Virus record (IMG/VR): IMGVR_UViG_3300032331_000961
Span: 1 to 35,778 of that record
Strand: one strand, 5' to 3'
DNA length: 35,778 bases
Origin: a virus
This document shows, one piece after another, positions 1 through 35,778 of the stretch. The notes beneath the pieces are model-generated. The model worked only from the letters and a program-made list of their open reading frames with translations. It did no database searches and was not told the origin of the DNA. Made by a program: the position numbers and the translations under genes. Each line of letters opens with the position of its first letter. Positions within the stretch are counted from its first letter, which is position 1.

Positions 1-21
1 CACCTGACTATTAATCAGGTG
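1..21. repeat. Hairpin at window start
   Basis: Perfect 7-bp arms CACCTGA and TCAGGTG flank a 7-nt AT-only centre. There is no T-run on the plus strand, so it is not an obvious terminator. Whatever lies to its left is outside the window. Confidence 0.6.
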
Positions 22-49
22 CGATTGTGTTAACACACGCTCAATAACC

Positions 50-62
50 ATGTGTTCCACAT
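50..62. repeat. TTC-centred mini-hairpin 1
   Basis: ATGTG-TTC-CACAT is a 13-nt inverted repeat with 5-bp arms and a TTC centre. It belongs to a family with the same TG-TTC-CA core and different but complementary outer bases, also seen at 268, 330 (opposite strand), 710 and 10029. Confidence 0.6.
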
Positions 63-267
63 ATCTTGATGACGATTTGATGACGGCATAACTAATTAAC
101 TTCGGCTACTGACTACGGCAACAAACTGGCAATACGGATACGACCAGCCTATTAGCCAACTCTCCGAGTTGTTATCAGATCATTAGATCATTAGATCACT
201 ATTACCTAGTGCCTTATCTCCTTGTAATAACTCACATAATCAAACGCATACACACAACTACATAGCC

Positions 268-280
268 ACATGTTCCATGT
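268..280. repeat. TTC-centred mini-hairpin 2
   Basis: ACATG-TTC-CATGT, a 13-nt inverted repeat with the same core as the copy at 50-62. The copy at 330-342 is its exact reverse complement. Confidence 0.6.
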
Positions 281-329
281 AGCAATTAGTATCTCTTGGC
301 TCTCTTGGCATCACATAACTATTTGATGA

Positions 330-342
330 ACATGGAACATGT
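330..342. repeat. TTC-centred mini-hairpin 3 (reverse orientation)
   Basis: ACATG-GAA-CATGT is the exact reverse complement of the copy at 268-280, lying 62 bp from it (start to start). The two can also pair with each other to form a larger structure. Confidence 0.6.
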
Positions 343-453
343 ATCTCTTATCTATATCTCTCTCTCTATTTAGTTATTACTGGAAAAAAATACTTCGGCG
401 CAATTTCCCACATAACTAATTAACTAAACATCTCTCACAAAGCGCACACACTT

Positions 454-537
454 AACTAACTAACTTGATGACCAACTCCCAAAGTTAGTTCGCAACTAAC
501 TATCTATTCGACCCCTGAAGTTAGTTCGCAACTAACT
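454..537. repeat. AAGTTAGTT/AACTAACTT repeat cluster
   Basis: AACTAACTAACTT (454-466) is followed by two identical 20-bp copies at 482-501 and 518-537, spaced 36 bp apart. Each 20-bp copy is itself a palindrome, AGTTAGTT-CGC-AACTAACT. The AACTAACTT at 458-466 can also pair with AAGTTAGTT at 482-490, so several alternative hairpins are possible. The same arms recur at 9974-10049 and 12212-12243, and another AGTTAGTTCC lies near 599-608. Iteron-like protein sites or RNA hairpins are both possible. Confidence 0.7.
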
Positions 538-657
538 CGCCACCACCACCACTTCCGCCACCATAAGTAAGTTCCAATTTCTCGAACGGGTGTTCGAATA
601 GTTAGTTCCAGCCCAGTTCGCCAGTTAGCCCCCACGCTCAGGCTCTCAAACTCAGGT

Positions 658-672
658 AGCCCTGATCGGGCT
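658..672. repeat. GC-rich hairpin AGCCC/GGGCT
   Basis: AGCCC-TGATC-GGGCT has 5-bp arms and a 5-nt loop, followed by CTATGGGGGC and a second AGCCCTGATT. There is no T-run. It may be the remnant of a terminator or part of a larger fold spanning about 650-722. Confidence 0.4.
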
Positions 673-709
673 TCTATGGGGGCTTATAGCCCTGATTAGC
701 CATGAGCCA

Positions 710-722
710 GCGTGTTCCACGC
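710..722. repeat. TTC-centred mini-hairpin 4
   Basis: GCGTG-TTC-CACGC has the same TG-TTC-CA core as copies 1-3, with both outer arm positions changed in a compensating way. Confidence 0.6.
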
Positions 723-809
723 CCACCCCACCACACGCCACTCTTATCAGGTGGTCAAGGTCAACTGGATTTTCTGCTACGATTTGCTCAGGCACACAAC
801 GATAAAAGT

Positions 810-846
810 TTGATCTTTTCAGAAACCTCTAGGGGCAAAAGATCAA
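810..846. repeat. Inverted repeat, 10-bp arms, 17-nt loop
   Basis: TTGATCTTTT (810-819) and AAAAGATCAA (837-846) are perfect inverted arms around a 17-nt loop. The next hairpin at 894-930 has the same geometry. Confidence 0.65.
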
Positions 847-893
847 TAATTTTCAAGTGAAAAAAGCCTAGATAGAGATTGAACTCTAGTGAA

Positions 894-930
894 CTTAATA
901 AGTCATTAAATCCTTCGGGAACTTATTAAG
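894..930. repeat. Inverted repeat, 10-bp arms, 17-nt loop
   Basis: CTTAATAAGT (894-903) and ACTTATTAAG (921-930) are perfect inverted arms around a 17-nt loop. Total length and loop size equal those of the hairpin at 810-846, although the arm sequences differ. The start-to-start distance is 84 bp. Confidence 0.65.
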
Positions 931-1115
931 GTGATAGCAAATCAATCAACTATTAATTACATAGAGAATTAGGCAAACATAATCAATATGTTTTCTATTA
1001 ATTAATCATGGATAGTTTTGTTAATAACAAATGCCGACAGTATCCAATCTGATCTAAGCACTAAGAAGTTAATTAATAATAAATAAAATAAACATATTGC
1101 TATATGTGTTTTCTG

Positions 1116-1162
1116 CTATTACTGGCAATAAATAATCTGCGAATTATCTTTGCCAGTAATAG
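1116..1162. repeat. Long inverted repeat, 13-bp arms
   Basis: CTATTACTGGCAA (1116-1128) and TTGCCAGTAATAG (1150-1162) are perfect arms, with further partial pairing inside the loop (AAATAAT against ATTATCT). It lies about 80 bp upstream of the first rightward gene and shares GCCAGTA with the repeats ahead of the integrase. It is a plausible operator, integrase-arm site or leader hairpin. Confidence 0.7.
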
Positions 1163-1240
1163 TGGTGAATACATAACACTTGTATTCAATCCAACTTAAT
1201 ATCGAACTTAATTCCTTCCCCCCAACAAAAGGAATAAGTA

Positions 1241-1423
1241 ATGAAAACAAATACATACATAAATACAAACGGAAATATCGTTGCTACTGGAACAATCTCA
1301 ATTAACTTAATTGATCTTGTTCTATCTGACGGAACTCGGTTCTTTTCTACTCGTTCCGACAACTACACCCTTGATGTTTTGAAAGACTTAAACATCAGCA
1401 AAATAGTAAAGGGAATAAAATAA
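1241..1423 (+). CDS. Hypothetical 60-residue protein
   Basis: I do not recognise this protein. It opens the rightward gene run, with AAGGAA about 8 nt before the ATG as a good ribosome binding site, and its stop is immediately followed by the start of the next gene (TAA-ATG). It is rich in Thr, Asn and Ile, with no membrane segment or cysteine pair. The C-terminus is basic (Lys-Ile-Val-Lys-Gly-Ile-Lys). Tight coupling to 1424-1708 suggests they are co-expressed and may act together. Gene reality rests on the binding site and coupling, not on homology. Confidence 0.6.
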   Translation: MKTNTYINTNGNIVATGTISINLIDLVLSDGTRFFSTRSDNYTLDVLKDLNISKIVKGIK

Positions 1424-1708
1424 ATGGAAAACAAAAAGATGATTATTAATGATCTAACTTTTGATGAAGTTGGATTACTCCACACTTCATTAAAGGGCAT
1501 GATTATTAAAATGAAAGAACTTGATTGTCCTGAGTTCTTTATTGAACTGGCAATACCTTTGTTCAATCAAATCGAGATTATTCTTGATGAGAAAGTGGCT
1601 GAACAAAAAGCGTTTAACAACTTGGTCAACGATCAACTTGATGATGTTTTACTTGCTTCATCAATCATTGAAAAAGACCCTGATGTGGTAATACCTGAAT
1701 ACAAATAA
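1424..1708 (+). CDS. Hypothetical acidic 94-residue protein
   Basis: The gene starts directly after the stop of the previous one. The protein is acidic and predicted mostly helical, with alternating Leu/Ile positions over residues 10-60 and an Asp/Glu-rich tail. There are no cysteine-pair motifs and no membrane segment. I do not recognise the family. Its position just before the AAA+/VWA pair makes an accessory or regulatory role for that module possible, but this is only inferred from adjacency. The roughly 235 bp between this gene and the preferred AAA+ start at 1944 has no other feature I can support. Confidence 0.6.
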   Translation: MENKKMIINDLTFDEVGLLHTSLKGMIIKMKELDCPEFFIELAIPLFNQIEIILDEKVAEQKAFNNLVNDQLDDVLLASSIIEKDPDVVIPEYK

Positions 1709-1943
1709 ATAGGTTTGTGTTAGCAATATCCGATTAAATAGTCTTGGGCAATTTTCTGAAAATCAAATGGTTGCTATTAATCCTTTGCGTCTTGTTCCTT
1801 CATTTATGAACGACAACAGATTAGCCAATTCGACTATAAAGAAATCCATAATAGATAAAGAGATCGTCTTTACTCCGTTATTGCTAACACAATTCAATTC
1901 CCCAGTAATACAAACCAACCAACAAACAGAAACGGAAAACAAA

Positions 1944-2807
1944 ATGACTACAACAAATAACAAATCCTTCTTTGTTCCTTCGCTGGAACAAACTGGGCAT
2001 TACATTGAACGATCTTTCGGTGGCGGTATTACTGAAACTCAGATGTATGACTACGCACTTGAAAACAAAATGAATGTGTTAATTGAAGGTGATGCTGGAA
2101 CTGGTAAAACAACTTCCGCTATGGCTTACGCATCAAAACGCAAAATGAACTTCTTTGCCGTTCCTTCTAATAACGCACTCGATTTCACACAATTAACTGG
2201 CGGTCTATTTCCTGATAGCAAAGGCGAGTTAAAGTGGATTGACGGCGCAATTACAAAGATCGTTCGTGAAGGTGGCGTGTTATTAATTAACGAATTAAAC
2301 AACGCACCAAAAAACCTTTCACAATATCTAATGAGTTTATTAGATGATCGCCGATCAATTACATTAATGAGCCACGACAACGAAGTTATCCATGCTCACC
2401 CTGATTTATTAGTGGTTGCTGATATGAACCCTAACTATCGTGGAACTCAATTACTTAATGAAGCGTGGAAAGATCGTTTCGCAATTAAGTTAACTTACAA
2501 CTACGACACAAAGATTGAAAAGCAAATTATTAATTCAGGTTCATTACTGGAACTTGCTAATGGTATGCGTTCAACGCTTCGTGTTAATGATGCTTCTAAT
2601 TCATCAACCATATTTGAAACCCCAGTATCAACTCGTATCTTAAAAACATTCGAGAAACTTGCTAAGGGTCTTTCTTATGAGTTTGCTAGTGAAGTGTTTG
2701 TTAATAACTTTGCTGATGATGAGAAACCAGCAGTTCGTATGTTGCTAGAAGGTAGCGAATACAACATCAAATCCGATCTCGGATTACTTGAACCAGTTAA
2801 CGCTTAG
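1944..2807 (+). CDS. AAA+ ATPase, MoxR/CobS/CbbQ-like
   Basis: This is an AAA+ ATPase of the MoxR superfamily, which remodels or activates partner proteins together with a VWA protein. Walker A is GDAGTGKTT (residues 49-57). The Walker B segment reads VLLINEL, so the usual Asp before the catalytic Glu117 is Asn116. The sensor-1 stretch MNPNYRGT and the downstream LNEAWKDRF (R178) match the CbbQ/NorQ/CobS/GvpN group. I chose ATG 1944. A frame open from ATG 1767 would add 59 residues of unlikely composition and has no binding site, although the site before 1944 (CGGAAAAC) is also weak. The VWA/HExxH gene follows after 14 nt, the classic MoxR-VWA arrangement. Partner and target are unknown. Confidence 0.85.
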   Translation: MTTTNNKSFFVPSLEQTGHYIERSFGGGITETQMYDYALENKMNVLIEGDAGTGKTTSAMAYASKRKMNFFAVPSNNALDFTQLTGGLFPDSKGELKWIDGAITKIVREGGVLLINELNNAPKNLSQYLMSLLDDRRSITLMSHDNEVIHAHPDLLVVADMNPNYRGTQLLNEAWKDRFAIKLTYNYDTKIEKQIINSGSLLELANGMRSTLRVNDASNSSTIFETPVSTRILKTFEKLAKGLSYEFASEVFVNNFADDEKPAVRMLLEGSEYNIKSDLGLLEPVNA

Positions 2808-2821
2808 TTAGGAATAAATAA

Positions 2822-4702
2822 ATGGATTATCCATTCTTAGATTTAGATACGGCTTTAGCCCAATCTGATCTAAAAAATAAGGAGAAACAAGAAGCGGAAA
2901 TTAAACGCCAAAGAGTTGAACGATTTGCTCAATTCTTTGGCAGAGTTAATTCCGCATTAACACTTCGTAAGGTTGAAGTTAAAGTTGAACATGCGGATAT
3001 AAACGCACCTGCTTGGTCAGGTGCTTCTCATGTTTGTTTTAATTCACGATTACTTGGCAATCTAAATACACCAAAAGAGATTGCTGGATTGCGTGGACTT
3101 GATCTACATGAAGTTAGCCACATTCTTTATACACCAAGAGAAGGTTCTGAAATCTTTGAATGGTGTAGAGATAATGATTATTTATTTGCTTACAATGCGT
3201 TAGACGATCAACGAATTGAAACTTTATTTACAACTCGTTATCCGTCAACGATTGATTGGTTCACATCAACAATTCTTATTCATTTTGTTGATGACCCAAA
3301 AGCATTTGAAACTTCGTATGGCTTATTGCGTGGTCGGCAATATCTACCAACTGAATTGTTGGCACGATCACGCAACGCATATAAGTTCCAAGATCAATTA
3401 GATGAAATCTGCGAAATTGTTGACCAGTATCGTGTATTAACTTTTCCTGATGATACTGAATTAGCAAAAGATTTAATCAAACGATTTGATGCGTTAATGC
3501 CAAAACAAGAAGTTTCCCAAGACGGATTAGCAGATTGGGAAAAAGATTTACTTGGTAATGGTGGCAAGAAAATTATGATCTCAATTAAATCTCCATTCGG
3601 TCATGGTGATAGACCACATGAAGGTATAGAGAGTTCATCAACATCTCGCCCAGTTCCACCAATTCAACAAAAGCGTGATCGTGATAGGGCTAAAACAAAA
3701 CCTATTAAAGATGATGCTAAATTGGCAGAGCAATTAAAATCGCAACCAGTAATTGAAATTGATTTAACTAATCAAAATAAAGATACTGGTAATGGTAATA
3801 CTGCTGGTAATCAAACTCCTGATAACCAATCTGCGTTAAACGATATGTTAAATAAGATATTGGATAACCAACAGATTGCTAACGAGATCAACGACATCAT
3901 TAGACAAATTGGTGGCTTACCTTCTCTTGCTACTAATAATTCTAAAGAGCCACATAAATCTCGGTATCAAAATCAAAATCCTGATGCTAAAACTTTCCAA
4001 GCATCTCTATCTTTTAGTAGAGAGTTGGAAAGATTAAAAGCAACCTTTGACCCTGCTTGGAATAAATACCAATCACAAGGTCGCTTACAGGCGCATAGAT
4101 ATATGCGTGGTGATGATTTAGATACGATTTTCGATCAATGGTCAGAAGGACAAGATGATGCCACAGAGATCGAGTGCGTAATTCTTTTAGACAATTCAGG
4201 TTCAATGAGTGGCAGTAAAGAAACTTCTGCTTATCGGGCTATGTATGCGATTAAAAGAGCATTAGATCGCATTAACGCAAACACCACAGTAATTACATTC
4301 AATACGCATACAAACATTTTGTATCGTGCTGATGAAAAAGCAACTGGTGTAATTCGTAATGCTGGCTCTCAGGGTGGAACTAATCCAACAGAAGCAATTA
4401 CTTACGCAACTAAAATACTTGCTGAAACTGAAAAGCCAGTTCGTATTTTCTTTGCTATTACTGACGGAGAGTGGGAACACTATTCCGTCAAAGAAAATGA
4501 TGAAGCAATTAAGAAACTAGGTAATGCTGGTGTATTAACTGCTTTTGCTTATATTGCCGATCAAGATGAAAAAGTAAATCTTGATAAAGAAAAATCGCAC
4601 TATTGCGAAATTGGTGCGGTTGTAAATAATCCCCTTAACTTAATTGGCATGGCTAAATCAATCGTAAAATATGCGATTAGTCGGCGATTAGTTAACGCTT
4701 AA
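2822..4702 (+). CDS. VWA-domain protein with HExxH motif, CobT-like
   Basis: This 626-residue partner of the AAA+ ATPase has two visible parts. The N-terminal part has LHEVSH (HExxH, H96/E97/H100) followed by NALDDQRIE (125-133), the pattern of CobT-like zinc-peptidase domains. A low-complexity Gln/Asn/Lys linker spans about 270-390. The C-terminal VWA domain has a complete MIDAS: DNSGSM (D457, S459, S461), T520 and D548 in TDGEW. MoxR-VWA pairs use ATP to insert metals or mature cofactors and complexes. CobS/CobT do this with CobN in cobaltochelatase, but no CobN is visible here. The binding site AGGAATAAATAA precedes the ATG. The assignment to the MoxR-associated VWA group is strong; the substrate is unknown. 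Confidence 0.85.
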   Translation: MDYPFLDLDTALAQSDLKNKEKQEAEIKRQRVERFAQFFGRVNSALTLRKVEVKVEHADINAPAWSGASHVCFNSRLLGNLNTPKEIAGLRGLDLHEVSHILYTPREGSEIFEWCRDNDYLFAYNALDDQRIETLFTTRYPSTIDWFTSTILIHFVDDPKAFETSYGLLRGRQYLPTELLARSRNAYKFQDQLDEICEIVDQYRVLTFPDDTELAKDLIKRFDALMPKQEVSQDGLADWEKDLLGNGGKKIMISIKSPFGHGDRPHEGIESSSTSRPVPPIQQKRDRDRAKTKPIKDDAKLAEQLKSQPVIEIDLTNQNKDTGNGNTAGNQTPDNQSALNDMLNKILDNQQIANEINDIIRQIGGLPSLATNNSKEPHKSRYQNQNPDAKTFQASLSFSRELERLKATFDPAWNKYQSQGRLQAHRYMRGDDLDTIFDQWSEGQDDATEIECVILLDNSGSMSGSKETSAYRAMYAIKRALDRINANTTVITFNTHTNILYRADEKATGVIRNAGSQGGTNPTEAITYATKILAETEKPVRIFFAITDGEWEHYSVKENDEAIKKLGNAGVLTAFAYIADQDEKVNLDKEKSHYCEIGAVVNNPLNLIGMAKSIVKYAISRRLVNA

Positions 4703-4713
4703 CAAACAAATGT

Positions 4714-4745
4714 GGTGGAACATGGTCGGGGGGCTATGTTCCACC
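4714..4745 (+). terminator. Strong hairpin after the VWA gene
   Basis: Perfect 10-bp arms GGTGGAACAT and ATGTTCCACC flank a G-rich 12-nt loop, 12 nt after the VWA stop codon. There is no downstream T-run, so it may be a weak or factor-dependent terminator, an mRNA-processing site or a protein site. Each arm contains the TGTTCCAC/GTGGAACA word of the TTC mini-hairpin family. Confidence 0.5.
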
Positions 4746-4769
4746 CTTCTAACTAAGGAGAATAAATAA

Positions 4770-5390
4770 ATGAAATCAGCAGAACTAAAAGTAGGAATTA
4801 AATATGGCGTAATTCCAGCATGGGATTACTCATCACAAGATAAGAAAAATCCTGATCGTGTTCAACGCAATCATGTTGCTAACGCAACTCTTGTATCAAC
4901 TGATAAATATGAATACAAAGTTTATAGATCAGATAAACAAGATGATGCTCAATTTGCGCCAGCAAATAAGGGTTCTCGTAATGTTGGTTATTTAGTTTGT
5001 TCTGACGATTATCTTAATTCAGGACAGGCACAATCAATTATTTATTGGTTGGCTCGACCACAAGATATTGTTGCTGAATACGCAACTCTTGAACCAAAGT
5101 GGGCGTTAAGAGAGCAACAAGAATTACTGGAACGCCAAAAGCATGAAGCGGAACAAAAAGAGCGTGAACGCAAACAACGAGAAGCAAGGGAATATCACGA
5201 AAGAGTTTCTGCTTCTTTAATGGCATCACTTCAAACAATTCTTGGTGATCGTGCTAATCACATAACAGTTGACCAGCGCAATCGCAGAGTTGGAGATAAT
5301 TACATTGAAGTATCAGAGATGAGTATTGATCTCAAAACTATGTCCATATTAATCGAGAAAGTTCTTGAAGCAAAAGACTTGGTGGGTTAA
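4770..5390 (+). CDS. Hypothetical 206-residue protein with charged helix
   Basis: A very good binding site (AAGGAGAATAAATAA) precedes the ATG. The N-terminal 110 residues form a mixed alpha/beta region with Lys-Tyr-Gly-Val and Trp-Asp-Tyr-Ser-Ser motifs. Residues about 110-145 form a highly charged Glu/Arg/Gln/Lys helix, likely coiled coil, followed by a short C-terminal domain. There is no cysteine cluster, signal peptide or membrane segment. It overlaps the next gene by one base (TAATG), so the two are translationally coupled. I do not recognise the family. Position suggests an accessory of the preceding AAA+/VWA module or a general early protein. Confidence 0.7.
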   Translation: MKSAELKVGIKYGVIPAWDYSSQDKKNPDRVQRNHVANATLVSTDKYEYKVYRSDKQDDAQFAPANKGSRNVGYLVCSDDYLNSGQAQSIIYWLARPQDIVAEYATLEPKWALREQQELLERQKHEAEQKERERKQREAREYHERVSASLMASLQTILGDRANHITVDQRNRRVGDNYIEVSEMSIDLKTMSILIEKVLEAKDLVG

Positions 5391-6121
5391 TGACTACACA
5401 AACAATTACTAAAGATAGTTTTTATCTTGAACGATTAAAAACTAAGTTTAATAGTGGTGAAGCCTATTGGAGTGTTGGAGAAGCCAGCACTCTAATTTGG
5501 CAACCACATACTCGCAATAGGTTTGAGTTATTAACTCAATCTAAATTAGTTGATATAACTTTTGATGAACAGACCTACAAAGGTTTTCAATTAATAACTA
5601 TTGGGTTTAATTATGAGTTCAGAACAGTTTTGGACTTAACTGGAAATACAACCGATAGTTATTTGGCTGACGATCAAATTGGTGGATACATGAATGATGT
5701 TAGATCATTTGTTTATTACGAAAGTATTTCTTACGAGATTGGTGGCGTTGGAGATAGCCAACAAAACTTACAATGGTTGGGTAGTGGTGCTTCACTTTAT
5801 ATGTATGGCGGTGATACTGACCCAAATAAAATGATTAAAAAATGCCAAAAGAAATTAGATTTATTTTCACAGATTTTAGATGTGAAAGATGAATTGATTT
5901 CTATTACTGATGAACGGATTGGTTCATATGACGCAAAAAATCCTTACAACATTAATGTTGGAGATCAGGTGTTTATTCAGGCACATGGTCGTTTGCGTAA
6001 AGGCAAGATCATATCTACAACTGGTAGCCGATTTAATGTTGCTTACCTAACTCCTTCAAATCACAATGATTTGAAATATAAAACACTTAGATTGGATTGT
6101 TTGTGGCTACCAAATCCATAA
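5390..6121 (+). CDS. Hypothetical 243-residue protein, possible C-terminal SH3/KOW-like fold
   Basis: The start codon overlaps the stop of 4770-5390 (TAATG). Most of the protein is an unrecognised alpha/beta region with many aromatic residues. The last 55 residues, opening with a Val-Gly-Asp-Gln-Val-Phe turn and containing Gly-Arg-Leu-Arg-Lys-Gly-Lys-Ile, resemble the small beta-barrel (SH3/KOW/Tudor-like) pattern often used to bind nucleic acid or peptides. That reading is inference from pattern only. The 3' end overlaps the HNH gene if the latter starts at 6097. Confidence 0.65.
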   Translation: MTTQTITKDSFYLERLKTKFNSGEAYWSVGEASTLIWQPHTRNRFELLTQSKLVDITFDEQTYKGFQLITIGFNYEFRTVLDLTGNTTDSYLADDQIGGYMNDVRSFVYYESISYEIGGVGDSQQNLQWLGSGASLYMYGGDTDPNKMIKKCQKKLDLFSQILDVKDELISITDERIGSYDAKNPYNINVGDQVFIQAHGRLRKGKIISTTGSRFNVAYLTPSNHNDLKYKTLRLDCLWLPNP

Positions 6122-6711
6122 CTAAATCAAAAAAAACCAAAATGTGTATTGGTTGTTTTACTGATTTACCTTTTAATCGGTTTAATAAACATACGCAAGG
6201 TAAATACAAACTTAGGGCAAGGTGTAAATCTTGCTTTGCCCTAATGCGTAAAGGTTCAGCAAAACGCATGGCAGAAAAAAAAGAATTACACGCTAAAGGT
6301 AAAAGGCGTTGTAGTTATTGTCGCAAAATTAAACCAGTATCTAAATATCAACCTAAACTCCACGCAAGCGGTAATAGGGGCTATGAAGGTGCGTGTAAGC
6401 CATGTGTATCTATCAGACAAGCCGAGAACCACAAACAAAACCACAAAAAAGTTAGGGAGTTTGTATTTAATTATTTATTACAAAATCCTTGTATTGATTG
6501 TGGTGAAACAAATGTATTGGCTTTGGAGTTTGACCATTTACATAGTAAAAAGTTTAATATCGGAACTGCGGTTGGAAACAACTTACTTTCCACAAAAATT
6601 AAATCAGAAATAAAAAAGTGTGTAATTAGATGCTCTAGTTGCCACCGAATTAAAACTCATCAAGAACAAAATAGTTGGAGATACCGACTTGTTATGGAAA
6701 GGAGTGCTTAA
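6097..6711 (+). CDS. HNH endonuclease with N-terminal zinc ribbons
   Basis: This is an HNH-type nuclease of up to 204 residues. The C-terminal half shows CIDCG (C-x2-C), then LEFDHL with the catalytic-loop His, an Asn-rich stretch, and CSSCHRIKTH, which completes the zinc-binding HNH core. The N-terminal half holds two further C-x2-C pairs (CIGC/CKSC and CSYC/CKPC), typical zinc fingers for DNA binding. The start is uncertain: TTG 6097, GTG 6103 and ATG 6142 are in frame, and the first overlaps the upstream gene by 25 nt. It may be a free-standing homing endonuclease or serve packaging or recombination. The AT-rich composition matches its neighbours. Confidence 0.85.
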   Translation: MFVATKSITKSKKTKMCIGCFTDLPFNRFNKHTQGKYKLRARCKSCFALMRKGSAKRMAEKKELHAKGKRRCSYCRKIKPVSKYQPKLHASGNRGYEGACKPCVSIRQAENHKQNHKKVREFVFNYLLQNPCIDCGETNVLALEFDHLHSKKFNIGTAVGNNLLSTKIKSEIKKCVIRCSSCHRIKTHQEQNSWRYRLVMERSA

Positions 6712-6870
6712 ATGAAATCAAAGACTTATTACCGAGTTCGAACTGCGGTGCGTATTCTATTTTGGAGTGCGTTCTTGGCTGGAACTTACTACTTAGCAAC
6801 TCACATTAATTGGGTGGGAGATCATTACTGCTTTGGAACTTTTGATGAGTGTTATTTTGGTGGTAAGTAA
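6712..6870 (+). CDS. 52-residue single-pass membrane microprotein
   Basis: The ATG directly follows the stop of the HNH gene and has GGAAAGGAG upstream, a strong binding site. Residues about 13-34 form one hydrophobic segment preceded by Arg/Lys residues, which suggests an N-in topology. The outer part has two cysteines (Cys-Phe-Gly and Cys-Tyr-Phe) that could form a disulfide. Function is unknown. A holin-like or superinfection-immunity role is possible but not supported by homology. The stop overlaps the next start (TAATG). Confidence 0.55.
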   Translation: MKSKTYYRVRTAVRILFWSAFLAGTYYLATHINWVGDHYCFGTFDECYFGGK

Positions 6871-7034
6871 TGTATTGCCACTATTGCTCTAAAAAGGGAA
6901 TTGATCTTGTATTACCTAACTTATTAAGAACTAATCAAGAGATTATTATGAACTCTATTATAGTTTGTGAAAGTCATAAGGAGTTAGGAATAAAACAATT
7001 AACAAAAGAAAAAATATATAAAGGGGGTAAATAA
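6870..7034 (+). CDS. 54-residue zinc-ribbon-like microprotein
   Basis: It starts at the TAATG overlap with the previous gene. The sequence begins MYCHYC, a C-x2-C knuckle, and a later Cys-Glu-Ser-His offers a second ligand pair (C-x2-H). Its 3' end contains AAAGGGGGT, the binding site of the next gene, so translation is coupled. No family is recognised. It is one of a set of small metal-binding-looking proteins in this arm. Confidence 0.5.
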   Translation: MYCHYCSKKGIDLVLPNLLRTNQEIIMNSIIVCESHKELGIKQLTKEKIYKGGK

Positions 7035-7211
7035 ATGGGTTATGTAGAGATTGTTAGGAGAGTTCAAGATCACGAATTAGATACTTGCGATCAATGTAAT
7101 CAACAAGGCGTTCGAGAGAACGGCAAAACAATTACTGATAACTATTCACAAGATATTCTTTGGTTCTGCTACAACTGCGTAGAAGCACAAAAGAGATCAC
7201 TCTCCCGATAA
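7035..7211 (+). CDS. 58-residue zinc-ribbon-like microprotein
   Basis: It starts directly after the previous stop, with AAAGGGGG as binding site. Two knuckles, CDQC (residues 18-21) and CYNC (45-48), form a four-cysteine zinc-ribbon pattern with 23 residues between the pairs. The C-terminus is basic. It is the last gene before a 168-bp intergenic region with a promoter candidate, so it probably ends the first rightward transcript. Its role is unknown. Proteins of this shape often bind nucleic acid or RNA polymerase. Confidence 0.6.
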   Translation: MGYVEIVRRVQDHELDTCDQCNQQGVRENGKTITDNYSQDILWFCYNCVEAQKRSLSR

Positions 7212-7270
7212 CTTAGAATTGTTGGGTAGGCGTTAACACAAGATTTGTCGGGGTTCTTTCATTCCCCACT

Positions 7271-7307
7271 CCTTTCACTTGTGAAGGGCGGTCAAGACTT
7301 TTAATAT
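7271..7307 (+). promoter_or_regulatory. Promoter candidate with palindrome over the -35
   Basis: TTGTGA (7279-7284) and TAATAT (7302-7307) are separated by 17 bp, a good sigma-70/SigA-type pair. An imperfect palindrome CCTTTCAC-TT-GTGAAGGG (7271-7288) covers the -35, as an operator or activator site would. Transcription would start near 7314 and read the sigma-4-like gene at 7380 and the WhiB gene. Confidence 0.5.
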
Positions 7308-7379
7308 CCTTAAATTGCTTTGGATAATAAAACGAGCCGTATCTGCGCCTATTCAACTCCTACTAGATTGGACTAACTA

Positions 7380-7538
7380 ATGTTTAATGAAAATGAAAAG
7401 AAAAAGATAGTTCACCAAAGAATTGCGTATCAAAAATCTTTATCAGAAGTTGCTCGTATGTTTGGAACTTCAAGAATACAGATCAGAAAGATAGAAACAG
7501 AATATCTAAACCAATTAAAGGAGAATACAAATGGCTGA
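7380..7538 (+). CDS. 52-residue sigma-70 region 4.2-like HTH protein
   Basis: Residues about 20-48 read as a helix-turn-helix closely matching sigma-70 region 4.2: LSEVARMFGTSRIQIRKIE follows the family pattern LxEVxxxFxVTRxRIRxIE, then a Leu-rich end (YLNQLKE). No other sigma region is present, so it cannot act as a full sigma factor. A stand-alone region 4 could bind the RNA polymerase beta flap, promoter -35 DNA, or a WhiB-like protein; WhiB proteins are known to bind region 4 of the housekeeping sigma factor. It follows the promoter candidate at 7271-7307 and overlaps the next gene by 8 nt. A generic small HTH repressor is the alternative. Confidence 0.6.
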   Translation: MFNENEKKKIVHQRIAYQKSLSEVARMFGTSRIQIRKIETEYLNQLKENTNG

Positions 7539-7731
7539 TGATTTACTTGATGAAAGTTTATTTGATGAAGTGTTCGATACTGAACCAGTTTGTAATTGTG
7601 ATTGCGGTTGTGAAGTTCCAGTAATGGGTCAATGCGTTGATTGCGGTAGTGATACTGGGCATCAAAACAACAATGGATTGCCTAAATATGATTACTTAAA
7701 TGAATTATTTACTACAAAGGAGAACCAATGA
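7531..7731 (+). CDS. Acidic Cys-rich 66-residue protein
   Basis: The binding site AAAGGAG lies 9 nt before the ATG. The first 18 residues are acidic (Asp-Asp-Leu-Leu-Asp-Glu). The centre holds six cysteines, C-x-C-x-C-x3-C reading CNCDCGC and then CVDC, plus a His, enough for one or two zinc or Fe-S sites. It sits between the sigma-4-like and WhiB-like genes in an overlapping operon, so a part in transcription control is a fair guess. No family is recognised. It overlaps the next gene by four bases (ATGA). Confidence 0.6.
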   Translation: MADDLLDESLFDEVFDTEPVCNCDCGCEVPVMGQCVDCGSDTGHQNNNGLPKYDYLNELFTTKENQ

Positions 7732-8039
7732 ACCAAGAACAATCAGATTTAATTAAATCTATTAATTTTGCGAACGAGTTTATTAAAATTGTTCGTGGAT
7801 TTAAGGTTGACCAAGATCGTAAAGATAGTTTGCCCCAAGAAGTTAAAGAGTATTTAGCCAATGAACATCTAAACAAAATGATTTCAGATCAAAACTTAGA
7901 ACCTGAAATGTTGGTTTGGGGTTTGCTTCACATGATTGAAATACTCTTAAATGTTGCTGAATTAGAACCAACTGATCTAGTTGAAATTATGGATAAGTTT
8001 GTTGAACAAATATCTAATAGTAATGGAGATCAAACATGA
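7728..8039 (+). CDS. Hypothetical acidic helical 103-residue protein
   Basis: ATGA overlaps join it to both neighbours, and AAAGGAG gives a clear binding site. The protein is predicted all-helical, acidic, without cysteines, with a Leu/Met/Ile-rich middle (MLVWGLLHMIEILLNV, about residues 61-76) that looks like a buried helix and not a membrane span. I do not recognise it. As part of the sigma-4/Cys-rich/WhiB cluster it may be a protein-protein partner there. Confidence 0.6.
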   Translation: MNQEQSDLIKSINFANEFIKIVRGFKVDQDRKDSLPQEVKEYLANEHLNKMISDQNLEPEMLVWGLLHMIEILLNVAELEPTDLVEIMDKFVEQISNSNGDQT

Positions 8040-8356
8040 CTAGACCAAAACACTTAACAATGGCTAAACCAAGAAAAGTTGGTAAGCCAGTTGAACTTAA
8101 TACTCCAACACCACGCAATATAAATGATGCGCCATGCCAAACAGTTGACCCTGAAACCTTTTTTCCTGACCCAACTGATCTTGCTGGTATTGAAAAAGCC
8201 AAAACTCTTTGTGGTAATTGCGATCAAGAAATTAAAACTAAGTGTTTATCTTTCGCACTATCTAACAAAATCCATTACGGAATATGGGGTGGATTAACTG
8301 AGATTGAACGCAAAAGTGTTCTCCGCAAACAATATAGGGGTGGTATCAATGACTAA
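8036..8356 (+). CDS. WhiB-like Fe-S transcription regulator
   Basis: WhiB family proteins carry a 4Fe-4S cluster and regulate transcription by binding region 4 of the primary sigma factor; they are essentially restricted to actinobacteria and their phages. Four cysteines are present (C34, C59, C62, C70), followed by Ala-Leu and the turn GIWGG (82-86) and a basic C-terminus. The spacing between the last two cysteines is x7, whereas the usual motif is C-x2-C-x5-C, so the loop is two residues longer. It overlaps its neighbours at both ends. A second atypical WhiB lies at 26484-26807 on the other strand. Confidence 0.85.
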   Translation: MTRPKHLTMAKPRKVGKPVELNTPTPRNINDAPCQTVDPETFFPDPTDLAGIEKAKTLCGNCDQEIKTKCLSFALSNKIHYGIWGGLTEIERKSVLRKQYRGGIND

Positions 8357-8495
8357 ATGTGATTTATGTTATGAACCAATTAATACAAAAACTTGGTTAA
8401 CAACTTGGGATAGCGATATGGAACTAACTCTTAATGTATGTAAATGGTGTAATCCAAGTGAGTTCAAATTATCGTCAGAAGTAAATAATGGTTAA
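8349..8495 (+). CDS. 48-residue zinc-ribbon-like microprotein
   Basis: I place the start at ATG 8349, which has AGGGGTGG 6-13 nt upstream; an in-frame ATG at 8304 lies deep in the WhiB gene and has no site. The protein shows CDLC (residues 4-7) and CKWC (31-34), a four-cysteine ribbon. It overlaps WhiB by 8 nt and the next gene by 8 nt. Function is unknown. Confidence 0.6.
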   Translation: MTKCDLCYEPINTKTWLTTWDSDMELTLNVCKWCNPSEFKLSSEVNNG

Positions 8496-8958
8496 TACAT
8501 TTATTCCTTATCCTGATTTTACTAAGTCTGCTAAGGCTCTTGATTACAGGCGATTAGGTAAGCAACGAGTTGAAGCGTGGCAAATACTTAGGGCATTAAT
8601 GGGAATTAGTCAGGGCTGGCGTAATCACCCTGCTACAAAGATGTGGCGTGGGCATGAGAAGGCTTTGTGTGAATATGGAATTGCGATCTGCCAAGAATGG
8701 GTAGATCGTGGCTACAAAGACACCATGTTGCCCCAGTTCGTAGCACTACACCCAACCTTTCCTGATACTGGATTACCTTTTTGGTTTGGTAATCAATTAA
8801 TTCACCAATCGCATCAAAGTAATTTAATGCGTAAAGACCCAAACTATTATGTATTTAATGTGCCTATATTTTTACCTTATCTATGGGCTGATACAGAAAC
8901 TCAAACTACAAAGTGGGGAACTAAACCTAATGAAACTAAGCAGAAAGTTGTTAAATAA
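8488..8958 (+). CDS. Pyrimidine-dimer glycosylase-like (MSMEG_6728/Pyr_excise family)
   Basis: The 156-residue protein has the hallmark N-terminus of the MSMEG_6728-like, Pyr_excise-related family: FIPYPDF, ALDYRRLGKQRVE, a QILRAL helix, and GWRNHPATKMWRGHE at about 41-56. Related T4 endonuclease V and its homologues cut the glycosidic bond at UV photoproducts, the catalytic amine being at the N-terminus. For the MSMEG_6728 branch this activity is inferred, not shown. A DNA-repair role would suit a phage of sunlit waters. It overlaps the previous microprotein gene by 8 nt and precedes the HTH gene by 2 nt. Confidence 0.75.
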   Translation: MVNTFIPYPDFTKSAKALDYRRLGKQRVEAWQILRALMGISQGWRNHPATKMWRGHEKALCEYGIAICQEWVDRGYKDTMLPQFVALHPTFPDTGLPFWFGNQLIHQSHQSNLMRKDPNYYVFNVPIFLPYLWADTETQTTKWGTKPNETKQKVVK

Positions 8959-8960
8959 AC

Positions 8961-9149
8961 ATGAGCGAATGGCTAACAAATACAGATATAGCAGAGATAA
9001 CTGGGTTGAAGTTAGAAACTCTACACAGTTATCTAAGTCGAAACACCCTTCCCAAGCCCGACAAATACATGGGGAGAACTCCAGTTTGGAAATCAGAAAC
9101 AATAAAAGAATGGGCATCAAATCGAGAAACGGAGATAACTAATGAATAA
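8961..9149 (+). CDS. Excisionase/MerR-type HTH protein
   Basis: This 62-residue protein is almost entirely a winged-helix DNA-binding domain of the AlpA/Xis type: LTNTDIAEITGLKLETLHSY is the helix-turn-helix, followed by GRTPVWKSETIKEW, the wing and final helix. Such proteins act as recombination directionality factors or small repressors. With a tyrosine integrase 1 kb downstream, an excisionase role is reasonable but not proved. It overlaps the next gene by 8 nt. Confidence 0.7.
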   Translation: MSEWLTNTDIAEITGLKLETLHSYLSRNTLPKPDKYMGRTPVWKSETIKEWASNRETEITNE

Positions 9150-9303
9150 AGATCAAGCAATTAAAGAAATGTTAAATCTACGCCAAGTATGGGAACATGA
9201 ACAACAATATACACAAGCAGACGGCAATTCAGATTACGCAACTTACAAGGGTGCTATTAATGCGATTGATGTTGCGATTAAAATTGTAAAGGAGATAAAT
9301 TAA
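9142..9303 (+). CDS. Hypothetical 53-residue helical protein
   Basis: It begins at an ATG with GGAGAT 8 nt upstream, overlapping the HTH gene by 8 nt, and its stop overlaps the next start (TAATG). The protein is predicted as two helices, with Gln-Gln-Tyr and Gly-Ala-Ile-Asn-Ala-Ile-Asp-Val stretches, similar in look to small phage proteins of unknown role. No metal ligands or membrane segment are visible. Confidence 0.5.
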   Translation: MNKDQAIKEMLNLRQVWEHEQQYTQADGNSDYATYKGAINAIDVAIKIVKEIN

Positions 9304-9839
9304 TGGGTTTAGATATGTATTTGTATGCTGAAAAGTATATGGGTAATAACATAGATCAAACTGGTTCTTATGCTGAAATTAAAAATCTTGCTGGATTAAA
9401 AGATTTACCAACTCCTGATTTTTCTAATGTAATTGTTAAATCAATGGTTGGTTATTGGCGCAAGGCAAACGCTATTCATGGTTGGATTGTTGAAAAGTGT
9501 GGCAAAGGCGTTGATGAGTGCCAAGTAATCTATTTAGGTTCTGATGATTTGATAAATCTAAGGAATGATTGTATTAAGGCTTTGGCTAATCCTGATCGTG
9601 AATATCAGATTGAAAATCCAAAAGTTTTATATCAATTATGCGATTACTTAAACAGTTTAGAAACTGAACTTAATCCAGCAACTTATGAAAACCCACTTCC
9701 ACCAGTTGAAGGGTTTTTCTTTGGTGGTAATGATCTAACCGATTATTACTATCACAAATTGGAATACACAGTTGATTTGATTACTTCTCTACTAGAGAGC
9801 GATCAAGAACTGAGTTTTAGTTATCAAGCCAGTTGGTAG
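9303..9839 (+). CDS. Conserved phage-type protein (MGLDMYL family)
   Basis: The 178-residue protein opens with MGLDMYLYAEKY and carries VGYWRKANAIHGWIVEKC (about 50-67). I remember this pairing from a widespread uncharacterised family in phages and bacterial genomes; the function is not established. The remaining sequence is acidic alpha/beta, with FFFGGNDLTDYYY near the C-terminus. GGAGATAAAT precedes the start, which overlaps the previous stop. No signal peptide or membrane segment is present. Confidence 0.65.
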   Translation: MGLDMYLYAEKYMGNNIDQTGSYAEIKNLAGLKDLPTPDFSNVIVKSMVGYWRKANAIHGWIVEKCGKGVDECQVIYLGSDDLINLRNDCIKALANPDREYQIENPKVLYQLCDYLNSLETELNPATYENPLPPVEGFFFGGNDLTDYYYHKLEYTVDLITSLLESDQELSFSYQASW

Positions 9840-9853
9840 AAGGGAAACTTACA

Positions 9854-9979
9854 ATGGATATTCTTTGTAATAATTGCGGATACGAAGTTGATGAAGTAAA
9901 TCCAAAAACTAAGTTCTGCCAAACTTGCCACAATGCTTATGATCTAGGTTTTACTGACGGCACAAACCAACCGAACTAA
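9854..9979 (+). CDS. 41-residue zinc-ribbon-like microprotein
   Basis: ATG 9854 follows AGAAGGGAAACTTACA, with GGGAA as binding site. CNNC (5-8) and CQTC (22-25) form a compact four-cysteine ribbon with 13 residues between the pairs. The stop codon lies inside the first AACTAACTT repeat. It is the last gene before the terminator at 10090-10126. Confidence 0.55.
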   Translation: MDILCNNCGYEVDEVNPKTKFCQTCHNAYDLGFTDGTNQPN

Positions 9980-10049
9980 CTTTATTCAAATCCAGAAAAG
10001 TTAGTTCACGCTCAACAACTAACTTGTCTGGTGTTCCACCAAGTTAGTT
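9974..10049. repeat. Two nested AACTAACTT/AAGTTAGTT hairpins
   Basis: AACTAACTT (9974-9982) pairs with AAGTTAGTT (9998-10006), and AACTAACTT (10017-10025) with AAGTTAGTT (10041-10049). The second encloses a TTC mini-hairpin, TGGTG-TTC-CACCA, at 10029-10041. Both repeat families seen in the first 1.2 kb therefore meet here, just ahead of the integrase. Confidence 0.7.
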
Positions 10050-10089
10050 CCAAGCCTGACCGCCTAATTCCCTATGTAGCCAATAGTTC

Positions 10090-10126
10090 AGCCCTTAATC
10101 CGATTTGGATTAGGGGCTTATTTTTT
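10090..10126 (+). terminator. Rho-independent terminator before integrase
   Basis: The arms AGCCCTTAATCC (10090-10101) and GGATTAGGGGCT (10107-10118) pair over 12 bp with one G-T wobble around a 5-nt loop. TAT6 follows. This is the clearest intrinsic terminator in the window and separates the micro-gene operon from the integrase. Confidence 0.85.
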
Positions 10127-10153
10127 GATTAAGAACCTACTGACCAGTAGTAT
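10125..10153 (+). promoter_or_regulatory. Integrase promoter candidate
   Basis: TTGATT (10125-10130) and TAGTAT (10148-10153) are separated by exactly 17 bp, directly after the terminator. Transcription would start near 10160, giving a leader of about 37 nt with GGGGGAA as ribosome binding site for the integrase. Confidence 0.55.
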
Positions 10154-10188
10154 TACTCACCAGTAGAAGCGGTATTACTCGCCAGTAG
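10137..10188. repeat. CCAGTAG operator-like repeats
   Basis: CTACTG-AC-CAGTAG (10137-10150) is a perfect inverted repeat that overlaps the -10 of the promoter candidate. CCAGTAG recurs at 10160-10166 and 10182-10188, each preceded by GTATTACTC, giving two 17-bp direct repeats with one mismatch, 22 bp apart (about two helical turns). Sites for a repressor, the excisionase or the integrase itself are possible. Confidence 0.6.
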
Positions 10189-10196
10189 GGGGAACT

Positions 10197-11534
10197 ATGG
10201 CTTATGTGAGTGAGCGCAACGGCAGATTTACAGGCTATTACAGGCTTGGAAATCGGCGTATATCGGCTGGCACATGGGCTAATGAAACCGAAGCCATGTA
10301 TCACGCCATTCAGGGGGAGAAGCATGGCTCTATTACCCCTTTAAGGGCTAATTTGAAGGTGGGCGATTATGTAGATCAATGGCTGGCGGTATCTGATCTC
10401 ATGCCGATCACAAAGAAGGGCTATAAGTCGGTTTTAACTAGATTTGTAATTCCAGTTATAGGAGATCGAGAACTAACTTCCCTGAAGTCATCAGACTTAG
10501 TGAAGTTAATTGATGATCTCAAACTAAGTGGGGTAAAGCCCGCAACGCTCAATCAAGTTAAAGCATCTCTTGGCTCTATGTTTTCAAAGTTAGTTAATGC
10601 TGGAAAAATGGAACTTAATCCTACTCATGGAATTAAGATCAAAATTAATCATGCCGATATTTCTAGCGTATTAGAGCCTGACGAGTTCAAAGAGATAGTG
10701 AAGCACCTACCAACCGAAGGAACTAAGTTATTTGCCCAGTTTCTAGTAGCAAGTGGGTGTCGCTATGGAGAAGCAACGGAAGTAAGAGCAAAAGACATCA
10801 ATTTCAAAACTGGCGAGATATTTATTCAAAGGCGAGTTAGTGATCTAGGCAAGGCGTATAACAAAGGTGAGAGATTTCTAGTTGTAGATGCCACAAAGTC
10901 GGGGCAAAAGCGAAGCATAATGATAAGTAAAGCCCTATTACAGCAATTAAAAGCGTATGTCCTAGCAAAAGGCATAGCAAAAGATGACCTCATGTTTCCA
11001 AGAACAATACTATTAACGGAGAGTAAACTTAAAGGTTCACAAGGCGCAAAGCCCTCTCGACCATTCGAGAAAGGCGGAAAACAGTTCCAGCATGGAACTC
11101 TCTACTCCTATACACATGGGGGTTGTAGATGCGAAGGGTGTAGGCAAGCAGTAGGAAACTACCGCAAAGCCAAAGCACAAGCAGAAGCACTAGCAGAAGC
11201 AAAGCAGGTAGGAAGCCGAAGCCGTAAGGCAAAGCAGAAGCATCAGCAGAAGCAAAAGCAAGGGAGTTTCATCAACAATATGAGCCACATGCCTCGTGAT
11301 GTATGGAGAACAACATGGAACAAAGCAATAGACAAGTCCGCAATCGGCTGGTTTCCTAGAACTCACGATTTACGACATGCCAACGCTACGCAGTTGTTAA
11401 AGAACGGCGTAGATGTCCATGAAGTAAAAGAGCGATTAGGACATCAATCGATCAAGACGACAGAGCGGTATTTACACCGCCTTCGTTCACACCAGTCAAA
11501 GGCATCTGAAAGTGCTAATGGCTATTTGGAGTGA
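10197..11534 (+). CDS. int: Tyrosine integrase with Cys-containing insertion
   Basis: This is a site-specific tyrosine recombinase that integrates and, with a directionality factor, excises the phage genome. The N-terminal arm-binding and core-binding regions (about 1-170) precede a catalytic domain with R189 (SGCRYGE), H390 and R393 (HDLRH), H416 (LGHQS) and Tyr425 (TERYLH). At 445 residues it is longer than usual, because about 80 residues are inserted between the catalytic Arg and the HxxR box. The insertion holds HGT (299-301), a C-x-C-x2-C motif (C310, C312, C315) and a Lys/Ala/Gln-rich tail. GGGGGAA gives a strong binding site. It overlaps the lysozyme-like gene by 4 nt (ATGA). The attachment site is not identified. 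Confidence 0.93.
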   Translation: MAYVSERNGRFTGYYRLGNRRISAGTWANETEAMYHAIQGEKHGSITPLRANLKVGDYVDQWLAVSDLMPITKKGYKSVLTRFVIPVIGDRELTSLKSSDLVKLIDDLKLSGVKPATLNQVKASLGSMFSKLVNAGKMELNPTHGIKIKINHADISSVLEPDEFKEIVKHLPTEGTKLFAQFLVASGCRYGEATEVRAKDINFKTGEIFIQRRVSDLGKAYNKGERFLVVDATKSGQKRSIMISKALLQQLKAYVLAKGIAKDDLMFPRTILLTESKLKGSQGAKPSRPFEKGGKQFQHGTLYSYTHGGCRCEGCRQAVGNYRKAKAQAEALAEAKQVGSRSRKAKQKHQQKQKQGSFINNMSHMPRDVWRTTWNKAIDKSAIGWFPRTHDLRHANATQLLKNGVDVHEVKERLGHQSIKTTERYLHRLRSHQSKASESANGYLE

Positions 11535-12136
11535 TGATGAAAGAAAAAGCAAAAGAAAACGCAAGAGCAGTAGAAAAGATTATGGTAGAGCAGAAAAGCA
11601 AAGCCATATCAAAAGCAAAAGCACTAGGAATGAGTGGACTTACACTTATTTTGAGTTTTGGAATAGTGGTCTTTGGAACAACCGAAGCCGTATCCCCAAC
11701 ACAGGCGGAAGCCGTAGTGGTTAAAGAACAAAAGAAAGAAGCAACTTTGAAGAAGTATGAAAACGCTCATACCTTGACTGATACTGAATTAGTCGAGTTG
11801 CTTCGTGCCATAGGCTTCGAAGGTAAAGACCTTCAAGAAGCATGGGCAGTTGCTAAGAAAGAAAGTAATGGGCGACCTCTTGCTCATAACGGCAACACAA
11901 ACACAGGCGACAACTCTTGGGGCATGTTTCAAATAAACATGATTGGAGAGTTGGGAGAAGATCGTAGAGATAAGTTTGGTTTAGAAAGTAATGCCGAACT
12001 GCTCGACCCTGTGGTAAATGCGAGTATCGCCTATTACATGAGTAAAGGCGGTAAAGATTGGAGTGCTTGGCATGGGATTACCCCAAAGACTGAACAGTTA
12101 ATGGAGAAGTTCCTTAAAGTAAAAGCAAAGCAATAG
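11531..12136 (+). CDS. SLT-type muramidase, membrane-anchored or secreted
   Basis: This 201-residue transglycosylase/lysozyme-fold protein should cleave peptidoglycan. A hydrophobic segment at about 35-52 after a Lys-rich N-terminus looks like a signal anchor or a long signal peptide. The catalytic domain (about 82-195) has KKESNG with the catalytic Glu, GDNSWGMFQINM and an Asn-Ala-Ser-Ile-Ala-Tyr-Tyr helix, then WSAW, all typical of soluble lytic transglycosylase relatives. The start overlaps the integrase stop; ATG 11531 and 11534 are both possible. Pairing with integrase instead of a lysis cassette is notable. It could serve entry, lysis or release. The first 30 residues reflect the local AGCAAA repeats. 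Confidence 0.8.
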   Translation: MMMKEKAKENARAVEKIMVEQKSKAISKAKALGMSGLTLILSFGIVVFGTTEAVSPTQAEAVVVKEQKKEATLKKYENAHTLTDTELVELLRAIGFEGKDLQEAWAVAKKESNGRPLAHNGNTNTGDNSWGMFQINMIGELGEDRRDKFGLESNAELLDPVVNASIAYYMSKGGKDWSAWHGITPKTEQLMEKFLKVKAKQ

Positions 12137-12179
12137 CAGAAGCCATAGCAGAAGCAAAGTAAAGCAAAGCAATAGGAGA

Positions 12180-12203
12180 AGCCCCATCAGAAATGGTGGG
12201 GCT
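12180..12203 (+). terminator. Terminator-like hairpin after the muramidase
   Basis: AGCCCCA (12180-12186) and TGGGGCT (12197-12203) form a perfect 7-bp GC-rich stem with a 10-nt loop. No T-run follows, so termination would be weak. Confidence 0.4.
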
Positions 12204-12211
12204 ATCTCAGA

Positions 12212-12243
12212 ACTAACTTACCTGGAAGCCAGGAGAAGTTAGT
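12212..12243. repeat. Nested ACTAACTT hairpin
   Basis: ACTAACTT (12212-12219) and AAGTTAGT (12236-12243) enclose a second stem CCTGG-AAG-CCAGG (12221-12233). The architecture matches the hairpins at 9974-10049, but with a different inner stem. Together the two sets bracket the integrase-muramidase pair. Confidence 0.65.
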
Positions 12244-12262
12244 CAGTTAGTTAGGGGCGGAT

Positions 12263-12631
12263 ATGAAAGAGCATCAATTTGTAGATCGTTATGCTGAGTT
12301 AGACCCACGATACATAAAGCACAAGCAAAACCAGTATAAAAACTATCACCAAGAAGAATTAAATTTTATTCCATATACCGAAGAATTGTTCTGGAATAAG
12401 TTAATTCATTTAGGTTGGAGAAAAGACCATACAACAACAGAGTGTTTGGTATTAGTCTGTCCTGCATGTGAAGAAGCCATAACAAAGGTAGTCCTTAAAG
12501 ATAATATAGACATTAGACCCTTATTAAAGATTGAAGACAAAGTAAAGATTCACCAGACAGCCTATTGCAAAGCAACAGCAAAGGAAAGCAAAGCCATACC
12601 AGAAGGCAAAGCAATACCAAAAGGTTATTGA
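12263..12631 (+). CDS. Hypothetical 122-residue protein, CPAC motif
   Basis: AGGGGCGG lies 7-14 nt upstream of the ATG. The N-terminal half is rich in His, Tyr and Lys. A central CPAC pair and a later cysteine near the end could bind metal. The last 25 residues (Ala-Thr-Ala-Lys, Ala-Ile-Pro repeats) are encoded by the AGCAAA-type repeats and may be dispensable. It is the final rightward gene, and its stop overlaps the stop of the convergent reductase gene. No family is recognised. Confidence 0.6.
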   Translation: MKEHQFVDRYAELDPRYIKHKQNQYKNYHQEELNFIPYTEELFWNKLIHLGWRKDHTTTECLVLVCPACEEAITKVVLKDNIDIRPLLKIEDKVKIHQTAYCKATAKESKAIPEGKAIPKGY

Positions 12632-14658
12632 TTGTCTTTAATTAGCCTAACTTCGCAAGCATCAGTTGTGCAGTAAGCCTCACCAATAGCATCAGCAGCC
12701 ATACCAGCGTAGACACCAGACAAATCAATAGGAAATAGTTTCATAGTTCCTTCTGCTTCATACTCTTCAGCAGTGATTTGGGTATAAGGCATCTGAGGAT
12801 ACGTAGCATTACCAGAAGGTAAGAAGGACACGGTCTTAAGTTGTCCGTCATACATATGCAAAGCCGTACCAATAGCCGAGGCTTCTTTTTCTGAATCAAA
12901 AGAAATAGTTACAGATACAGAATTATCTGACCAGTATCTTTGTGCAGTAGCGGCAAGTGCCATTTTTTCATAAATGCTTACGTCTTTTTCAGAACGTTTA
13001 GCATTAGATTTAATTGGGAAGAAAACAACAGAAGTCGTATCAGGAGATTCACTTGCTGGTTCTACTCGGTAATTAGCCAATTTAAACAAAGGAAGCATTG
13101 GATCAGAGTTGGCAAATCGAATAGCACGGTTAAAGTACTCACCACCTACAGTCCAATGAACGCCAGGTGATTCACCTGCCAAGATGCTAACTGTTCCACT
13201 TGGTTTAACTGTAGTCATCTTTATAGACTCACGAATACCAAGCCACTCTGAATAGGTATTGTCATAAGTTTTAATTACCTTGTATCCTTCATCCATCCAA
13301 TTACGTAATGTTGGTAACCCTTTGTTATCTGCAAAGTTAGCCACTCCTGAAACAGAAGTTCCAATGCGCCGATTTCTTTGCATAATGGCATTGGTCTCTT
13401 CCCAATGTGTAGGGATCAAAGTTACGGTTTTAGCATATAGATAAGCAAACTTTAAAGTTCTTTTAAAGTCTTCTAAATCGGTATGTCTATTTAAATAAGT
13501 TTCAACTAAAGTACAGCATTCATATGATTCTAAAGATTGTTCAGCGCATGGGTTGTACCCTGTAATGCGCCAATCTTTATTGTTCTCAGGATCAGCCAAT
13601 CGACCGTATTTCCTAGAGATATCCATCCATACAACTCCTGGTTCGCCATTTCGAGCAATACCATCAATGATTGTGTCTAAGTTATCTCCTACATTTACTG
13701 AAACAGAATTGTTTGACATCCATGCCCAGCCAGGTTTTGCTGGATCATAAGAGTTACGTTCTGGAAATACCTCTGAATTTTTTAAATTTAAAAAATCAGC
13801 ATCATCAATTCGACCAATAAGTAATTCAGCAGACCGCCGAACATTACCAGATACAACACACACCCCGATAAGATTGCCAATATCAGCGATATCAATACGG
13901 GTAAGTTTCTGACCAGAACGTTCTTTGAAGATTCCATCAATGTAATCATGTAACCTAATGAGAGGCTCTGGACCTGCTGCTGTTCCACCAAATGTTTTGA
14001 TAGGTTCGCCTGCCTTGCGAATTTCTGCATAGTTAAACCTAGGACGTTTTGAATCTGGTCGTAGGTAAGAGTTAATAAGCGTGGACGTTGATTCGACCCA
14101 GCCTTCTCTGGTATCTGGAATGACATATGTTTCCCCCTCTTGTGGTGCATAAATATTGAAGTCTTTATCGGCGCCCTTGTCGTCAAACCCAACTCCTACT
14201 CCAAGCATACTTGCCTCCATTAAAAATGCAAAAGGCTTGGCTGGGTCAGTCTTGGTCATGGAGCCTGTAGAGACAAAAGCACAGTTTTGTAAGGCTGCTG
14301 AATTACGCTTTTCGTTTACTAAAGAGGTTCCCATAACCCAGAGACCCCTACCTGGAGGAGTCCATTTTAAGTTCCATAAACGATCAAAGGCTTCTTTGGC
14401 TGAAGCGGCTGCCTTTGCATCTGACCAAGGTAGTCGATTTGTTTTAGCATGATCTTTTTGCAGAGAGTACATTCCATTTATGACTCTCTCACATACGTCA
14501 ACCCAAGTTTCTTTAGTACCATCTGGTTTAAGTCGTGAATAGGTCCTAAGAAAAGTTATTTCACCAACAGAGTTACCTGCGGCATCTTGATACCCAAACG
14601 GTGCTTTTAAAGTTTTATATGGAGCAACAAACTCTTCGGCTAATTTAAAAGAAAACAA
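12625..14658 (-). CDS. nrdJ: Class II (adenosylcobalamin-dependent) ribonucleoside-triphosphate reductase
   Basis: It makes dNTPs from NTPs using adenosylcobalamin for radical chemistry and needs no oxygen. The 677-residue length and motifs fit the monomeric RTPR type: PGRGLWVMGT (102-111), C126 and C381/C382 as candidate reducible cysteines, C371 in NPCAEQ as the thiyl-radical site, VKPSGTVSILAGESPG as the phosphate loop, and the C-terminal C663-x4-C668 shuttle pair. The start is TTG 14658: no in-frame ATG exists upstream before a stop, and TAGGGGG lies about 10 nt ahead. It is the last gene of the leftward run, after a 178-bp gap with no clear promoter and no B12-riboswitch consensus. Confidence 0.93.
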   Translation of the reverse strand: MFSFKLAEEFVAPYKTLKAPFGYQDAAGNSVGEITFLRTYSRLKPDGTKETWVDVCERVINGMYSLQKDHAKTNRLPWSDAKAAASAKEAFDRLWNLKWTPPGRGLWVMGTSLVNEKRNSAALQNCAFVSTGSMTKTDPAKPFAFLMEASMLGVGVGFDDKGADKDFNIYAPQEGETYVIPDTREGWVESTSTLINSYLRPDSKRPRFNYAEIRKAGEPIKTFGGTAAGPEPLIRLHDYIDGIFKERSGQKLTRIDIADIGNLIGVCVVSGNVRRSAELLIGRIDDADFLNLKNSEVFPERNSYDPAKPGWAWMSNNSVSVNVGDNLDTIIDGIARNGEPGVVWMDISRKYGRLADPENNKDWRITGYNPCAEQSLESYECCTLVETYLNRHTDLEDFKRTLKFAYLYAKTVTLIPTHWEETNAIMQRNRRIGTSVSGVANFADNKGLPTLRNWMDEGYKVIKTYDNTYSEWLGIRESIKMTTVKPSGTVSILAGESPGVHWTVGGEYFNRAIRFANSDPMLPLFKLANYRVEPASESPDTTSVVFFPIKSNAKRSEKDVSIYEKMALAATAQRYWSDNSVSVTISFDSEKEASAIGTALHMYDGQLKTVSFLPSGNATYPQMPYTQITAEEYEAEGTMKLFPIDLSGVYAGMAADAIGEAYCTTDACEVRLIKDNQ

Positions 14659-14836
14659 CTCAATGACCCCCTACTATTTAGACTTGGATGCAAATACCCC
14701 TTGATGGGAATGCGTATTGTGACGGGTCTTAACCTATCACACACTTGTTAACTTGGTAGAGTGCTTATGGCTTAGACAAAAGGGTAAAGTCCCCTCCACT
14801 ATGTTCCATTACACTCCACTTGCTATTATCAGATAA

Positions 14837-16342
14837 CTACTCTTCTATAGATTGTTGAATAATTTTTGTTACAGTGTCTTCTTTTAAAGCATCAGGTAGT
14901 TCTCTAAGAGCCTGTGCTCTGTCGCCAAAGATTGCAGAAAGGACTCCTCCAGAACTTTGACGTTCTGCAGTGATACGAACAAACTCTCTGTTTTCTTCTA
15001 GTTCTTTTAAGTTACCCACAAGTTTAAACAAACGATCAATTTCTTGAGATACATTGGGATCAGCATACCCGCCATTCATTTCTTCTGCAAAACGCATAAA
15101 AGCCACTCTTTGGCCTTGCATTTCAATGATTGCGTTAAGTAAAGCCTTAAGTTGATCTTTAGTCTTTACTTCGACAGGAAGGTTGAAAGCACAACTGTTG
15201 TCAGGCTTGAAGGCAGGACAGTTCGAGGCAACAAAGCAAGTGTTACATTGACGAAGTGACGAATGCTGATTGTTAATGATCGGAACATCTTTAAGAACAT
15301 CTTTTCCTTCTTCATCGGTTTCAACTATTGTCTTCATTTTATACCCAAAGACAGGTAAGTTTTGAACCTCTAAAGGGTCTCTTTGTATAACTTCATTCGC
15401 AGAAGTTTTCCGCACATCTACAGCACTGTTATCAGAAGAGGGCAAATCAAATCCCATTAAACCTGTTAACAACTCATCGCTGTTATCAGATACTTTCTCT
15501 TCTTTACCGCCATTAATGATGTGAAAATTTGGACTTTTTTTATCCATAGACTCCTCTAATCGTTTGTAAGACCATACAGCAACTTTAGTTGCTTCAAGGG
15601 TACCATCCTGGACAAACTCTAAATAGTCTAGTCCAGCCTTTTCTACAATTGGTTTGTATCGTGGTCTTGCTTGATCCTTCATTCTCTTTGGGTAACGAAC
15701 TAACTTAGTTCCATCCCAGATAATAGTTTCACCTCTTCGCATGGGGGATAACCAAGACAATGTGCTGGCTGTGGCAAATGGTATCTGTCTCAGATTGTCT
15801 GGCTTAGCACACCCAAGGGCGTGATAAGTGGTTCCAAACTGCTTAGAGTAACTCCTTGTAACTGCTGCTAAATTAGTTACTGACTCAATTTCAGAATAAG
15901 GAATTACTACATTTGTATACTTTTCAGAAATATCTTTAAGGTTTAACAAGCCATACTCTTCATGCCATACCACCCATAAATTTGGGTCATTACTAAAAAA
16001 GGGGCGTTGTTTTTCTACCCAATCTAATCCTAAAATAAGTGAATCAAACTCTTGAAAAGCCTCTGCTCTGTCAGCATTGTTAACTAAGAACTCTTGATAG
16101 TCTGCGGCTATTTCGAGTAGTTCATCTTTAGATAGTCCTGCTTTGTCCGCTTGTGCTGCGCCAGATTCAATATAGACTTTAGTTTCTGGAGTAAAATGTT
16201 CGCTAATAAGCCAGAGTTTAGTCTTTGGTAAACCACGTTTCCTAAGACCCCAATAGTTGAGTCCCATCGACTCAACTTTCTGACCTTCTAACAAGGTGCG
16301 GTTTGAACCAACCTCAGTTCCTGAAAAGATTAATTTAGTCAT
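14837..16342 (-). CDS. Possible TGT/DpdA-like TIM-barrel protein with C-terminal Cys cluster
   Basis: The 501-residue protein has an N-terminal domain of about 290 residues whose order of motifs resembles the tRNA-guanine transglycosylase/DpdA fold: ESGAAQA near 58, VVWHEEYG near 123, YHALGCAKPD near 173 and STLSWLSPMRRGE near 193. DpdA enzymes place 7-deazaguanines in DNA. The Asp expected just before the SxxW segment is not evident, so catalysis is doubtful. A linker follows, then C-x2-C-x5-C-x8-C (reading CNTC, NCPAF, SCAF) as a likely metal site, and a helical C-terminus. It overlaps the HAD gene by 8 nt. No preQ0 pathway gene is visible. I am sure of the gene, not of the family. Confidence 0.45.
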   Translation of the reverse strand: MTKLIFSGTEVGSNRTLLEGQKVESMGLNYWGLRKRGLPKTKLWLISEHFTPETKVYIESGAAQADKAGLSKDELLEIAADYQEFLVNNADRAEAFQEFDSLILGLDWVEKQRPFFSNDPNLWVVWHEEYGLLNLKDISEKYTNVVIPYSEIESVTNLAAVTRSYSKQFGTTYHALGCAKPDNLRQIPFATASTLSWLSPMRRGETIIWDGTKLVRYPKRMKDQARPRYKPIVEKAGLDYLEFVQDGTLEATKVAVWSYKRLEESMDKKSPNFHIINGGKEEKVSDNSDELLTGLMGFDLPSSDNSAVDVRKTSANEVIQRDPLEVQNLPVFGYKMKTIVETDEEGKDVLKDVPIINNQHSSLRQCNTCFVASNCPAFKPDNSCAFNLPVEVKTKDQLKALLNAIIEMQGQRVAFMRFAEEMNGGYADPNVSQEIDRLFKLVGNLKELEENREFVRITAERQSSGGVLSAIFGDRAQALRELPDALKEDTVTKIIQQSIEE

Positions 16343-16823
16343 CCCAGAACTCTAGTTCTTTTGGATTGGCTGCATCCTTTGAACGAGCAATGTTTACTCG
16401 ATTAATAGACTCCTCTATTTGATTCCAAGTTCTAACTTTCTTAGGGGCATCTGGTCGACGCTCAACAGATAAATAGCCTGGATTCATAAACATAACTGCA
16501 GGAATGCCTTGTTCTTCAAACACCCACGCACACATGGCAGGATCAGAATCTACATACATCTCAATTGGAGCACGACTACGACTCATAACAAACTGACGTT
16601 TTTTTAAGTCTTCTCCTTCTAAATGAAAAGAATAGTCAATTAAGTCATCATAGTTAATAATTCCATGAGAGTTAAGCCAATGTTGGGCATCTTCAGTTTT
16701 TCTAGACGTCATAATTGCTACACGATTATTTATATTTAAGGCATAGTAAAGCATTACTCCTGCTCGGATTGGTTCACCTGAGTCCGAACTAAGTACGCCA
16801 TCTAATGATACGAGTATGTTAAT
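16335..16823 (-). CDS. HAD-like phosphatase-fold protein with ATT start
   Basis: The first ATG (16754) would remove the HAD motif I. The frame is open back to an ATT at 16823, 3 nt after the stop of the upstream gene, with AAGGA 6 nt before it. This adds 23 residues including LVSLDGVL, a motif I pattern, and gives 162 residues. Motif II is IMTSR and the acidic motif is YVDSDPAM. The first Asp of DxDG is Ser here (S-L-D-G), so the usual nucleophile is absent and the protein may be non-catalytic or a binding protein. It is coupled to the nucleotidyltransferase upstream and the TIM-barrel gene downstream. Confidence 0.7.
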   Translation of the reverse strand: MNILVSLDGVLSSDSGEPIRAGVMLYYALNINNRVAIMTSRKTEDAQHWLNSHGIINYDDLIDYSFHLEGEDLKKRQFVMSRSRAPIEMYVDSDPAMCAWVFEEQGIPAVMFMNPGYLSVERRPDAPKKVRTWNQIEESINRVNIARSKDAANPKELEFWDD

Positions 16824-16826
16824 TAG

Positions 16827-17762
16827 TTATCCTTTTGCTCGGTATGTTGCCGCTCTACGAATTAAGGTCTGAGTATCTGGCAGTTCAATGCCGTAAGTTT
16901 CGTCTGCTTGTTTTGCTTTGTATGCTGACCAGTACTCAGAGAGTTGTTTTAATGCAGGAACTGTTCCGTATTTTTTACCAGCCTGCCATCTATAGTTATA
17001 GAAATCTTCATATCCTTTACCATCTGGTCTAAAAGCATAGCGACGAGAATGGTGTATGTCTTCAAACAAGGCTGAACCTTGCATCAAAGCCATTTGTAAA
17101 CCAACTTCAGCATTACGACGAGATGCTGGATTTTTTGCACCCTGTAAATCTGTTAAGTACTTTGAGTAACGCATAATAATTTCTGATGCCATAGAAGTAT
17201 CTTTTTGAATTAATGATTCCCATGCTAAATTTTGTGTAGCGCCTTGATGTTTTGGAAACACTGTCCACTCATTGTGGTTTAAATCGTATGCAGCATAAGG
17301 ATTAATTGTTCTGATATCCGTTGCACCAGGGTTAACATAAAAAGTTACTTCAAAACCATTCCAGTTAGTCATTTCAGGTTGTAAGTGTTCTCTAAAATCT
17401 TCATTCAACATTTTGCTAATTTCAATATCTGATAATCCCATATATTCTGGATGGGCTTTTCTGAAGGAAATGTAATCAACACCAATAAGAACATCTAAAT
17501 CGCCTGGTTCTCGGTCTGCTGACCATTGAAAAGATACTGCTGATCCTGCGATCCACACTCTTGTCCATAAATCTGGGTGACGATAAACATCATCTAAAAA
17601 TCCATATAATTTTTGAAGAATACCGTTACGGACCCAACCTTTTAAGGTTGTATTAACAAATAATTGAGGATCTAGTTCTTCTTCAGGATCAGAAAAATAA
17701 GATGTAGACGAGGCCTGTAGTTGAACAGGATTAACCAGATTGCTTAAATCACTCATAGACAT
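16827..17762 (-). CDS. Nucleotidyltransferase-fold protein
   Basis: This 311-residue protein has the pol-beta-type nucleotidyltransferase signature: IAGSAV at about 70-75 followed by REPGDLDVLIG, the GS-x(n)-DxD metal site, and a third acidic strand candidate in the segment WNGFEVTFYV. Such enzymes transfer NMP to nucleic acid, protein or small molecules; the substrate cannot be read here. The C-terminal half is helical, with AEVGLQMALMQGSALFEDIHHSRRYAF. It lies in an overlapping cluster with the HAD-like and TIM-barrel genes, which suggests one pathway. No typical toxin-antitoxin partner (HEPN) is visible. Confidence 0.7.
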   Translation of the reverse strand: MSMSDLSNLVNPVQLQASSTSYFSDPEEELDPQLFVNTTLKGWVRNGILQKLYGFLDDVYRHPDLWTRVWIAGSAVSFQWSADREPGDLDVLIGVDYISFRKAHPEYMGLSDIEISKMLNEDFREHLQPEMTNWNGFEVTFYVNPGATDIRTINPYAAYDLNHNEWTVFPKHQGATQNLAWESLIQKDTSMASEIIMRYSKYLTDLQGAKNPASRRNAEVGLQMALMQGSALFEDIHHSRRYAFRPDGKGYEDFYNYRWQAGKKYGTVPALKQLSEYWSAYKAKQADETYGIELPDTQTLIRRAATYRAKG

Positions 17763-17775
17763 AGTCTATGGCTCT

Positions 17776-18069
17776 TTAGGCCTGTGGGGTATCTATGCCT
17801 CTTTCGCTTAAAGCATTTATCAATTTTTCCTTGAATTCTGCAACATTGTCCTTTGGTTGCAGACTTGCCAATACAGTACGTGCAACTCGATCAGCCAATA
17901 ATTGGCTTTCTATATCGGAGACCAACTCTCGGCTTGTTTGATAGATATCAAAAGTCGTGGCTTTACGTTGGACGGCTTTGTTTGGTTCAATAACCTCAGT
18001 AAAAATTGTTCCATCTAACCTAATGCCTACGGTATAGGCTGTTTGAACTACTTCATTTTCAGACATCAT
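17776..18069 (-). CDS. Hypothetical 98-residue protein
   Basis: I place the start at ATG 18069, an ATGA overlap with the previous gene's stop and with GGGAA nearby; ATG 18066 is equally good. A longer frame to 18132 lies inside the upstream gene. The protein has a beta-rich N-terminal half (TAYTVGIRLDGTIFTEV) and a helical C-terminal half. It lacks cysteines and membrane segments. No family is recognised. Confidence 0.6.
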   Translation of the reverse strand: MMSENEVVQTAYTVGIRLDGTIFTEVIEPNKAVQRKATTFDIYQTSRELVSDIESQLLADRVARTVLASLQPKDNVAEFKEKLINALSERGIDTPQA

Positions 18070-18614
18070 TCTATTCCCATCAACTTTCTTTTTCGTTGTG
18101 CTACAGATACTGCTACAGGACAAAAGTCGCACAAATAAGTTTTTGGTCCTGCGGATTCTTCGTATTTTTCCATGCCTTCGGCTCGTCGTTCTTTAATGGT
18201 TTTAGGCACTAACATCTTGTCTTTAATATGCCAATCTGAACAGCCATCTTTTGGTTTGTTATGTTGTCTATAACAAGTCATTGCATCTTCCATAAAGGTA
18301 GAACGAGAGTCATAAAAAGTATCGTCTACTTCTGCAATACCAGCAGAACCTCCGCCTTTTATTTGTCTAATAATTTCTTTTTTTGATTCTGTCTTAGCCC
18401 ATGCTTTTAATGGCAATACAAATAGTTTTCCTTTATGCGGTTCTCCAGAGGGAAAGACATGCTGTTCACAGGCAATTTCTAATAGGTGATCTTGCTCAGG
18501 CGCACCATCATAAGGTGGTAACTCTTCTAGTGTTTGACAGACAAGACAGTACAACAACCTAAACTTTGGTTCATTATCTTGTTTTTTCTGTCCAAGAATT
18601 GGTACATTACTCAT
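18066..18614 (-). CDS. Hypothetical 182-residue Cys/His-rich protein
   Basis: The binding site AAGGAG lies about 8 nt before the ATG. Cysteine pairs occur near the start (CLVC, 23-26) and near the end (CDFC, about 163-166), with additional Cys/His residues at about 49-52 and 117-128 (CYRQH, CSDWH). This suggests one or two structural zinc or Fe-S sites. The middle is alpha/beta. It begins the sub-run leading to the nucleotidyltransferase, after a 36-bp gap. I recall similar Cys-pair proteins in actinophage replication regions but know no function. Confidence 0.6.
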   Translation of the reverse strand: MSNVPILGQKKQDNEPKFRLLYCLVCQTLEELPPYDGAPEQDHLLEIACEQHVFPSGEPHKGKLFVLPLKAWAKTESKKEIIRQIKGGGSAGIAEVDDTFYDSRSTFMEDAMTCYRQHNKPKDGCSDWHIKDKMLVPKTIKERRAEGMEKYEESAGPKTYLCDFCPVAVSVAQRKRKLMGIE

Positions 18615-18650
18615 AGTGCTCCTTGTAGTAGTCCGTGTAGCCTAGCGTAC

Positions 18651-18827
18651 TTAGGCGGCTAAGGCTATTTTACGATGATTTTGATTATGGTCTAAACGAT
18701 CTGTTCTTTTAATTGAGTATCCGCAACAAGATTTACCCTTTTTTACGTTTGATTTTGGACGTTTTTTGTTTGCCTTACCGCACTTACGGGCGTCATTACG
18801 ACCCCCACCGCTTTTACTTTTCGCCAA
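18651..18827 (-). CDS. Small basic 58-residue protein
   Basis: The frame opens at TTG 18827, overlapping the end of the upstream gene by 14 nt. The product begins MAKSKSGGGRNDARKCG and is very basic, with a Cys-Cys-Gly-Tyr centre and His-rich C-terminus, ending at TAA 18651. There is no strong binding site and no ATG, but the composition is strongly protein-like and the frame fills an otherwise empty 160-bp gap in a compact operon. A nucleic-acid-binding role is possible. Confidence 0.5.
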   Translation of the reverse strand: MAKSKSGGGRNDARKCGKANKKRPKSNVKKGKSCCGYSIKRTDRLDHNQNHRKIALAA

Positions 18828-19164
18828 GAGGTATGCCGTAATCTGGATTCTTTGCGTTATCGTGTCCGCTTTGGAAGTGGGTGTTCAATGCACGCTTAAC
18901 GATGTTTTGATGTTTGGAAGTAGTTCGAGAATATTTTGTCGTAGATTGTTGCCAACCTGCATCTCCGTGCCATGCAATAGGTGTTCCGTAAGAACGTACT
19001 GTATATGTTGGATTTGATTTGCGATATTCACGAGTTTCATCATCTGACATATAGCCAGGGCCAGTAGTACCTTCTACACCAGATAGTGCTGATGCTTGAA
19101 AAGGTTCTTTGCTTGAAATAAAATCAGGAGCCTTTGCTAAATTTGTTTTTGCTACTCTTGCCAT
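18814..19164 (-). CDS. Hypothetical 116-residue protein
   Basis: I place the start at ATG 19164, which has AGGATTAATT before it and lies just after the upstream stop; the earlier in-frame start at 19197 is inside the upstream gene. The protein is polar, rich in Ser, Thr, Gly, Tyr and Lys, without hydrophobic core patterns. It resembles the low-complexity products of the following genes. No family is recognised. Confidence 0.55.
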   Translation of the reverse strand: MARVAKTNLAKAPDFISSKEPFQASALSGVEGTTGPGYMSDDETREYRKSNPTYTVRSYGTPIAWHGDAGWQQSTTKYSRTTSKHQNIVKRALNTHFQSGHDNAKNPDYGIPLGEK

Positions 19165-19166
19165 AA

Positions 19167-19451
19167 TTAATCCTGAAACTGATCTGTGTTTAACCACGCA
19201 TGTAGGTGGTGTGCCTCAACAATTGCAGATGCTGGTGCTGACTTTTTATTTCCTTTATATTTAATACCTTCTGGAAGTCTAATATTTGCATCGTGTTTGC
19301 CTTTGTTTACCGCAGAAATTGCACGTTTTGATGGTCCCAACATAGATGATGGGATTGGCGGATAATGATTACCACGTAAGTGTGCAAGCAAACCAGCATC
19401 ACGATTTTTGCCTTTCATTGAAGCCCATTCGGCTGCATGCATGCTACCCAT
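19167..19451 (-). CDS. Hypothetical 94-residue basic protein
   Basis: The start has AGGT upstream and lies 2 nt after the previous stop. The protein is basic, rich in His, Lys and Ala (HLRGNHYPPIPSSML, AHHLHAW), with no recognisable domain. It belongs to a string of about a dozen small unknown genes read leftward. Confidence 0.55.
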   Translation of the reverse strand: MGSMHAAEWASMKGKNRDAGLLAHLRGNHYPPIPSSMLGPSKRAISAVNKGKHDANIRLPEGIKYKGNKKSAPASAIVEAHHLHAWLNTDQFQD

Positions 19452-19453
19452 AA

Positions 19454-19654
19454 TTACTTACCTGGGTTTACCTTTGCTGGATACTCAGATGTTGCAAAAC
19501 CATAACCATAAAATGGATGCAGTGTTTGACGATTGGCTTCAGTAGCAGATGATTCTGTACCTACTTCAGTATCTGGGCGAGCCTTGCGATACTTACCATC
19601 AGTTGCTCCGTCATCTAGTGACTTGTTCATTGAACGTGATGAGTTAACGGCCAT
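19454..19654 (-). CDS. Hypothetical 66-residue polar protein
   Basis: The start overlaps the upstream stop by one base. The protein is polar and probably disordered at the N-terminus, ending with an aromatic/Gly stretch (FYGYGFATSEYP). No family is recognised. Reality rests on the tight tiling with neighbours. Confidence 0.5.
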   Translation of the reverse strand: MAVNSSRSMNKSLDDGATDGKYRKARPDTEVGTESSATEANRQTLHPFYGYGFATSEYPAKVNPGK

Positions 19655-19848
19655 TATCTCTTCTTCCTACTTTCCTCAATTACGGCGTCTACCGTTTGAG
19701 TTGATTGAGCGTACTGTTCTTTACGAGATGCTGGATATTCTCCTTTTGGAGAAGAAATAAGTGCACCTGTTTCCCTGACTAAATTATGTACCCTTTGACG
19801 TTCTTTAGCACTCTGAATGCGGGTTCTTCTACGATCATTAAACATCAT
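19654..19848 (-). CDS. Hypothetical 64-residue basic protein
   Basis: It is joined to the zinc-ribbon gene upstream by an ATGA overlap (ATG 19848, with a second ATG at 19845). It is highly basic, with an Arg-rich start (NDRRRTRIQSAKERQR) suggestive of a helix that binds nucleic acid. No family is recognised. Confidence 0.5.
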   Translation of the reverse strand: MMFNDRRRTRIQSAKERQRVHNLVRETGALISSPKGEYPASRKEQYAQSTQTVDAVIEESRKKR

Positions 19849-20045
19849 GACATTTTTTCCTTTATTCTTTTAGCGTTTTTGGCTGTTGTACAAGACAAAC
19901 AATGTCCTTTATTAGATAAAAATTCAACAGGATTCATAATTACCCCACATGTTGGGCAGGGTGCTGAACCATTGTATCTGGTGGCGTTATCAGCAATTTG
20001 TTTTGCTTGTAACTCCATTGTTATCATTCCATCTCCGTCGTCCAT
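19845..20045 (-). CDS. 66-residue zinc-ribbon protein
   Basis: CPTC (30-33) and CLSC (49-52) make a four-cysteine zinc ribbon, followed by a Lys/Arg-rich helix. It is coupled to both neighbours by one- to four-base overlaps. Proteins of this shape usually bind nucleic acid or a protein partner. The role here is unknown. Confidence 0.6.
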   Translation of the reverse strand: MDDGDGMITMELQAKQIADNATRYNGSAPCPTCGVIMNPVEFLSNKGHCLSCTTAKNAKRIKEKMS

Positions 20046-20233
20046 TAAAACCCTCTTTCATTTGCACAAGTCTGACAAACACGACCTTGACCAGAATAAT
20101 CCATAGCGCCTTTTTTACCACAAGACTCACACTTCCATGCAGGATTGTCACCCTTTGCTTTACTTACTAAACTCATATACGAACCAGGAACACGTTTTGG
20201 ATCATTACCACGATCAGGGACCATAGTTGGCAT
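20045..20233 (-). CDS. 62-residue zinc-ribbon protein
   Basis: CESC (35-38) and CQTC (53-56) form a four-cysteine ribbon, with GKKG and an aromatic residue between the pairs as in many zinc ribbons. The N-terminal 30 residues are polar and basic. The start overlaps the previous stop (TAATG). It is adjacent to another zinc-ribbon gene, possibly a divergent duplicate. Confidence 0.6.
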   Translation of the reverse strand: MPTMVPDRGNDPKRVPGSYMSLVSKAKGDNPAWKCESCGKKGAMDYSGQGRVCQTCANERGF

Positions 20234-20595
20234 TAGTTACTCCCTAGTGCGTTTCGTTCGGCTGCTTGATAACCAGCAACACCGCCAGAGAACCAGGATA
20301 CTCTTGGTTCAGCATATTTTCTATCAATAACTACAATTTCATCAATACCAGGTTGTCTACGATCTCCGTAACCAAATCTATCTGGAAATAATTGAATTTG
20401 AGGTAGTGGTGGTCTAACCATCTCTTGAATATCTTTTCCAGGAATGTTCATTACCATCAGGGCTTGTTGAGTAAGACGTTCTTGATTAGACGCCCATGGT
20501 CCTAGATAAGAGTACCTCTTGGCTACCTTGTCAGGTTGGACAGGTGCACGCCATGGCTTTGTATAATCATAAACGCCATCAAATTTCTGTGTCAT
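20233..20595 (-). CDS. Hypothetical 120-residue Pro/Tyr-rich protein
   Basis: It overlaps the upstream gene by 4 nt. It is rich in Pro, Tyr, Gln and Arg (YDYTKPWRAPVQP; RPPLPQIQLFPDRFGYG) and ends in a Gly/Ala-rich stretch. No catalytic motif is evident. A minor structural or adaptor protein is possible but unproved. Confidence 0.55.
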   Translation of the reverse strand: MTQKFDGVYDYTKPWRAPVQPDKVAKRYSYLGPWASNQERLTQQALMVMNIPGKDIQEMVRPPLPQIQLFPDRFGYGDRRQPGIDEIVVIDRKYAEPRVSWFSGGVAGYQAAERNALGSN

Positions 20596-21263
20596 CCTAT
20601 TGCTCCTCTATGAGTTACCCATGAAGTTGCTTGTACCTTGTTTGGTACATCAACACCTAACTCTCCAGCAGCATGTTGATACGCATGAACAAAGTGCTTG
20701 TATCTACCCATTGAACTTAAACCTAAATCTTGAGCCATAGTTCCTGTCTGGCGTGGAACTTTTAACTCCTCTAAATTCTTTGGCTTTCCTGATCCAGCAA
20801 AGGGTCTGCCCATTGCAATGTCGTATGCGTGACGGTCAATTGTCACAGGCTCTTTATTACTTGGATCATGGATGTTCTGGAAGAAGTTAGTTACTTTATT
20901 TCCGCCTAGTACTTTCTCTGGTTCTTCTCCTGCGTGAATTCTTTGAGCCTTTGCAACATTTGCTGGAAGGAGAGCGCTCTTAACATCACCAGTCTTTACT
21001 AACTCTTTTGCTTCTCTAACATTTCTATCCCAATCACTTAATGGGGATAATGCCGCAATAATTCCTGCGCCACGTTTTGTGTCTCCTTTACCCAATTTAG
21101 TTGCTTCTTCATGGGCTTTCTCATACCACTGATGTCCACCTTCAACAAATGCTGGAGATGCTTCACGATACTTCTTAATAACATTTTCTACATGATCTTT
21201 AAACTGTGCTTGAGCAATATTTACATCCCAACGACCGTGAGGATTAACTCCAAAGTAAGCCAT
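20592..21263 (-). CDS. Conserved phage protein, DUF7178-like
   Basis: This 223-residue protein has recognisable blocks: an HQWYEKAHEEA helix, AGIIAALSPLSDWDRN (about 66-81), KVLGGNKVTNFFQNI (about 119-133) and VTIDRHAYDIAMGR (about 145-158), plus a C-terminal QATSWVTHRG. I associate this order with an uncharacterised family common in phages of actinobacteria (DUF7178, from memory). The helical layout and the Val-Thr-Ile-Asp-Arg-His core vaguely recall helix-hairpin-helix DNA glycosylases, but that is a guess. It is the only member of the small-gene block with an apparent globular, possibly enzymatic core. Confidence 0.6.
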   Translation of the reverse strand: MAYFGVNPHGRWDVNIAQAQFKDHVENVIKKYREASPAFVEGGHQWYEKAHEEATKLGKGDTKRGAGIIAALSPLSDWDRNVREAKELVKTGDVKSALLPANVAKAQRIHAGEEPEKVLGGNKVTNFFQNIHDPSNKEPVTIDRHAYDIAMGRPFAGSGKPKNLEELKVPRQTGTMAQDLGLSSMGRYKHFVHAYQHAAGELGVDVPNKVQATSWVTHRGAIG

Positions 21264-21264
21264 A

Positions 21265-21798
21265 TTATGCCCACGCAGGTCTTAGATAAGCAAGCATTGC
21301 TTTACGACGTGCATCAATAGTTCCTGGTTCATTTGCAATAATATTTGCTTTACCATCATTTACTAAGTGTGGAGCAGGAGTTAATTGAGTTTGTGGTGCA
21401 CTTCTTTCTGACATGTACACAACTGCGCCATTTACATTTACTAATTTTGCTTTCATTTGACGTTCAATACCCATCATTGGGCCAAATTGTTCTGGCCAGT
21501 AATACATAGATGGCTCAATGCGCTCACCTTTATGAACACCACGTTGATAAGCCTTTTGATTTACACGGTTTTTAATTGAATCTAATAAACGGTCATCTCT
21601 TCGAGATCGCATTGTGCCAAGATAGCCATCTGGATACTCTGCAGAAGGAATACGACCAACGCCCATGCGAGACTCATCAATAGCACTACGTGCTATAGGA
21701 GTTCCTGCACCACCTTGATTGTTATACCCGTAAAGACCGCCACCACCAAGTGATTGCCAGTTTTGAGATGCAGAGTAGTTATTTACACCACCAGCCAT
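21265..21798 (-). CDS. Hypothetical 177-residue Gly-rich protein
   Basis: The N-terminal 40 residues are Gly/Asn/Ser-rich (LGGGGLYGYNNQGG) and probably disordered. A basic helical middle (about 65-95) and a C-terminal region ending in LAYLRPAWA follow. The start is tightly coupled to the previous gene (TAATG). No family is recognised. The composition resembles 22366-22623 and 22625-23065. Confidence 0.55.
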   Translation of the reverse strand: MAGGVNNYSASQNWQSLGGGGLYGYNNQGGAGTPIARSAIDESRMGVGRIPSAEYPDGYLGTMRSRRDDRLLDSIKNRVNQKAYQRGVHKGERIEPSMYYWPEQFGPMMGIERQMKAKLVNVNGAVVYMSERSAPQTQLTPAPHLVNDGKANIIANEPGTIDARRKAMLAYLRPAWA

Positions 21799-22373
21799 TA
21801 CACACCTCTATTTCGGCGATTTTTTGCAATAGTTGCATACACTTCATTAACTGAAATCTTTTTACCCTTATTAGTAGCACCACGGCTTATTTGTGACTGT
21901 TCTGCAAACTCTTGAGCCTTTGGTTTTGGCTCCATTCTTTCTACCTCGCTAGTTGCGTGTGCACTTGCAACAAACTCTGGGTTAGATTCAACACCAGGAA
22001 CTTTGCGACCAAAGTAAATATTGCCACCACCCATACGACGCTTATCTGTTCCACCTAAATCATAACCAGCAATCTGACTGTTTTCTATTCCAGCCTTACG
22101 TGCTTCTGGAAGTGTGCGGTGCTTTACGCTTATGTCAGCAAATACTTTTCCGCCAGTTTTCCATGCACCTTGGTATACATCACCTGTTGCTTTTGATGCA
22201 TATTCTTTTTTAAAATTGCTTGCTTGTTCTGCAGTGTATGGAGCATCTGTAATTTTTTCAGCACCAGGAATTGAAACCATAACTCCAGGACCCTCTGGTG
22301 ATTTACCAGTTTTAAAACTACGACTGGCTCCACCTTGGTTTGCTAAGTTAGCGAATTGTTCATTACTAAGCAT
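21798..22373 (-). CDS. Hypothetical 191-residue basic protein
   Basis: I place the start at ATG 22373, an 8-nt overlap with the upstream gene; the longer frame to 22487 begins inside that gene with an unrelated hydrophobic stretch. The protein begins MLSNEQFANLANQGG and is rich in Gly, Lys and Ala, with a segment GVMVSIPGAEKITD near 30 that may be a folded core and a C-terminal helical region with Lys/Arg. A role as a virion-internal or DNA-binding protein is conceivable but not shown. Confidence 0.55.
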   Translation of the reverse strand: MLSNEQFANLANQGGASRSFKTGKSPEGPGVMVSIPGAEKITDAPYTAEQASNFKKEYASKATGDVYQGAWKTGGKVFADISVKHRTLPEARKAGIENSQIAGYDLGGTDKRRMGGGNIYFGRKVPGVESNPEFVASAHATSEVERMEPKPKAQEFAEQSQISRGATNKGKKISVNEVYATIAKNRRNRGV

Positions 22374-22623
22374 TTGGGTTTCTACCACCAGAGTTAGGTG
22401 TAACTGTTGTATTTGTAGAAGTATCATCCCAATTAAAAGTTGTGCCCATTGTTTTTTTAGACAAAGATAAAGGTCTACCGTTACCAAGACTTCTATTTTT
22501 CCATGCAGTTGCTTGAGCAGCAGATCCTGCTGTAGAAGAACTATATGATAGCGGCGTATCTACGTCTGGCGTTTGTGGCGCCGTTGAATTGCTACCGCCG
22601 AATTGTGAATTCGACAATGGCAT
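22366..22623 (-). CDS. Hypothetical 85-residue Ser/Thr/Asn-rich protein
   Basis: The start ATG 22623 lies just after the upstream stop. The frame open to 22698 is inside the upstream gene. The product is low complexity (Ser, Thr, Asn, Gly, Pro) and predicted disordered. No domain is visible. It is retained as a gene because it tiles exactly between neighbours. Confidence 0.5.
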   Translation of the reverse strand: MPLSNSQFGGSNSTAPQTPDVDTPLSYSSSTAGSAAQATAWKNRSLGNGRPLSLSKKTMGTTFNWDDTSTNTTVTPNSGGRNPNA

Positions 22624-22624
22624 T

Positions 22625-23065
22625 TTAGTAGGCGTCGCCCATTCCACCTTGGAAGTTAGGATTTTGACGTCCTGATACTGACGGAATAGTTCTTGCATTT
22701 GCCATTGTTGATGCTGCTTCTGGAGAAGTTATTGCACCATATTTTGCAGTAATTCTGTATGAAGCGCCCATACGCTCTGATGCTGCGGCATTTCCTACAA
22801 GTACATTTTTTCTGTTTGCTTTTGTACCGTACATTGGTTCTGCGGCTTGTGTATTTTTCTTTGGCATTAATTTACCAACGGAAGGTGTTCCACTCACATT
22901 GTTAAATTTTGTAGCATCCATGCCCATATAATCTCTTGCACCAGAAGATGTAATTTGTTCTGGAGTTATATCTTTTTTCATTTTAGTACCTGCTGACTCT
23001 AGGTGGTTTGAGGGAATGCCCATACGACGACGCATTGCGTGGCCCATATCTGTCCAATTTGCCAT
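22625..23065 (-). CDS. Hypothetical 146-residue protein
   Basis: AAGGAG lies 6-11 nt before the ATG, after a 37-bp gap, so this gene may open its own translation block. The first 20 residues are basic with Met/Arg (HAMRRRMGIP). The rest is Ala/Ser/Lys/Gly-rich with little predicted core. No family is recognised. Confidence 0.55.
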   Translation of the reverse strand: MANWTDMGHAMRRRMGIPSNHLESAGTKMKKDITPEQITSSGARDYMGMDATKFNNVSGTPSVGKLMPKKNTQAAEPMYGTKANRKNVLVGNAAASERMGASYRITAKYGAITSPEAASTMANARTIPSVSGRQNPNFQGGMGDAY

Positions 23066-23102
23066 GGTGACTCCTTAATGTAGGTATAAGGATAGAACTA
23101 AA

Positions 23103-23399
23103 TTAACTTGCTGTAATGGCGAATACAATGGCGGAAATTTCTCCGTCACGGGATTCAATAGTAGTAAATCCTGGTTTACAGGTTAAATCTAACCCTCTAG
23201 GGGCAACATAACCACGGGATATAGCAATTGCTTTCACTGCTTGGTTTACTGCTCCAGCACCTACGGCACGAAGTTTTACTTCATGTTTGTCATAGATTGC
23301 GTGAGCAATTGCAGATGCAACGCTTTGAGGATTTGAACTTGCACTAACTCTTAAAAACGGTTCCTCATTAGATACAGGAATTTCAGGTGTAGTTGTCAT
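23103..23399 (-). CDS. SpoVS-like (Alba-fold) protein
   Basis: Residues about 15-98 match stage V sporulation protein S closely: LRVSASSNPQSVASAIAHAI, then GAGAVNQAVKAIAISRGYVAP (the family's most conserved stretch), then DLTCKPGFTTIE. SpoVS proteins are small Alba-like nucleic-acid-binding folds best known from Bacillus sporulation and other bacteria. The host is not expected to sporulate, so a regulatory or nucleic-acid-binding role in the phage is inferred. AAAGGACT gives a binding site. The gene has 36- and 55-bp gaps on its two sides, unlike its overlapping neighbours, and its composition is typical of the arm. Confidence 0.88.
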   Translation of the reverse strand: MTTTPEIPVSNEEPFLRVSASSNPQSVASAIAHAIYDKHEVKLRAVGAGAVNQAVKAIAISRGYVAPRGLDLTCKPGFTTIESRDGEISAIVFAITAS

Positions 23400-23454
23400 A
23401 TGTAGTAGTCCTTTAGGTCGAATTTATGTACCGCTCCTGGAATAAAGGGTAAGG

Positions 23455-24057
23455 CTAAAGTCTTGGGGCGTCTCTGTATTTAAGGTCCTTCATTTGTTCG
23501 GCAACTGCCTTCTCGACCTCGTTATAGAAGTTTTTTCCTAAGAGCCTTGCAAGAGCGTAAGAATCTGCGGCATTATCATCATTAAATTCTATGCCCCATC
23601 TCTTGTATATTTGTAACAACATCTCTTGTTTTTTTGCATTTCCTTTGCCTGCTGCAAACTTCTTTAGGGTCATTGGTGGAACTTTTAAAGGAAATTTTCT
23701 AAAGTCACCTTCATCAAAGTAATCAAAAATAGTTAAACGAACTGTGGCTGATAACTCCCCCAGTACTAAGGCTGCATGACTAGCAAGAACTGTACCTTCC
23801 ATTGCTATGTCTAAAACTGTATTGTTGTTTTCTTCAAGATAATCTAGATGATCTATTAACCATTGTCTAATATCAGCAAGTCTTTCAATGCCAAAATAAG
23901 GTGACTTATAAACCCACGTTATATACTTTGTTGGATCATCAAATTGAAGTGCAGTTAATGCAAAACCAGTAAGAGATTGATCAATTCCTATTGTTACAGC
24001 ACAGTCTTTTGGTAAGTGACCATCAATCGCTTTTGTTGGCACGGCGTTCTCTTTCAT
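23455..24057 (-). CDS. RuvC-like Holliday junction resolvase
   Basis: A 200-residue RNase-H-fold nuclease. The acidic residues are placed as in RuvC: D26 in IGIDQSLTG, E87 in AMEGTV, and D161/D165 in NDDNAADSYALA. A Lys-rich helix (LKKFAAGKGNAKKQEM) precedes the last pair, as in RuvC. It should resolve branched replication or recombination intermediates before packaging. The start overlaps the DUF6378-like gene by 35 nt; a later start would remove only polar residues. It works alongside the Hjc-like and Cas4-like nucleases of the same operon. Confidence 0.85.
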   Translation of the reverse strand: MKENAVPTKAIDGHLPKDCAVTIGIDQSLTGFALTALQFDDPTKYITWVYKSPYFGIERLADIRQWLIDHLDYLEENNNTVLDIAMEGTVLASHAALVLGELSATVRLTIFDYFDEGDFRKFPLKVPPMTLKKFAAGKGNAKKQEMLLQIYKRWGIEFNDDNAADSYALARLLGKNFYNEVEKAVAEQMKDLKYRDAPRL

Positions 24058-24319
24058 CTATGACCATTTGCACAGTCCCTAGATAACCCGCCCCATCAAC
24101 TAGGTTGTCTCTTTTTTGTTGGTGAATTTCTCGACAAATTTTTACCCAAGCCATTGCTAAACCAACTTGTTCTTCAGTTACTTTAGTATTAAAAATAACT
24201 TCCCAACCTTTAGCAATGCGATTAAAGTTGTCTAACGGATGATCGTAAGATTTATTACGATCACCCGTTATTAAACGTTGTGCTTCTTCAAGCACAGTTT
24301 CGTTATGGAAGTCTGACAT
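24023..24319 (-). CDS. DUF6378-like phage protein
   Basis: The 98-residue protein has RLITGDRNKSYDHPLDNFNRIA (16-37), then EEQVGLAMAWVKICRE and QKRDNLVDGAGYLGT. This is the pattern of a small helical phage family (DUF6378, from memory) of unknown function, often seen with nucleotide-metabolism genes and somewhat like all-alpha NTP pyrophosphatases. It overlaps the subtilisin gene by 17 nt and the RuvC-like gene by 35 nt. Confidence 0.7.
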   Translation of the reverse strand: MSDFHNETVLEEAQRLITGDRNKSYDHPLDNFNRIAKGWEVIFNTKVTEEQVGLAMAWVKICREIHQQKRDNLVDGAGYLGTVQMVIDERERRANKSD

Positions 24320-25193
24320 ACCGTCCTGTTACGAGTTCGTTCTTTGCTTCAGTTGTGGTAGCCATGATTGCGTTAAAGGTCTCATCAAAGGTTGCTTTTC
24401 TATTTAGTAACCACCAACCTGCTAATGCAGCAGATGAGTTTGATGTTCCAACCATAAACTTTTGAGAGCCATCAGTAAGTGTGGTGTAGTACCTAGCATT
24501 CAAATAGAAATCTACTTGACCCTGTGCACCATTACTGTATCGAGCAATGTATGGAGCAGCCGCTGGATCATAAGCATATGGTTCAGATCCTGACCATGGA
24601 TTATCAGTTGCACCTACAGATACTGTGTCTGTTAAACATGCTGGAGACTGAGTTGTTTTCTTATTTGAATCATTTCCAGCAGCAGCAATTACAGGAACAT
24701 TTGCCGCCTTTAATGTTGCAATTGACTGTGCCATTCCTGCAGGAACTCTGCAGTTACCCATCACAGCACCCTGTGCAAGTAGTACTACTGAGATGTTGTA
24801 CTTCTCTCTATTAGCAATGATCCAATTCAAAGCATTTTGCACATCATCTAAACTATAAAGACCTGCAACTCCTGCTGGAGTTTGATTTACTATTCGAATT
24901 GGCAAAATCTTTGCTGATGGATTAACGGCTCTAACTATAGAAGCCATCTGTGTACCGTGATTTAATACTTTATCCGTTGTTGCAGGAGTGTTTGCAGCCC
25001 CTGGACCTTCCATGTTGGTTTGAGCATTTGGGCATCTTGCTATTGACATTAAACAAACTTCATATGCAATGTTGTTTGCAAATAAAGAGTTGTTTACTCC
25101 GCTATCAATGATAGCGATTGTTGGTTCACCTGCTGCATTAGCAGGAGATATAAGTCCTGTAAGTAGTACCAGAACAAGCATTATTTTTTTCAT
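24303..25193 (-). CDS. Secreted subtilisin-like serine protease (S8)
   Basis: The protein has a Sec signal peptide (KK start, hydrophobic 4-15, ANA-AG cut near residue 20-21) and then, with no prodomain, the subtilase core: D30 in IIDSGV, H79 in NHGTQMAS, N174 of the oxyanion hole in AAGNDS, and S251 in GTSNSSA. All four catalytic positions are intact. The usual GTSxSxP ends in Ala instead of Pro. Several cysteines may form disulfides outside the cell. The 296-residue length is normal for a minimal subtilase. Its place between a DUF6378-like gene and a coiled-coil gene inside a replication operon is odd. Possible roles are receptor or surface-protein processing, or a lysogenic trait. Confidence 0.92.
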   Translation of the reverse strand: MKKIMLVLVLLTGLISPANAAGEPTIAIIDSGVNNSLFANNIAYEVCLMSIARCPNAQTNMEGPGAANTPATTDKVLNHGTQMASIVRAVNPSAKILPIRIVNQTPAGVAGLYSLDDVQNALNWIIANREKYNISVVLLAQGAVMGNCRVPAGMAQSIATLKAANVPVIAAAGNDSNKKTTQSPACLTDTVSVGATDNPWSGSEPYAYDPAAAPYIARYSNGAQGQVDFYLNARYYTTLTDGSQKFMVGTSNSSAALAGWWLLNRKATFDETFNAIMATTTEAKNELVTGRYVRLP

Positions 25194-25654
25194 GTTATGA
25201 ATGTATCCCTCCGTCCCATTCGGGACTCGTTTGTTCTCCGTGTTATTTCCCTCGAAACTAAAGTGATGTCTCGTTCTTGATTTGAGAGCATCATCTCTAA
25301 GATCTTGCGATAAGCATATCTCTCTTCATGGGTATCTCCTAATTGGAGAATCTCTGGATCAGTAGCGATTTGAGCCTTGGCTAAACTTACCGTTGAGCCT
25401 TTTGAAGCAGCGCCCATCTTAGTTATGAGTAACTTATTCTCAGCCAGGTCTAAGGCTCGTTGAGCCTCACGCTCACGTAATTGAGCCTGAACTAACTGAG
25501 AGGCAATGTAATCAGCCCAACCAGTTAGTGTGGTAAACATCACAGCCAAGTCTTCGCTGCTTAAGTCTGTTATATCTGGAGGAAGTATGGCTTGGTCATA
25601 CTGTGGTTTAGGAAGAGCAAGCCCCTTCTTCATTAAGACATCTATTTCGTTCAT
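25190..25654 (-). CDS. Hypothetical 154-residue coiled-coil protein
   Basis: I place the start at ATG 25654, an ATGA overlap with the Cas4-like gene's stop; the frame to 25684 is inside that gene. LPPDITDLSSEDLAVMF (about 26-42) leads into a long charged helix (about 50-90, QLREREAQRALDLAENK) likely to be a coiled coil. The C-terminus is Arg-rich. I have seen similar proteins beside Cas4-like exonucleases in actinophage replication modules, which suggests a recombination partner. No activity is known. Confidence 0.65.
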   Translation of the reverse strand: MNEIDVLMKKGLALPKPQYDQAILPPDITDLSSEDLAVMFTTLTGWADYIASQLVQAQLREREAQRALDLAENKLLITKMGAASKGSTVSLAKAQIATDPEILQLGDTHEERYAYRKILEMMLSNQERDITLVSREITRRTNESRMGRRDTFIT

Positions 25655-26484
25655 CAGTCTCCAATTAATGCACAGGACTTGCATCCTTTAGGATCAACAT
25701 TACAGGCAGGTGAAACACCTGCATCAACTGCATCTATAACTTTCTGTGCAGCGTTAAAAATTCTTTCTACAATATAGTAATCTGATTTTATAGTGAACTC
25801 TTTGTAGTCTTGATCAGCCTTTAATTCATAAATAAAAACCATTTCATTTGGAGCATCATTACCAAACTGTCTCTTGGCTAACTCTAAGTACATCTGACCT
25901 TGAAGTAAATGAGATCTAAATGGACGACGTACATTTTTCCAAGCCTTTGTTAAATCTCCATCAGCATCGTAAAGCAACTCTGGTGCTTCAAATCTAAGGG
26001 TGCCTGCACCAATAGATTTAATTTCAATTAAGCAATCTTCTCCAAGACCTTTAACCCAGCCATCGGCATGACCGTGAATACGCAGTGGCTCATGGACAAG
26101 GGGTACTTCTTTATACTCGTGTGCATTTGTATCTACTTCTTTAGATACTTCCCAGCCACTACCGTTTAGACCTTCCCAATAACCGTAAAGAACACCCATA
26201 TCTGAAAGTCGATTTTGCCACTTAGCATGGATGTAATGCCCTTCATCAAAGATATTTTGAAGACGAAGATTAGGTTTGTCTCTCTTTGCCTTGCCACCAT
26301 TTAATAGGTAGTAAGCATACTTATGACACCAATCAGACTTAATAATTTCAGATGGGTGTAGTACATCTGTCCTTCTATCTGACTCTGGTTGTCTCATTAG
26401 GTGGCGTTCTATTTCACCTATTAATCTAGTGTCAGCCTTCTTAGTATCAAGGAACTTGTGTAAATCATTTTTAGGTATTGCCAT
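25654..26484 (-). CDS. Cas4/RecB-like PD-(D/E)xK exonuclease with Fe-S cysteines
   Basis: Nuclease core: H83, D141 in HGHADGWV, E154 and K156 in LIEIKS, then a Gln helix (LLQGQMYLELA). Cysteines at 53 and at 261, 268 and 271 match the one-plus-three arrangement that binds 4Fe-4S in Cas4 and AddB. Such enzymes resect DNA ends to feed RecA-like recombination. The 276-residue length is usual for phage members. No Cas1/Cas2 or CRISPR repeats accompany it, so a replication/recombination role is preferred. It is joined to WhiB by a one-base overlap. Confidence 0.88.
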   Translation of the reverse strand: MAIPKNDLHKFLDTKKADTRLIGEIERHLMRQPESDRRTDVLHPSEIIKSDWCHKYAYYLLNGGKAKRDKPNLRLQNIFDEGHYIHAKWQNRLSDMGVLYGYWEGLNGSGWEVSKEVDTNAHEYKEVPLVHEPLRIHGHADGWVKGLGEDCLIEIKSIGAGTLRFEAPELLYDADGDLTKAWKNVRRPFRSHLLQGQMYLELAKRQFGNDAPNEMVFIYELKADQDYKEFTIKSDYYIVERIFNAAQKVIDAVDAGVSPACNVDPKGCKSCALIGD

Positions 26485-26807
26485 TAGTGTTCCTTATCTG
26501 TACTGAAAATAAATTCTTTTAGGGACATTTTCTTTTTATATTTCTTTTGCCACTTTCTTGTTAAAGCATTGCGTTCTCTATGGCTTAACCCACCCCAGAT
26601 TCCATGAGGTTCATTTCTTTTAACGGCATCCCACAAACACTCGGCACGTACTGGACAATTGTTTTTTCCTGTTTCACCAAAACAAAATGATTTGGCTTTA
26701 TCAGCAATACTTTTGTACTGCTCTTTATCACGAGGAGGGTAGAAGATGTCGGTGTCTTGTCCTGAACATCTTGCTTTGTATCTCCAGGCGTACTCTGGTT
26801 CGTCCAT
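26484..26807 (-). CDS. WhiB-like Fe-S transcription regulator (second copy)
   Basis: Four cysteines (C14, C42, C51, C57), CPVRAEC, a Leu-Trp-Asp-Ala helix and GIWGG (69-73), then a basic tail, define a WhiB-like protein of 107 residues. The second and third cysteines are separated by x8 where the family normally has x2, while the last pair keeps x5. The first copy (8036-8356) deviates at the other interval. Being inside the replication operon, it may act on middle or late transcription or on the host sigma factor. Confidence 0.87.
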   Translation of the reverse strand: MDEPEYAWRYKARCSGQDTDIFYPPRDKEQYKSIADKAKSFCFGETGKNNCPVRAECLWDAVKRNEPHGIWGGLSHRERNALTRKWQKKYKKKMSLKEFIFSTDKEH

Positions 26808-26810
26808 GTA

Positions 26811-27128
26811 TTAGGCATCCTTGACTTTCTCTAGCATTTCTATGAAGTCGTCTTCAAGAAGAACCACGTAGTTCTCCCCATCTAAATGGATGCCAAGTAC
26901 TGGCATTCTTCCATCTAAAATTGCCTCTGTTACTATTTTCTTTAAGACCGTAGACTTTATCGTAGTCTGTTTTTTACCAGTCCACTTATGTTCAATCAGC
27001 AGGTCGGCTGATCTTACATCGCCTTTACGTGACCAAAACGCACCAGAAGCAGCATTACGAGAACCGTTAACTTTTTTAGCAAGTCTCTTCTCATGCTTCT
27101 GAGATTGTTTTTGTCCTTCAGTCTTCAA
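26811..27128 (-). CDS. Hjc/VRR-like PD-(D/E)xK endonuclease
   Basis: The 105-residue protein has a Lys-rich N-terminus, then GAFWSRKGDVRSADLLIEHKWTGKKQT (about 29-55), which carries the D...ExK catalytic pattern (Asp in KGDVR/ADLL, then IEHK), and a conserved-looking end (MPVLGIHLDGENYVVL). Archaeal Hjc resolvases and phage relatives share this minimal nuclease fold. It probably cuts branched DNA. It overlaps the gene upstream by 11 nt and lies 3 nt before the WhiB gene. Confidence 0.75.
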   Translation of the reverse strand: MKTEGQKQSQKHEKRLAKKVNGSRNAASGAFWSRKGDVRSADLLIEHKWTGKKQTTIKSTVLKKIVTEAILDGRMPVLGIHLDGENYVVLLEDDFIEMLEKVKDA

Positions 27129-27366
27129 GTTCTATCTTGCCACTCTCGTAGCCCTCCAGCAAACGAGGAACAATATAGAATAATGTTTCACGCCAAAAAC
27201 ATGGAGAACAACCACAAAAAAGTTCTCCTGAAAGTGTTTCTGGAATTACTTCTTCGTCTCCTTCCCATATGGCTTCAAAAAGCATGTCTGTGTAGTCTTC
27301 AACGCCTTTTTCTAAATCGTGTGCCCATGCTTGATCATTAACTATAAACTTTTTATTTTCAATCAT
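27118..27366 (-). CDS. Hypothetical acidic 82-residue protein, CGCSPC motif
   Basis: I place the start at ATG 27366, an 8-nt overlap with the end of the RecA-like gene; the longer frame is the shadow of that gene. The protein is strongly acidic and helical, with CGCSPC near residue 50-55, a possible metal or redox site. The function is unknown. Confidence 0.6.
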   Translation of the reverse strand: MIENKKFIVNDQAWAHDLEKGVEDYTDMLFEAIWEGDEEVIPETLSGELFCGCSPCFWRETLFYIVPRLLEGYESGKIELED

Positions 27367-28408
27367 TGTTAGAATCTCCAGCCATCGGTACATCGGAGGA
27401 ATTAAGTACAACTTTTTGTAGTTCTTCCTTGAGATCAATTTCGCCACGGATACTATCAATGACGGGTTCAATTCCTTGCCACTTTCTTTCTCCATAGTAA
27501 TACCACCCACCCTTACGATCTATAATGCCTTTTACTACTGCAAGTGCTGCAATTTCTTTTGCAAAATCATACTCTCCTGGTAAACAATGTCCCCCTTCTG
27601 CAAAATAAAAATCAAAATATGCAACTCTTTGTGGAGGTGCTGTTTTATTTTTTAATGTACGAACCTTAATTCTTTGTCCAATACGAACCTTGTTACCACT
27701 AGGGCCAACTTCAATCCACTCGTCTCTACGAATTTCACAACGAGTAAAGAAAGCGTAATTCTTTCCTTCTCCTCCTGGAGTTGTTCTTGGGTCGCCATGC
27801 ATTACGCCTATTTTCATTCTGTATTGGTTAATGATTAATCCTAAAACAGGACGCTCATCTTCTACAAGGCTTCTTTTAATTGCAGAACCAACTACTCTAA
27901 AAAACTTATTGGTGAGTAATGCACCTCTACCAACAGTCATTTCGTTCATATCTTTTTCCATTTCAGGAGCAGGAGAAAGTGCAGGCAAGGAATCAATTAC
28001 AATTGCGTCAACTGACTTAGATTCAGCAAATTCAATTACTGCTTGATAAGCCTCTTCCATAATGTTTGTTTCAATAACAATTACACGAGAAGTATCAACA
28101 CCGCACATTTCTGCATACTCGGGAACCCACTGTTCTGCCGCTACCCACACCGTAGTGTGTTCTGGATTTAACTTTTGATTGGCTGCAATAGTTTTTAGAG
28201 CAACTGCAGTTTTACCATGAGAAGGTTCACCAATTAATTCATTCCATTGGTTTCCTGGGAATCCTCCTCCCAAAACGTAGTCCAACGTAGTGGAACCAGA
28301 AGTGATGCGAGGAACCAAATCGCTGCGAATGTCAGACGCAATAACAACCACATTGTTACCAAATTTTTTGTTAAGTTGAGCAACAATCTTTTTGGCTTCG
28401 TCATTCAT
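27359..28408 (-). CDS. RecA-like recombinase/ATPase
   Basis: The start ATG 28408 overlaps the previous stop (TAATG), giving 349 residues. Walker A is GEPSHGKT (60-67), similar to RecA's GPESSGKT. Walker B is DAIVIDS with D139. A loop GALLTNKFFRVV and the INQYRMKIGVMHGDPRTTPGGEG region correspond to RecA L1 and L2, where DNA binds. It should form filaments on ssDNA for strand exchange, fed by the Cas4-like exonuclease. It could be classed as UvsX/RecA-like. The C-terminus is acidic, as in RecA. Confidence 0.9.
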   Translation of the reverse strand: MNDEAKKIVAQLNKKFGNNVVVIASDIRSDLVPRITSGSTTLDYVLGGGFPGNQWNELIGEPSHGKTAVALKTIAANQKLNPEHTTVWVAAEQWVPEYAEMCGVDTSRVIVIETNIMEEAYQAVIEFAESKSVDAIVIDSLPALSPAPEMEKDMNEMTVGRGALLTNKFFRVVGSAIKRSLVEDERPVLGLIINQYRMKIGVMHGDPRTTPGGEGKNYAFFTRCEIRRDEWIEVGPSGNKVRIGQRIKVRTLKNKTAPPQRVAYFDFYFAEGGHCLPGEYDFAKEIAALAVVKGIIDRKGGWYYYGERKWQGIEPVIDSIRGEIDLKEELQKVVLNSSDVPMAGDSNND

Positions 28409-28782
28409 TACTCTATTCTCCCAATGATTCCTTGTGGATTCCAATTACTTTGAGTGTCATTACCTAAAGAAGACTTTATATTTCCTTCTACTTTTGCACC
28501 AGTTAATGAGCCAAATTTACTTCCTGATTGTTGTAAAGGATACCCACAGTCGTAGCATCTTGGAGCAGCGTTTTGAACAGCCATATAGTTATTACTATTA
28601 CAATCAGGACATAACTGAGTTTGATTTGTGCTTCCAATACGAATGCTTGGTTGTTGAGGTTGTGGTGGAATATAAGGTGTCATAGGTTGTTGTGATGGTG
28701 GCATTGGGATATCTGCAGGACGTGCAACTGGCGCTGCTGGTTGCACACCTAATTGTTTAGACCACCAGTCTGCATTACTCAT
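28408..28782 (-). CDS. Hypothetical Pro/Gln-rich zinc-ribbon protein
   Basis: The first 50 residues are rich in Pro and Gln (PMPPSQQPMTPYIPPQPQQP) and disordered. CPDC and CYDCGYP (about 58-61 and 76-82) then make a zinc ribbon, followed by a Gly/Ser/Asn tail. Small proteins like this next to RecA/PolA in actinophages may tether replication proteins, but no function is known. It is coupled to RecA-like (TAATG) and overlaps the 44-residue gene upstream by 8 nt. Confidence 0.65.
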   Translation of the reverse strand: MSNADWWSKQLGVQPAAPVARPADIPMPPSQQPMTPYIPPQPQQPSIRIGSTNQTQLCPDCNSNNYMAVQNAAPRCYDCGYPLQQSGSKFGSLTGAKVEGNIKSSLGNDTQSNWNPQGIIGRIE

Positions 28783-28909
28783 GGTAAATTCCTAAACGTT
28801 CTGTACCAGTCCATTGTTTTTCACAACGTGTGCAGAGTACTGAAAAATCTTCTTGCAACCAAGTAATGCTGTACATTTTATGGCCAAACAATTTGCAAAG
28901 AAATCTCAT
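28775..28909 (-). CDS. 44-residue Cys-pair microprotein
   Basis: ATG 28909 overlaps the PolA stop (ATGA), with GGAGAAG as binding site, and the frame ends 8 nt inside the next gene. It begins MRFLCKLFGHK and has CTRC near residue 26-29. This pattern (a Cys and a Gly-His early, then C-x2-C) is common in small phage proteins and likely binds zinc. Confidence 0.6.
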   Translation of the reverse strand: MRFLCKLFGHKMYSITWLQEDFSVLCTRCEKQWTGTERLGIYHE

Positions 28910-30906
28910 TTTGCTTCTCCCCATTTGTTTACTATTTTGACATCAGCAATAAGCGGAACTGTAATCTCTGGAATTTTTATTCCTTCCATTGATTCCCGAA
29001 TTGCTTCGGCTACCTCTTCTGCGATGTCTTCACGAGCAACTGTAACTAACTCATCGTGTACAGTCAAAATGACATTAGCACCTGGTTCAGTTATAAAACA
29101 TGAATGTGCTCTAATAATGGCTAATTTCATTAAATCTGCTGCTGATCCTTGAATCACTGTATTAAAAGCCTGTCTTTCGGCTCGTGCTCTAAGTCCTATA
29201 TCTTTGCTTTTTAAATCAGGAAGGTAACGTCTGCGTCCTAAAACGGTTGGTACATACGGTACTGGACTTTTTGCTAAAGCCTGTCTAATAATTCGTGCTT
29301 TGTATTTTGATATGTCATGAAATTTTTCTGTAAATCTATTTAACAAACTTTTAGCATCAGTAACGGTACAACCAATGCTTGCTGCAATTTTATCTGGTCC
29401 TACTCCATAGGCAATAGATAGAACAAGAACCTTTCCTGCTTTGCGATCTACTCCCATTGTTTTACCAATTGTTGTGTAGATATCTTCTTTATCTAAATAG
29501 TTTTTCATCATAATTGGATCTTTTGAAAAAGCCGCAATAATTCTAGGTTCAATTTGAGAGTAATCAGCAACTATTAATTTGTGTCCAGGAGGAGCAACAA
29601 ATAGATTTCTAATTAAAGTTCCATACTGACCACCACTAGGTATGTTTTGTAAGTTAGGATCACTACTAGAAAACCTACCTGTTTCTGCGCCGTGTGCTTT
29701 AAAGTTTGTATGAACTCGGCCATTGATTAATAAACTTTTTTTATCAAAAACTTTTTCTTTACCCATTGTTGTTCTTGTAACTTCTCCACCTAAATACGGC
29801 ATAACATATGTGGTCATTAGTTTATTCAAATCTTGGTACTCTAAAATAGCGTCAACAAGTTCATCTTTTGATCTATAAAACTCAAGTGCGTCAGATGAAA
29901 CTGAGTAATGATTAATTGTTAAATTTTTAGGATCGGTTGCTGAAACTACTTGTCCTCGTGCAGTTAAGGCAACTCTTACTCTTAAGTTAGGTTTTATACC
30001 TCTTCCTTCTGGTTGAGGAGAAAACAATAATTCTTGTTTTTCTTTAACCGAATTCATTGCAAAAGGTTTTCCAGTTAATCTCCAAGCCTTGGCCCTTGCT
30101 AAATCAATATCTTTTTCAAGACTTGCTTTTAAAGAGATAAGTTCTTCAACATCAATTGTTGCTCCAGTTAACTCCATATCACACAGCGCTGGAATAAGGC
30201 TCATTTCTAATTCCCAAACATCTTTTAATCCGTTTTGTAATTTTGGATAAAAAGTTTTATATAAATTCCAAGTAACTTCGGCATCAATTCCTGCGTACTT
30301 AGCAACTACAGAAAAAGCATGTGCTTCAACTTCGGCACCTACACCCTTTTCTACTTTTAAACTTAACTCTCTTTCAGCACAAGCAGCAAGACTTAAAGAT
30401 GTTCGATTTCGATTGTCAATAACAAACGACGCCATTAAAGTATCGAAAAACGGTTTTAAAGGAACAACTCCTCGATAGTATTTAGCAACTGATTTAAGAT
30501 CAAACTTTACATTATGACCAATTTTTAATTTATCACTAAAAAATAATGGCTTTAGTTCTTTAAACACTTCGCCAGGAAGCAACTGTGCAGGTGGCGCATC
30601 AAAAACTGGTTTCCATTTTGCTTGGTTCTTTGAGTAATCAGCATCGGTTAAAGGTTTACCAGCAACTGCCTTGCGTTGACCACTTAACAAAATTTCTTTA
30701 TCCCAATTTAAAAATTCTCCATTTGGATGACCCATTGGAATAACATCTGTTCGTCCTTCTGTTGCAAAAGAAATCCATAACACATCATTAACTACAGGTT
30801 GTAACCTATTATCTCCAACAGTTTCTACATCAAAAGCAAAAGCATCTACTTGTAAATAATACTCAACAAGATCTTTTAATTGATCTTTGTTTGTAATAAT
30901 GTTCAT
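28906..30906 (-). CDS. polA: Family A DNA polymerase (PolA), Leu762 type
   Basis: A 666-residue replicative Pol I-type enzyme. The 3'-5' exonuclease domain shows FDVET (D26, E28), and 5'-nuclease sequence is absent as in most phage PolA. Polymerase motif A is ADYSQIEPR with D448. Motif B has R488, K492 and L496, then YG. Motif C is VHDE with D618. L496 sits four residues after the motif B Lys, the position of E. coli Phe762; viral PolA with Leu there has been associated in the literature with less virulent, temperate-like phages. GAGGAG precedes the ATG. A hairpin at 30935-30964 lies in the 76-bp leader. Confidence 0.95.
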   Translation of the reverse strand: MNIITNKDQLKDLVEYYLQVDAFAFDVETVGDNRLQPVVNDVLWISFATEGRTDVIPMGHPNGEFLNWDKEILLSGQRKAVAGKPLTDADYSKNQAKWKPVFDAPPAQLLPGEVFKELKPLFFSDKLKIGHNVKFDLKSVAKYYRGVVPLKPFFDTLMASFVIDNRNRTSLSLAACAERELSLKVEKGVGAEVEAHAFSVVAKYAGIDAEVTWNLYKTFYPKLQNGLKDVWELEMSLIPALCDMELTGATIDVEELISLKASLEKDIDLARAKAWRLTGKPFAMNSVKEKQELLFSPQPEGRGIKPNLRVRVALTARGQVVSATDPKNLTINHYSVSSDALEFYRSKDELVDAILEYQDLNKLMTTYVMPYLGGEVTRTTMGKEKVFDKKSLLINGRVHTNFKAHGAETGRFSSSDPNLQNIPSGGQYGTLIRNLFVAPPGHKLIVADYSQIEPRIIAAFSKDPIMMKNYLDKEDIYTTIGKTMGVDRKAGKVLVLSIAYGVGPDKIAASIGCTVTDAKSLLNRFTEKFHDISKYKARIIRQALAKSPVPYVPTVLGRRRYLPDLKSKDIGLRARAERQAFNTVIQGSAADLMKLAIIRAHSCFITEPGANVILTVHDELVTVAREDIAEEVAEAIRESMEGIKIPEITVPLIADVKIVNKWGEAK

Positions 30907-30934
30907 AATTTCTCCTCATTAAGTTAGTAAGTGG

Positions 30935-30964
30935 GGAGCCTGAGAACGGAAATAAACAGGCTCC
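30935..30964 (-). terminator. Hairpin upstream of PolA
   Basis: GGAGCCTG (30935-30942) and CAGGCTCC (30957-30964) form a perfect 8-bp stem with a 14-nt loop in one of the longer gaps of the leftward operon. No T-run follows on the minus strand, so attenuation or RNA processing before polA is as likely as termination. Confidence 0.45.
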
Positions 30965-30982
30965 ACCACATTGGAATCTTGG

Positions 30983-31642
30983 TTAGACCAAGGAGCGAGC
31001 AATCTTTAGCATTTCGGAGCGAGGGGTCTCTCGAATTACTTCGGCTGTATACGGAACAGCCCGTGCTACTAACTCTTGAACCTCATCGAGGTTCAACTTC
31101 CATTCCTCCGCTAGGTCACGACCACGAACAAACTCCATAGTGTAATTTGTTGTAGGTCCTGTACCCATCCGAGAAATTTCCCAGAACTCTTTTGACAGAG
31201 GTCCTTTGCGCTCATCTTCGTGAGACTTTTTAATTAAACGTGCAAGTGTTGGTGGGGCTGTCAGGATTTGTACACCCTGTGCTTCACCAGTTAATACAAG
31301 CACATTAAAGGCAAACCGTGAACGTGGTTTACTTCCGAGAATATCTGTAAATGGATCATTCTCTGCTAGTGCAACAAAAGATTTTTTGCCAGTAGGGCGT
31401 TCAATCCAGTGTTGTTCATAGACACGGAAAGGTCCGTCTTCTAAGAATTTAATTAATTGTGGTTGTTCAGAGAAACGAAACTCTGTTGGAAACTCGGAAG
31501 AGTTCTCAGTTAAAAGAGCCTCTGCTGCTTCCCAACCTTGTTGAACCGTAGTACCAATTTTTGGTTCTGCGGTTTCGCTATCTTCGTCCAAGTAACTTGC
31601 AGGGTTTGCTGCAACGTCATCGGTTGGTTTAGTTATTGGCAT
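30983..31642 (-). CDS. Possible ssDNA-binding protein
   Basis: The 219-residue protein lies between the HTH gene and polA, the usual place for an SSB. The middle (about 55-130) is beta-rich with many aromatic residues (FRFSEQPQLIKFLEDGPFRVYEQHW; RSRFAFNVLVLTG), as expected for an OB-like barrel. The C-terminal third is helical and charged, lacking the classic acidic tip. I do not see a definite SSB signature, so this is from position and pattern only. Confidence 0.45.
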   Translation of the reverse strand: MPITKPTDDVAANPASYLDEDSETAEPKIGTTVQQGWEAAEALLTENSSEFPTEFRFSEQPQLIKFLEDGPFRVYEQHWIERPTGKKSFVALAENDPFTDILGSKPRSRFAFNVLVLTGEAQGVQILTAPPTLARLIKKSHEDERKGPLSKEFWEISRMGTGPTTNYTMEFVRGRDLAEEWKLNLDEVQELVARAVPYTAEVIRETPRSEMLKIARSLV

Positions 31643-31702
31643 TTATTTCTTCTTTCGGTAATGAGGCACGGAGTATGTTGTATCGCTGTACAACTTTAAT
31701 AT

Positions 31703-32179
31703 CTACTGGCTCTCGGTGGATGTGATTTCCTTCCAGCGGTTTATTAAAGCCTCTGTAAGGTCTTCTTGGTTAGACCACTCTACACGAGCAGAACCTAGTA
31801 AGCCACGCTTTGAAAACTCTTCAATAGCAGACTCAATTAATGCTCTGGTGTACACCCTGTTTCCCCCGATCTTTTCTCCTTTTAGAGTTTTAGATCTAAG
31901 TCTATAAGGTGCTCGAGGTATGTAGCCTTTTCTTTCCCATAGGCGAACAGTAACAATAGTTTTTTCCAATGCTAGTGCAAATGCACCGATTGTAAATACT
32001 TCTGTTTCTTTTCCACCCAGTGTTTTAACGATTGGGTTTGCATCCCAACCATTACTCTCCCCGTTTTTACGGCGAGAAACTTTTGGATCTTCTTCACGAC
32101 GTTTTCTTTTAGAACCTGGAATGTATTCCAAATCAGCAAACGCTTCTAAAATCTCATCGTCTCCACGTAATCCAGCCAT
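31703..32179 (-). CDS. MerR-like HTH DNA-binding protein
   Basis: The region about 58-115 reads FTIGAFALALEKTIVTVRLWERKGYIP, a MerR-type helix-turn-helix with the WERKG turn, followed by GGNRVYTRALIES, the wing and recognition tail. A basic N-terminal segment and a Trp-containing tail flank it. Such proteins can control operon transcription or act at the replication origin. It sits 3 nt after the coiled-coil gene and 60 bp before the SSB candidate. Confidence 0.75.
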   Translation of the reverse strand: MAGLRGDDEILEAFADLEYIPGSKRKRREEDPKVSRRKNGESNGWDANPIVKTLGGKETEVFTIGAFALALEKTIVTVRLWERKGYIPRAPYRLRSKTLKGEKIGGNRVYTRALIESAIEEFSKRGLLGSARVEWSNQEDLTEALINRWKEITSTESQ

Positions 32180-32181
32180 AA

Positions 32182-32622
32182 TTATCTCTTATTTAAAATC
32201 AAAGCCCAAACAATTTTTTGTGGGTACATTAAGTCAACCTCTTCCTCAGTTAACTTCCCCTCATACAATGCGGCCATCAAAGCATCCTCATCAATAACCT
32301 GAATAGTTTTATACAACTCAGTTTCAAGACCTTTGGACACAATTAAATTATCAGCCATTTGTGGGTCAATTTTACGAGACACTCTTTTTTGTTTTTGTAA
32401 CATAGTTACACCATCTATTTCAGTAGATAGTTCAACAAACAAGTTACCACTGCCGTCTAGTTCACCGTTAGCATCTATGTCTTCAAATAATTTTTCTCTT
32501 AAAGATTTTATTTCTGACTCAAAATACTCAATTTGTTTTTTAAAAAAGATATATTGTTTAGCCTGGGATTCAAGATCATCTACTGCAGGAACTCTTGGTT
32601 CTTCTTCTTTTACTCTTGCCAT
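32182..32622 (-). CDS. Hypothetical 146-residue coiled-coil protein
   Basis: Residues about 15-50 form a charged amphipathic helix likely to be a coiled coil (ESQAKQYIFFKKQIEYFES). A short beta segment and a helical acidic C-terminus follow. No cysteines or membrane segment are present. Located between the SNF2 helicase and HTH genes in the replication operon, it may be a loader or scaffold. No family is recognised. Confidence 0.6.
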   Translation of the reverse strand: MARVKEEEPRVPAVDDLESQAKQYIFFKKQIEYFESEIKSLREKLFEDIDANGELDGSGNLFVELSTEIDGVTMLQKQKRVSRKIDPQMADNLIVSKGLETELYKTIQVIDEDALMAALYEGKLTEEEVDLMYPQKIVWALILNKR

Positions 32623-32632
32623 GTTAACCCCC

Positions 32633-34204
32633 TCAAGGTCGTTGTTTCTGTAGGAAACCTATCAGACTTCCTACTGTTAGGTCAATTCCACCTTTGGAAT
32701 TAATGCCTGATCCATCTAGAACAGCGTCTGCTACAGCGTTTTTTTGTTGAAGCATTTCGTGTTGACGTTCCTCTATTGAATTTTCTACTATTAAGTCTTG
32801 AATTACAATGCTAGGCCATCTACTTGATGCCCGTTTAATTCTTCCATTTCTTTGTACGGCTAACCCTGCCGACCAAGGTAGGTCATAATTTATTAATAGA
32901 TTTGCTACAGGTAGGTCAACTCCGTAACCGCCAGCATCTGAAGAAATAAATACTCTGCACTCTGGATCAGTTAAAAATTTTGTTTTACTTGCTTCTTTTT
33001 CTTTAGCATTCATATTTCCTGTATACAAGGTTCCACCAACAATGCTTTGGATTCTAGACAGCATACCTACGTACGAAGTAAATATAACTACTTTTGCATC
33101 TGGGTCTGTTTCTAAATGATCTAATACATATGTTTTTAATATATCTAACTTTGGATGTTTAGTTAACTCATTTAATAAATCTCTTTCTTTTAACCCATAT
33201 ACGTAAGCACTGCCCTCTCCATCTTGTTTTTGAAACTTTACAACACTATCTGCAAGTAGTTCAGGATGATCACACAACATCCTTAATGCAGTTATTTTAG
33301 ACATAATAGACCCACGTAACATGTCCGCTTGATTTCCCATCCTACTGTCATGGCCGTAATGAGATGTTAATGAAAAACTAGTGCCCAACAGTTGTTGCGC
33401 TTCATAGAGTTCTTGACTTAGTTCATCAGCAATAAAGTTGTACAGTAAAGATGTTTTATTATCTAATGATATTTTGATTGGATCTAGATGAATGGTGTCA
33501 GGTAAATAAGGAGCCACATCGGAATCTGTTTGAACTTTTCTAACAGAAATTGTTTTCATTTTTTCATGAAAGATAGGTAAATTTCTATACCTTTGAACAC
33601 CCCCAAAATGATTTCTAACAATAAACGTTTGATCAAATAAATCAAATCTTCCAAGTAGTTTTGGATCTACAAATTGCATGATGCTATACAACTCTTCTGG
33701 CTTACCATTTTCAATAGGTGTACCAGTAAGAGCAAACCTAATTGGAACATTTGCTGATAATTTTTTAACAGCCTTTGAACGTTTAGATCTAAAGCCTTTA
33801 ATTGCTGTGGCTTCATCGCAGACTATTGCGCCCCAATCTTCGTCTTTAATAGAGTCCCAATCATTAACCACTGTTTCATAGTTGCAGATAATGTAATCGG
33901 GAGATCTTACTCCACTAAGTTCTCTATCCCAACGAATTAACCTAGTACTTTTTGAACCATCTATAACTACAGTTCTTGCATCAGAAAACTTTTGAATTTC
34001 TTTTTCCCATTGGTACTTTAAACTAGACAAAGCAATTACTAAAATAGGTTTAGTTAATTCACCAGTTTCTTTTAATTTTTCTAAGGCTGCAATAGTCATA
34101 CAAGTTTTTCCTAAACCCATTTCATAAGCAACAAGCATTTGTTTTCGAACAACCATTTTGTCTACTGCCTCTGGCTGATATGGTTTTAAAATTCCTTTAA
34201 ACAT
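32633..34204 (-). CDS. SNF2-family DEAD-like helicase/translocase
   Basis: A 523-residue superfamily 2 ATPase. Motif I is EMGLGKT (28-34), motif II is DEAT (130-133), motif III is ALTGTPIEN, and motifs V-VI are YGVDLP and QRNGRIKR. SNF2/Rad54-like phage enzymes translocate on duplex DNA and assist replication or recombination. Both RecA-like lobes are complete. No accessory DNA-binding domain is visible, so this is a minimal form. The start overlaps the 57-residue zinc-ribbon gene by 8 nt. Confidence 0.92.
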   Translation of the reverse strand: MFKGILKPYQPEAVDKMVVRKQMLVAYEMGLGKTCMTIAALEKLKETGELTKPILVIALSSLKYQWEKEIQKFSDARTVVIDGSKSTRLIRWDRELSGVRSPDYIICNYETVVNDWDSIKDEDWGAIVCDEATAIKGFRSKRSKAVKKLSANVPIRFALTGTPIENGKPEELYSIMQFVDPKLLGRFDLFDQTFIVRNHFGGVQRYRNLPIFHEKMKTISVRKVQTDSDVAPYLPDTIHLDPIKISLDNKTSLLYNFIADELSQELYEAQQLLGTSFSLTSHYGHDSRMGNQADMLRGSIMSKITALRMLCDHPELLADSVVKFQKQDGEGSAYVYGLKERDLLNELTKHPKLDILKTYVLDHLETDPDAKVVIFTSYVGMLSRIQSIVGGTLYTGNMNAKEKEASKTKFLTDPECRVFISSDAGGYGVDLPVANLLINYDLPWSAGLAVQRNGRIKRASSRWPSIVIQDLIVENSIEERQHEMLQQKNAVADAVLDGSGINSKGGIDLTVGSLIGFLQKQRP

Positions 34205-34370
34205 TATCTATTGGCGTTGGGGCGGTTGCTAACGCACCACACAAAGCGCACTCCATATCTAACATATATAAAGATATTTCACTATCTTCAAACATTGCTT
34301 TTACATTCCACAAAGTGGAACCACAGATACACACCTCTAATGGATTATCCCTATCTCGAAGATCCATCAT
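34197..34370 (-). CDS. 57-residue zinc-ribbon microprotein
   Basis: ATG 34370 overlaps the primase stop (ATGA), and the frame ends 8 nt inside the helicase gene. CICG (about 14-17) and CALCG (41-45) provide three to four cysteine ligands. The rest is acidic. It sits between primase and helicase and may contact either. Confidence 0.65.
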   Translation of the reverse strand: MMDLRDRDNPLEVCICGSTLWNVKAMFEDSEISLYMLDMECALCGALATAPTPIDNV

Positions 34371-35323
34371 AAGTATGCTGCTTTACCTAAGACAGACGTA
34401 CGTGCTGTTTGTATCCCACGTTTAATTTCTTCTTCAGTCATATCCCCAACATCTTTAACATCAATTCCTGTGTAATTAAAGTAGGAAAGTTCCATGCCAT
34501 ACTTATGAGAAAACCCACGCATCTGTTCGTTAGCAATATGCCCTGCTTTATCATTATCAAATGCTGCTATAACTTTAGGAACACGGCGCATAATCTTTGC
34601 TTGATCTTCACTAATTATTGCTCCAAAAGTAGAGATTGCTTGATAACCTAAACCAGTAAGTCGAACAGCATCTAGAGGCGACTCCACAACAAGTAAATAA
34701 TTGTTAATTAAATCATCATCCATAATTTCTACACCAAATACTGTTTTAGATTTCTTTACTCCTGCTGGTTGATTCTTAAAGAAACGACCACGGGCACCTT
34801 TTTCTTGCCAACCCCACAAGGAACCGTCGTTGGGATCTCTAATTGGAAGAATCCAAGACTCAAGTTTTGTATCCCACCTAACGCCGTGAGCATCTACTGA
34901 TCCTCGTGTTAAAAATCTTTTCTTTAATTCAATATCAGGTGCATCGGTATACACAGCAAGGCGAGCCTCTGACATCGGTATTTGCTCTGGTTCTGCTTGA
35001 ATGTACTGTGGTAATTCTTTAATCCTTTTCATCAAAGAATCAATAGGTAGTTCAGCAGTGTCGTCTATATAGTCGCGAGCATCGTGATAATCAATTCCTT
35101 TTATGTCAGAAATTAATGTATAAATATTTCCTTTATAACCACATGAAAAACAGATATGAGCACCTGTCTCAGAATTAATCCACCAAGAAGGTCTGTGATC
35201 TTCTTTACCAGTTCTTGCTTTGTGCATTGGACATAAGCCATTGACTTCAGTTCCTCGTTGAGCGTGAAGTGGTATCTCTAAAAATAATAAAATCTTTTCA
35301 ACATCAATCACACCCGCCCCCAA
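34367..35323 (-). CDS. DnaG-type primase (CHC2 + TOPRIM)
   Basis: A 318-residue primase. The zinc-binding domain has C31, H34, C58 and C61 (CPMH...CFSC), followed by the short connecting region. The TOPRIM domain shows VVESPLDA with E214 and FDNDKAG with D256 and D258. It makes RNA primers for the family A polymerase and works with the DnaB-like helicase encoded just upstream, as in T7 gp4 but split into two genes. The usual DnaG C-terminal helicase-binding domain is missing, since the protein ends soon after TOPRIM. It overlaps the helicase gene by 16 nt. Confidence 0.9.
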   Translation of the reverse strand: MGAGVIDVEKILLFLEIPLHAQRGTEVNGLCPMHKARTGKEDHRPSWWINSETGAHICFSCGYKGNIYTLISDIKGIDYHDARDYIDDTAELPIDSLMKRIKELPQYIQAEPEQIPMSEARLAVYTDAPDIELKKRFLTRGSVDAHGVRWDTKLESWILPIRDPNDGSLWGWQEKGARGRFFKNQPAGVKKSKTVFGVEIMDDDLINNYLLVVESPLDAVRLTGLGYQAISTFGAIISEDQAKIMRRVPKVIAAFDNDKAGHIANEQMRGFSHKYGMELSYFNYTGIDVKDVGDMTEEEIKRGIQTARTSVLGKAAYL

Positions 35324-35778
35324 TCAGAACAGAAAGTGCACTTCATCATTTGTTCTTCATCATGGAAACAACCTGTTTCCCAACGCCAAGTTAGAGCGGT
35401 CTCACTTGGTCCACAGTTACGGCTAGCAACAATCTTTAATAACCGAATATCTTCATCTTCTTCTACTGGTTCAAGACCAAGAATTACATCTGAGTCTTGG
35501 AAAAATGATGATGAATAACCTATTGAATCTGCAGTAACTTTTCCAGCACGCATTTTCCATAACAAAGTTTGTGTAGTAATAATAACTGGTTTATTAATTC
35601 TTTGAGCAAGTCTTTTTAACGAACGAGTAACATTTGTAATTGCTTGTGGAGTATTCATTTCTCCACTTACTTCATCAAGCATAAGGTAAACACCGTCAAC
35701 AAAAACAATGTCTGGTTTTGTTTGTTCAATTTTTGCTGCTAATGCAGATACGGTGATGCCATTTACAGCGTCTATTAA
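35308..35778 (-). CDS. DnaB-like replicative helicase, C-terminal part (cut by window edge)
   Basis: The frame is open to the right edge, so only the last 156 residues are present. They contain the RecA-like motor's Walker B strand (KPDIVFVDGVYLM), a sensor-like TTQTLLW region, the QDSDVILGL segment, and a late Arg region (IVASRNCGPSE) corresponding to the arginine finger and motif H4 area. An internal ATG at 35682 is not the true start. The last residues hold CTFC. It unwinds DNA at the fork and pairs with the primase directly downstream. Confidence 0.8.
   Translation of the reverse strand, partial: LIDAVNGITVSALAAKIEQTKPDIVFVDGVYLMLDEVSGEMNTPQAITNVTRSLKRLAQRINKPVIITTQTLLWKMRAGKVTADSIGYSSSFFQDSDVILGLEPVEEDEDIRLLKIVASRNCGPSETALTWRWETGCFHDEEQMMKCTFCSDWGRV

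Follow-up and report, generated by a model that had tools for sequence, protein, structure and literature searches.

A stand-alone sigma region 4.2-type microprotein and a conserved structured RNA beside a WhiB-like gene in a probable actinophage

Background

What does a 52-residue phage protein do if it resembles one piece of a sigma factor and is encoded three genes ahead of a WhiB-like gene? The original prediction, made from the same DNA, saw in it a decoy for WhiB or a replacement for sigma region 4. The analysis presented here leans, at about an even chance, towards a small DNA-binding regulator consisting of the portion of sigma region 4 that reads DNA. Just upstream lies a conserved structured RNA. 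Papers cited by PMC number are represented by excerpts, and what is attributed to them holds for those excerpts.

The window, which is the whole stretch of DNA that was analysed, is a virus record 35,778 bases long with a G+C content of 38%. Besides the genes in Table 1 it holds a ribonucleotide reductase, a second WhiB and a gene of the DNA polymerase I type. The freshwater actinobacteria rank with the most abundant bacteria of lakes, and phage control of them is little known. Positions 5000-10000 of the window have no match among isolate phages (blastn); the window reductase shares 77.7% identity with the enzyme of Actinomycetia phage DSL-LC01, a phage from a lake in China. Since WhiB is treated as a marker of actinophages (PMC6802176, PMC10202952), the window is probably an actinophage. 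The hosts of the viruses that carry the microprotein seem to be water-dwelling actinobacteria.

Table 1 Features of the microprotein locus, in window coordinates
Feature	Position	Strand	Start	Evidence
58-aa CxxC protein directly 5' of the RNA	7035..7211	+		alignment
Structured noncoding RNA	7220..7358	+		covariation, covariance models R1 and R2, folding z
52-aa sigma-70 region 4.2-type HTH microprotein	7380..7538	+	ATG	Pfam, PDB profiles, dN/dS, AlphaFold2
66-aa Cys-rich protein	7531..7731	+		no Pfam family; synteny
o103, 103-aa protein	7728..8039	+		no Pfam family above cut-off; alignment, synteny
WhiB-like (Wbl) protein, 106 aa	8036..8356	+		Pfam Whib, alignment

The microprotein

The original prediction described a protein of 52 residues with the pattern EV..F..SR..IRKIE, and the open reading frame in Table 1 encodes exactly that 52-mer. 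The pattern had been read as a helix-turn-helix (HTH) of the sigma region 4.2 type, and profile searches agree. Sigma70_r4 is the sole Pfam family above its cut-off (26.7 bits against 24.1, E 4e-6), with HTH_28 next at 16.8 of 25 bits. The best family is that of sigma-70 region 4, not an unrelated repressor family.

Searches of the PDB give the same picture. With a profile built from 12 close relatives, RpoD/SigA comes out on top. When 26 diverse members are used instead, the best E-values go to RpoH (2.6e-7) and RpoD (9.7e-7), and of the best 60 among 81 PDB matches 59 belong to sigma factors or chimeras of them, the sole other entry being an archaeal regulator. Taken member by member, Sigma70_r4 matches 23 of the 26 at E<=1, the most of any family among the 25 of 33 families listed. 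There are also weak matches to HTH families of the transposase/resolvase type, namely HTH_28 in 17 members, HTH_Tnp_1 in 9 and HTH_7 in 7. The NCBIfam models that match the most members are again sigma families (sigma70-ECF and RpoD_Cterm, 18/26 each); their scores in the window protein lie far under the cut-offs, as would be expected of a fragment.

The gene is under purifying selection: its dN/dS is 0.17 (45 pairs, 10 close sequences), and the +1 frame gives 1.18. It is also kept in distant phages at 27-52% identity. Both facts mean that the reading frame is more than a chance one. Six columns of the 26-row alignment are invariant: R14, V24, A25, R32, R36 and E39. The last three fall in the recognition helix, and the residues between them vary. 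This is the pattern expected if DNA binding stays while specificity drifts; the contact positions used here are those that we take to touch DNA in sigma-70. Judged by its sequence, the microprotein is a stand-alone version of the known sigma region 4.2.

Fold and missing parts

An AlphaFold2 model based on the 26 diverse sequences predicts an HTH fold with helices at 4-16, 21-28 and 32-51 (mean pLDDT 93.9, pTM 0.74). The model superimposes on sigma region 4 in 1rp3 (Z 8.1, 1.1 A over 49 residues) and 1ku3 (Z 7.3, 1.2 A over 48). Mitoribosome chains reach Z 8.2, and mitoribosome and spliceosome chains equal sigma in Z, so the fold by itself is not specific. Foldseek's best match is 7bca, the plasmid DNA-binding HTH protein ArdK; for the diverse-sequence model the best E is 0.085, with none at <=0.001. 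An earlier model from 12 close sequences (67-96% identical to the first) had two long helices and mixed structure matches, with nothing at E<=0.001 in Foldseek, and was discarded.

Sigma region 4 has four helices. The Sigma70_r4 match starts at profile position 9 and spans 9-50 of 50, and this, together with the three-helix model, is why the first helix seems to be missing. Sigma region 2 is not part of the microprotein, which at 52 aa consists of the HTH only, and a dimerisation part is not evident in the bare 52-mer.

Distribution and synteny

The microprotein family is found on 52 viral contigs besides the window. Half of these form the window clade (26 contigs, with half of the gene only in L024), and the other 26 hold a diverged copy, found by way of the RNA and of the genes next to it. 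The copy on L073 scores E 0.15 in the close-relative profile scan and is recognised by its place and by a broad profile that includes L073 itself. A second search, with the L145 copy as query, returned 8 contigs, all already in the set.

The original prediction proposed to look for conserved co-occurrence in related phages, and it is there: o103 and WhiB lie downstream of the microprotein in 52/52 contigs. In the window each of the four genes from microprotein to WhiB overlaps the next, with 8 bases shared between the microprotein gene and the 66-aa gene. In some contigs of the distant clade no 66-aa gene was detected ahead of o103, which follows the microprotein with or without it.

The microprotein is missing from 8 of the 34 loci examined. 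L055 and L079 begin downstream of its position, and L112-L117 cover the region without it. L113 keeps the o103-linked WhiB. The close relatives L114-L117 have neither the microprotein nor the o103-linked WhiB, and the RNA was not found in their whole records either; this joint absence may be one event in close relatives.

Outside this set, a tblastn search of INPHARED with the microprotein gave 5 records with a best E of 0.1, two of them annotated as sigma factors. No o103 was found in INPHARED, and no microprotein relatives in GTDB genome contigs. Five named actinophage records, searched whole and with no positive control among them, gave one weak microprotein fragment (E 0.016) and the RNA in 0/5.

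Three distant contigs carry a second small ORF of 49-52 aa directly before the microprotein (L080 3704-3853, L081 106-255, L082 37-195), which looks HTH-like by eye.

The structured RNA

The RNA is closed by a 13-bp helix, P1, in which 7221-7233 pairs with 7345-7357. Inside it, P2 pairs 7237-7242 with 7278-7283, and P5 pairs 7288-7291 with 7337-7340, leaving a variable arm between 7292 and 7336. The sequence CCUU in the P2 loop could also pair with AAGG at 7284-7287. The complement is present in 33/40 loops against 12.3 expected, and absent in 7/40, which makes a pseudoknot possible.

The RNA is more conserved than its flanks. Mean pairwise identity over 12 aligned phages is 93.5% for 7220-7358, against 88.1% for the 58-aa gene, 83.8% for the 21 bases 3' of the RNA and 85.4% for the microprotein gene. 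The stretch 7219-7364 has a folding z of -2.98. In a set of six folded RNAs, five range from -2.59 to -3.85, and the one on L125 has -1.58.

Covariation is found in two alignments. In the one of 19 sequences, 14 of 23 pairs are changed on both sides (43 cells), 97.7% of cells are paired, and 0/500 shuffles reach any of five measures. The larger one holds 40 sequences and was fitted to the model, so that its pair counts lean towards the structure: 203 of 903 cells are changed on both sides and 95.3% are paired. Shuffled controls give 53.9 such cells, and slid ones 26-37. The count of pairs changed on both sides is reached by 16/500 shuffles, and the other four measures by 0. The helix GCNN/NNGU is paired in 40/40, with three pair types at one variable position and four at the other, positions that were free in one RNA search pattern and fixed in another.

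All 40 sources given for the larger alignment matched. It leaves out L129 (E 4.8e-5), L126 (cut by the contig end), and, as near-duplicates or close relatives, L133, L151, L155, L156, L158 and most window-clade contigs. Three rows were dropped: L049, a 19-mer chance match inside a coding gene, and L147 and L159, whose matches lie in coding DNA (R2 E 0.2).

Occurrence and identity of the RNA

The RNA lies upstream of the microprotein in 24 of the 26 window-clade contigs, and L022 and L024 start too near the gene to tell. Among the 13 distant contigs found by o103 it is upstream in 12 (in L081 in part), and L082 is cut. In L084 another gene sits between RNA and microprotein.

Elsewhere the context changes. 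In L123, L135, L143 and L126 the RNA adjoins the 3' end of a reductase-like gene on the opposite strand; in L125 and L133 it adjoins an opposite-strand 194-aa gene with the reductase-like gene behind it (reductase-like genes named by inspection). As these genes read the opposite way, the RNA is not their leader. A self-standing regulatory RNA or a ribozyme would suit these changing gene contexts better than the leader of one gene.

Thirty viral records were chosen for holding the RNA and scanned whole; what this shows is that the RNA is single-copy in each of them (the G015 match is partial). WhiB is present in 25 of these records, the microprotein was detected in 13 and TROVE in 2. The RNA has also been seen in L131, L139, L141, L144, L146, L148, L150 and L152, among others, in addition to L123, L125, L133, L135 and L143 above.

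Known families do not account for it. At E<=5, no Rfam 15 family matches the window stretch. Another 12 loci were searched at E<=1; there the RNA is overlapped only by two sub-threshold Phe_leader matches, both on L125, and nowhere in these 13 places does a match at the RNA exceed its gathering score. A pattern search of GTDB contigs gave no match, and blastn with four RNA queries found no convincing match among isolates. Like Rfam 15 families the RNA is compact and structured, yet it has no family match.

Two identities were considered and rejected. A Y RNA would call for TROVE/Ro60, which is found in the 2 records above (some of the 30 are fragments) and not in the window. A tRNA-linked RNA would call for tRNAs, which are present in just 2 of 18 loci scanned and are untyped in one of the two.

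With one copy per record, a near-fixed core and no place in Rfam 15, the RNA looks like a new class of actinophage RNA and is a candidate for one. Such RNAs have often proved to be ribozymes, riboswitches or regulators. We rank this finding above the microprotein. Neither such an RNA nor a phage protein consisting of sigma region 4 alone was found in the literature, preprints and most subscription papers aside.

On L131, two tRNAs, a sub-threshold match to the Y RNA-like YrlA, a TROVE/Ro60-type gene and the RNA lie close together within 4875-7832, the TROVE gene upstream of the RNA.

The WhiB neighbour

The original prediction placed a WhiB-like gene downstream in the same overlapping operon. 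This is correct, with Pfam Whib at 64.6 bits against 23.6. The protein has cysteines at 34, 59, 62 and 70, phenylalanines at 42-43, and a GIWGG motif with W84. The last two cysteines are spaced x7, where the usual WhiB spacing is x5.

The complex of M. tuberculosis WhiB3 with sigma-A is abolished when F31, F32 or W76 of WhiB3 is replaced by alanine, and equally when H516 in region 4 of sigma-A is (PMC10245118). Since the FF pair and the tryptophan are kept in the phage WhiB, sigma-A of the host would be a plausible target.

The original prediction knew of no described phage system of this kind. In cultured Nanopelagicales phages a WhiB-like gene occurs together with a sigma-70 factor (PMC10202952), so there is precedent for a phage with WhiB and a sigma-type gene. 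A stand-alone region 4 is not described in the excerpted text of that paper.

The promoter candidate proposed for the operon was discarded. The region 6800-8500 has 4 promoter-like sites on both strands, against a mean of 7.6 in shuffles, which is no better than chance, and the single + strand site (7301-7328) falls within the variable arm of the RNA.

In the WhiB of one subclade within the distant clade (L124, L130, L145 and L149) the motif reads GIFGG, with phenylalanine for the tryptophan that WhiB3 needs to bind sigma-A.

Possible functions of the microprotein

The regulator reading works as follows. The phage would use the DNA-reading part of sigma-70 region 4 by itself, as a small regulator of transcription. 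Its recognition helix, at about residues 32-39, would contact DNA, presumably at a site unlike the host -35 element. The microprotein would most likely act as a dimer or beside RNA polymerase, switching phage or host promoters. WhiB would then be a second, separate regulator, probably acting, as Wbl proteins usually do, on the sigma-A of the host.

An alternative is that the microprotein stands in for region 4, docking on the beta flap, displacing or replacing region 4 of sigma-A and redirecting polymerase, much as a split sigma (SigO/RsoA, gp55/gp33) or T4 gp33 does. We consider this unlikely, though it has points in its favour. Its sequence is nearest to region 4 of RpoH and RpoD/SigA. T4 gp33 is a sigma-4 mimic on the beta flap that forms a split sigma with gp55 (PMC2988020), and the operon is shared with WhiB, whose class of proteins has sigma region 4 as its place of action (PMC6282962). 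What speaks against it is the first helix, which seems to be lacking, and a region 2 partner that was not found: Sigma70_r2 (PF04542) is in 0/13 microprotein-bearing records at E<=1, several of which are fragments, and a gp55-like protein would escape this search.

Another candidate role is that of protein partner of the RNA in a small RNP. The YlxM family is sigma region 4-like, and the UPF0122 protein 1xsv (106 aa), which we take to be a YlxM relative, is among the structural matches with Z 7.2. YlxM is reported to bind the small RNA of SRP (PMC8546722), which offers a precedent. Wherever the upstream sequence can be read, the RNA is there, in 24/24 window-clade and 12/12 distant contigs (one cut), and in L114-L117 both are absent between the same flanking genes. 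Conversely, 17/30 RNA-bearing records have no detected microprotein, L084 has its intervening gene, and shared descent explains the linkage equally well. This role is distinctly unlikely.

A wider form of this idea joins the two into one control module of freshwater actinophages. A single-copy, pseudoknotted RNA, ancient across unrelated phages, would be read or chaperoned by an RNA- or polymerase-binding microprotein that became its partner later, in one clade. We hold this to be improbable.

Very improbable is the decoy of the original prediction, in which the microprotein titrates WhiB. WhiB is a neighbour in every one of the 52 contigs, and L114-L117 lack both genes; o103 is just as constant downstream. 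In sigma-A, H516 is followed by P517. At the place of this pair, the ninth and tenth residues after the conserved E, none of the 26 microprotein members has H or P, and the stretch of S. aureus sigma-A that aligns to the microprotein ends on H opposite E48. Moreover, L113, which lacks the microprotein, has WhiB, and so do 12 of the 17 RNA-bearing records with no detected microprotein. The missing contact residue and this separate occurrence led us to reject the decoy as the main reading.

An accessory HTH for recombination, of transposase/resolvase type or a directionality factor, would fit the HTH_28, HTH_Tnp_1 and HTH_7 matches of some members and an integrase-like gene ~3 kb downstream (by inspection), but Sigma70_r4 outranks these families both by its score in the window protein and by the number of members matched, and another gene, 8961-9149, has excisionase-type matches. 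This reading too is very improbable.

Comparison with known systems

The microprotein can be compared with several known proteins. With region 4.2 of RpoH, RpoD and SigA it shares the HTH sequence and the recognition-helix pattern R...R..E. It differs in standing alone at 52 aa, without region 2 and the H516-P517 site of WhiB binding, and seemingly without the first region 4 helix.

In the T4 gp33/gp55 system, too, a protein of the phage takes a region 4-like role on its own. According to the excerpts, gp33 has no discernible sigma sequence similarity and no DNA sequence recognition (PMC2988020). The microprotein by contrast has clear sigma similarity, and among the 13 records a region 2 partner was not found.

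YlxM (UPF0122) is also a small HTH protein, and it binds structured RNA (PMC8546722). It is longer, and the families listed for the 26 members (25 of 33) do not include UPF0122.

WhiB-TM4 of mycobacteriophage TM4 is, like the WhiB here, a Wbl regulator carried by a phage, and it competes with host WhiB2; the excerpts on TM4 mention no sigma-like microprotein or RNA (PMC6282962).

A sigma region 4 trimmed to three helices and maintained by selection across a broad group of phages offers a minimal, testable means of learning what this region can do by itself.

Further observations on the window

The second WhiB-like gene, at 26484-26807 (-), is a different one, 31% identical to that at 8036. Two WhiB genes are present in 11/13 microprotein-bearing records.

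A queuine tRNA-ribosyltransferase-like gene lies at 14840-16342 (-) (phrog_887, E 3e-55). The gene at 8488-8958 (+) encodes a pyrimidine dimer DNA glycosylase (Pfam Pyr_excise, 78.6 bits). L001 and L006 match just a short stretch of it, which means that this gene comes and goes among close relatives.
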